From Fidelibacterota bacterium (GTDB lineage: Bacteria; Fidelibacterota; UBA8477), in contig JAIPJR010000009.1 in NCBI GenBank assembly GCA_021734045.1, forward strand, positions 1 to 44,462: a DNA stretch of 44,462 bases. Reading direction: 5' to 3'. Both the position numbers and the translations under genes were made by a program. The notes below the pieces were generated by a model. It worked only from the letters and a program-made list of their open reading frames with translations, did no database searches and was not told where the DNA came from. Below, piece by piece: positions 1-44,462 of this stretch (the stretch's first letter is position 1; each line of letters starts with the position of its first letter).

Positions 1-1219
1 CATCCGTTACCGAGGTTCCAGAACCTCTTGCTATGCGCTTTCTCCGACTGCCGTTCAAAACTTGTGGCCGACGACGCTCAAGACTGGTCATTGAGTTAAT
101 GATTGCCTCAATACGTGTCAACCTTTTTTCATCCAAGTTTACATCTTTCAGTCGATTCATTCCAGGGATTAATCCCACCAGATCGGTGAGATTTCCCATG
201 GAGCGCATCTGTTTTAACTGATTTTTGAAATCTTCCAGGTCAAAGCTGTTTTTCCGTAGCTTTTTCTCCAGTTTTTCAGCTTCAGTCACATCAAAGGTTT
301 CCTGGGCGCGCTCCACCAGGGAAATCACATCACCCATTCCCAGAATACGGTTTGATAACCGATCCGGGTGAAAAACCTCTAACGCGGATACCTGTTCACC
401 CACACCAATAAATTTGATGGGTTTGCCGGTAACGGCTCGAATGGACAGTGCTGCACCACCACGGGCATCACCATCCAGCTTAGTCAACACCACCCCGTCA
501 TACTGAACGGCTTCCTGAAAGGATTTAGCGGCATTCACCGCATCTTGCCCAGTCATGCCATCCGCTACAAAAAGCGTCTCAGACGGTTTAACAGCAGATT
601 TGATAGACTGGACCTCTTCCATCATGCGGGTATCGATGTGCAGCCGACCGGCCGTATCCACAATCACTACATCAGCGGGATACCGTACTGATTCGCGGAT
701 CGCCCGTTGGGCAATGCCCAACACATCCTGATTCCCGGGTTCAGCATATACGGGCAGGTCAATCTGTTTCCCCAACACCTGTAACTGTTCCACGGCAGCT
801 GGACGATATACATCGCAGGCTACCAGGAGCGGATGCCGACCTTCCTTTGCAAGGTGGCGTCCCAGTTTGGCGACGAATGTGGTTTTTCCACTGCCCTGTA
901 GACCCACAACCATGATAATGGCTGGTGATCCGGACAGGTTCAGGGGCTGGGCATCTCCACCCAGTAATTGGGTGAGTTCGTCGTTAATAATTTTAACGAT
1001 TTGTTGACCTGGTGTAATGGAACGGAGCACCGATTCACCCAGAGCTTTTTCTTTTATGGAAGTGATAAAATCCCGGGCAACCTGATAATTCACATCAGCT
1101 TCAAGCAGTGCGCGTCGAACTTCCCGCATGGCCTCCGCGATATTCGCTTCGGTCAGGCGACCGTGTCCCCGCAAACGCTTGAGGACACCTTCTAAATTCT
1201 GACTTAACTGCTCTAACAT
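1..1219 (-). CDS. ffh: Signal recognition particle GTPase Ffh (SRP54), C-terminus cut by window edge
   Basis: Ffh binds SRP RNA and signal sequences of nascent membrane proteins and hands ribosomes to FtsY at the inner membrane. Translating the minus strand from the ATG at 1219 gives about 406 residues with no stop before the left edge. The N-domain comes first, then the GTPase domain with P-loop GLQGSGKTT, DVYRPAA, DTAGRL and TKLDG. The methionine-rich M domain follows, with the RNA-binding GSRRKRIARGSG stretch near the edge. The family is about 440-450 residues, so roughly the last 40 are missing because the window ends. A promoter lies at 1243-1271, divergent from the nqr operon. Identity is very secure. 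Confidence 0.96.
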   Translation of the reverse strand, partial: MLEQLSQNLEGVLKRLRGHGRLTEANIAEAMREVRRALLEADVNYQVARDFITSIKEKALGESVLRSITPGQQIVKIINDELTQLLGGDAQPLNLSGSPAIIMVVGLQGSGKTTFVAKLGRHLAKEGRHPLLVACDVYRPAAVEQLQVLGKQIDLPVYAEPGNQDVLGIAQRAIRESVRYPADVVIVDTAGRLHIDTRMMEEVQSIKSAVKPSETLFVADGMTGQDAVNAAKSFQEAVQYDGVVLTKLDGDARGGAALSIRAVTGKPIKFIGVGEQVSALEVFHPDRLSNRILGMGDVISLVERAQETFDVTEAEKLEKKLRKNSFDLEDFKNQLKQMRSMGNLTDLVGLIPGMNRLKDVNLDEKRLTRIEAIINSMTSLERRRPQVLNGSRRKRIARGSGTSVTD

Positions 1220-1242
1220 TTCCGTTCCATTTTTAGCCGCGA

Positions 1243-1271
1243 AATGTATACGGACATGAATGGGAGCGCAA
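1243..1271 (-). promoter_or_regulatory. Predicted sigma70-type promoter of ffh
   Basis: On the minus strand TTGCGC (1271-1266), a 17-base spacer and TACATT (1248-1243) are followed directly by TCGCGGC. The predicted start of transcription lies about 17 bases before the ffh ATG. The string TACATTTCGCGGC occurs identically at the carbamate kinase promoter (17202-17214), which supports both calls. The assignment is by pattern only. Confidence 0.6.
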
Positions 1272-1513
1272 GCGTTTTAACCAGCGCAAATTCAGCGAAT
1301 ATAACACTTATGCCGTAAAGGAAGTGTACTCCCGGCACGTCACATTTCCCTGCCCAATCACGCGCCTTCGACAGCAGACATTGGAGGGTCAAAATTATTG
1401 CCCGTGGCATATAGTTTGCACCGCTGGGCTCCTTATGCGGCCGTTACCTGTTACGAAGATTATTCCTCGCGCCGCAAAAATTTCAGGAATCGCTGCAAAA
1501 GCGATAGAATTTG

Positions 1514-1541
1514 TTGAAGGTATTGAAATCGACTCTATATT
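1514..1541 (+). promoter_or_regulatory. Predicted promoter of the nqr operon
   Basis: TTGAAG (1514-1519), a 16-base spacer and TATATT (1536-1541) are followed by TTGGCCG. The box pair resembles those at rpmB and uppS, including GTATTG in the spacer and CTATATT at the -10. The predicted 5' leader to the nqrA ATG at 1578 is about 30 bases. Confidence 0.55.
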
Positions 1542-1577
1542 TTGGCCGTCAAATGGATAAATGGAGTAGTGGTAAGT

Positions 1578-2927
1578 ATGGCACATTTTAAAGTTAAGCG
1601 AGGGTACAACATTCCCCTGGCTGGCGAACCGGAACGTCTTGTTATTAAAGGCGCGCGTCCGAAACAAGCGGCCGTTCAACCTGCTGATTTTCGTAATTTT
1701 CGTCCGCAGGTTGAAGTGGAACCCGGTGCTGCGGTAAAGGTCGGTTCGGTACTGTTCATGGACAAACGGCATCCGGAAATCCGGTTTTTATCGCCCGTAG
1801 CAGGTACGGTTAACGAAGTCGTTCGCGGTGAGCGTCGGCGTATTATGCGGATTATTGTTGATGCTGCTGCAAGTGACGAATACGAAGAATTTCCCAAGTA
1901 TTCAGACAGCGCGATAAAAAATCTGGACCGGGAAAAAGTCCGGTCGGCTCTCTTGCAAGGCGGCTTATGGCCAACGCTTCGCCAGCGCCCCTTCTCCAAT
2001 ATCGCAGGGCTGGATGCATCCCCGAAAGCGATTTTTATTTCAGGATTGGAGACTGCACCGCTAGCAGCTGATCCTAATTTTTACATGCAGGAGCTAAAAG
2101 CCGATTTCCAATCGGGCATTTATGCGTTGCAGCACCTGACAGAGGGAAAAATCCACCTCTCCGTAGCACCTGACCGGCATGATAGTTTTGATGGTGTCGA
2201 AGGCATCGAACTTCACACCTTTTCGGGCCCACATCCGGCGGGAAATGTGAGTGTACAGGTTTACCACATCGATCGTTTACGAGCCGGGGAAATTATCTGG
2301 TATATCTCTCCCTATGATGTAGCCCGGATCGGTCAATTACTGAAAAATGGCCGCTACCCCAATGAAACCATGGTGGCATTGGCAGGATCGGGACTGGAAA
2401 AATGCCAGTATGTGAAAACCATTACCGGTGCAGCCCTGGCCGGTATCCTTCCGGAAAATTTGAATGACGATGAACTCCGGGTTTTATCCGGAACGGTTTT
2501 GTCAGGTACCAACGCATCGCTGGAGGGATTTATTGGCTTCTATGACCATACGGTGACCGTTATTCCGGAAGTACAAAAGCGTCGACTTCTGGGCTGGTTA
2601 AGCCCCGGGTTTAACCTGGCCAGTTATGGCGGTACCTTTTTCTCTTCCCTGTTCAGGAATAAAAAATTCGTTCAAAATACAGACATTAACGGTGATGAAC
2701 GGGCGTTCGTTAGCACGGGAAATTATGAAAAGGTCGTGCCCATGGACATTCTGCCGGTGCATTTAGCCAAAGCGACTCTGGTGGAAGATATTGAACTGAT
2801 GGAAAAGTTGGGTATCCTGGAAGTAGCCCCTGAAGATTTTGCGCTGTGTACTTACATCTGTCCTTCAAAAATTGAATTCGGCGAGATCATCGAACACGGC
2901 TTAACACTGATTGAGAAGGAAGGTTAA
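1578..2927 (+). CDS. nqrA: Na+-translocating NADH:quinone reductase subunit A
   Basis: NqrA is the peripheral cytoplasmic subunit of the six-subunit Na+-pumping NADH:quinone oxidoreductase and has been linked to ubiquinone binding. The 449-residue product has no membrane segment. It begins MAHFKVKRGYNIPLAGEPE, matching the usual NqrA start IKRGLDLPIAG. I chose the ATG at 1578 over the in-frame TTG at 1542 because a GGAG at 1563-1566 precedes it and because the extra 12 residues do not fit the family. It is first in a tight nqrABCDEF operon; nqrB starts 3 bases after its stop. Confidence 0.95.
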   Translation: MAHFKVKRGYNIPLAGEPERLVIKGARPKQAAVQPADFRNFRPQVEVEPGAAVKVGSVLFMDKRHPEIRFLSPVAGTVNEVVRGERRRIMRIIVDAAASDEYEEFPKYSDSAIKNLDREKVRSALLQGGLWPTLRQRPFSNIAGLDASPKAIFISGLETAPLAADPNFYMQELKADFQSGIYALQHLTEGKIHLSVAPDRHDSFDGVEGIELHTFSGPHPAGNVSVQVYHIDRLRAGEIIWYISPYDVARIGQLLKNGRYPNETMVALAGSGLEKCQYVKTITGAALAGILPENLNDDELRVLSGTVLSGTNASLEGFIGFYDHTVTVIPEVQKRRLLGWLSPGFNLASYGGTFFSSLFRNKKFVQNTDINGDERAFVSTGNYEKVVPMDILPVHLAKATLVEDIELMEKLGILEVAPEDFALCTYICPSKIEFGEIIEHGLTLIEKEG

Positions 2928-2930
2928 GCG

Positions 2931-4070
2931 ATGAGTATGGAACAATTCTTTAACCGGCTGGAGGAAGGTGTCTCAAAGAGCCCGCTGAAGTGGTTTTCGC
3001 CACTGGTTGAGGCAACCCATTCCTTCCTGTTAACACCCGGACGTGCGACCCGCAGGGGGCCGTTTGTAAGGGATAATATCGACTTGAAGCGCTATATGTT
3101 CGTGGTGGTTGTTGCACTTTTACCCGTTATTGCCATGAGCATTTACAATATCGGTCGGCAGGCAGGTATCACTGAATTTTGGCCGGCTATTTGGGAAGGC
3201 CTGCTGGTCATGGTCCCCGTGATCATTGTTTCCTACGCGGTGGGTGGATTCTGGGAATCCCTTTTCGCCAAAATCCGCGGTCACGAAATCAATGAAGGCT
3301 TACTGGTCACAGGAATTCTTTTCCCACTGACGCTACCGCCTACCATTCCCCTTTGGCAGGTTGCCATTGGTATCTCCTTTGGCGTGGTCATCGGAAAAGA
3401 GGTTTTTGGTGGAACCGGCATGAACCTGCTAAATCCAGCCCTAACCGCGCGGGCATTTTTATTTTTCACATACCCTGGCGATATGTCGGGTGACCGGGTT
3501 TGGGCCGCGGTAGATGGCTTTTCAACGGCCACACCCCTGGCAACGGTAGCCGCTTCTGATGGCAACGCAGTTGAAGCGTTACGCGCCGGTTCAATGGATT
3601 ATTCCTGGCTGAATATGTTCAACGGAAACATTCCCGGCAGTATGGGCGAAACCTCCACACTTGCGATTTTAATCGGGGCTGCGATTTTGTTGATTACAGG
3701 CATCGGGAGCTGGCGGATTATGCTGGCCACGCTGCTGGGTGGATTTGGGATGGCCAATGTCATCTATTTCCTAGCGGGACCATCAGCCACGGGTATGATG
3801 TCTCTGCCCCCTGTCTATCACCTGGTGATGGGTGGATTTATGTTTGGAACCGTGTTTATGACCACGGATCCCGTTTCAGCAAGTGGGACGAATACTGGCA
3901 AGTGGATTTATGGCATATTGATTGGTGTGATGGTCATCCTGATTCGCACATTTAACCCGGCTTACCCGGAGGGGATGATGCTGGCAATCTTGTTCGGGAA
4001 TGTATTCTCACCGCTGATTGATCACTTCGTGGTCCAGGCGAATATTAAGAGGAGACTGCGGCATGTATAG
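2931..4070 (+). CDS. nqrB: Na+-translocating NADH:quinone reductase subunit B
   Basis: NqrB is an integral membrane subunit that carries covalent FMN on a threonine and riboflavin, and it forms much of the Na+ path. The 379-residue protein has many hydrophobic helices. It carries the flavinylation motif GFSTATPLA with the expected FMN-linked threonine near residue 201, the residue type that ApbE modifies. The first ATG at 2931 follows an AAGGAAGG sequence. Its 3' end overlaps nqrC by 8 bases, which implies translational coupling. Length and motif agree with the family. Confidence 0.96.
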   Translation: MSMEQFFNRLEEGVSKSPLKWFSPLVEATHSFLLTPGRATRRGPFVRDNIDLKRYMFVVVVALLPVIAMSIYNIGRQAGITEFWPAIWEGLLVMVPVIIVSYAVGGFWESLFAKIRGHEINEGLLVTGILFPLTLPPTIPLWQVAIGISFGVVIGKEVFGGTGMNLLNPALTARAFLFFTYPGDMSGDRVWAAVDGFSTATPLATVAASDGNAVEALRAGSMDYSWLNMFNGNIPGSMGETSTLAILIGAAILLITGIGSWRIMLATLLGGFGMANVIYFLAGPSATGMMSLPPVYHLVMGGFMFGTVFMTTDPVSASGTNTGKWIYGILIGVMVILIRTFNPAYPEGMMLAILFGNVFSPLIDHFVVQANIKRRLRHV

Positions 4071-4791
4071 TAATGCTTATATCCTGCGATTCGCCGCAAT
4101 CGTTACCATTGTATGCGGTGTTCTCCTGGCCTCTGCGGCTACACTGCTGAAACCCATGCAACAGGAAAACATCCAGACCGATATCAAAAAGAACATTCTC
4201 AAAGCGGTGAGTCTGCTTGAGTCTGAAAAAGCTTACACCAAAACGGAAATTCTGGATCTCTTCGATGAGCGCATGACCAGTATTGTGGTTAATCCAGAAG
4301 GAGAGGTGCTTGAGGGATTGAAGGCTGAGGATGTGAATCCGGCGGAGGAACCAGATCATCTGCCCATCTACCTATTGAAAGACAAATCTGATGATGTCAT
4401 CGCCTACTGTATTCCCATTGAGGGAAAAGGACTATGGTCAACCATTCATGGCTATCTCGCTCTGGAGGCAGACTTAAATACCGTACGTGGTGTGACATTT
4501 TATGATCACGGCGAGACACCGGGATTGGGTGGTGAAATCTCACAGCAATGGTTTCAGGACAATTTCAGTGGTAAGAAAATCCTGGATGAGTCCGGTAATC
4601 TGGTCTCTATAACGGTTGCAAAAGGCCAGGTACGGGACGATGCCAAGGGGAAAGAACATCTGGTGGACGGCATTAGCGGCGCGACACTAACGGGAAACGG
4701 CATTAATCAATTCCTGTTCTCAGACCTGGAGCGCTATAACCCATATTTTGAAGAAATTCGTAATCAAGACCAAAATGAGGTGGTTTCATGA
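4063..4791 (+). CDS. nqrC: Na+-translocating NADH:quinone reductase subunit C
   Basis: NqrC carries the second covalent FMN and sits mostly on the periplasmic side behind one N-terminal membrane helix. In this 242-residue protein the helix is at about residues 7-28, and the flavinylation motif DGISGATLT places the FMN threonine at residue 208. The start is the ATG at 4063, inside the nqrB 3' end, with AGAGGAG about 9 bases upstream. An upstream in-frame ATG at 4018 would add a charged, unlikely leader. The stop overlaps the nqrD start as ATGA. Confidence 0.95.
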
Positions 4792-5414
4792 ACATCCTCA
4801 GTGCAAAGAATATGAAGTTCGTCAAAGACCCTTTGATGGACAACAATCCCATCTCCGTGCAAGTCTTGGGAATTTGTTCGGCATTGGCGGTGACGGTACA
4901 GATGAAGACAGCGGTGGTGATGTCATTAGCGGTAATTTTCGTCATCTCTTTCTCGAACCTCACCATCTCGTTAATCCGCAATAAAATTCCCTCTCAGATT
5001 CGAATTATCGTCGAGTTAGCGGTTATTGCTTCCCTGGTGATTTTAGTCGATCAAATCCTGAAGGCTTACCTGTTTGACATCAGTAAGCAGTTGAGCGTTT
5101 TTGTGGGGCTGATTATCACAAACTGTATCGTTTTGGGCCGGGCGGAAGCCTTCGCGCTCCAGCAGAAGCCCTTTGCCTCCTGGCTGGATGGCATTGGTAA
5201 TGGGCTGGGTTACAGTATGTTTCTGCTGGTGGTGGCATTTGGTCGCGAGCTCCTGGGCAGTGGGACATTGTTCGGTTACCACATCATTCCAGAGAGCTTT
5301 TATGCCGCCGGCTATCAGAATATGGGATTGATGGTATTGGCGCCCGGGGCATTTATCCTGCTGGGGCTCTTTATTTGGTTACAACGTACCATTACCGGTA
5401 CTGTGGACGAGTAA
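4788..5414 (+). CDS. nqrD: Na+-translocating NADH:quinone reductase subunit D
   Basis: NqrD is a membrane subunit, homologous to NqrE and RnfA/RnfE, that pairs with NqrE to hold an iron centre between them in the membrane. The 208-residue protein has about six hydrophobic segments. It contains a conserved cysteine in the stretch [18 protein letters not shown] and a second in [18 protein letters not shown], the two family positions that face NqrE. The start overlaps the nqrC stop by four bases. Confidence 0.95.
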
Positions 5415-5428
5415 GGCGGAAGCGTATT

Positions 5429-6037
5429 ATGGAACATCTAATCAGTTTATTTGTCAAGTCCGTTTTTGTGGAAAATATTCTCCTGGCGTTTTTCCTGGGG
5501 ATGTGCTCATTTCTGGCTGTCTCCAAACGGGTTGAAACGGCTATCGGACTTGGATTCGCAGTTATTTTCGTTCAGACCATCACAGTTCCCACCAACTGGG
5601 CGATCCATCATTTTCTGTTGGCACCGGGAGCGCTGGAATGGGCAGGGTTGCCGGGCGTGGATCTCAGTTTCCTGGGCTTCATTTCATACATCGCGGTAAT
5701 CGCGGCCATGGTCCAATTGGTGGAAATGATTTTGGACAAATACAGCCCGTCGCTTTACGCCGCGCTGGGCATATTTCTGCCTTTGATTGCGGTGAATTGC
5801 GCTATTCTGGGTGGTTCACTGTTCATGGTAGAACGGGAATATAACTTAAGTGAATCGGTGGTCTTCGGATTAGGGTCCGGGACAGGTTGGGCGCTGGCAA
5901 TTATCGCCATGTCCGCGATTCGGGAGAAAATCCGCTATTCCAATATTCCCATGGGATTACGCGGACTAGGTATCACCATGTTAATCACCGGGCTCATGGC
6001 TATTGCGTTCATGAGTTTTTCCGGTATTGCTCTTTAA
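5429..6037 (+). CDS. nqrE: Na+-translocating NADH:quinone reductase subunit E
   Basis: NqrE is the partner of NqrD, in inverted topology, and supplies the other cysteines for the intramembrane iron centre. The 202-residue product starts [19 protein letters not shown]. It has six predicted helices with cysteines in [13 protein letters not shown] and [12 protein letters not shown] chose the ATG at 5429 because it lies after GGCGGAAG and matches the family start. The longer in-frame start at 5375 would overlap nqrD with an arginine-rich leader. Confidence 0.95.
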
Positions 6038-6049
6038 GGGGGACGACGC

Positions 6050-7279
6050 GTGAATAGCACCGTTGGATTGATTGTCCTCAGTACAGTCGTTTTCACAGGC
6101 ACCATCCAGATTCTGGTCATCCTGCTGAACTATGCTTCATCCAAGCTCGTGAATAAAGGTAAAGTAAAAATCCTCATCAATGCTGATGAGGAAAAATCCC
6201 CGGAAGTTGAAGCTGGCGGAACGCTGCTCAACACGCTGGCGGCGCAGAAAATCTTTCTGCCCTCGGCATGCGGGGGTGGCGGTACCTGCGGCATGTGTAA
6301 ATGTCAAATTCTGGAAGGTGGCGGCGATGTGCTGCCCACGGAGAAAACCTTGTTAAACCGGGCAGAAATGAAAGATGATGTGCGGTTGTCTTGCCAGGTA
6401 AAGGTGAAAAATGACATGACGATTCACATTCCCGAGGAAATTTTCAGCATCCAGAAGTGGGAATGCGAGGTCATGAGCAATAAAAATGTGGCAACATTTA
6501 TTAAAGAGCTCATATTGAAGTTGCCGGAAGGTGAAAATTTGAACTTTCGTGCAGGCGGGTATATCCAGATTGATATTCCACCGTATGAACTCGATTACAG
6601 TGAGTTTGATATCGATGAGGAGTACCGGGAGGATTGGGACAAATACAACATGTGGAAATACCATTCCAAGCTGGATGAACCCATTTTCCGGGCTTACTCA
6701 ATGGCCAATCATCCGGCGGAAGGCAACATCGTCATGCTGAATGTGCGTATTGCCAGCCCACCGCCGGGAATGGATGTCCCGCCTGGGAAAGCCTCTTCTT
6801 ACATATTTAACCTGAAACCCGGTGACCGGGTAACCGTCAGCGGTCCCTATGGTGAATTTTTCGCCCAGGATACTGACAATGAAATGCTGTATATCGGTGG
6901 TGGTGCTGGCATGGCACCCATGCGGAGTCATATCTTTGACTTGTTCTATACGAAGAATACAAAACGCAAAGTCTCATTCTGGTACGGCGCGCGCTCCGTG
7001 CGTGAAATGTTCTATGACGACGAATTTAAAAAGCTGGCCGAAGAGCATCCGAATTTCAGCTACAATGTGGCATTGTCCGATCCCCTACCCGCAGACAACT
7101 GGAAAGGACCGGTCGGCTTCATCCACCAAGTCGTGCTGGAAAACTATCTGAATGACCACCCGGCACCAGAGGATATCGAATATTACATGTGCGGCCCCCC
7201 ACCCATGATTGCAGCAGTGAATAAAATGCTCTATAATCTGGGTGTTGATAAGGACATGATTTATTACGATGAATTTTAG
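6050..7279 (+). CDS. nqrF: Na+-translocating NADH:quinone reductase subunit F (NADH-oxidising)
   Basis: NqrF oxidises NADH and passes electrons through FAD and a 2Fe-2S cluster into the membrane subunits. The 409-residue protein has an N-terminal membrane helix (about 7-28). A plant-type ferredoxin domain follows with cluster cysteines 74, 80, 83 and 115 ([10 protein letters not shown] and LSC). The FAD domain contains RAYSMANHP, and the NADH domain contains [12 protein letters not shown] and MCGPPPM. The start is GTG at 6050 behind AAGGGGG. All key residues are present. It is the last structural nqr gene. Confidence 0.96.
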
Positions 7280-8363
7280 CCGGCAACACCTGTTTAACCG
7301 GAACGATAATCATCATCTTAAGCAGACCCGTATCCTTGCGGGTCTGTTTTGCATGTGGGTGTTGGTACTGGGAAATTGCAGTCGCAGCAGTGAACCAGCA
7401 TTACCGGAGACCTCCTTCTCAGGTTTTACAATGGGCACAACTTACCACATCCGAATCGTGGATACAGTGCTTACGGATCTCCAGGCTCGCCGGCTCCATC
7501 AGGATGTGGATAGTCTCTTGCTAACCATTAATCTTTCCATGTCCACCTATATTGATTCCAGTGAAATTTCACGCTTTAACCAATCTACTGAAACAATACC
7601 ACAGCCGGTTTCGAAGCCGCTGGCCGATGTATTAAAAACCAGCCTGGAAATTGGTCACAGCTCCGGTGGGGCACTGGATATTACGGTGCTGCCTTTGGTG
7701 AATTTCTATGGTTTTGGTCATGAAAGTGGTGCAAGGCATCTACCTACAGAACCCGAACTGAATTCGCTCAAAGCCCTTGTTGGATTGCAGCACCTCGTCG
7801 TTACGGACACCACTGTTCAGAAAAAAATCAGTCCACTCAAGCTGGATTTGGGCGCGGTTGCCAAAGGGTACGGTGTCGATGCAGTCGGTCAATTTCTTAC
7901 GGCGGTTAAGATTGAGAATTTTATGGTGGAGATTGGTGGAGAGGTGTTGGCGCGGGGTGTGAATAGCCGTGGTCAATCATGGAAAATCGGGATTGACCGG
8001 CCGCTCTTTGACCAGCAGCCAGGACGGCAATTGCAGCATGTGGTTCAGCTGGAAAACATGGCTATTGCCACCTCTGGTGATTATCGAAATTACCGTGAAA
8101 TGGATGGGAAGCGGATCTCCCACACGATTGATCCGCGTTCTGGAAAGCCGATTGAGCACCATCTGGCAGCCGTGTCAATCATTGCACCCATGTGCATGAT
8201 TGCTGATGCCAGCGCCACTGCGGTGATGGTTTTGGGTGAAGATGCCGGATTAAAATGGATAGAATCGCGTCCGAATATTGAGGGACTCATTATTGTACGG
8301 GAGGCGGATCAGACTTTCCGTGAAATACAGACCAGCGGATTTTCCCAATATATTGTGGATTAG
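7269..8363 (+). CDS. apbE: FAD:protein FMN transferase ApbE, predicted lipoprotein
   Basis: ApbE uses FAD to attach FMN to threonines of NqrB and NqrC on the periplasmic face. The 364-residue protein has a signal segment ending in lipobox LGNC with Cys37, then [22 protein letters not shown] and the Mg2+/FAD-site region [10 protein letters not shown]. The ATG at 7269 overlaps nqrF by 11 bases. No strong ribosome site precedes it, and the codons for residues 19-27 form a terminator-like hairpin. Starting at the next Met (7353) would leave too short a signal peptide, so I keep 7269. Family identity is secure; the exact start is less so. Confidence 0.92.
7323..7350 (+). terminator. Terminator-like hairpin inside the 5' end of apbE
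   Basis: CAGACCCG (7323-7330), an 8-base loop and CGGGTCTG (7339-7346) form a perfect 8-bp stem followed by TTTT. It lies 43 bases after the nqrF stop and within the signal-peptide codons of apbE. It could end or attenuate nqr transcription before apbE, keeping the enzyme below its substrates. The U-run is short, so leaky termination is more likely than full termination. Confidence 0.55.
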
Positions 8364-8404
8364 CCATTCAAAGCACCATCTAACCGTTAAGACAACTTTT
8401 GCAA

Positions 8405-8436
8405 AAAAAAAGACCGCTCTTACAGCGGTCTTTTTT
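8405..8436. terminator. Bidirectional intrinsic terminator after apbE
   Basis: AGACCGCT (8411-8418), loop CTTAC and AGCGGTCT (8424-8431) form a stem flanked by an A-run on the left and a T-run on the right. It can therefore stop transcription from apbE on the plus strand and from the NqrM-like gene on the minus strand, whose stop codon is at 8461. Confidence 0.9.
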
Positions 8437-8460
8437 AAAAAACGATGATAAGCGGGATTG

Positions 8461-8784
8461 CTACTCCTGCTTCGGTCCCTTCAAATGATCCCAGTACCGT
8501 AAATTCTCAATTGCCCGGTTGCGGGGCTTGCCTTCGTAGGCTTCCTCAGAGATGATGTCCTGTCGATTGGGATATCCAACTTTGGCAAGAGTCGTGAAGT
8601 AATCCTGTTTTTCCACTGCTTCGTTGGGACAAAATGCGCAACTTACCTTCTCCCCGTTTGAATCCAGTTTTGCAGTAGCGGAACATTCCAGGTGAATATT
8701 ATTTTTCCCCGTGAGGACATAGGTAATGCCCATCAGTGCCAGCGCGGTGGCAAAGATGATCAGGGTTAACAATAATTCAGTCAT
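8461..8784 (-). CDS. NqrM-like small membrane protein with three cysteines
   Basis: The 107-residue product has one N-terminal membrane helix (about 2-25), then LEC (Cys34) and KVSCAFCPNE (Cys49, Cys52), followed by a hydrophilic tail. This matches the plan I know for NqrM (DUF539), a maturation factor that helps supply iron to the NqrD/NqrE site: an MT..LLT..F helix, a cysteine near position 33 and a later C.C..C cluster. It sits next to nqr/apbE but in convergent orientation. The tail is longer than in vibrio NqrM, and the last cluster cysteine is absent or displaced. The ATG at 8784 is preferred to GTG 8793 because GGAGG (8796-8800) is better spaced for it. Confidence 0.62.
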   Translation of the reverse strand: MTELLLTLIIFATALALMGITYVLTGKNNIHLECSATAKLDSNGEKVSCAFCPNEAVEKQDYFTTLAKVGYPNRQDIISEEAYEGKPRNRAIENLRYWDHLKGPKQE

Positions 8785-8835
8785 ACTATTCACTTCCTCC
8801 CGTTAGTGTAATATATACACAGGTTGCGAAAAGGT

Positions 8836-9180
8836 TCACCCTTTTACCTGAAAACCCTCCGAAACCAGATACGCCCGGACACGATCCCGGTGTTCTCCCT
8901 GAAGTTCAATTGTACCTTCCTTAACAGTTCCACCTGCGCTTACCAAATTTTTCAGTGTGCGACTCAAGGCTTTCATGTCCTGGACTCCGGAAAGTTCGTA
9001 CAACACAGTGGTGGGTTTTCCCTTGCGCTTTTCCATGCGCAATTTGGCAATTTTCATCAAACCGGTGTCCGCAGTATCCAGGTCATCACACAAACATTGA
9101 CCGGGAAGTTGACCACACTTCGGACAGGGCTCCACCAGCGCCCAGCCTGTTCCACGTGTCTGCTTTTTGGATTTTGCCAT
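8836..9180 (-). CDS. SUI1/YciH-family translation initiation factor (eIF1-like)
   Basis: YciH-type proteins resemble eukaryotic eIF1 and influence start-codon fidelity on the 30S subunit; their bacterial role is only partly known. The 114-residue product ends with the SUI1 core: KRKGKPTTVLYELSG, then VSAGGTVKEGTIELQGEHRD and a C-terminal LVSEGF. It begins with a cysteine cluster, CPKCGQLPGQCLC, that could bind zinc, as in several YciH relatives. The ATG at 9180 is close to a TATTAT box and has little Shine-Dalgarno sequence. The NqrM-like gene follows 51 bases downstream and may be cotranscribed. Confidence 0.85.
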   Translation of the reverse strand: MAKSKKQTRGTGWALVEPCPKCGQLPGQCLCDDLDTADTGLMKIAKLRMEKRKGKPTTVLYELSGVQDMKALSRTLKNLVSAGGTVKEGTIELQGEHRDRVRAYLVSEGFQVKG

Positions 9181-9226
9181 GCCCTATAATAAACTGCGTG
9201 GTTTTGAATCAAACAGTCATCCTCAG

Positions 9227-9259
9227 ATAAAATGCCGGGTCAGTTAACACCAACCCGGC
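9227..9259 (-). terminator. Predicted intrinsic terminator after the 9295-10632 gene
   Basis: On the minus strand GCCGGGT (9259-9253), a 12-base loop and ACCCGGC (9240-9234) are followed by ATTTTAT. It lies 35 bases after the stop of the P-loop gene and before the SUI1 gene. This separates the two minus-strand units. Confidence 0.65.
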
Positions 9260-9294
9260 CAGTCCGTTCACAATTTCGGGTACCACCGTGGGTT

Positions 9295-10632
9295 CTATTT
9301 CATCAGCCCCGTTTTAAAGGCATTGGAGATGATGGATTCCAGCGTGGGTTCACCGATTTCCTGCAGTTTATACATAACCCGGGTGGAGGGCTTATCAATT
9401 TTAATTACCCGGCGCAGATCAATTGGCGTCCCAATAATCACCGCGTCACAATCCGTATTGGCAATTGTGGTTTCCAGGTCCTTCATCTGCTCCGCACCAT
9501 ATCCCATCGCCGGTAGCAGATCGCCGATATCTTCGTATTTCTCAAAGGTTTCGGTGATTTTCCCTACGGTAAATGGACGCGGATCAACCAACTCTGCAGC
9601 GCCGAATTTATCCGCAGCCACCACGCCAGCGCCATAAGTCATTTCTCCATGGGTGAGTGTGGGACCGTCTTCCACGACCAGTACACGAGCATTCCGAATC
9701 ACATCCGGATCATCCACATAAATCGGTGAAGCCGCATCAATGACCACGGCTTCCGGATTGACCCAGTCAATACTATCGCGTACTTCCTGAATACCTTCCA
9801 TGTTAGCCGTATCCATCTTGTTAATGACCACCACATCGGCCATCATCAGGTTGGTTTCACCGGGATAATAGGAAATTTCATGACCCGGACGATGTGGATC
9901 CACGACGGTAATCATCATATCCGGAATATAAAACGGCATGTCATTGTTGCCGCCATCCCAGACGATAACATCCGCTTCTTTTTCAGCCTCCCGAAGAATC
10001 GCTTCGTAATCCACTCCGGCGTAAACCACCGTACCATTCATGATATGTGGTTCGTACTCCTCCATCTCTTCGATGGTACAATCATGCTTTTTCAGATCTT
10101 CCAGGGTCGCGAACCGTTGAACTTTTTGTTTTACCAAATCACCATAGGGCATGGGATGGCGAATGGCCACCACCTTTTTTCCCTGTGCCTTGAGTATGTC
10201 ACACAATCGTCGTGTGGTTTGGGATTTACCACACCCTGTCCGAACCGCGCAAACTGCAATAACCGGTTTTTCCGATTTTAACATGGTGCTCTTGGCGCCC
10301 ATCATTCTAAAGTCAGCACCGGCTGCATTCACGAGAGCTGATTTGTGCATAATGGTATCGTAGGAGACATCACTATAGGCGAATACCACCTCGTCAATAT
10401 CCATCTCGTCAATGAGTTCTTCCAGGTCATCTTCCGAATAGATCGGAATACCATCCGGATACAGTGCTCCGGCTAATTCGGCCGGATATTTACGGTCATC
10501 AATATCCGGAATCTGAGTTGCTGTGAATGCCACAATCTCATACGCAGGATTATCACGATAGTACACATTAAAATTGTGAAAATCCCGACCTGCTGCTCCC
10601 ATTATGATCACTCGGATGCGTTCGTCATTCAT
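9295..10632 (-). CDS. P-loop NTPase of the cyclic 2,3-diphosphoglycerate synthetase family
   Basis: The 445-residue protein has an N-terminal Rossmann-like part (RVIIMGAAGRDFHNF), a linker and a P-loop at AVRTGCGKSQTTRR. Further NTPase motifs follow: DGGNNDMPF, DPHRPGH and INKMD. This arrangement is that of proteins named after archaeal cyclic 2,3-diphosphoglycerate synthetase, which closes a phosphoanhydride ring using ATP. Many bacterial members are simply called GTPases and their substrate is not established. It is probably cytoplasmic, with no membrane segment. The ATG at 10632 follows AAGGAG by 7 bases. Family assignment is fair; the reaction in this organism is unknown. Confidence 0.7.
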   Translation of the reverse strand: MNDERIRVIIMGAAGRDFHNFNVYYRDNPAYEIVAFTATQIPDIDDRKYPAELAGALYPDGIPIYSEDDLEELIDEMDIDEVVFAYSDVSYDTIMHKSALVNAAGADFRMMGAKSTMLKSEKPVIAVCAVRTGCGKSQTTRRLCDILKAQGKKVVAIRHPMPYGDLVKQKVQRFATLEDLKKHDCTIEEMEEYEPHIMNGTVVYAGVDYEAILREAEKEADVIVWDGGNNDMPFYIPDMMITVVDPHRPGHEISYYPGETNLMMADVVVINKMDTANMEGIQEVRDSIDWVNPEAVVIDAASPIYVDDPDVIRNARVLVVEDGPTLTHGEMTYGAGVVAADKFGAAELVDPRPFTVGKITETFEKYEDIGDLLPAMGYGAEQMKDLETTIANTDCDAVIIGTPIDLRRVIKIDKPSTRVMYKLQEIGEPTLESIISNAFKTGLMK

Positions 10633-10804
10633 CGTATGCTCCTTTACCAGCTTGCATAAATTTCATATCGCCATTCCCGGAAATTGCCGCTCGGTCATGG
10701 CCATATTTTTTCTGAATTGATTGCTCGGCACGCCCACCCCGGGTGCAAATTACAGGCCAGCAAAGGATTTAAGGTAATGTCTCAGATCGCGCATCTGCTC
10801 AAAT

Positions 10805-11845
10805 CTATCCGTAATTGACATTCGTCATCAGCGCATCGTCCATGCCCGGCCGAACCTGTCCCTCATCGGGATGATTTTGGAAGTAACTGATCATGTTTTG
10901 GATATTGGCATACATTTCAGACGCGGACTGCATCCGCACCAGTTGCTGCCGGTAATTGGACGCGTTGTGAAAACCCTTGAGATACCACCCCAGATGTTTT
11001 TTCATGAAATTGGCACCGGCGCGTTCTCCCCGGTCCCGCATTTCCAGTTCCAAATGGTATTTGCACAATTCCAGCCTGTCCAGCACCGTCGGTGGTGGTG
11101 GCGTTTCACCCGTTTTCAGGAAGTGGTTAATTTCCTGGAATATCCAGGGGTTACCCAGGCTGCGTCGTCCCACCATCACCGCATCACATCCGGTTTCGTC
11201 CAGCATGCGCCGGGCATCCTGGGCGCAGGTGATGTCACCATTCCCAATTACAGGGATAGTCACTTTGGATTTAACCTCTGCAATCAGTTCCCACTTCGCC
11301 TTCCCAGTGTAAAGCATTTTCGTGGTACGGGGATGGATGGTTAGCGCGCTGATCCCTGCCGCCTCCAGCAATTGCGCCGACTCAGGGGCATTAATACAGG
11401 AAAAGTCCCAACCAGCCCGGATCTTGGCGGTAACCGGTATGTCCACAGCTGCAACCACCGCCCGGGTGATTTCATCCATCCGAGGCAGATCTTTTAAAAT
11501 GGCTGAACCGGCACCCTTTTTCGTGATTTTCGGCACCGGACAACCGAAGTTCAGATCAATCAAGTCCGGCTTCACCGTATCCTGGATAAAACGAGCGCTT
11601 TCCGCCAGCACATCCGCCGATTCGCCGAAGATTTGTACACCAATGGGGCGTTCTTCTTCCTCGTAGCGCATCATTTGCAGGGTTTTGTCATTTCCCCGGA
11701 TGATGCCATTGGCACTGACGAATTCTGTGTACACCATCCCCGCGCCCATCCGCCGGCAAATCATGCGAAATGCGTGGTCAGTGACCCCGGCCATAGGTGC
11801 CAGGACGACCTTACCATCAACCCGGATGTTTTTAATTTGAATCAT
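10805..11845 (-). CDS. dus: tRNA-dihydrouridine synthase (DusB-like)
   Basis: Dus enzymes use FMN and NADPH to reduce uridines in the tRNA D-loop. The 346-residue product has the TIM-barrel signatures LAPMAGVTDHAF, the active-site cysteine in NFGCPVPKITKKGAGSAIL, and the FMN-binding GNGDI and GRRSLGNPW segments. I start at the ATG at 11845 (MIQIKNIRVDGK). The 15-residue longer form from 11890 adds a sequence untypical of the family. The position next to fis in enterobacteria is not conserved here. The exact Dus subtype cannot be proved by eye. Confidence 0.93.
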   Translation of the reverse strand: MIQIKNIRVDGKVVLAPMAGVTDHAFRMICRRMGAGMVYTEFVSANGIIRGNDKTLQMMRYEEEERPIGVQIFGESADVLAESARFIQDTVKPDLIDLNFGCPVPKITKKGAGSAILKDLPRMDEITRAVVAAVDIPVTAKIRAGWDFSCINAPESAQLLEAAGISALTIHPRTTKMLYTGKAKWELIAEVKSKVTIPVIGNGDITCAQDARRMLDETGCDAVMVGRRSLGNPWIFQEINHFLKTGETPPPPTVLDRLELCKYHLELEMRDRGERAGANFMKKHLGWYLKGFHNASNYRQQLVRMQSASEMYANIQNMISYFQNHPDEGQVRPGMDDALMTNVNYG

Positions 11846-11988
11846 TGGAGGAAAATAATTCTCCGGTTCCCACTCACAACGGTATTTCACATCATATTTT
11901 TTCTTACAATCCCCTGGGATTTATCCTATACTACCAATGGTCCCAACACATTTTTTACATCTTATGTTTACCTATAGGAGGGGAAAAT

Positions 11989-12642
11989 ATGAGACAATTT
12001 TTAATCGCCATGAGTGCATTAGGCGCAATCCTTTTGACCAATTGCACCTACGTACCGATTCCATTGCCCCAGCAGTACAAACTCGCCAGTGAAGCCTATG
12101 TGAACGATCAGGTCAGCGCTGCCATGAGCAGCGAAATTGGAACCATGATCGACTCCATGCGCACGGAGACCTCAAAAATGGTGGGGCTGGCACTGGACAG
12201 CCTGCTCTCCAGTCAGACGGAGCTCCGGGAAATGGTGCTGGCAAATCAGGCATTACAGGCTGAATTGGAAATAATTGTCAAAGAACAACGTGGTGGTGTC
12301 ATGGACAATACCAAACGCTTGAGTGAGATGGATCGGCTTATTGAAGAGATGAATATCCTTCAAAATGAATTGATCAAACATGTGGAGAATATGCCGCTGG
12401 TTACCCTCACCACCGTTCAAAAGGCAATTGCCAGCTACCGGGCGCGCCCCATTCAGGTGTCCAGACCCGAACCGGCTAAGATTCCAGCTCCGGTGGTAGA
12501 TAAAGCATCCGCAACGAATACCCAAGCCGAACCCCAAACTTCAGCAGCGGAAGTAATCCATGGTGAGCCGGAAAATACCTCTGCCGATTCAGACTCAGAG
12601 GAGCTGATGGCGCCCGATACGCTTGGTGAAGCGGGGAATTAA
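11989..12642 (+). CDS. Predicted coiled-coil lipoprotein of unknown function
   Basis: The 217-residue product starts MRQFLIAM with a short signal peptide and lipobox LLTNC, so Cys19 would be lipidated and the protein anchored in the envelope. Residues of about 40-150 are polar, with regular hydrophobic spacing and few helix breakers, consistent with a long coiled coil. The last 60 are rich in Pro, Ala, Glu and Ser and look disordered. AGGAGGGG lies just upstream of the ATG at 11989. CTTACA-18-TATACT at 11903-11932 is a possible but weak promoter. I do not recognise a family. Confidence 0.75.
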   Translation: MRQFLIAMSALGAILLTNCTYVPIPLPQQYKLASEAYVNDQVSAAMSSEIGTMIDSMRTETSKMVGLALDSLLSSQTELREMVLANQALQAELEIIVKEQRGGVMDNTKRLSEMDRLIEEMNILQNELIKHVENMPLVTLTTVQKAIASYRARPIQVSRPEPAKIPAPVVDKASATNTQAEPQTSAAEVIHGEPENTSADSDSEELMAPDTLGEAGN

Positions 12643-12661
12643 ATTCCCCGAAAGCAAAATA

Positions 12662-12690
12662 TTGACAGGGTTGGTATTGCCGTCTATATT
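12662..12690 (+). promoter_or_regulatory. Strong sigma70-type promoter of rpmB
   Basis: Consensus TTGACA (12662-12667), a 17-base spacer and TATATT (12685-12690) are followed by TGCCGCGC. The predicted start leaves a leader of about 20 bases before rpmB. Twenty-five of 29 bases match the uppS promoter at 42754-42782, including much of the spacer. The last boxes also fit TAnnTTTG, the -7 element known from Bacteroidetes. Confidence 0.82.
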
Positions 12691-12718
12691 TGCCGCGCTT
12701 TAATGACAGGAGCTAATG

Positions 12719-12910
12719 ATGGCACAAATTTGTAAAATATGCGGTAAGGGTCCTAAGACAGGTAACAATGTGAGTCACTCACACAAGAAGAGCCGGCGCC
12801 GCTGGCTACCCAACCTGCAGCGCGTTCGCATTATGCTGGATGGACGCCCCGTGCGGGTTCGGGTCTGCACCACCTGCATCAAGTCCGACCGCATTGTAAA
12901 AGCCGCCTAA
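12719..12910 (+). CDS. rpmB: 50S ribosomal protein L28, zinc-binding type
   Basis: L28 is a small basic protein of the large ribosomal subunit. The 63-residue product begins MAQICKICGKGPKTGNNVSH and continues with KKSRRRWLPNLQRVRI. It ends with CTTCIKSDRIVKAA, giving two CxxC pairs that define the zinc-binding (C+) form. I favour the ATG at 12719 over that at 12716 because AGGAG at 12708-12712 is 6 bases from it, against 3. It is transcribed from its own promoter and followed by a hairpin terminator. Confidence 0.96.
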   Translation: MAQICKICGKGPKTGNNVSHSHKKSRRRWLPNLQRVRIMLDGRPVRVRVCTTCIKSDRIVKAA

Positions 12911-12959
12911 TTAATTTTATTCCCGCCCTTTGGGTCGGTAATACAATCCCAAGTAATTG

Positions 12960-12984
12960 AGAAGCCTCCGTGCGAGGCTTCTTG
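12960..12984 (+). terminator. Predicted terminator after rpmB
   Basis: AGAAGCCTC (12960-12968), loop CGTGC and GAGGCTTCT (12974-12982) form a 9-bp perfect stem. The following T-run is poor (TGACGTTA), so the stem is clear but termination efficiency is uncertain. Confidence 0.65.
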
Positions 12985-13048
12985 ACGTTATAGCATAATT
13001 TCCTCGAAATTCTGTTTAACACACAACCCTGCCTGGTTACATTTCTGA

Positions 13049-14647
13049 ATGCCAATTTCAAAGATGGAGTCCTTTGATTACATCATCATCGGTAGCGGGT
13101 TCGGTGGATCAGTTTCAGCTTTGCGGCTGGCTGAAAAAGGTTACCGGGTGGCTGTATTGGAAAAAGGTAAGCGCTACCAGCCCCGGGATTTTGCGAAAAC
13201 GAACTGGAATCTCCGCAAGTATTTCTGGATGCCGAAACTGCACTTTTACGGGATTCAATGTCTCACATTGTTGCGAAACGCCTTCATTCTGCACGGCGCC
13301 GGTGTGGGTGGCGGCAGTTTGGTTTATGCAAATAACTTGCTCGTACCACCCGACTCGGTTTTCCAAAAACCGGGCTGGGGACCGGGTGACTGGCGATCCC
13401 GTTTAGCGCCCCATTACCAAACCGCCCAAAAGATGCTGGGTGCAACACCGGCAAAAAGAACGGACGACGCTGACCGTTTACTGGCAGAAGTTAGCGCTGA
13501 AATTCGTGGTAAAGATACCTTCCATATCAATGATGTTGGTGTTTTCTTCGGTGAGTCTGGTAAAACCGTTCCGGATCCGTTTTTTAGTGGTAAAGGTCCC
13601 GCGCGCACCGGCTGTACATTTTGTGGTGCCTGCATGGTGGGTTGCCGGGATGGCGGTAAAAATACACTGGATAAAAACTATCTGTATCTCGCTGAACAAT
13701 TGGGCGTACAGATTTTCCCGGAAACAGAAGTACTGGATGTTAAACCCGAGGGTGATTCGGGTTACCTGGTCACTACATGCAAATCCACCGGGTTCCGACA
13801 TCCGAAAAGGGTTTTACATGCCGGCGGTGTCGTGTTTGCCGGTGGTGTCATGGGCTCGGTAAAACTACTGTTGAAATGCAAAACAAATGGCTCACTCCCC
13901 AAACTCAGTCAGCAGTTGGGGAACTTTGTCCGAACCAACGCAGAAGCATTGCTGGCGGTGAATGCCCGGGACAAAAATGCTGACTACAGTGGCCAAATCG
14001 CCATCACCAGTGGCGTCTATCCCGACGCGGAGGCCCACATGGAAATCGTACGGTACCCGAAAAAATCAGATGCGATGGCACTATTATCCACACTCCTGGT
14101 GGGTGGTGGAAAACCCTGGCCCCGACCTGTGCGACTTTTGGGGAATATCGTGCGGCATCCGTTGAGATTTCTACATTCACTCTGGCCTTTCAATTGGGCA
14201 CAGCGTACCCCAATCGTATTGGTGATGCAAACGGTAGATAATCACATGCGACTGACATTCAAACGGCGGTGGTGGCGACTTGGAACGCGCAGTTTTAATT
14301 CTACCATGCCGACGGAACACAAAATTCCCAGCTATATCCCCATTGCAAACAGAGTCACCGAGAAATTGGCCGAAAAAATGAATGGACGACCGTTGAGCAT
14401 TCTGCCGGAAGTTCTGTTTGATGTGACTTCTACAGCACATATTCTTGGCGGTTGCCGAATGAGCGAAACACCGGAATCCGGCGTGGTGGATTTTCACGGA
14501 AAAATCCATAGTTATGACAATCTGTATGTGGTGGATGGTTCTATCGTCCCGGTAAATCTGGGTGTGAATCCCAGCCTGACCATCACGGCCCTGGCTGAGT
14601 ATGTCATGTCGCAATTTCCGGAAAAAGCCGCCACCGCGCGACAATAA
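13049..14647 (+). CDS. GMC-family FAD oxidoreductase (cholesterol-oxidase-like)
   Basis: This flavoenzyme of 532 residues would oxidise an alcohol group, probably on a hydrophobic substrate. The FAD fold is at the N-terminus (YIIIGSGFGGSVSALRL with VLEKG). A cysteine-rich insert, CTFCGACMVGCRDGGKNTLDK, comes at about 190-210. The C-terminal part, HILGGCRMSETPESGVVD and VVDGSIVPVNLGVNPSLTI, is characteristic of cholesterol-oxidase-like GMC proteins. The substrate is unknown, and a sterol role is not implied. Start 13049 or 13064 are both possible; neither has a good ribosome site. The ABC exporter genes follow after 35 bases. Confidence 0.85.
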   Translation: MPISKMESFDYIIIGSGFGGSVSALRLAEKGYRVAVLEKGKRYQPRDFAKTNWNLRKYFWMPKLHFYGIQCLTLLRNAFILHGAGVGGGSLVYANNLLVPPDSVFQKPGWGPGDWRSRLAPHYQTAQKMLGATPAKRTDDADRLLAEVSAEIRGKDTFHINDVGVFFGESGKTVPDPFFSGKGPARTGCTFCGACMVGCRDGGKNTLDKNYLYLAEQLGVQIFPETEVLDVKPEGDSGYLVTTCKSTGFRHPKRVLHAGGVVFAGGVMGSVKLLLKCKTNGSLPKLSQQLGNFVRTNAEALLAVNARDKNADYSGQIAITSGVYPDAEAHMEIVRYPKKSDAMALLSTLLVGGGKPWPRPVRLLGNIVRHPLRFLHSLWPFNWAQRTPIVLVMQTVDNHMRLTFKRRWWRLGTRSFNSTMPTEHKIPSYIPIANRVTEKLAEKMNGRPLSILPEVLFDVTSTAHILGGCRMSETPESGVVDFHGKIHSYDNLYVVDGSIVPVNLGVNPSLTITALAEYVMSQFPEKAATARQ

Positions 14648-14682
14648 AACATGCATTGAATGAAAATAGATAAAAGTGCCAC

Positions 14683-15600
14683 ATGAATAATTCCACTCAA
14701 CTCGCGATCCAGACCGAAGGACTTACCAAGCACTTCGGTGCTATACACGCACTGCAGGATGTGTCGCTGCAGGTACCCAATGGGACAATATTTGGTTTCC
14801 TGGGCCCAAATGGTGCTGGCAAAAGCACGCTAATCCGTGTATTAACCGGCCTGATTCACGCCTCCGCCGGTCATTTTGCCATTCTTGGACGCAGGTCGAA
14901 ACACAATTTCCATCTCCGGCGGGGCATTGGTGCGCTGGTTGACCGGGCTGATTTCTACAAGCAATTGTCTGGATATCATAATTTGGAAATGCTGGCACGC
15001 CTGAGCGGTCACAATAAACCATCCCATTTGAACGATATTCTGCACCAGGTGGGACTCTATAGCCGCCGACACGATAAGGTGAAAACTTACAGCCAGGGCA
15101 TGAAACAACGCTTGGGATTGGGTCAGGCATTACTGGGTGATCCAAAACTTTTGATTCTGGACGAACCCACCACCGGACTAGACCCGATTGGGATGGTTGA
15201 AATACGGGATTTCATCCGGAAAATCGCTGAGGAACGAGAGGCCACGATCTTTCTCTCTTCTCACCTACTCCATGAGGTGGAAGAATTATGCACCCACATC
15301 GGACTTATTTTTTCAGGTGAGTTGGTGGCGCAGGGTTCAATTGAAGCGTTGTTTCAACACATGGGTGAGATTACCCTGGATCTGGACGTCACACCTACGG
15401 CGGTTGCTGAAAAATTTTTACAAAACCATGACTTGGTAAAATCCTGTGAACAGACTGCCACCACCTTGCGCATTTCTATTTTATACGAAAATGTCCCTGA
15501 GTTGCTGCGCCAGCTAGCCCGGCAGGATGTGAATATTTTCAGTGCATCCCAGAAAAACCGATTGGAAGCATTTTTCCTAGCCCAGGCGGAGGGGAAATGA
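14683..15600 (+). CDS. ABC-2 type exporter, ATP-binding protein
   Basis: The 305-residue cytoplasmic ATPase has Walker A GPNGAGKST, a Q-loop region, signature YSQGMKQRLGLGQALL, Walker B LLILDEPTTGLDP and an H-loop in FLSSHLLHEVEEL. The extra C-terminal domain (about 225-305) is typical of CcmA/NatA-like subunits of ABC-2 exporters. Its stop overlaps the permease start by four bases, so the two form one transporter. The substrate is unknown; the neighbouring GMC oxidase and LolA-like protein hint at a lipid. Confidence 0.93.
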   Translation: MNNSTQLAIQTEGLTKHFGAIHALQDVSLQVPNGTIFGFLGPNGAGKSTLIRVLTGLIHASAGHFAILGRRSKHNFHLRRGIGALVDRADFYKQLSGYHNLEMLARLSGHNKPSHLNDILHQVGLYSRRHDKVKTYSQGMKQRLGLGQALLGDPKLLILDEPTTGLDPIGMVEIRDFIRKIAEEREATIFLSSHLLHEVEELCTHIGLIFSGELVAQGSIEALFQHMGEITLDLDVTPTAVAEKFLQNHDLVKSCEQTATTLRISILYENVPELLRQLARQDVNIFSASQKNRLEAFFLAQAEGK

Positions 15601-16439
15601 TGATTTTTACACTGATTCGGAACGAGCTGTTCAAAATTTTCAGCTATTGGCGCACCTACATGAGCTACTTCTTCATCTTGTTACTGGTGCCGCTCTTTTT
15701 CTGGGGTTTTAGTGTTGGTGGTAGCAACATAGAGCGTCAATTGACCAATGCCATGGGAAACCATTTTCTCATGGTTGGAAAATTGGTGAATGCCTTTACC
15801 GTGGCTTATTTTGTTCTGAATTTCCTGTGGATTCACATTCCCTTCCTCATCGCCTTGGTCGGCGGGGATGTACTGGCCGGTGAGGAGGCAGCCGGAACCT
15901 ATCGTGTCTATCTCACGCGACCGGTTTCACGCTGGAAAATTTTTCTCTCCAAAAGCATTGCCACGCTGCTGTACACCTTGTCCGTAATCCTGTTTCTGGG
16001 CATCATGAGTATCGGGGTGGGCGCGATTTGGATGGGATTGGGTGATTTGGTGGTTTTACAGGATGGCATACTGGTTCTGCCGGCGGGAACGGCAGCTATA
16101 CGGTTCGCCCTGGCCTATGGATTGTCATTCCTTAATATGTCGCTGGTCGCCACGCTGGCTATTTTCTTTTCAGCAATGGTAAAGAATGCTGTAGGACCCG
16201 TTATCGGGACCATGGCGATTGTCATCATTTTCTTTGCCATCAGCTCCTTACCACTAGATTTCTTTGAAACAATCCGGCCCTTCTTTTTCACCACCTATTT
16301 TGATTCATGGACCAAAGCTTTCTACGATCCAATTCCCTGGGACTACCTGTGGTTGTCCACCTGGACGGCATTACTCCATATTGCACTATTTTTGGGTGGA
16401 GCCTTCCTTATTTTCAAGCGAAAGGACATCCTGTCATGA
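15597..16439 (+). CDS. ABC-2 type exporter, permease
   Basis: The 280-residue product has about six hydrophobic segments and starts MMIFTLIRNELFKIFSYWRTYM, the common N-terminus of ABC-2 permeases. GEEAAGTYRVYLTRPVSRWKIFLSK matches the cytoplasmic loop seen in this family. It pairs with the ATPase whose 3' end it overlaps. GGAGG precedes the tandem ATG codons; the second ATG at 15600 is an equal candidate. Its own stop overlaps the next gene as ATGA. Confidence 0.88.
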   Translation: MMIFTLIRNELFKIFSYWRTYMSYFFILLLVPLFFWGFSVGGSNIERQLTNAMGNHFLMVGKLVNAFTVAYFVLNFLWIHIPFLIALVGGDVLAGEEAAGTYRVYLTRPVSRWKIFLSKSIATLLYTLSVILFLGIMSIGVGAIWMGLGDLVVLQDGILVLPAGTAAIRFALAYGLSFLNMSLVATLAIFFSAMVKNAVGPVIGTMAIVIIFFAISSLPLDFFETIRPFFFTTYFDSWTKAFYDPIPWDYLWLSTWTALLHIALFLGGAFLIFKRKDILS

Positions 16440-17143
16440 TTCGCCTCTTGTCACTTTTACTATTGGTTACAATGGTATCGTCGCAACCGCTGAAATCTCC
16501 AGATGAGATTTTTAAAATGGTACGCGACAATCTAAGCCATATTCAGGATTACCAGGTAGAGATGAAAATCAAGGTAGCCATGCCTGGATTTCGTATGCCT
16601 GGGAAAAAGGTCAGCTATGCATTCAAAACACCAGACAAGGTGAAATTAGAGACCACCGGCTTCGCCGTGGTGCCGCGCCAGGGGATTCTGCCTTTCTACA
16701 ACGAAATAATGAACGATTCACTTCAGATAAAAGTGGAAACTCTGGAGTACACGATTCTGGAGGGGGAGAATGTTTGGCTGGTTGCATTTCAGGATTCACT
16801 CTACGACCAGGATGCCTTAATCAAATTGTGGGTTACCGACCCGCAGGGAACCATTTTAAAAGGCATTGCAACTATCGGTGGGGAGGATGTCTTAACCCTC
16901 ACCTCCCAGTACGCCCATGTGGAAGGTGTGGCTTGGATGCCGGTAGAAACTGAGATGGAAATCGTGCTCCCGGCCAGGATGAAAACGATGCAGCACTTCA
17001 ACAGCACTCCCAAAGCCAAAATGGAAATTATGAACAGCATGCGGGATACGACCGAAACACCGGTTACTGGCAGCATTCAGCTGGAATTCTCCAAATACAA
17101 GCTAAACCGAGGCTTGCCTGACAGCTTTTTTCAGGAAGACTGA
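16436..17143 (+). CDS. Secreted LolA-like outer-membrane-lipoprotein-sorting family protein
   Basis: The 235-residue protein has a signal peptide (MIRLLSLLLLVTMVSSQPLK). It then follows the pattern of the LolA/LppX fold: an early helix, IQDYQVEMKIKVAMPGFRMPG, then AFKTPDKVKLETTGF. The rest is mainly beta-rich, ending in SIQLEFSKYKLNRGL. Such proteins form a half-barrel that binds lipid acyl chains in the periplasm. It overlaps the ABC permease by four bases, so it probably serves the same exporter. This is family-level recognition by pattern; it is not shown to be LolA itself. Confidence 0.65.
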   Translation: MIRLLSLLLLVTMVSSQPLKSPDEIFKMVRDNLSHIQDYQVEMKIKVAMPGFRMPGKKVSYAFKTPDKVKLETTGFAVVPRQGILPFYNEIMNDSLQIKVETLEYTILEGENVWLVAFQDSLYDQDALIKLWVTDPQGTILKGIATIGGEDVLTLTSQYAHVEGVAWMPVETEMEIVLPARMKTMQHFNSTPKAKMEIMNSMRDTTETPVTGSIQLEFSKYKLNRGLPDSFFQED

Positions 17144-17162
17144 ATCGCGATTCTTCCGTTTT
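17134..17162 (+). terminator. Weak terminator-like hairpin after the LolA-like gene
   Basis: GGAAGA (17134-17139) pairs with TCTTCC (17152-17157), followed by GTTTTA. The inner bases 17142-17153 form the perfect palindrome GAATCGCGATTC. The stem starts inside the coding region. It could be a terminator or a protein-binding palindrome. Confidence 0.35.
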
Positions 17163-17178
17163 ATCACCTGATTTCAAG

Positions 17179-17207
17179 TTGAGTTTTCACCCCTCGAAAC
17201 CTACATT
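17179..17207 (+). promoter_or_regulatory. Predicted promoter of carbamate kinase gene
   Basis: TTGAGT (17179-17184), a 17-base spacer and TACATT (17202-17207) are followed by TCGCGGC. The 13 bases from the -10 onward are identical to those of the ffh promoter. The leader to the TTG start would be about 34 bases. Confidence 0.65.
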
Positions 17208-17247
17208 TCGCGGCTCATTAAAAAGTTGAAGCTGAAGGAGTTGATAC

Positions 17248-18189
17248 TTGAAAACAGCGGTTGTTGCGCTGGGCGGAAATGCCATCTCACCGGTGGGTGA
17301 AGTAGATACCATTAATAAACAATTCGCTCAAACTCGAAGAAGCCTGAATGCCATTATACAGTTACTGAAAAATGGTATTCTGCCCGTTATTTCCCATGGC
17401 AACGGTCCCCAGGTTGGCAATGCATTGTTGCGTACTGAAATGACCGCTGACAAACTCATGTACCTACCCTTGGGCATTTGTGTTGCAGATACCGAAGGCG
17501 GTATGGGATATATGATTGAACAGAGCCTTCAAAACCGCCTTCAGGCAGAAAATATTAATCGCACGGTGGTGACCCTTGTGACGCAGGTGGTGGTATCCAA
17601 AGATGATCCGTCCATCGCCGACCCCAGCAAATTTATCGGTCCGGCATTACCTGAAGGTGAAGCCCGCAAAAAGGCGAAACGGTTCGGTTGGCAAATCAAA
17701 CCATACGGCGAAGACAAATGGCGCCGGGTAGTGCCATCTCCGGAACCCATTGAAATTGTTAACCGGAAAGCGATTCGACATCTGGTGGAAAATGGTCATA
17801 TCGTCATTGCAGCCGGTGGTGGCGGTGTACCGGTCTATTACGATGAAAATGGGAATTTGGAAGGCATGGATGCCGTTATTGACAAAGACCGGGCTTCTGC
17901 GCTCATGGCAAATCAAATCGGGGCGGAAACGCTGTTTATCCTCACCGCTGTTCCAAAAGTAGCACTGAATTTTGGTAAACCGAACCAGGTATTTCTCGAC
18001 CATTTGACCATCGCTGAAGCTGAACGCTATCTGGCAGAAGGACATTTCCCCGGTGGCAGCATGGGACCGAAAATTGAGGCGGCTGTGAACTTTATCAGGA
18101 ATGGCGGTCAACGCGTTGTCATTACAGATATTGAAACACTAAGTGAGCAGTTTAATGACTCGCTGGGAACGGTCATCACCTGGGTCTAA
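17248..18189 (+). CDS. arcC: Carbamate kinase
   Basis: Carbamate kinase transfers phosphate between carbamoyl phosphate and ADP, giving ATP, or can run in reverse. The 313-residue product has the amino-acid-kinase signatures VVALGGNAI at the start, ISHGNGPQVGNAL, a VIAAGGGGVPV loop and AVIDKDRASALMA. It uses a TTG start at 17248, seven bases after GAAGGAG; no ATG fits. Arginine deiminase and ornithine transcarbamylase genes are not in the window, so the source of carbamoyl phosphate is unknown. It has its own promoter and precedes sucCD. Confidence 0.95.
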   Translation: MKTAVVALGGNAISPVGEVDTINKQFAQTRRSLNAIIQLLKNGILPVISHGNGPQVGNALLRTEMTADKLMYLPLGICVADTEGGMGYMIEQSLQNRLQAENINRTVVTLVTQVVVSKDDPSIADPSKFIGPALPEGEARKKAKRFGWQIKPYGEDKWRRVVPSPEPIEIVNRKAIRHLVENGHIVIAAGGGGVPVYYDENGNLEGMDAVIDKDRASALMANQIGAETLFILTAVPKVALNFGKPNQVFLDHLTIAEAERYLAEGHFPGGSMGPKIEAAVNFIRNGGQRVVITDIETLSEQFNDSLGTVITWV

Positions 18190-18295
18190 CAACACGATTG
18201 AAACGATAATGCACAGAAACCGCTCCATGCCTCTCAACCAAACCATTTTTTTCATTACAACACCGTTATTTCGTTAATCATAACAAGGGGACATC

Positions 18296-19459
18296 ATGAA
18301 AATTCATGAATACCAGGCCAAGGAAATTTTCCGGAAATATCATGTTCCGGTTCCCGATGGCCATGTTGCATTTAATCCTGATGAAGCAGTAAGTGTCGCT
18401 AAATCGCTAGACGCCCAGATCTATGTGGTAAAAGCACAGATCCACGCTGGTGGCCGCGGAAAAGGCGGGGGTGTAAAAATCGCCAAATCCCTGGATGAAG
18501 TCCGTTCTCTGGCGGAAGCTATGTTGGGTATGACTTTGGTGACACACCAAACCGGTCCCGGTGGGAAGGAAGTTCAGCGCATCCTGGTGGAGCAGGGTGT
18601 GGACATCAAGCGTGAATTGTATGTGGGTATCGTGCTGGATCGACAAGCCGGTAAAGATGTATTCATGGTTTCCACCGAAGGCGGCGTGGAGATAGAAAAA
18701 GTGGCTGCCGAAACACCTGAAAAAATTATCAAGGAATGGGTTGAGCCCGGTTTGGGACTTCAAACCTTTCAGGCACGCAAACTGGCGTATGCTTTGGGAC
18801 TTGAGGGCAATCAGGTGCGCAGTGCGGTAAAGTTTTTCCATGCCCTGTACAATGCTTATTCAGCTTCCGATGCCTCTTTAGCCGAGATTAATCCGCTGGT
18901 TGTCACTGGTGGTGGTGATGTGATGGCACTGGATGCCAAGATGAATTTTGATGACAATGCCCTGTTCCGTCATAAAGACATTATGGAATTGCGGGATTTG
19001 TCCGAAGAGGAACCTTCGGAAATTGAGGCCACCAAGCACAACCTGAATTACATCAAATTGGATGGAAATGTGGGCTGTATGGTGAATGGCGCCGGCCTGG
19101 CTATGGCCACCATGGACATTATCAAATTACACGGCGGGGAACCGGCTAATTTCTTGGATGTGGGTGGTGTGGCGAATGCCGAGACCGTGGCCAACGGTTT
19201 CCGAATCATTATGAATGATCCCAATGTAAAAGCCGTTTTAATCAACATTTTTGGTGGAATTGTGCGGTGTGATCGCGTGGCTCAGGGGGTGATTGACGCA
19301 CTGAATCTGGTGAAGGTTAATGTCCCACTCGTCGTGCGTCTGGAAGGCACCAACGCCCGGGAAGCTGCTGAATTACTGGAAAATTCAAACCTGGACTTCC
19401 TCGTTGCCAATAGCCTGGAAGATGCTGCCCAAAAAGTAACCACCGCCATCAAGGAGTAA
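18296..19459 (+). CDS. sucC: Succinyl-CoA synthetase beta subunit
   Basis: SucC provides the ATP-grasp nucleotide site of succinyl-CoA synthetase, the TCA-cycle step that makes NTP from succinyl-CoA. The 387-residue protein starts [15 protein letters not shown], has [16 protein letters not shown] and LAEINPLVV, and has [18 protein letters not shown] and [12 protein letters not shown] near the C-terminal CoA-ligase domain. Length matches the bacterial family. AAGGGG lies upstream of the ATG. sucD starts 3 bases after its stop. Confidence 0.97.
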
Positions 19460-19462
19460 GTC

Positions 19463-20338
19463 ATGAGCATTTTAGTAAGTAACGACACGCGTCTCATTGT
19501 TCAGGGCATCACCGGTGGTGAAGGCTCCTTTCATACCCAACAAATGATTGAATATGGCACACGGGTAGTGGCTGGTGTGACACCCGGAAAGGGCGGGCAA
19601 AAAACCGAACACGGTGTTCCCATTTTCAATACGGTTTCAGAAGCCAAAGCCGTTACAAACGCCAACACATCTGTTATTTTCGTTCCCCCACCCTTTGCCG
19701 CTGATGCCATCATGGAGGCTACCGATGCCGGATTGGATCTGGTCATCTGCATTACAGAAGGCATTCCTGTTCAGGACATGGTGAAGGTAAAAACCTACAT
19801 GGCAGATCGGAAAACGCGTCTGGTGGGCCCCAACTGCCCCGGTGTTATTTCCCCCGGAAAGGCGAAAATTGGTATTATGCCAGGTTTTATTCATAAGGAA
19901 GGTCGGGTGGGTGTCATCAGTCGTTCGGGTACACTGACTTATGAAGCCGTACATCAGCTCACCACGCGGAATATTGGACAATCAACCTGTATCGGAGTTG
20001 GTGGGGATCCGGTGAATGGAACGAACTTCATCGACCTTCTGGAAATGTTCCAAAATGACCCCAACACAGACGCAGTGGTCCTGATTGGTGAGATTGGCGG
20101 AACTGCAGAGGAAGAAGCTGCTGCCTGGGCACAAGCGCATTTTACAAAACCCATCGTCGCCTTTATTGCCGGACAGACAGCACCTCCGGGACGCCGCATG
20201 GGTCATGCCGGCGCCATAATTTCAGGCGGAAAAGGTACTGCTGAGGATAAAGTCAAAGCGCTACGCGATGCTGGTATTATTGTTTCTGACAGCCCAGCGA
20301 CAATCGGCGAATTGATTGAAAAAGCGCTACAGGACTAA
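19463..20338 (+). CDS. sucD: Succinyl-CoA synthetase alpha subunit
   Basis: SucD binds CoA and carries the histidine that is phosphorylated in catalysis. The 291-residue product has the CoA-binding start [16 protein letters not shown], the middle [12 protein letters not shown] and [11 protein letters not shown], and the catalytic histidine in [17 protein letters not shown] precedes the ATG. It forms one unit with sucC. Confidence 0.97.
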
Positions 20339-20417
20339 GAATCCAAAAGCGAATCGAGAAACAGGAGAATTGGGTGCAAACTCAAAAAGAAACTGCAAAC
20401 TATGAAGGAATACAGGA

Positions 20418-20852
20418 GTGACTGAATTGGGAAATCGAACCTTTGCAATGATTAAACCGGATGCTGTTGAGAGTGGAAAATGGGGTCAGATTATTGATCA
20501 CATCATCGCCGAAGGGTACAAAATTCTGGGTGCCAAGATGAAACGGATGTCTGAAGCCGAAGCCCGGGAATTTTACGCTGTACATCGTGAACGCCCGTTT
20601 TATGGGGAATTGGTGGAATTCATGTCCTCCGGTCCCAGCATTTTATTAGCGCTGGAAAAAGCTAATGCAGTCAGTGCCTGGCGTGAGACAATTGGCGTCA
20701 CGGATCCGGCTGAGGCAGCCGCAGGGACCATCCGGGCGAAATACGCTGAAAACAAGGGCCGTAATGCGGTACACGGCTCCGATTCTGACGAAAATGCACA
20801 GAAAGAAATTGCATTTTTCTTTAGTGAAGCTGAACTTATTTTAAACCAATAA
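20418..20852 (+). CDS. ndk: Nucleoside diphosphate kinase
   Basis: Ndk exchanges the terminal phosphate between nucleoside di- and triphosphates through a phosphohistidine. The product has RTFAMIKPDAVESG at the start and the active-site histidine in NAVHGSDSDENAQKEIAFFF. Two starts are plausible: GTG at 20418 with AAGGA 8 bases before it (144 residues), or TTG at 20427 with AGGAG 8 bases before it (141 residues); the latter aligns better with the usual N-terminus. It lies 79 bases after sucD and may use GTP or ATP from succinyl-CoA synthetase. Confidence 0.96.
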   Translation: MTELGNRTFAMIKPDAVESGKWGQIIDHIIAEGYKILGAKMKRMSEAEAREFYAVHRERPFYGELVEFMSSGPSILLALEKANAVSAWRETIGVTDPAEAAAGTIRAKYAENKGRNAVHGSDSDENAQKEIAFFFSEAELILNQ

Positions 20853-20882
20853 CTTCAGGTGAATTCAGTTGGGAGGCTGTGA

Positions 20883-21770
20883 ATGTCCAGAGAAAAAATT
20901 CTTGTACTGAGCGCCACGATAGCCATTGTGTTGAGTGGTTGTGACCTCTGGAATAAATACCTGGGACGCGAAGATATCGCGCTTGGTGAGTACGTCACCA
21001 TCGAGCATGATGGTCTTGGCAGTGTTCAATGGACATTCACGGCTTTTCCCGACAGCAGTACGTTGACTCCCAACGACATTTTGCCTTCAGATACGTCGGC
21101 AATCATTTCCTTTCTGCCAGATGTCGCTGGAAAATATGACATTCAGCTCACCATCGATGCGGACGGCAGTACAGACCTGAAAAATTTCTATTATTCTGTT
21201 GAAATGCCGGCCAGTGGCGAAATGGTATTAAGCGAGATTCCCGAGCATTTGAAAGCTTATCTGAGTACACGCGATGCGCTGGATTCGCTGGGTCTTAATC
21301 ACAATGGTAACGGCAGGGATACAAATCAGGGTAGCTATCTGGATAAAGTTGTAACGCCGGAGGAATTTGCTGCTAGGCAAACCAAGCGCGACTCCCAGCC
21401 TGCTGCAATTCCCAAACCGGCCAGCAAACCGAAACCGATTGCCAGAAAAACCACGACCACGAAAAAGTCAGCGCCCCGCAGCGAACCGAATCGTGGGAAT
21501 ATGGTACCCCGGGCAAACAAGAGTTTCACTATCCAAATTTCCTCGTGGGAATCATTGGAAGAAGCACAGGCAGCTGTGAAAAATCTCCGGGATACCTACG
21601 GCCTGGAAGGCTATATCCAGCGGGTCTTCTTCAAAGATACTGACCAGGTATTTTACAGAGTGCGTGTAGGAAATTATAAAACCTACGCGGAGGCGACCGC
21701 TGCGGCAAAAGACGTTCATCGAACCACAAATTTACCGGTCTGGGTCGATTATGTACGCAAAGAGATGTAA
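20883..21770 (+). CDS. SPOR-domain lipoprotein
   Basis: SPOR domains bind denuded peptidoglycan glycans, often at division sites. The 295-residue product has a signal peptide with lipobox LSGC (Cys20). An Ig/PKD-like beta domain is at about 35-110, where FLPDVAGKYDIQLTIDADG resembles PKD modules. A basic Pro/Lys-rich linker is at about 170-210. The C-terminal SPOR repeat runs from SFTIQISSWESLEEA to the end, with YRVRVGNYKTYAEA. GGGAGG precedes the ATG. It lies 30 bases after ndk. Domain calls are firm; the specific role is unknown. Confidence 0.85.
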   Translation: MSREKILVLSATIAIVLSGCDLWNKYLGREDIALGEYVTIEHDGLGSVQWTFTAFPDSSTLTPNDILPSDTSAIISFLPDVAGKYDIQLTIDADGSTDLKNFYYSVEMPASGEMVLSEIPEHLKAYLSTRDALDSLGLNHNGNGRDTNQGSYLDKVVTPEEFAARQTKRDSQPAAIPKPASKPKPIARKTTTTKKSAPRSEPNRGNMVPRANKSFTIQISSWESLEEAQAAVKNLRDTYGLEGYIQRVFFKDTDQVFYRVRVGNYKTYAEATAAAKDVHRTTNLPVWVDYVRKEM

Positions 21771-21929
21771 TGGCGTTGTCAGCTATTATTTCTTACCCGC
21801 ATCTACTTCTTTTCAACAAAGACTTTTTAGAATAAGCCAACCGGCGACTGCGCAAGAATATGCTTGCTGTAATGACTTGTGCCAAATGAATCTGAAATTG
21901 AACTGAATATATTTTTAGGAGGATGAGTC

Positions 21930-23219
21930 GTGTTAAAAACTGCTTTACACTGGAATTTTAAAGATGTCTTTCGCGCACCGCGCCTGGGATTAGGGAAACG
22001 CATGCTGGTCATGCTGGAAGCTAATCTGATCGGCTATTTGTTATACCTTATTCTGATTTACCTGGGGCAAATAATGGATGGTCAGAGCTTCGGTCATATC
22101 TGGAATACCTACGCATTACTGCCGTTCATGCCCTTTTGGAAGCTGGGTCCCTCCACCATGATTTTGGGTTGGCTAGCCAGTTTGATCTGGTTCATGGCTG
22201 TTTACACAGGTTTTGGCGCCATCGCAAAAATCACCATCAAAGAATTCAAAGGTGACTTGTTCTACTCCTCAAATGATGGGTGGAAGTACGCCCTGAAAAA
22301 GGCATTCCCTATTTTTATGGGACCGGTTTCAATTCTGCTGGTTATCGCCTTTTTCGTCGTTTTAGCCGGTGTGTTTGGCTGGCTGGCGCATTGGCCGGTG
22401 CTGGACATTCTTATCTATGGTCTCCTGTTTGTTTTGTTTCTACCCACTGCAGTATTTCTGGTCTATTCACTGCTGTCTTTCTCCGTCGGTATATTATTCT
22501 CCCCCAGTATCGTAAGCTGCGCAGAGGAAGATACCATGGGTTCCATGTTTGGCTCCTTTACATTGCTGTGGAACCAGCCTTGGCGGCTCATTGTATATAC
22601 ACTGATTCTGGCAGTTTTGACCTTCATTGGGTACCATCTTCTCTTACTCTTTCTGGTACTTGGGTTTCAATTCCTGGAACTCGTGTTCGGGCAGCCGTGG
22701 CTAATGGGTGAAACATTTTTTGAGGTGAAAGCTACCGTTCTGGGACTCTTTCCCAGTTTGGGATTCAACCAGATCGCCTGTTATCCGGACTGCGTTTATG
22801 GCGAATGGATGGTCTCTCTTCAACAAATCTTTGCCGGTGATATGGCCCCTAATACCGGTGGTGTTACCACGACGATTACGGGTGTACTGGTTGGCATCGT
22901 GAGCTTCATCGCTATGCTGCTGGTGCCGTCCTATGGATTGTCCATTTTCGCGTCCGGTTTAGCCACGATTTTCATCGTTCTCACGAAATTCAAAGACGAT
23001 GACGACCTCATCGAGCGCAAGGATGAGGATGAACGGAAGGAAGAAGAAGAGAAGGAAAATGAGGACGAAGGCGATGACGCTGACGAGGATGATAGTTCTG
23101 AGTCAGAATCTGAAGACGAAGAACAGGACGTAAAAGATGGCGATTCAGAAGATGATGACGCTTCTAAAGAAGATGAAGATGAAGATGAAGATGAAAATGA
23201 AAAGAAATCTGAAGAGTAG
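21930..23219 (+). CDS. Polytopic membrane protein with long acidic C-terminal tail
   Basis: The 429-residue protein has roughly seven to eight hydrophobic segments within residues 30-350. A tail of about 74 residues follows, of which 48 are Asp or Glu, with Ser and Lys interspersed. The start is GTG at 21930, seven bases after AGGAGG. I do not recognise the family; the membrane part resembles generic bacterial multi-pass proteins. The tail is probably cytoplasmic or periplasmic and disordered, and could bind cations or basic proteins; this is inference. The tail DNA contains a hexamer repeat. Confidence 0.8.
   Translation: MLKTALHWNFKDVFRAPRLGLGKRMLVMLEANLIGYLLYLILIYLGQIMDGQSFGHIWNTYALLPFMPFWKLGPSTMILGWLASLIWFMAVYTGFGAIAKITIKEFKGDLFYSSNDGWKYALKKAFPIFMGPVSILLVIAFFVVLAGVFGWLAHWPVLDILIYGLLFVLFLPTAVFLVYSLLSFSVGILFSPSIVSCAEEDTMGSMFGSFTLLWNQPWRLIVYTLILAVLTFIGYHLLLLFLVLGFQFLELVFGQPWLMGETFFEVKATVLGLFPSLGFNQIACYPDCVYGEWMVSLQQIFAGDMAPNTGGVTTTITGVLVGIVSFIAMLLVPSYGLSIFASGLATIFIVLTKFKDDDDLIERKDEDERKEEEEKENEDEGDDADEDDSSESESEDEEQDVKDGDSEDDDASKEDEDEDEDENEKKSEE
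23169..23204 (+). repeat. GAAGAT hexamer tandem repeat in coding sequence
   Basis: Four perfect GAAGAT copies (23169-23192) are followed by two variants, GAAAAT and GAAAAG. The repeat encodes alternating Glu-Asp in the acidic tail. Copy-number slippage here would change tail length by two residues per unit without shifting the frame. Confidence 0.85.
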
Positions 23220-23255
23220 TTAGCCTGATAAAAAGCTAAAAGTGGAATAAATCAG

Positions 23256-23284
23256 AGCGGCTCCCTAAAAGGAGCCGCTTTTGA
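23256..23284 (+). terminator. Intrinsic terminator after the acidic-tail protein gene
   Basis: GCGGCTCC (23257-23264), loop CTAAAA and GGAGCCGC (23271-23278) form a strong stem followed by TTTTGATTT. The converging minus-strand gene ends at 23337, so the same hairpin may also help stop that unit. Confidence 0.88.
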
Positions 23285-23336
23285 TTTCACACATTAATCA
23301 GAATCAGTCTCTGTTTATTTGTCTTAATGCCGGACT

Positions 23337-24011
23337 TTACCAGTATTCAGAGGAAGAAAAAGCTCGTGGTTTACCCAAGATTTCAGACATGAGAATTCCA
23401 CGGACCAGGATGGACCGGTTCTTGAAAATCGATTCCAACCGCTCTTCTGTTGAGGCTTCCCGCTGATCCAGGAGATATGAATCCAACGAAACCGCGTAAG
23501 CTTCTGACTTAGGCTGATCGAACGCCTCCCGGAAAACACTCTGCCCTTCCCTGATCGTCGCATCAGACGGCATTTGTGTATCTGCTGGCCGGGTCGCCGG
23601 TTTTTCCTCCTCGTGAATAACTTCAGTATCCATCTCAATGGCATCATCCTCAATCACATTTTCCGCCTGGGTCAGATCCTCCGCTTCATCAAAGGCTCCC
23701 AGAATCTGCTGTAACAGCGAATCCCGGGTGGATTCCTGCGCCCGTTCAGACACATTTGAGAATATGCTTTGAAAATCAGTGTACCCTTGCTGCTTCCCCT
23801 CTGACTCAGAATCAAATGCCTGTTCTGGTTCCCGGGAACGCACAGATTCTGAGCGTTTAGTAGAGGGTGAATCAAAGGTTTCTGATGGCGGAACATTCTG
23901 GCGGTGCGGTCGGGCTGGCCGGGGAGCCTTACGCTCCTGATTCCGCTTCCGGAGTAAACCGGTCAGCAGGAAGTAAATGACCAACCCGATGATGGGAAAT
24001 AGATTTTCCAT
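23337..24011 (-). CDS. Membrane-anchored protein of unknown function downstream of floA
   Basis: The 224-residue product has a single N-terminal membrane helix (about 3-20), a basic patch and then a long polar, probably disordered region rich in Ser, Glu and Gln. It ends with a better ordered stretch, EERLESIFKNRSILVRGILMSEILGKP. I do not recognise a family. It starts 21 bases after floA stops and is the third gene of an nfeD-floA unit, so a role in the same membrane microdomain system is a reasonable guess. Base composition resembles its neighbours. Confidence 0.72.
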   Translation of the reverse strand: MENLFPIIGLVIYFLLTGLLRKRNQERKAPRPARPHRQNVPPSETFDSPSTKRSESVRSREPEQAFDSESEGKQQGYTDFQSIFSNVSERAQESTRDSLLQQILGAFDEAEDLTQAENVIEDDAIEMDTEVIHEEEKPATRPADTQMPSDATIREGQSVFREAFDQPKSEAYAVSLDSYLLDQREASTEERLESIFKNRSILVRGILMSEILGKPRAFSSSEYW

Positions 24012-24032
24012 TTAGCTAACCATCAATCCGTG

Positions 24033-25022
24033 TTATTTGTCGCCAGAAGGTGTGCCGCCACCGGATGATTCGCCACCGGAAATGCTGTCACGCATATCGG
24101 TGTCGGCCTGGATATTCTGCATCCGGTAATAATCCATTACACCCAGATTTCCCTTCTTAAAGGCTTCCGCCATAGCCAGGGGTACCTGTGCCTCGGCTTC
24201 CACCACGCGTGCCCGCATTTCCTGCGTTCTGGCCTTCATTTCCTGTTCTGAGGCTACCGCCATGGCGCGCCGCTCCTCCGCTTTGGCCTGAGCAATATTT
24301 TTATCCGCATTGGCTTGATCCATCTGTAACTGCGCACCAATGTTTTTGCCAACATCCACATCCGCAATATCAATGGAGAGAATTTCGAAAGCTGTCCCGG
24401 CGTCCAATCCTTTCGCCAGCACCTTCTTTGAGATAATATCCGGATTCTCCAGCACCGCTTTGTGGCTGTCCGCCGAACCAATACTGCTCACAATGCCCTC
24501 ACCCACACGGGCCAGGACTGTCTCTTCACCAGCACCACCAACGAGACGCTCAATATTGGCGCGTACGGTGACACGGGCGATACTGTAGAGCTGAATACCA
24601 TCTTTCGCGATGGCAGATACTTTTGGGGTCTCGATGACTTTGGGATTCACAGACATTTTCACCGCTTCCAGCACATCACGACCAGCCAGATCAATGGCAG
24701 CCGCCCGCTGGAAAGGTAGGGGGATATTCGCTTTGTCTGCCGCAATCAGGGCTTGAACGACGCGGGAGACATTCCCACCAGCCAAAAAGTGCGCTTCCAA
24801 TTGATCAGTATTGATATCCAATCCGGCTTTGCGGGCGCTGATGAGTGAATTCATAATCAGCGGTGGCGGAATCCGCCGCAGACGCATACCAATCAGAGAA
24901 AAAAGACTGATGTAAACCCGCGCTGCAGCAGCGCTTACCCACAATCCGATTGGGATAAAATAGGAAAACAAGAACAGTAAAAGGATGATACCTACAATAA
25001 TAAAAATCAGTGTGAGAGACAT
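24033..25022 (-). CDS. floA: Flotillin-like protein FloA
   Basis: FloA proteins sit in the inner membrane and organise lipid-ordered domains. The 329-residue product has an N-terminal hydrophobic segment (3-45). It then follows the FloA family closely: [41 protein letters not shown] and [20 protein letters not shown]. An Ala/Glu-rich coiled coil runs at about 225-290. GGAGG lies 5 bases upstream of the ATG. It follows nfeD by 50 bases, the usual pairing for this family. Confidence 0.95.
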
Positions 25023-25072
25023 AGAACCTCCAGTTCATTTAATGAATAATATTTACCAGACAACGCGTTTCC

Positions 25073-26434
25073 CTACGTTGTTTGATTCGGTTTTTCAGAT
25101 TTCAATTCACGCACCACGATTCGATTGCCGTCAACGCGGACAACTTCGATGGATGTATCTTTTTCGATATAATTCCCCAACGTGACCACATCCAACCGCT
25201 GATCGCCGATAATAGCGGTGCCGGCAGGTCGTAGGGATGTAATAGCAGTACCCGTGGCACCAGCCAGATTTTCCAGACCTAAGCTGCTGGAATAACCACC
25301 GGTACTCAGTTCAGATGTCTGTAACGATATTTTCTGCCAGAATTTTGTCCGGCCGATATTCCGCACCAGGAGAACCACCCCGGCGATCGCACCCGACATG
25401 GCAATTAGAATTCCAATCAGCGCGCGATTGATCTCACCCTGGGTGGGAATTTCCGGGATCATGGAACGGAATAAACCAAACATGAGCACGATAATCCCGG
25501 CAATGCCGGTCACACCGAACCCGGGTACGACGAACACCTCCAATCCCAGCAGAATAAAGCCAATCAAAATGATAATCAGATCCGTCATGCTGGCTAGATC
25601 CGCAATGATGGAGGTGGAGAAAAAGAGGGCCAGGGCCACCACCGCAATCGTTCCGCCAATTCCCCAGCCTGGGCTCTGCAGTTCAAAAATCAATCCCAGA
25701 AATCCGATGGTCATCAATAATGAGCTAACCACCGGATCGGTAAGAAATCGGACAATCTTTTCGGACCAGGTCGGCTTGACAATTTCCAGCATGCCGGCTT
25801 TGAAGCCAAAATGGTTCAGGATTTCTGCTTGGCTCTCCATTTGATAGTCCGCCATGCCATATTTCAGAGCCGTTTTGGTCCGTAATGTCAATAATTTCCC
25901 GGCACGAGCGCCCTCCACATCGGTCAGAAATAGCGTATCACCGCGTTCAGTCACCAGCGTATCCACATCCAGTGATTCATCTACCATGGCCATGGCAATC
26001 TGACCATTCCGGCCTTTTGCTTCTGCAGTGGCTGCCATTTCTTCACGCATGTAGGATTGGGCTTTTTCGTTGGCTTTATTGGCTTGCTGGTCCACAACCG
26101 TTGTGGCACCAAACGTGGCGCCGGAGTGCATAATTATTGTATCACAGGCCAGGGAAATTAAGGAGCCGGCGGAAATTGCCTTGGTATTGATGTATGCAAT
26201 TGTCATGACATCGGAACGCAACAGCGCATTTTTCATCATGGTTGCCGCATCCACCCGGCCACCGAATGTATCAATATCCAGCAGAATAGCGTCCCCGCCA
26301 CGGGTATTCATTTCCGGGATGGCTCGCTCAAAAAAATGGGCCAGTCCCATGTCAATCGTACCATGCACTTCAAGCACATAGACTTGTGCCCACATCAGGG
26401 CTGGGAGGAATAATAATAGAAACAACCGCTTCAT
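25073..26434 (-). CDS. nfeD: NfeD-family membrane-bound ClpP-class serine protease
   Basis: Long NfeD proteins join a ClpP-like protease domain to membrane helices and a soluble OB-fold. The 453-residue protein has a signal peptide, then VLEVHGTIDMGLAHF, LDIDTFGGRVDAA and the catalytic serine region NTKAISAGSLISLACD. Four to five membrane helices span about 235-370. The C-terminal OB domain (LAGATGTAITSLRPAG) comes last. It is first in the nfeD-floA unit and has a predicted promoter at 26462-26490. It may process stomatin/flotillin-type partners, as known for archaeal relatives. Confidence 0.93.
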   Translation of the reverse strand: MKRLFLLLFLPALMWAQVYVLEVHGTIDMGLAHFFERAIPEMNTRGGDAILLDIDTFGGRVDAATMMKNALLRSDVMTIAYINTKAISAGSLISLACDTIIMHSGATFGATTVVDQQANKANEKAQSYMREEMAATAEAKGRNGQIAMAMVDESLDVDTLVTERGDTLFLTDVEGARAGKLLTLRTKTALKYGMADYQMESQAEILNHFGFKAGMLEIVKPTWSEKIVRFLTDPVVSSLLMTIGFLGLIFELQSPGWGIGGTIAVVALALFFSTSIIADLASMTDLIIILIGFILLGLEVFVVPGFGVTGIAGIIVLMFGLFRSMIPEIPTQGEINRALIGILIAMSGAIAGVVLLVRNIGRTKFWQKISLQTSELSTGGYSSSLGLENLAGATGTAITSLRPAGTAIIGDQRLDVVTLGNYIEKDTSIEVVRVDGNRIVVRELKSEKPNQTT

Positions 26435-26461
26435 AATTTTATCTCGTTTTTTGTGTTAGAG

Positions 26462-26490
26462 AAAGTACACGGGATAGGAAATTTTTGCAA
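26462..26490 (-). promoter_or_regulatory. Predicted promoter of the nfeD-floA operon
   Basis: On the minus strand TTGCAA (26490-26485), a 17-base spacer and TACTTT (26467-26462) are followed by CTC. The spacing matches other promoters in the window, although the -10 box is further from consensus. Confidence 0.45.
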
Positions 26491-26517
26491 GCTGAAAGCC
26501 TTTTGCTAATGTGCCCA

Positions 26518-27201
26518 TTATTCACCCTGCAATGTCATGACAGCATCTCCGTAGCGCGTGTCCACGGACAGTTGTACCGGGATATGTGGTTCGGCTGCCG
26601 AAAGCCAAATCGTGATGAACAGCTCATTTTCCTCGGCCTTTTCAGAGCGTTCCAGTGGTCGTAACTCATAGGCGGCGATTTTTTCTCCATCCACCTGAAT
26701 ACGCTGCATGGTTTGGATGTGCAGCGACAGCCGACCGGTCACACGCCCGTCGAAGAGCATGTAAACCAATGTATCTCCCACTTGAAGGGGAATCGTGCGC
26801 AGATGATAAAGCAGACTGGGGATGTCCTTGAGACGGTCATGGTGCATCGCCCGAGGATTATTGTTGATTAAAATCAGACTATCCTGCCAGTTGAAGCTCA
26901 CCTGGTAATCGCGTTTGTACTTCCCTTCCCGAATCCGTTTGCTATGGGTCAGAAGTTGGTCCGTATCCAAATCATAGCTCGATTCAATGGCATCATCCAT
27001 TTTCCACAGGCGCGATAGCCAGGGTGAAGATTGAATGGTAAAATGACTCTGTAAACGATTGTCGTGTCGGCTAAACTCCAACCGGGCATGCCCCGCTTTG
27101 ATAAAACCATACTTCACAGTATACTCGTAGCGTGCCTGTGCTACCAGCGCTCGAGGCGTCCACAACATCGCCAATAAAATGAGGGAAACCATTACTCTCA
27201 T
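26518..27201 (-). CDS. Secreted DUF3108-like protein
   Basis: The 227-residue product has a signal peptide (to about residue 21, ending LVAQ). It then follows the DUF3108 pattern: YTVKYGFIKAGHARLEF, a middle segment with DDAIESSYDLDT, IPLQVGDTLVYMLFDGRV, and LRPLERSEKAEENELFITIWLS. It is predicted to be a periplasmic or outer-membrane-associated beta-rich protein. The function of DUF3108 is not known. It reads away from the divergent GtrA-like gene 70 bases off. Confidence 0.72.
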   Translation of the reverse strand: MRVMVSLILLAMLWTPRALVAQARYEYTVKYGFIKAGHARLEFSRHDNRLQSHFTIQSSPWLSRLWKMDDAIESSYDLDTDQLLTHSKRIREGKYKRDYQVSFNWQDSLILINNNPRAMHHDRLKDIPSLLYHLRTIPLQVGDTLVYMLFDGRVTGRLSLHIQTMQRIQVDGEKIAAYELRPLERSEKAEENELFITIWLSAAEPHIPVQLSVDTRYGDAVMTLQGE

Positions 27202-27271
27202 CGGAAAACCCTATCAATTTGCCCCAATAAGTTCGTGCGATACCCGTTGTGAAGACTAAATTTTTTAAGGG

Positions 27272-27688
27272 ATGTATACTTTCGGTAAACGGGTTGTTTT
27301 GTTTTCTGCGGTGGGTATTTCCGGCATTGTTGTGAATATGGGAACACTGTGGTTACTAACCCATTTCGCAAGTATTCATTACGCATTGGCATCGCCCATC
27401 GCTATTGAGATATCCATTATCAACAATTTCATCTGGAATGACCGGTTCACTTGGCGCGGGCGCCGGCGTGCCAGAAATTTAAATATCTGGTATGGCCTGT
27501 TACGGTTCAATATCGTGAGTTGGATTGCAGGCAGCATGAACTGGCTTTTACTCGTTCTTTTCACGGAAGTTGCCGGAATTTACTATCTCTGGGCAAATTT
27601 ACTGGCCATTGCTATCGCCGCAGCTATGAATTTTATCCTCAATGAGAAATGGACATTTAAGGCCATGCCCGATTGGGAGGACCATTAG
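27272..27688 (+). CDS. GtrA-family membrane protein
   Basis: GtrA-like proteins have four membrane helices and are thought to help flip polyprenyl-phosphate-linked sugars. The 138-residue product fits: VVLFSAVGISGIVVNMGTLWLL, the family hallmark IEISIINNFIWNDRFTWR, and the repeated N-F-x-x-N-x-x-W-T-F pattern near the end (NFILNEKWTFK). AAGGG abuts the ATG, an unusually short spacing. The last four bases overlap the 3' end of the convergent GT39-type gene, which suggests a working pair. Confidence 0.88.
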   Translation: MYTFGKRVVLFSAVGISGIVVNMGTLWLLTHFASIHYALASPIAIEISIINNFIWNDRFTWRGRRRARNLNIWYGLLRFNIVSWIAGSMNWLLLVLFTEVAGIYYLWANLLAIAIAAAMNFILNEKWTFKAMPDWEDH

Positions 27689-29163
27689 TATGCCGCTAAT
27701 CCGTGGTAATTTTCGCACCGAAAAACCCTAATCCGGCGGGTGTGCTGTCCAAAGTTTTCAAATGTCAAATCAGCAATCATTTCCATCGAATCAAAATAGG
27801 GCGCGATTTTGTCCTGTTTGAAGCGGTATTCACGCCGATCATCCACGACTAAAATCCCGGTTCTACCGCGTAATTCATTCGGACTTTTCCAATAATCAAA
27901 TTGAAGTGCACCCTCACCAAACACGTTCTGGGCAAATGTTTCCGGCTGGCCTGGGAGATAAAATCGCAGGAGTGAACTCACCTTGTAATTGGTACTGAAT
28001 ACGAATGCTTTGGAATTAGCATCATTTTCTCGCTGTAAAATTTCATCCACACGCGCGGCAGTCTTTTTCCAACCACTCCAGGTATTCCCATCCCCCAGCG
28101 GTACATTGGGAATTAGAATCACCGCCAGACCAATTCCAAAGAATATCAACGCGGATGCAAGTCCTGTTTTTAAGACCCTCAACGAGCGATTCTCGGCCAG
28201 GTAATATTTCAGAAAAAGGATCAACCATGCCCAGTAAGCCGGCACCAGCCAGTTCATTTTCACCAGCGTTTTAAAACTTACCAACACAAAAAATGGCAAT
28301 AAAACCCCGCCACTGGCGAACAATAATAATTCTCCTGTGCTAAAAGGCTTTTTTAACACGTTTGGAATAACCCGCACAATCCCCCATATGAGAAATCCAA
28401 AGAAAAAGGGCGTAAGCATAAACATCTGGGAACCAATCAACTCACCGAAAAAGCGCAATCCCCACCCATCCATACTACTCACGCGTCGGCTCCCCTGAAA
28501 TGCCAGCGACACCCACTCATGGGAGGCATTCCAAAACAAAACCGGCGAGAAGACCACCACCGCTACCAGACTGGCCAGATAGGGATGCGGTGTGGCCAGC
28601 CAACGGCGGTTTTCCCGGGAAAGGAGTAGAAACAGGAAGACGCTGGGCACCAGGAAAATTCCGGAATATTTTGACAGCCAGGTTAGTCCCATAGCTACAC
28701 CCGCCAGGTACCAGTATTTTACCGAGCCTGTCTTCGCCACCCGCCAGATCAGGAAAATGGTAAGAGACCAAAACATGAGCAGCGGTGAATCCGGTGAAAT
28801 TACGAATCCGTACAGCTCATAGATAATGGTCGTATTCAATGCCAGCATGACCCAGCAGGTCAGGCGGTCATCCTTAAATATCTCCTGAACCAGTTTACCC
28901 CAAATGATGTAGGTTCCCAGATAATAAAGCACCGATGCTGCTTTTATCCCGAATATGGTCTGACCAAAAAGGTGTGTGGTTACCCAGATCAGCCATGTCG
29001 CCATGGGCGGGTGATCAAAATATGACCAGTCCAGCGCCCGGGACCAGCTCCAATAGTAAGCTTCCTGGGGTGTTAACGGGGTGATGAAAGCCAGAATCAG
29101 GCGTAGCAGGGTAAATCCTAACAGGATTTGCCAAACCCGGTTACTCAATCCCAACTTTGTCAT
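27685..29163 (-). CDS. GT39/ArnT-like membrane glycosyltransferase
   Basis: Such enzymes transfer a sugar from a polyprenyl-phosphate donor on the outer side of the inner membrane. The 492-residue protein has about ten to twelve helices. It has the family start LTPQEAYYWSWSRALDWSYFDHPPM, carrying the acidic residue and the DHPP motif of the PMT/ArnT group. A soluble C-terminal part follows (about 360-492). It is last in the envelope cluster, 8 bases after msbA stops. The acceptor is unknown; lipid A or a surface glycan fits the context. Confidence 0.85.
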   Translation of the reverse strand: MTKLGLSNRVWQILLGFTLLRLILAFITPLTPQEAYYWSWSRALDWSYFDHPPMATWLIWVTTHLFGQTIFGIKAASVLYYLGTYIIWGKLVQEIFKDDRLTCWVMLALNTTIIYELYGFVISPDSPLLMFWSLTIFLIWRVAKTGSVKYWYLAGVAMGLTWLSKYSGIFLVPSVFLFLLLSRENRRWLATPHPYLASLVAVVVFSPVLFWNASHEWVSLAFQGSRRVSSMDGWGLRFFGELIGSQMFMLTPFFFGFLIWGIVRVIPNVLKKPFSTGELLLFASGGVLLPFFVLVSFKTLVKMNWLVPAYWAWLILFLKYYLAENRSLRVLKTGLASALIFFGIGLAVILIPNVPLGDGNTWSGWKKTAARVDEILQRENDANSKAFVFSTNYKVSSLLRFYLPGQPETFAQNVFGEGALQFDYWKSPNELRGRTGILVVDDRREYRFKQDKIAPYFDSMEMIADLTFENFGQHTRRIRVFRCENYHGLAAY

Positions 29164-29170
29164 AAGTTTA

Positions 29171-30985
29171 CTAAGATTCGAATTGCATTTGATAGAGCTT
29201 TTTGTACAGACGACCGTTTTTCAACAGCTCTTCATGATTTCCGATTTCGACAATTCTGCCCTTCTCCATCACCGCGATCCGATTTGCGTTCAAAATAGTG
29301 GTTAATCGATGGGCGATAACAATGGCCGTCCGATTTTTCATGAGGCGATCAATAGCCTGCTGTACGAGACGCTCTGATTCCGTGTCCAGAGCTGAGGTGG
29401 CTTCATCCAAAATGAGAATTGATGGATTTTTTAACAATGCCCGGGCAATGGCGATTCGCTGGCGTTGACCGCCGGACAGTCGGGTTCCCCGCTCACCGAT
29501 AATGGTGTCATAACCCAGGTCCATCTCTTCGATGAATTGATGGGCATGCGCCAGTTTCGCAGCCTCCACAACCTCTTCCCGGGACTTTTCCATGGCGTAG
29601 GCAATGTTGTTATGAATCGTATCGTTGAATAGAATCGTTTCCTGGCTTACAATACCCAGTTGCTGCCGCAAGGAATAGCGCGTAACCTCCCGAACATCAT
29701 TCTCATCGATTAAGATTCGACCGGCAGTCACGTCGTAAAATCGCGGTAAAAGATCAGCCAGGGTGGATTTCCCAGCACCACTGGCACCTACCAGGGCCAA
29801 CACTTCACCTTTTTCAATGGTGAGATTAATGGCTTTCACTGCTGGTATCTGGCTCCCCGGGTATTGAAAGGAGACGTTGTCGTATACGATTTCTCTCTCA
29901 AAAGGCGGCAGCTCTCTGGCATTGGGAAGATCCCGAATGTCTGAAGGCGTGTCCAGTATGCTAAAAATCCGCTCCCCGGCAGCAATTCCGGTCTGAATCG
30001 GCACATTCACATTCGCCAGATTACGGATGGGCTGAAACATGGCAAACAGAAGAACAATAAAGCGCAAAAAATCTTCACTTGTGATAACCTGGTATTTCAG
30101 CACCTGAACACCACCATACCACAACAAAAGGACGGCCATGGTTACACCCAGCATCTCGGTGATGGGCAGGTTTGTACCCTGCAACCGAATTTGGCGGAAC
30201 ATCAATTTCAACAGCTTAAAGGTCTCTTTGTGAAACCGGTGAGATTCCACCGGTTCGGCATTGAAAGCCTTTACAATCCGGATTCCGGAAAAGGTCTCGG
30301 TCATACGCGAAGTGACTTCACCCAGTTGCACCTGGGTCCGGTTTGCCCGGCGGCGCAGGCTTTGACTGATTTTGTAAATAAAAAAGCCCGTTACCGGCGC
30401 GACTAAGAGGGAAATCAGCGTCAATTTCCATTGAATCACAAACAGCAATCCAAGCATCACCACGATGTTCAACGGCTCGATAATCAGCGGACGAAAGGTC
30501 GTGGTCAGGGCGTTATTCACCATCATCACATCGTTCATCGCCAATGAAATCATATCGCCGGTTCGGCGGGTGTTGTAAAAAGCCAGTGGCTGGCGGAGAA
30601 AATGGTCAAAAATCATATTCCGCAGATTGCGGATCACCCGCACCTGTACCCAGCCATTCAGCAACCAGGTGATGTAATAAGTGACGCTTTTGATGAAATA
30701 ACTCACCAGAATCACCACCACCACTGTTTTCAGAGCTGAGACTTTATCTCCGCCGGTGAAATATTTATAGGTTAACCATTTCAAGTATTCATTGATATTG
30801 GACCAGTCACTGCTGAGCACGACCTGCTTCATTTCCTCAGGGGTGGCATTGAATAGCGTAGAGACGAAGGAAGCGGCAAACCACAAAGCTACGCTGTTGG
30901 CTGCCACATTCAGGATCGACGACAACATGCCGCCACCGATATGCGGCCAGTAGGGTTTGACTAATTTTAATAAACGGGCATACAT
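29171..30985 (-). CDS. msbA: ABC transporter, MsbA-type lipid flippase
   Basis: The 604-residue half-transporter fuses a six-helix membrane domain (about 1-330) to an ATPase. The ATPase has Walker A GASGAGKST, signature LSGGQRQRIAIARALL, Walker B ILILDEATSALD and the H-loop in IVIAHRLTT. MsbA flips core-lipid A across the inner membrane. The placement after lpxL in a lipid A cluster supports this role over other exporters of the same architecture. It follows tsaC closely on the same strand. Confidence 0.85.
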   Translation of the reverse strand: MYARLLKLVKPYWPHIGGGMLSSILNVAANSVALWFAASFVSTLFNATPEEMKQVVLSSDWSNINEYLKWLTYKYFTGGDKVSALKTVVVVILVSYFIKSVTYYITWLLNGWVQVRVIRNLRNMIFDHFLRQPLAFYNTRRTGDMISLAMNDVMMVNNALTTTFRPLIIEPLNIVVMLGLLFVIQWKLTLISLLVAPVTGFFIYKISQSLRRRANRTQVQLGEVTSRMTETFSGIRIVKAFNAEPVESHRFHKETFKLLKLMFRQIRLQGTNLPITEMLGVTMAVLLLWYGGVQVLKYQVITSEDFLRFIVLLFAMFQPIRNLANVNVPIQTGIAAGERIFSILDTPSDIRDLPNARELPPFEREIVYDNVSFQYPGSQIPAVKAINLTIEKGEVLALVGASGAGKSTLADLLPRFYDVTAGRILIDENDVREVTRYSLRQQLGIVSQETILFNDTIHNNIAYAMEKSREEVVEAAKLAHAHQFIEEMDLGYDTIIGERGTRLSGGQRQRIAIARALLKNPSILILDEATSALDTESERLVQQAIDRLMKNRTAIVIAHRLTTILNANRIAVMEKGRIVEIGNHEELLKNGRLYKKLYQMQFES

Positions 30986-30990
30986 ATGAA

Positions 30991-31620
30991 TCAGCTCAGG
31001 AATCCTGCCAATTTATCTGCTGGTACCGCGCCTTCCCTTAGAATCTCGAAAGGGAATTGGGAAATGTCGATGACCGTACTGCCCGGGGATTTTGATAGGG
31101 TTCCGTAATCAAACAACAGGTCTATCTGATCACTGAAATAGGCTACGATAGTTTCAATATTCAGCGCGCTGGGATAACCGGAGAGATTCGCCGAGGTGCT
31201 GGTGATGGGATGACCAAATGCCTTCACCAGACTGATATTCAAAGGGTGGTCCGGAACCCGCAGCCCCGTTAACCCCTTCTCGGATGCGATACCGTCCGCC
31301 AAAATCAGATTACTCTGGGCGACAATCGTGAGCTGCCCCGGAAGAAATGTGCGAATGAGTTTCTCCGCCGTCGGTGTCCGGTTTTCAATCGATCGCAGCA
31401 AGTCCTCCACAGACGCCAGCATGACCGACATGGGTACTTTGGCGCGTTTTTTCAGTGATGATAGGTGCTCAACGGCATCCGAGTTTGTCCCATCAACGCC
31501 CAAACCATATAGTGTATCGGTGGGATAACCGATAATCCCCCCTTCAGCGAGAACCTGACAGGCGTGATCAATGGCTTCACGGGTAGGCTTTTCGCCCGAT
31601 TTTACCTCAATGATTGGCAT
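30991..31620 (-). CDS. tsaC: L-threonylcarbamoyladenylate synthase (TsaC/Sua5/YrdC family)
   Basis: TsaC makes the threonylcarbamoyl-AMP used for t6A modification of tRNA. The 209-residue product has GGIIGYPTDTLYGLGVDG, KKRAKVPMSVM, FLPGQLTIV and PITSTSANLSG, all of which belong to the YrdC fold. I use the ATG at 31620; the longer in-frame form starts at a TTG (31710) and would overlap lpxL by 50 bases. It lacks the extra Sua5 C-terminal domain. It is embedded in the envelope cluster without an obvious functional link. Confidence 0.88.
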   Translation of the reverse strand: MPIIEVKSGEKPTREAIDHACQVLAEGGIIGYPTDTLYGLGVDGTNSDAVEHLSSLKKRAKVPMSVMLASVEDLLRSIENRTPTAEKLIRTFLPGQLTIVAQSNLILADGIASEKGLTGLRVPDHPLNISLVKAFGHPITSTSANLSGYPSALNIETIVAYFSDQIDLLFDYGTLSKSPGSTVIDISQFPFEILREGAVPADKLAGFLS

Positions 31621-31660
31621 TCGGAAATGATACGCTCCCAAGTGGATATGTTCAAGCGAC

Positions 31661-32626
31661 TTAGTGGGGATGGGAACCAGTTTTGCTGGCGGCTGCTTCC
31701 TGTTTTTCAATGTTGCGCCACCGTTTGTGAAACCACAGATATTGATGTGGGTACTTTCGAATGACTCCCTCCAGCTTTTGCAGAGCGGTACCCACCACCT
31801 CCTGAATGAATTCCTCGGTCAATCGCTCTGGCAGATCGATTTTCAACGGCTCCCAATCCAGGATAAACCGCCCCCGGTGAACATGCATGGCGATGAAAAT
31901 AACTTCTGCAGGCGTCCGGTGTGCAAGAATCGCAACACCTTTTGGGCTGGGTGACGGCAAGTCAAAAAATGGCACGGTCACCCCCTGGCGACCTTTATAT
32001 TGGTCTCCAACGATACACATATTCCCCACATCCCTGAGTCGAGCCACGAATGCCGGCATTTTTGACCACGAATCCACCAGAATCATGTTTTTGCGTGTTC
32101 GGAGCCAGGAAAGAAATCTATCCACCAGGGGATTGCGTTGAATCCGGTAAATAGCTGAAGTTTTCCCCGCCAGAATCGCCATATAGCGTCCGGCCATCTC
32201 CCAACTGCCGAAATGACCGGTAAACAACAGCATTGGTTCTCCGGCAGCCTGTTTGGCGATAGCGTACTGGTCGAATCCGGAATCTTGGACGAGACGTTGT
32301 ACGGTTCGATCTGGCATAGTCCAAATTTTCATGGTGGTAATAAAACTCTCTCCCCAGTGGGCATAAACCCTCCGGGTTGCGTTATCCACCTGCTCAGCCG
32401 GCCAATCCGGGAAGGCGCGCTTAAGATTTGATTTGACCACCTGTTTGCGAATGGGAATCCAACGACCTAAGAACAAACCCAGCCCGCGACCGAAACGCCA
32501 CACCACAGCCCAAGGCAAAAGCGTCATTAAAATGGTGAAGATCACCAGCGCGATGAATTCCACACCGTAGCGTATCCATAGCAGCAAACCAATCTGTGGT
32601 GAGCCGCTGGGTGGTTTAGACGCCAT
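31661..32626 (-). CDS. lpxL: Lipid A biosynthesis acyltransferase (LpxL/HtrB family)
   Basis: This inner-membrane enzyme adds a secondary acyl chain to lipid A. The 321-residue protein has an N-terminal membrane anchor (about 17-45), the catalytic H-x4-E motif in GHFGSWEMAG, and GDQYKGRQGVTVPFF and YPHQYLWFHKRW. All are standard for the family. It reads in the same direction as rseP upstream and msbA downstream. Which acyl chain it uses cannot be told. Confidence 0.92.
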   Translation of the reverse strand: MASKPPSGSPQIGLLLWIRYGVEFIALVIFTILMTLLPWAVVWRFGRGLGLFLGRWIPIRKQVVKSNLKRAFPDWPAEQVDNATRRVYAHWGESFITTMKIWTMPDRTVQRLVQDSGFDQYAIAKQAAGEPMLLFTGHFGSWEMAGRYMAILAGKTSAIYRIQRNPLVDRFLSWLRTRKNMILVDSWSKMPAFVARLRDVGNMCIVGDQYKGRQGVTVPFFDLPSPSPKGVAILAHRTPAEVIFIAMHVHRGRFILDWEPLKIDLPERLTEEFIQEVVGTALQKLEGVIRKYPHQYLWFHKRWRNIEKQEAAASKTGSHPH

Positions 32627-32659
32627 AGATTAGACTATTCCTATTTACACCAAACGGGA

Positions 32660-33859
32660 TTACAGCTTGGCGATGTCCTGAATGGTGACATAAATGATGA
32701 GTCCCAGTAAGAGGACCATTCCCACTTGCTGGATAGCGACTTTAGCTTTAAGGGGCAGTGGTCGCCGGATCAGCCCTTCAATGGCAATAATAATAAATTG
32801 ACCGCCATCCAATCCCGGAATGGGCAGGATATTGATAAATGCCAGGTTCACCGAGAGAATCGCCATGAAATAAAAAACATCCAGCCAGCCCTGCCTGGCC
32901 ATGTCACCAGCCATTTTAGCAATGGCAACGGGGCCTCCCAGTTCTTTCATGGAAGCATCACCGGAAATCAGCATTCCCAGACTGCGTACCATGAGCGTTC
33001 CGAAGCTGTAGGTATTCTGCGCACCCAGTTTGGCCGCTTCCACAATCCCTACATTCCGCTGATAGGTTTCCGGACCAATTCCAATCATCCCATAGGTTTC
33101 AACACCATTTTCGCTCGGAACCGTCTCCGATACCGTGGTCAATGTGGCGGATTGGAGTGCGCCATCCCTATCCCAGGTAATATCCACTGTTTTACCGGGC
33201 ATGCCATGAATCACCTGAATCAAATCATCCCAGGTTTTAATTCGCTGTCCATTTACTGCAACGATGCGATCACCGGGTTGAATTCCTGCCATTTCTGCCG
33301 GATAAACCGGGCGTGCCTGGCTGCCACTAAGACTCCCCACCACGGCTGAGTTGGTCATTTCGGGTACACCATTAGTTAGGAAAATGGTGCTGAATAAAAA
33401 CCACGCCAGAATGGTATTCATAATCACGCCAGCAGAAATGACGAATAACTGCTGCCAGCGCTTTTTGCTGGTGAATTCCCACGGTTTACCCTTGATAGTG
33501 GTGTCCAGCGACTCATCAATGGTACCCGCCATTTTCACAAACCCGCCCAGCGGCGTCCATGAAATGTTGTACTCCGTGTATCCGGCCTTGGGTTTTTTGC
33601 GACGGAATCGGTACTCCACCAGGGCGGCATTGAATAATTTCTGCAGGAACCATGGGATGTGAATTGTCATCCAGAGCCCGTCCACCTTGTTTCGGAAACT
33701 CAAGAACCTGGGCGGAAAACCGATGGAAAAGCGCTCCACCCGGATACCTACCGACCGGGCGGCCAGGAAGTGGCCTAGTTCATGGATTAAAATTAGGATA
33801 CCCAGCGTGAAAATAGCTGCCAGGATGGAAATCAGCGTGGTGTTTATTGTTGCTAACAT
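32660..33859 (-). CDS. rseP: Site-2 intramembrane zinc protease RseP
   Basis: RseP cleaves membrane-bound anti-sigma factors and leftover signal peptides. The 399-residue protein has the zinc motif HELGH at 26-30 in its first helix, a single PDZ domain (about 190-265, AGIQPGDRIVAVNGQ) and the second metal-site motif NILPIPGLDGGQF near the C-terminus. Proteobacterial RseP usually has two PDZ domains; one is common in other phyla. It lies between dxr and lpxL. No anti-sigma target is visible in the window. Confidence 0.95.
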   Translation of the reverse strand: MLATINTTLISILAAIFTLGILILIHELGHFLAARSVGIRVERFSIGFPPRFLSFRNKVDGLWMTIHIPWFLQKLFNAALVEYRFRRKKPKAGYTEYNISWTPLGGFVKMAGTIDESLDTTIKGKPWEFTSKKRWQQLFVISAGVIMNTILAWFLFSTIFLTNGVPEMTNSAVVGSLSGSQARPVYPAEMAGIQPGDRIVAVNGQRIKTWDDLIQVIHGMPGKTVDITWDRDGALQSATLTTVSETVPSENGVETYGMIGIGPETYQRNVGIVEAAKLGAQNTYSFGTLMVRSLGMLISGDASMKELGGPVAIAKMAGDMARQGWLDVFYFMAILSVNLAFINILPIPGLDGGQFIIIAIEGLIRRPLPLKAKVAIQQVGMVLLLGLIIYVTIQDIAKL

Positions 33860-33868
33860 TACCGTCTC

Positions 33869-35023
33869 TTATAGTTGATTAACATAGTGTTGTGTCCAAT
33901 TCTCAAGCGATAAAATATCCTCCATTTGAGGATGCTCTATCAAATCATGCGCTGCCAGCGCTTTTTCAATCATAATCGGAATTTCGGTAAATCTAATCTC
34001 ATTTCTCAAAAACCGATACACCGCTGTTTCATTGGCTACATTCAGTACAGCCGGCGCACTCCCCCCCTCTTTCAGCACCTCAAAGGCCAGTTGAATGCAC
34101 GGAAACTTTTCCAGATCAGGCGCTTCAAATGTTAGTTGCCCCACACGAACCAAATCCAGCGGTTCCCAATCTGCCGGGCGATGACGTGGCCAGGTGAGTG
34201 CGTACTGAATGGGAATTTTCATATCAGGGACGCCCAACTGAGCCTTCACCGATTTGTCTCGAAACTCCACCATGGAGTGAATAATACTCTGGGGATGCAC
34301 GACGATGTCCAATTGATCGGGCCCCAGATGAAAAAGCCATCTGGCTTCAATTATTTCCAGTCCCTTGTTCATCATGGTGGCGCTGTCAATGGTGATTTTA
34401 TTCCCCATTTTCCAGTTGGGATGCTTCAGCGCTTCTGCAACCGTTATACTGTCAAAGGTCTCTTTATCACGGGTTCGAAATGGCCCCCCGGACCCGGTGA
34501 GAATCAGCCGTTCCACATCTACCATATCTTCGCCAGTGAGACATTGCCAAATTGCGCTGTGCTCGCTGTCCACGGGAAAAAGTTTCACGCCGGTTTGGGT
34601 CAGCAGCCGATCAATATAATCACCGGCCATGACCAGACTTTCCTTGTTGGATAATGCCACATCCACACCAGCATTAATCGCCTGCACAGTGGGTTCCATA
34701 CCCGCACTTCCCACCAGTCCGTTCAGTACCAGGTCCACATCGTCCCGACCCGCTAATTCTAATAGCCCTTCACGCCCCTGTAAAACCTCCGTGTCCGGAA
34801 GTGCAGCAGCGACTTTCCCGGCAGCGGCATCATCTACAATCGCCACCGCACGGGGATTAAATTTGCGGGCCTGTTGAATGAGCAATTCGGCATTACGATT
34901 CCCAGATAAATAGGTCACCGTCAGCTCATGCGATAAATTCTCCACGACTTTCAGGGCATTCACACCGATGGAACCGGTGCTGCCCAGAATGGAAAGTCGT
35001 TTTTTCTGCTGCGATGCGGTCAA
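33869..35023 (-). CDS. dxr: 1-deoxy-D-xylulose 5-phosphate reductoisomerase
   Basis: Dxr (IspC) makes 2-C-methylerythritol 4-phosphate, the committed step of the MEP isoprenoid pathway that feeds UppS. The 384-residue product has the NADPH site RLSILGSTGSIG, SKESLVMAGDYI, VDSEHSAIWQCL and the substrate-site SGGPFRTRD. The start appears to be TTG at 35023, overlapping the preceding stop as TTGA; no ATG precedes the conserved region. It is followed by rseP after 9 bases. Confidence 0.95.
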   Translation of the reverse strand: MTASQQKKRLSILGSTGSIGVNALKVVENLSHELTVTYLSGNRNAELLIQQARKFNPRAVAIVDDAAAGKVAAALPDTEVLQGREGLLELAGRDDVDLVLNGLVGSAGMEPTVQAINAGVDVALSNKESLVMAGDYIDRLLTQTGVKLFPVDSEHSAIWQCLTGEDMVDVERLILTGSGGPFRTRDKETFDSITVAEALKHPNWKMGNKITIDSATMMNKGLEIIEARWLFHLGPDQLDIVVHPQSIIHSMVEFRDKSVKAQLGVPDMKIPIQYALTWPRHRPADWEPLDLVRVGQLTFEAPDLEKFPCIQLAFEVLKEGGSAPAVLNVANETAVYRFLRNEIRFTEIPIMIEKALAAHDLIEHPQMEDILSLENWTQHYVNQL

Positions 35024-35691
35024 TTTCCAATGCCCCAGTTCAACCCCACCCGACCTGCCGGGCGTGTTTTGTTAAAAATCAAGCATACATCCAATTGTAG
35101 GTCGTTAAAAAGGTTTTTCGACAAAACACCGCTGAATAGCCAATAGTTGCGTTCGTGGTTTGTAAGATTCGGCAGATCAACATATACGGTCTTTTCCATG
35201 TCATAGGTGGCCTGTAGATGAAAAACACTACCGAAAAACACGCGGGTGTACTGTTGCGTCAAACTCAGATTCCGTTGCGAGAAGGTGTTCTGTCCCCTGA
35301 GTTCGTTGTTCTGAACGCCAAAACTCCAGCGGTTTCTACCCTGGAAAAACCAGATATAGTTTGCCCCCATGCCGTACCCTACCACCGGGTAATTTGACGG
35401 CGCCGACCAGAGTTGTGCGGTGAATACCCATTCCGGAATCGGTTGGACAGCAAATCCCACTCGCTGAACCTGCCCCACTCCCCCGGCGCTCAGGGGAATG
35501 AAGTGGTGGAGGTACGCCACATGTCCGAATGTGTACAAAAAATCTCCTGCGGGAACAGCCATCACGCTGGCCAGGGCACGCATATCACTGGCAATATCAG
35601 GGGCTGATGAGCGCTGCGCCAAGTCAAGCCATCCGGCAGCTGAGAGCCTTGCCACGAGGATGATGAGCGTTATGCTGCGCAAATAATGCAT
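35020..35691 (-). CDS. Predicted outer-membrane beta-barrel-like protein, unknown
   Basis: The 223-residue product has a signal peptide (MHYLRSITLIILVARLSAAG). Alternating aromatic and polar strands follow with turns rich in Gly, Asn and Pro, for example FTAQLWSAPSNYPVVGYGMGANYIWFF, which I cite as positions 110-136. The end RVGLNWGIGN is typical of a terminal beta-strand region. Some of this recalls PorV/PorQ-like or UPF0164-type proteins, but I cannot assign a family. Its stop overlaps the dxr start, so the two are coupled. A TATAAT at the ATG is probably chance. Confidence 0.68.
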   Translation of the reverse strand: MHYLRSITLIILVARLSAAGWLDLAQRSSAPDIASDMRALASVMAVPAGDFLYTFGHVAYLHHFIPLSAGGVGQVQRVGFAVQPIPEWVFTAQLWSAPSNYPVVGYGMGANYIWFFQGRNRWSFGVQNNELRGQNTFSQRNLSLTQQYTRVFFGSVFHLQATYDMEKTVYVDLPNLTNHERNYWLFSGVLSKNLFNDLQLDVCLIFNKTRPAGRVGLNWGIGN

Positions 35692-35770
35692 TATAGGAAA
35701 ATTTCTTACTTATGCTTCAAAATGGGGAAGTGGCTGCGGGTCGCGGTAAAAATGAGACAAGCTGACCGGT

Positions 35771-36547
35771 TCAGATAATGCCGCGCGCACTGTTTTCGAT
35801 GAATTCCAGGATATGGCCGATTTCTTCGGTCTGAGGAAGATCCTGTTTGATTGCCAAAACTGCCTGGGAGACATTGAGCTTGGAACGGTAAATCAGATGA
35901 TACGCTTCCTTGATTTGTGCCACGGTTTCCGATGTGTATCCCCGGCGCCTTAGCCCCACGGCATTCAGACCATTATAAGTCAACGGGCTATTAGACGCCC
36001 GAATGTAGGGCGGTACATCCTTACTCACCCGGAAGCCACCACCGATGAAGCTATGGCGGCCAATGGTTACGAATTGATGGATGGGTACCATTCCACCAAT
36101 AATGGCATACTCCTGAATCGTCACGTGTCCGGCCATGTTGCAGGCATTGCTTAAAATGACGTGGTCACCAATGATACAATCATGTGCAACGTGGGTGTAG
36201 GCCATGATGAGACAATTATTTCCAATGGTGGTCTGCCACTTGTCTTCAGTACCCCGGTGAATCGTTACGTACTCCCGGATGGTGGTATTCTCACCAATTA
36301 CAGTCAGCGTATCCTCATCGGCGTATTTCAAGTCCTGTGGCCTGCCACTTACCACCGCACCGATAAAAATCCGGGCATTCTTATGAATACGGGCACCCCG
36401 CCCTATCTGGACATGACTGGCGATATCCACACCATCGCCAATCTCAACATTGTCCTCCACGATTGTATAGGGACCGATAGTGACATTTTCACCAATCTTC
36501 ACGTCCTTATCAGCAATAATCGCGGTGGGATGGATATTATTGGCCAT
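35771..36547 (-). CDS. lpxA: UDP-N-acetylglucosamine acyltransferase
   Basis: LpxA adds the first 3-hydroxyacyl chain to UDP-GlcNAc in lipid A synthesis. The 258-residue trimeric left-handed beta-helix protein has hexapeptide repeats from IHPTAIIADKDVKIG onward, the catalytic histidine in AYTHVAHDCIIGD and the C-terminal helical part GLNAVGLRRRGYTSE. Length matches the family. It starts 12 bases after the lpxC-fabZ stop. Confidence 0.97.
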   Translation of the reverse strand: MANNIHPTAIIADKDVKIGENVTIGPYTIVEDNVEIGDGVDIASHVQIGRGARIHKNARIFIGAVVSGRPQDLKYADEDTLTVIGENTTIREYVTIHRGTEDKWQTTIGNNCLIMAYTHVAHDCIIGDHVILSNACNMAGHVTIQEYAIIGGMVPIHQFVTIGRHSFIGGGFRVSKDVPPYIRASNSPLTYNGLNAVGLRRRGYTSETVAQIKEAYHLIYRSKLNVSQAVLAIKQDLPQTEEIGHILEFIENSARGII

Positions 36548-36558
36548 GAATCAAAACC

Positions 36559-37959
36559 TCACTTGTCCACGACGGCTGCCATGAGGTCAGCCTCCATTAC
36601 CAGTTCCCCATCTACAAATGCCCTGCCATGGATTTTGGCAGTTCCCAGACGATATTTTACCATATCCACTTCAAAAATAATCTGATCGCCGGGCTCAATC
36701 AGCTTCCGCCAGCGAACATTATCCGCCGCCGAGAAATAGACCAGCTTTCCATCGTGATCATCAATGGCATTCAACAGCATCACACCACCCGCCTGGGCCA
36801 TACTCTCCAGAGTGAGTACCCCGGGCATTACCGGCTTGCCGGGAAAGTGTCCCTCAAAGAACGGCTCATTGAGCGTCACATTCTTCACAGCGATAATTTT
36901 TTCCATGGGCACCAAATCAATGATGCGGTCAATGAGTAAGAACGGATACCGGTGTGGCAAAATGCGTTTTATCGCTTCCGTGTCTAAAAAGATCTGGCGT
37001 TTTCGGGGACGGCGCTGGTAGCGTTTCGACAAAATCTGTTTTTCAAATTCCTTCTTGAGCAATTTCACCAGAGCCACATTGGAAGCATGGCCGCTACGGG
37101 CAGCGATAACGTGTCCCTGAATCGGCATTCCCAACAATGCCAGATCACCAATCAAATCCAACACCTTGTGGCGCACCGGCTCGTTGGGAAAGCGCAGCGA
37201 TTTTCCGTTCAGAATACCATTCTCCCCCTGCACAATATCATCCTTTATCCCAAAAAGAGATTTCAGACGATCCAATTCTTCCGCCTCAATTGGCCGATCA
37301 ATCATGACCAGAGCGTTGTCCACCGATCCACCTTTGATCAACCCCTGCTGCTTCAACTCATCCACTTCGTGGAGGAAGCAAAATGTCCGTGCTGGCGCAA
37401 ATTGCTCTACAAAATCTTCCTCCAGGGAATAAAATGATGTGTATTGCGTCCCCAGTGACTGAAGCTTGTAATCAATCATGAATGTGGCCCGGAACTGGTT
37501 GGAGGGCAACACATGGATATCCACACCCTTCTCGGGATTGGTATAGGTAATGGTGCGCTCCACCGTGAGGAACACCCGTTCCGCCTCCTGTTCCACAATA
37601 CCGGCTTCCAGTAATTTCTCTACAAATGGCATGGCACTGCCATCGGCAACCGGCGGCTCTTTATTATCCAGGTCAATAAGAATATTATCAATCTCAAGCC
37701 CACTCACTGCCGCCAGAACATGCTCGGTGGTGTGAATTCTCACACCATTTTGCTCCAGCGTGGTTCCCCGGGAAATGTCCACGACATGGTCAATATCCGC
37801 TTTGATCTGGGGAGCGTTTTCAATATCGGTGCGCTGAAAGACATAGCCGGTATTCTCAGGCGCCGGCCGGAAGGTCATGGTTGTATTCACACCTGTATGT
37901 AATCCAACACCGGAAATGGAAATGGGACGCGCGATGGTACGCTGTTTTGTGTTATCCAT
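36559..37959 (-). CDS. lpxC/fabZ: Fused LpxC deacetylase / FabZ dehydratase
   Basis: One 466-residue chain joins two enzymes. LpxC (about 1-305) is the zinc deacetylase that commits UDP-acyl-GlcNAc to lipid A, with HTTEHVLAA, HKVLDLIGDLALLG and GHASN as zinc and catalytic sites. FabZ (about 315-466) is the 3-hydroxyacyl-ACP dehydratase, with PHRYPFLLIDR and the catalytic histidine in FEGHFPGKPVMPGVL. Both activities compete for the hydroxyacyl-ACP pool, and fusion may balance them. This fusion is known in Bacteroidetes and relatives, which helps place the organism. Confidence 0.97.
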   Translation of the reverse strand: MDNTKQRTIARPISISGVGLHTGVNTTMTFRPAPENTGYVFQRTDIENAPQIKADIDHVVDISRGTTLEQNGVRIHTTEHVLAAVSGLEIDNILIDLDNKEPPVADGSAMPFVEKLLEAGIVEQEAERVFLTVERTITYTNPEKGVDIHVLPSNQFRATFMIDYKLQSLGTQYTSFYSLEEDFVEQFAPARTFCFLHEVDELKQQGLIKGGSVDNALVMIDRPIEAEELDRLKSLFGIKDDIVQGENGILNGKSLRFPNEPVRHKVLDLIGDLALLGMPIQGHVIAARSGHASNVALVKLLKKEFEKQILSKRYQRRPRKRQIFLDTEAIKRILPHRYPFLLIDRIIDLVPMEKIIAVKNVTLNEPFFEGHFPGKPVMPGVLTLESMAQAGGVMLLNAIDDHDGKLVYFSAADNVRWRKLIEPGDQIIFEVDMVKYRLGTAKIHGRAFVDGELVMEADLMAAVVDK

Positions 37960-37975
37960 GGGGGCTTGTGTTCCT

Positions 37976-38995
37976 CTATTCGTTTTCTGACTTCCCTAAC
38001 TGTGCTTCCAGAGCTTTGATTCGGGCCATGAGATCAGGAATTTTCCCAATATAGGCATCCCGCTTTAAAACTTCCTTGTGCGGGCGCGACGGGAATCCGC
38101 CCACTGTCTCACCATCAGGCACATCGCGTGTCACACCGCCACGGGTGGCAACCGAAACCCGATTGCCTACATTTACATGACCAATCACACCGCTCTGTCC
38201 CCCCATTTGGACATAATCACCCAGCGTTGTACTGCCGGCTATGGCAATCTGGGCGGTTAACAAACAGCCTTTTCCAATGCGAACATTGTGGGCGATATGT
38301 ATCTGGTTATCCAATTTGGTCCAGGCTCCGATTTCGGTGGGACCGATTGTCCCCCGGTCAATGGCGCATCCAGCACCAATTTCCACATGATCGTGGATAA
38401 TGACTGTTCCGGTTTGGGGAATTTTCACAATTCCCTCTGGGGATGGTGCAAAACCAAAACCGTCACTACCGATGATGGTGCTGCTGTGGATTTCCACCTG
38501 CTTCCCAATATGGATTTCATGATAAATAGTCACGTTGGGGTGCAGCCAACTACCCTCACCAATCCGGGATTTAGCCCCAACGGTCGTGTGGGTTTCCAGA
38601 ATGGCATCATCTTCCACCACGACCTCCGGCCCAATCACTACATACGCCCCAACTTCAGCAGATGAAGCTATGGTAGCGGTTGGGTGAATTATTGCCGTAG
38701 GATGAATGCCGGGACTTGGAGTCCGGGGATGATGATTTAACAGGTACAGCGCTTTCACCATTCCGGCATACGGGTCACGCAACCGGATTAGATTTGGAAA
38801 ATCAACCGCCAAATCTTCAGCAACAATCAGCGCTGCAGCATTTGTGGTTTCTGCATACTTGCGGTATTTGGGATTGGCGATGAAAGAAATTTCATCGTTA
38901 CCAGCGACCTGAATTTCATTCACACGCCGGATTTGAAGCGTCTCATTACCCTGGAGTTTACCGCCCAGGGCTTGAGACAAGGCCAACAGATTCAT
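37976..38995 (-). CDS. lpxD: UDP-3-O-acylglucosamine N-acyltransferase
   Basis: LpxD adds the second primary acyl chain to the lipid A precursor. The 339-residue product has the N-terminal uridine-binding domain (EISFIANPKYRKY), many hexapeptide repeats and the catalytic histidine region LDNQIHIAHNVRIG. A C-terminal helix, LMARIKALEAQLGK, comes last. I use the ATG at 38995, seven bases after AAGG; the two-codon longer TTG start has no room for a ribosome site. skp lies immediately upstream. Confidence 0.96.
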   Translation of the reverse strand: MNLLALSQALGGKLQGNETLQIRRVNEIQVAGNDEISFIANPKYRKYAETTNAAALIVAEDLAVDFPNLIRLRDPYAGMVKALYLLNHHPRTPSPGIHPTAIIHPTATIASSAEVGAYVVIGPEVVVEDDAILETHTTVGAKSRIGEGSWLHPNVTIYHEIHIGKQVEIHSSTIIGSDGFGFAPSPEGIVKIPQTGTVIIHDHVEIGAGCAIDRGTIGPTEIGAWTKLDNQIHIAHNVRIGKGCLLTAQIAIAGSTTLGDYVQMGGQSGVIGHVNVGNRVSVATRGGVTRDVPDGETVGGFPSRPHKEVLKRDAYIGKIPDLMARIKALEAQLGKSENE

Positions 38996-39004
38996 GGCCA
39001 AACC

Positions 39005-39526
39005 TTATTTCGCTCCACCTTTGCGCAACTCATTGAGCACCACATTGGTCAGGTCATAGGAATCTTTGGCGTAGAGAATGTTGCCCTGTACGGTGTCAAA
39101 AATGAAATCGTACCCGTACTCCTGCCCGACTTTTTTAATCGCCCGGTTAATTTTGTCCAGAATTGGCGCTGCAATTTGCTGTTGCTTCTGATAAATCTCG
39201 CCCTGGGGTCCCAGTTTTTCCACCTGAAAACGACGCAGCCGGTCACTGAGATTTTTAATTTCGGTTTCTTTTGCCTTTCGGTTTGCTTCGGTAAGAATGA
39301 ACTTCTGACGTTCATACTCCTGCTGCAAGCTGTCCAACTGGCCGGCCATGGCGTAATACTCTGCCTCAATCCGGCGTCCTTCCACTTCCAGCTTGCTCTG
39401 TGCCTCACGAAATTCCTCAAACTCTCCCAGGATTGTCTCCGAATTGATATAACCCAGCTTTTGTGCAAACACACCGCTGACCCAGAACAATCCGATCGCC
39501 AATATTAATGTTGTTTTCCGACCCAA
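39005..39526 (-). CDS. skp: Periplasmic OmpH/Skp-family chaperone
   Basis: Skp holds unfolded outer-membrane proteins on their way to BamA. The 173-residue product has a signal peptide (to about residue 21, GVFAQ), then GYINSETILGEFEEF. A long coiled coil follows at about 40-110, with LSDRLRRFQVEKLGPQGEIY, and the C-terminal body region GYDFIFDT. The start is TTG at 39526, eight bases after AAGGAGG; no ATG fits. It is placed between bamA and lpxD, as in many Gram-negative genomes. Confidence 0.93.
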   Translation of the reverse strand: MGRKTTLILAIGLFWVSGVFAQKLGYINSETILGEFEEFREAQSKLEVEGRRIEAEYYAMAGQLDSLQQEYERQKFILTEANRKAKETEIKNLSDRLRRFQVEKLGPQGEIYQKQQQIAAPILDKINRAIKKVGQEYGYDFIFDTVQGNILYAKDSYDLTNVVLNELRKGGAK

Positions 39527-39547
39527 AATGGTCCCTCCTTGTTTTCG

Positions 39548-41932
39548 CTAAAATTGCTGCCCAAAAATGAAGTGCACTTCCGGGGATTTCCAGGATGCCT
39601 TATCCAGTCCCAGCGACTCCCGGTCAAAACCCCATCCCAGGTCAATGCCTAACAGACCAATGGGCTGCATGATAATTCGTCCGCCAACTCCCACGGATCG
39701 TTTCAGATCATAAAAGTTGGTTTCGTCCCAATCCCGCCAGGTATTTCCGGCCTCTGCAAAGAGCAGTAGGTAAAGCAGCGGATTCGGTGATAGTTTAAAC
39801 CTAAGTTCACTGGTTACCTTGAATAAACTTTTCCCACCGTACCAAATTCCGGCAGTCGTGGGTGGTCGCACCGAGCGCTCCGGATACCCGCGCAACGCGG
39901 TTCCCCAGATAAGACCCGCACCGCCCATAAAAAAGTATTCATCATAGGGAATGATGTGCGACAGATCGTCATCCAGTGGTGTCAAATAGCCTAACTCACC
40001 CCGGTTACGCCAGGTAAGGTTCTCGTGCCCCAACGGACTGTACCATTCCAAGCTGGCTTCCTGCTTGAAAAAACTTTCGTTCCCGCCTAAAAGACCGCCA
40101 CTGTAAGTAGTGGAAAGATTCAGAACCGACCCGGCGGTGGGAAATTCCGGTGCATTACGGGAATCACGGGTAATAATCTGACGCAGACTTAATCCGGATG
40201 TCGTTTCCAGATTGGCGGGGTTTACCTGGTTGAAAATGGACCAGTCATACACTTTATTCAGGTCATATATATTTCGCATCGCCTGGAATATCCAGCGGCC
40301 ACGAAAATAGTTATCCGGCCAACGGAAACGTCGTCCGAACGTGAGTGAACCTCCCGTAGAGTGCATATCGTAAGGTGTGTAGGCATAACTGGATGTAGTC
40401 GTGCCAAAATAGCTATTCAAATCCCCGCGGGTACGATCGGTATCAAATAAGGAAATACCCAAGAGATTGGGTGTATCGAATAACCATGGTTCAGTAAAAC
40501 TCACTGAGAATGAACGGTAGCTGTAGGCACGTTGCAGGTTGAAGGACAACTGCTGGCCATTCCCAAGAAAATTGGGGAATTGCATACCCAGCGTTCCAAT
40601 CAGACCATCCCGCTCGCTGTATCCGGCGCTGGCGGTAGCCATGCCGGTCTGCTTCTCTTCCACGGTGAATTCCAGGTCAATTTCATCATCATCCACCGGA
40701 ATCACATCAGGCACCACGTTGTTGAAATAGTTGAGAATCATGATTTCGCGCTGACTGCGCATCAATGCAGTCCGGCTGAACTGATCACCTGGGAAAACCC
40801 GCAGTTCCCGGCGAATCACATTCTCCTTGGTCTTATCGTTCCCCACGATATTGATATGCCTGACCTTCACCGGGCTGTACTCAACAATGTCCAGTTTCAG
40901 ATCCACCGTATCTGCGGCAACAGGAATTTCCACCGGATTCACCTGCGCATAGAGGTACCCGCGATCCATGTAGGGACCACGCACATTGGTCTCGATTTTC
41001 TCCAGCAGTTTCTCGGAATTATAAACATCTCCCCGCTCAATATTCAGCGCTTTTAAGATATTTTCCGTTGGGAAAAGTGTGTTTCCTGAAATGGTGATAT
41101 TTCCGTATTTGTATTGGGCTCCTTCGTAAATCCGGATATCGACGAACATCTTTTTCAAATCATCAGAATAGTAAATGCTATCCTGAATAACCTCAGCATC
41201 CCGATATCCCTGGGATTTATAATAATCCACGATTATGGATTCATCAGCTCGTAGATTTTCCAAACTGTACTCGGCCTCTGCCCAGAATTTCCACCAGCGC
41301 TCCTGCTTGATTTTTTCCATCTGGCGCCGCAGTTTCCGGTCACTCAATTCTTCATTCCCGATGAAGTTGATATCATAGACTTTTACTTTTTTGTTTTCCT
41401 TGATATCGAATTGGATTCCGCGAGTATTTTTCTTCTCCCCCTCGTACGTGGACGGTGTTACTTCCGCCAGAAGATACCCTTTATCCATATACATTTGCTT
41501 AACTTTGCGTTGTGCTTCATAAACAGCATTGGGAGAGAGAACCTGACCGGTATATAATTTCAGTTCGTCTTCAATGTCATCATCTTTGATTTTTTTGTTT
41601 CCCGCCAGGACAATTTTATCCAGTCGCGGGTATTCTTCCACGGAGATGATGAGGTAAATGCCGTCCGGCGTTTGGCGATCCGCGATGAGTTTTATGTCAG
41701 AAAAAAGCCCCAGATTCCAGAGTTGACGCACAGCATCGCCGAAAGCGTCTGCGTTGATTTCCGTGCCAGGTCGCAAACCCGAATTCTGGATAATCACATC
41801 GGGTGAAGCCGTGGTATTCCCAACAACAGTGATATTGAAAATTTTCACCTTGGTAGCCTGGCCGGGTAATGCTGTGGCCATTAAAAGGAGTAATGAAAAC
41901 AGGATAAGAATTTTGGAGGAATAATTCCGCAT
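39548..41932 (-). CDS. bamA: Outer membrane protein assembly factor BamA
   Basis: BamA inserts beta-barrel proteins into the outer membrane. The 794-residue product has a signal peptide (to about 25) and five POTRA domains (about 28-410), the first starting VKIFNITVVGNTTASPDV. The 16-strand barrel has the surface-antigen signatures GFDRESLG and GLIWGTALRGYPER and ends in a C-terminal F (HFIFGQQF). Length and order match the family. It follows uppS after 26 bases. Confidence 0.97.
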   Translation of the reverse strand: MRNYSSKILILFSLLLLMATALPGQATKVKIFNITVVGNTTASPDVIIQNSGLRPGTEINADAFGDAVRQLWNLGLFSDIKLIADRQTPDGIYLIISVEEYPRLDKIVLAGNKKIKDDDIEDELKLYTGQVLSPNAVYEAQRKVKQMYMDKGYLLAEVTPSTYEGEKKNTRGIQFDIKENKKVKVYDINFIGNEELSDRKLRRQMEKIKQERWWKFWAEAEYSLENLRADESIIVDYYKSQGYRDAEVIQDSIYYSDDLKKMFVDIRIYEGAQYKYGNITISGNTLFPTENILKALNIERGDVYNSEKLLEKIETNVRGPYMDRGYLYAQVNPVEIPVAADTVDLKLDIVEYSPVKVRHINIVGNDKTKENVIRRELRVFPGDQFSRTALMRSQREIMILNYFNNVVPDVIPVDDDEIDLEFTVEEKQTGMATASAGYSERDGLIGTLGMQFPNFLGNGQQLSFNLQRAYSYRSFSVSFTEPWLFDTPNLLGISLFDTDRTRGDLNSYFGTTTSSYAYTPYDMHSTGGSLTFGRRFRWPDNYFRGRWIFQAMRNIYDLNKVYDWSIFNQVNPANLETTSGLSLRQIITRDSRNAPEFPTAGSVLNLSTTYSGGLLGGNESFFKQEASLEWYSPLGHENLTWRNRGELGYLTPLDDDLSHIIPYDEYFFMGGAGLIWGTALRGYPERSVRPPTTAGIWYGGKSLFKVTSELRFKLSPNPLLYLLLFAEAGNTWRDWDETNFYDLKRSVGVGGRIIMQPIGLLGIDLGWGFDRESLGLDKASWKSPEVHFIFGQQF

Positions 41933-41958
41933 GATATAGAGAACTTTACTATCTGTGA

Positions 41959-42720
41959 TTATTGAATGAGTTGTTCACTGACTTTGCCAAATCGTCTTTC
42001 CCGCAGCTGAAAATCGCGAATGGCAAGGAGGAGTTCTTTTTCACGAAAAGCCGGCCAGAACACCGGTGTGATATACATTTCCGTGTAAGCCATCTGCCAG
42101 AGTAAAAAGTTACTGATACGCGTCTCTCCACCAGGACGAATTAACAGGTCCGGGTCCGGCATATCCGCCGTGTATAACCGCTTGCTGAAATCCTCGGCAG
42201 TGATTTCACCCGGTTTCAGTTTACCAGCTTCCACATCTTTAGCAATCTGATTTACTGCCTCAAGAATTTCCTGCCGGGAGCCATAACTCAGTGCCAGGTT
42301 AAGAACCAATCCTGTGTTTTTGGATAATCGTTTTATGGCATTCATCATGCCTTGACGGGGTGCTGCGGGTAAATCCATCATGCGTCCAATGACTGACAGC
42401 CGAACATTGTTCCGCTCTAAATCTTCTGCCTCGTGATTGATGGTATCCAGCAGCAATTCCATGAGTGCCGAGACTTCCAGCCGGGGACGCTGCCAGTTTT
42501 CACTTGAGAAGGTGAAGAGTGTGAGGTATTGAATGCCCAGCTCGCCGCATACTTGGGTTACAACCCGCACGGACTTAATGCCTTCGGAATGCCCTGCCAC
42601 CCGAGGAAGCCCCCGTTCTTTGGCCCAACGGCCGTTGCCATCCATGATGATAGCGATATGTTGCGGCAGGTTTCCGCGCTTTAAAACTTCAGCTTTTAAT
42701 GATGAAATATCCTGGCTCAT
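41959..42720 (-). CDS. uppS: Undecaprenyl diphosphate synthase (cis-prenyltransferase)
   Basis: UppS extends farnesyl diphosphate with isopentenyl units to C55-PP, the carrier lipid for peptidoglycan and O-antigen sugars. The 253-residue protein has HIAIIMDGNGRWAKERG with the catalytic Asp, the SSENWQRP motif, and DLLIRPGGETRISNFLLWQ near the end. I start at the ATG at 42720 (MSQDISSLKAEV); the ORF is open further upstream, but that part covers the predicted promoter. It is the first gene of the 15-kb envelope cluster. Confidence 0.96.
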   Translation of the reverse strand: MSQDISSLKAEVLKRGNLPQHIAIIMDGNGRWAKERGLPRVAGHSEGIKSVRVVTQVCGELGIQYLTLFTFSSENWQRPRLEVSALMELLLDTINHEAEDLERNNVRLSVIGRMMDLPAAPRQGMMNAIKRLSKNTGLVLNLALSYGSRQEILEAVNQIAKDVEAGKLKPGEITAEDFSKRLYTADMPDPDLLIRPGGETRISNFLLWQMAYTEMYITPVFWPAFREKELLLAIRDFQLRERRFGKVSEQLIQ

Positions 42721-42753
42721 TGAATCCCAATTTTCCGTGCTCAAAAGCCCGGC

Positions 42754-42782
42754 AATATAGACGGCGATGCTACCCCTGTCAA
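42754..42782 (-). promoter_or_regulatory. Strong predicted promoter of the uppS-bamA-lpx cluster
   Basis: On the minus strand TTGACA (42782-42777), a 17-base spacer and TATATT (42759-42754) are followed by GCCGGGC. Twenty-five of the 29 bases are identical to the rpmB promoter at 12662-12690, including GCCGTC before the -10. The leader to the uppS ATG is about 27 bases. Confidence 0.82.
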
Positions 42783-42818
42783 GCGCGTTGGAGCGGGTCT
42801 GCGCCTGCGGAAAATAAG

Positions 42819-43118
42819 CTATTCCATGCCCAGCGCACGGCGACCAGCAGGTGTTATCATCTCCGGTGACCACCGCGGCTCCCAGACAATCTCCACATCC
42901 GCCGATTCCACCCCGTCCACGGCCAGAACTTTAGCTTTGGCGTCGGCGCTGATTTGTGATGACATGGGACATCCGGTAGCTGTGAGCGTCATTTTAATAT
43001 CCACCCGGGAATCGTCCACCTTCACGTCATAGACCAGGCCTAAATCCACCACATTTACAGGAATTTCCGGGTCATAGCACTTTTTCAAGGCATCCATGAC
43101 TATTTCTTCAGTTACCAT
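42819..43118 (-). CDS. SufT/PaaD-like (DUF59, MIP18 family) Fe-S assembly protein
   Basis: The 99-residue product has the DUF59 fold pattern: ALKKCYDPEIPVNVVDLGLVYDV, MTLTATGCPMSSQI with the conserved cysteine, and VEIVWEPRWSPEMIT. Members help mature Fe-S proteins (SufT, MIP18) or assemble phenylacetyl-CoA oxygenase (PaaD). The Mrp gene directly upstream favours the Fe-S role. AGGAGG lies 6 bases before the ATG at 43118. It overlaps no other gene and ends 37 bases before the uppS promoter. Confidence 0.88.
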   Translation of the reverse strand: MVTEEIVMDALKKCYDPEIPVNVVDLGLVYDVKVDDSRVDIKMTLTATGCPMSSQISADAKAKVLAVDGVESADVEIVWEPRWSPEMITPAGRRALGME

Positions 43119-43155
43119 GCTTAACCTCCTGTTATTGAACTGATCCCCGCCTGAT

Positions 43156-44211
43156 TCAGGCTTCCTGGGTCACTTTTGCGATTAATTGGTCTGCAATATT
43201 CATGAATTCCTTGGAAAGTTCGGATGATTCATTATAAATGGTCATGGGTTGACCCTTATCACTGGCCGCCATCACCTCTTCATTCAATGGAATTCGTCCT
43301 AATAATGCCACATTCAAACGCTTGCTTTCCCGTTCACCTCCACCATGTGAGAATATCTCTGAGCGATGGCCACATTCGGGGCAGACATAATAACTCATAT
43401 TTTCTACTATACCCAAAACTGGCGTGTTTACCTTATTGAACATATTGGCGCCACGCTGCACATCCAGTAAAGCCAGATCCTGAGGTGTTGTAACAATCAC
43501 GGCACCTGTGAGGGCTAATTTCTGTACCAGCGTGAGTTGAACATCACCTGTCCCGGGTGGTAAATCCATAATGAGGAAATCCAGCTCACCCCATTGCACA
43601 TCGTTTAGAAATTGCGTCACCAGTTTTGCAACCATTGGTCCCCGCCAGATTACCGGTGAGTCATCACCCAGGATGAAACCAAAGGACATGAGTTCCATGT
43701 CATATTTTTTGATGGGTAGCAGCTTATTGCCAGGCAGGACCTTGGGGACCTCTGTGATGCCCATGGTGAGCGGCAGACTGGGACCGTACACATCCAAATC
43801 CAGTAAACCCACTTTGAATCCACGCTTCATCAGGGCCGTTGCAAGATTAGCAGCGACCGTGGATTTTCCCACGCCGCCTTTACCACTGGCCACAGCAATG
43901 GTGTGCTTCACGGTTGGCAACAAATTTTCTTCGGTAGCAGCACCATTACCCCCGGATTGCTGTCCCCCTGATATTTCCGGCGCGGTGATGAGAACGCTGA
44001 CGGTTTTAAAATCCGCACCCTTCAGACGACTTTCCACAGATTGTTTGAGCTGTTTTTTAATATTATCATCGGTAGAGGTGACGCGCAACTCCACCTTCAC
44101 CGAATCATCGTCCACAAACACATCTTTCACCATACCGAACGAGACAATATTCCGGCTAAACCCCGGATATTTAACCTCTTCCAGCATCTTCAGAACTTGA
44201 TCTTTATTCAC
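43156..44211 (-). CDS. mrp: Mrp/ApbC-family Fe-S cluster carrier ATPase
   Basis: Mrp/ApbC proteins bind a bridging Fe-S cluster and ATP and donate clusters to targets. The 351-residue product has an N-terminal DUF59-like domain (about 1-90), then the deviant Walker A GKGGVGKSTVA, DLDVYGPSLP, DLPPGTGD and the cluster-binding CxxC in YYVCPECGHRSEIF. I use the GTG at 44211, seven bases after AGAGGAG; the upstream ATG at 44238 would place that site inside the gene. SufT-like DUF59 protein follows 37 bases downstream. Confidence 0.94.
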   Translation of the reverse strand: MNKDQVLKMLEEVKYPGFSRNIVSFGMVKDVFVDDDSVKVELRVTSTDDNIKKQLKQSVESRLKGADFKTVSVLITAPEISGGQQSGGNGAATEENLLPTVKHTIAVASGKGGVGKSTVAANLATALMKRGFKVGLLDLDVYGPSLPLTMGITEVPKVLPGNKLLPIKKYDMELMSFGFILGDDSPVIWRGPMVAKLVTQFLNDVQWGELDFLIMDLPPGTGDVQLTLVQKLALTGAVIVTTPQDLALLDVQRGANMFNKVNTPVLGIVENMSYYVCPECGHRSEIFSHGGGERESKRLNVALLGRIPLNEEVMAASDKGQPMTIYNESSELSKEFMNIADQLIAKVTQEA

Positions 44212-44249
44212 AGGATATCTCCTCTTTAAATACTTCACATTTGCGCCCC

Positions 44250-44278
44250 AATATAGCGGCTGGGTAACCCTATTTGAA
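44250..44278 (-). promoter_or_regulatory. Possible promoter of mrp
   Basis: On the minus strand TTCAAA (44278-44273), a 17-base spacer and TATATT (44255-44250) are present. The spacer shares GGGTT and GCCG with the rpmB promoter. The -35 is weak, so the call rests mainly on this resemblance and on the position about 40 bases before the gene. Confidence 0.45.
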
Positions 44279-44462
44279 GCCCAAAACCCGGTACATTTCC
44301 AGGATTATTTCGTATTGTCAAATCACTACTGTCCCACTTAGATAAAAAAGTACCACTGTAACTGCCATAATATAATGAAGATAAGCCCTCAAATAAAATT
44401 TATCGACTTGAACATGCAAAACGGTACTGCGTATGCCCTCCATCCAATTAAGAAGGAGGGAT

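Follow-up and report, generated by a model that had tools for sequence, protein, structure and literature searches.

NqrM (DUF539, PF04400) is described as the maturation factor of the Na+-NQR in Vibrio and Klebsiella (Kostyrko et al., 10.1128/JB.00757-15, as cited in PMC12174285). It is a small protein with one N-terminal helix, a first cysteine just behind the helix and then a cysteine pair, and in these organisms its gene is co-transcribed behind apbE. In V. harveyi, Kostyrko et al. are said to have found that replacing Cys33 of NqrM with Ser abolished maturation, whereas changes of the other cysteines merely lowered the yield.

NQR was widespread in the Ca. Neomarinimicrobiota genomes that we searched, and its presence in this phylum has been reported earlier (PMC6143742). 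The window analyzed here, the whole stretch of 44,462 nucleotides, carries an NQR operon from this phylum and, facing it, the gene of a small protein that we call X, with the following features:

1581..7279, plus strand: nqrABCDEF, the Na+-NQR structural genes (NqrD and NqrE match solved NQR subunits)
7269..8363, plus strand: apbE, flavin transferase (PF02424, E = 1.7e-82)
8406..8436, both strands: bidirectional terminator-like hairpin between apbE and X (folding)
8461..8784 including the stop codon, minus strand: X, divergent NqrM-like protein of 107 amino acids (open reading frame, profile searches, orthologue alignment)
8464..8616, minus strand: C-terminal extension of X, residues 57 to 107, order-specific and conserved in 18 orthologues
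8629..8640, minus strand: Cys49-x-x-Cys52 pair of X, invariant in orthologues and aligned with the Cys pair of the phylum NqrMs
8683..8685, minus strand: Cys34 of X, invariant in X orthologues and in the phylum NqrMs aligned with them
8710..8781, minus strand: predicted N-terminal transmembrane helix of X, residues 2 to 25 (AlphaFold2), aligned with the NqrM helix
8836..9180, minus strand: SUI1/YciH-like gene upstream of X (PF01253, E = 8.4e-12), an order-wide neighbor
9295..10632, minus strand: CobW/CbiA-like nucleotide-binding protein (PF02492, E = 3.2e-5), an order-wide neighbor

We consider it probable, at roughly 84%, that X serves as NqrM in this order, as a membrane-anchored protein that hands iron to the NqrD/NqrE site and that has lost the fourth cysteine and added a tail. 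Like NqrM, X is small, has a single N-terminal helix followed closely by one cysteine and then by a cysteine pair, and occurs with NQR and ApbE. Unlike NqrM, it has CSAT in place of CGG, no fourth cysteine and a C-terminal extension of about 50 residues, and unlike the Vibrio and Klebsiella genes it lies on the strand opposite nqr. The minus-strand reading frame starts with the ATG at 8784. AlphaFold2, run with 18 sequences, modeled residues 2 to 25 as a helix with a pLDDT of about 90; the mean pLDDT was 58.7, the helix alone being confident and the rest of the model poor. The 107 residues, the single helix, Cys34 and the Cys49/Cys52 pair were all found where the first-pass annotation of this DNA had placed them. 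The alignment of 18 orthologues likewise bore out its description of a longer C-terminal tail and a missing last cysteine: the fourth NqrM cysteine was absent from 18/18 aligned members, the GSCGG signature of NqrM was changed to CSAT or CAAT, and the extension (consensus TTLxKxGYPxRxxIxSxEAxxGKxRNxxxExLxY) was absent from the other NqrMs of the phylum.

The coordinates and the folding of both strands also agreed with the earlier proposal that X converges with apbE behind a shared two-way terminator. The terminator-like hairpin here has a 13-bp stem and a 5-nt loop (AAAAAAGACCGCT/AGCGGTCTTTTTT), folds on both strands and carries A and T tracts on its two sides. It was not in the output of a consensus terminator scan, probably because the T tract lies inside the stem. 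A consensus scan for a promoter of X gave none of note.

No curated model recognized X above its cut-off. At E ≤ 10, PF04400 matched 0 of 18 X members, and it had no match in any genome of the order, that is, in the window genus or its sister family. Elsewhere in the phylum, the same model gave matches over its cut-off in 37 genomes, against 0 of 14 control genomes, so that the phylum matches act as a positive control. No NCBIfam model matched the window protein, and sequence searches of Pfam, NCBIfam and PDB with X returned nothing useful. The FeoB-associated Cys-rich membrane proteins (PF12669) resemble X in having a single helix and then a cysteine cluster, and their model weakly cross-matches some NqrMs; it found just one of 18 X members, at an E value of 0.18.

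A lineage-specific profile gave a different result. It was built from 32 NqrMs of the phylum, 25 of which were hit by PF04400 at E ≤ 10 (lowest E value, 1.1e-7), and the link from X to NqrM thus runs via PF04400-matching members of the phylum and not via Vibrio NqrM. With this profile, X was the top match in 21 of the 23 genomes of the order (E values of 2e-4 to 2e-8), and the next match in any of those genomes had an E value of 0.04 or worse. The two misses were G022, where no X was found, and G018, where the genome search missed an X that scored 27 bits when compared directly with the profile. Conversely, the first matches of an X profile outside the order were the NqrMs behind apbE in G151, G147, G150, G057 and G146 (E values of 1.4e-4 to 2.4e-3). 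Comparison of the two profiles gave a probability of 97.6 and an E value of 3.6e-12 over 46 columns, with Cys34 placed on the first Cys of NqrM and the CxxC on its Cys pair. In an NqrM of another family (f25, L137; GHCGGGQRITIDGEVLTCATC), the CxxC follows the first Cys at the same 14-residue spacing as in the window X (LECSATAKLDSNGEKVSCAFC). The profile search suggested by the first-pass annotation therefore failed with PF04400 but succeeded in both directions with the lineage profiles, and X is homologous to NqrM by the latter without a match to the curated model.

The helix contributed about half or more of the score between X and NqrM. When helix and loop were each shuffled within themselves, the real score was reached in 0 of 2,000 shuffles for each of six sequences. 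Shuffles of the loop only scored as high as the real sequence in 81 of 2,000 cases for the window X and in 45 of 2,000 for that of its genus mate (L003), and in 0 to 6 of 2,000 for four orthologues from the sister family. Since the window X is marginal in the loop shuffles, the sequence evidence rests on the orthologues; judged by sequence, the window X alone would be a marginal case and the X family would not.

The position of the gene supports the same reading. In many families of the phylum, a small helix-plus-cysteine open reading frame lies behind nqrF/apbE on the opposite strand, facing apbE; the 32 proteins of the NqrM profile are of this kind. Wherever NqrM or X shared a contig with nqrA (88 pairs, 3 of them X from the window genus and 85 from outside it), the two genes were on opposite strands in 88/88 cases, with NqrM or X 5.5 to 8 kb downstream; the window X is 7.2 kb downstream of nqrA. 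X in the window genus therefore occupies the NqrM slot exactly, in the same convergent position behind apbE as other Neomarinimicrobiota NqrMs (L137, L110 and L041). These differ from X in that nearly all have four cysteines and end soon after the last one, and most match PF04400. A search for an nqrM-like gene convergent with apbE in related genomes, proposed in the first-pass annotation, was thus answered positively, and convergent placement is the general NqrM arrangement of the phylum and no peculiarity of X.

NQR and NqrM or X also occur together. Among 245 genomes, 130 had both, 25 had NQR only, 10 had NqrM only and 80 had neither (Fisher P = 1.8e-30, with genomes treated as independent although they are related). 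Genomes with NQR were listed by hand, and several of the one-sided cases are fragmented or incomplete assemblies. Both NQR and X were present in 21 genomes of the order.

Orthologues of X were found in 3/3 genomes of the window genus and in 19/20 of the sister family, and none were found outside these two groups in a sample of 60 relatives; the sole sister-family genome in which X was not detected (G022) is 63% complete. Cys34, Cys49 and Cys52 were invariant in 18/18 aligned orthologues, in agreement with the cysteine conservation expected earlier, as were T25-G26, N28, H31, P53-N54 and several residues of the tail. The two close relatives obtained by the contig scan have X proteins 83 to 89% identical to that of the window, and by these relatives the window comes from a Ca. 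Neomarinimicrobiota MAG. Against the nearest relative, dN was about 0.06 and dS about 1.7 (dN/dS of about 0.035), and the low dN relative to dS held for the tail as well as for the front part. X is a real gene under strong purifying selection, with a conserved tail. In one genome (G003), the contigs L145, which ends just behind apbE, and L146, which ends just behind X, share an insertion sequence-like end (GACCCAGTTATTTTGACACTCCC). The apbE-X junction of this genome may therefore hold an insertion element or have one close by. The shared end might also hint that apbE and X once adjoined, but bases compared by eye beside the two ends revealed no target duplication.

Taken together, the profile similarity, the conserved cysteines and the synteny in the phylum support the original suggestion that X is a divergent, lineage-specific NqrM. 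Its further suggestion of control separate from the structural genes holds in a stronger form in the sister family. There, the nqr loci covered by our reading stop after apbE and have no NqrM next to it, and X, which adjoins nqr/apbE in the window genus, is unlinked from nqr. It sits in a cluster with the CobW/CbiA-like and SUI1/YciH-like genes that is kept across the order, with dusB ahead (8836-10632 on the minus strand of the window; L158-L164). In most sister-family genomes, about 2 nt separate the stop codon of the SUI1/YciH-like gene from the ATG of X that follows, and X is therefore presumably expressed with that gene and not with nqr; in the window genus, this gap is about 50 nt.

This arrangement, a tail that is strongly conserved and order-specific, and the loss of one cysteine and of the GG motif could also mean that X, although descended from NqrM, has ceased to serve NQR and has been recruited with its tail to a process of its neighbors, for example as a membrane metal or redox sensor. 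We regard this as unlikely, because nqrA was detected in all X-bearing genomes but one, no second NqrM was found in genomes of the order with PF04400 or the NqrM profile, Cys34, Cys49 and Cys52 never vary, and the NqrM slot of the phylum is retained in the window genus. About as doubtful, and slightly more so, is that the tail turns X into a bipartite protein linking iron loading of NQR to the process of the SUI1/YciH-like and CobW/CbiA-like neighbors, for instance to set the assembly of the pump according to translation or metal status. It is very improbable that X has no kinship with NqrM and is a small single-helix protein rich in cysteine, such as one of the FeoB-associated type, lying against apbE by chance: the silence of the curated NqrM models and the share of the similarity that falls in the helix would fit, but the reciprocal profile matches with NqrM, a slot identical to that of NqrM across the phylum and the poor FeoB_associated score argue against it.

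If X does serve as NqrM here, we infer its topology, iron binding, iron delivery and tail function to be as follows. The N-terminal helix would anchor the protein in the membrane, and the loop with Cys34 and Cys49-x-x-Cys52 would bind iron transiently and pass it to the site of four cysteines that lies between NqrD and NqrE; ApbE would attach the FMNs. All four site cysteines are present in NqrD and NqrE of the window, as judged by comparison with solved NQR subunits, so that an iron site is available for loading. Cys34 aligns with the first Cys of the phylum NqrMs, and through these we take Cys33 of V. harveyi NqrM, described as essential, to be its counterpart; X thus keeps this cysteine and two of the remaining three, which fits a retained function. 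The fourth cysteine would have been lost and the conserved tail of about 50 residues gained, and the tail perhaps docks on NQR subunits or replaces the lost ligand.

What is new in X is the tail, the absence of the fourth cysteine and the decoupling from nqr in the sister family; the convergent layout is ordinary for the phylum, and the novelty is modest. Standard models leave the NQR of this order seemingly without an iron-loading factor, a gap that X would fill. As a naturally occurring three-cysteine NqrM with an extension, X would let one ask which cysteines and contacts load the NqrD/NqrE site, and the phylum-wide convergent layout provides a synteny rule for NqrMs that profiles miss.

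Other families of the phylum showed different arrangements. In f6, the NQR operon was present (L143, L144 and L099; genomes G036, G056 and G026), and on the two contigs long enough to tell, L143 and L144, it was not adjoined by an apbE homologue. A search of five f6 genomes, including a single-contig assembly, gave no NqrM at E ≤ 0.01, and either NqrM is still more diverged there or NQR is matured differently. In f9 and f13, no apbE lay beside the nqr operon in the stretches read, and a small open reading frame with a helix and a cysteine cluster lay on the same strand as nqr, either after nqrF or between it and nqrE:

L086, 6923-7168, plus strand: small cysteine-cluster open reading frame
L087, 6566-6814, minus strand: the same
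L088, 6626-6829, minus strand: the same
L090, 5769-6011, minus strand: the same
L136, 6572-6760, plus strand: the same

Some of these weakly resemble PF12669 FeoB_associated, and they are candidates for non-homologous substitutes of NqrM. In f14 (G202, G199, G198 and G201), the matched stretch of several NqrM-like hits contains, or ends in, a TAA or TAG codon in frame.
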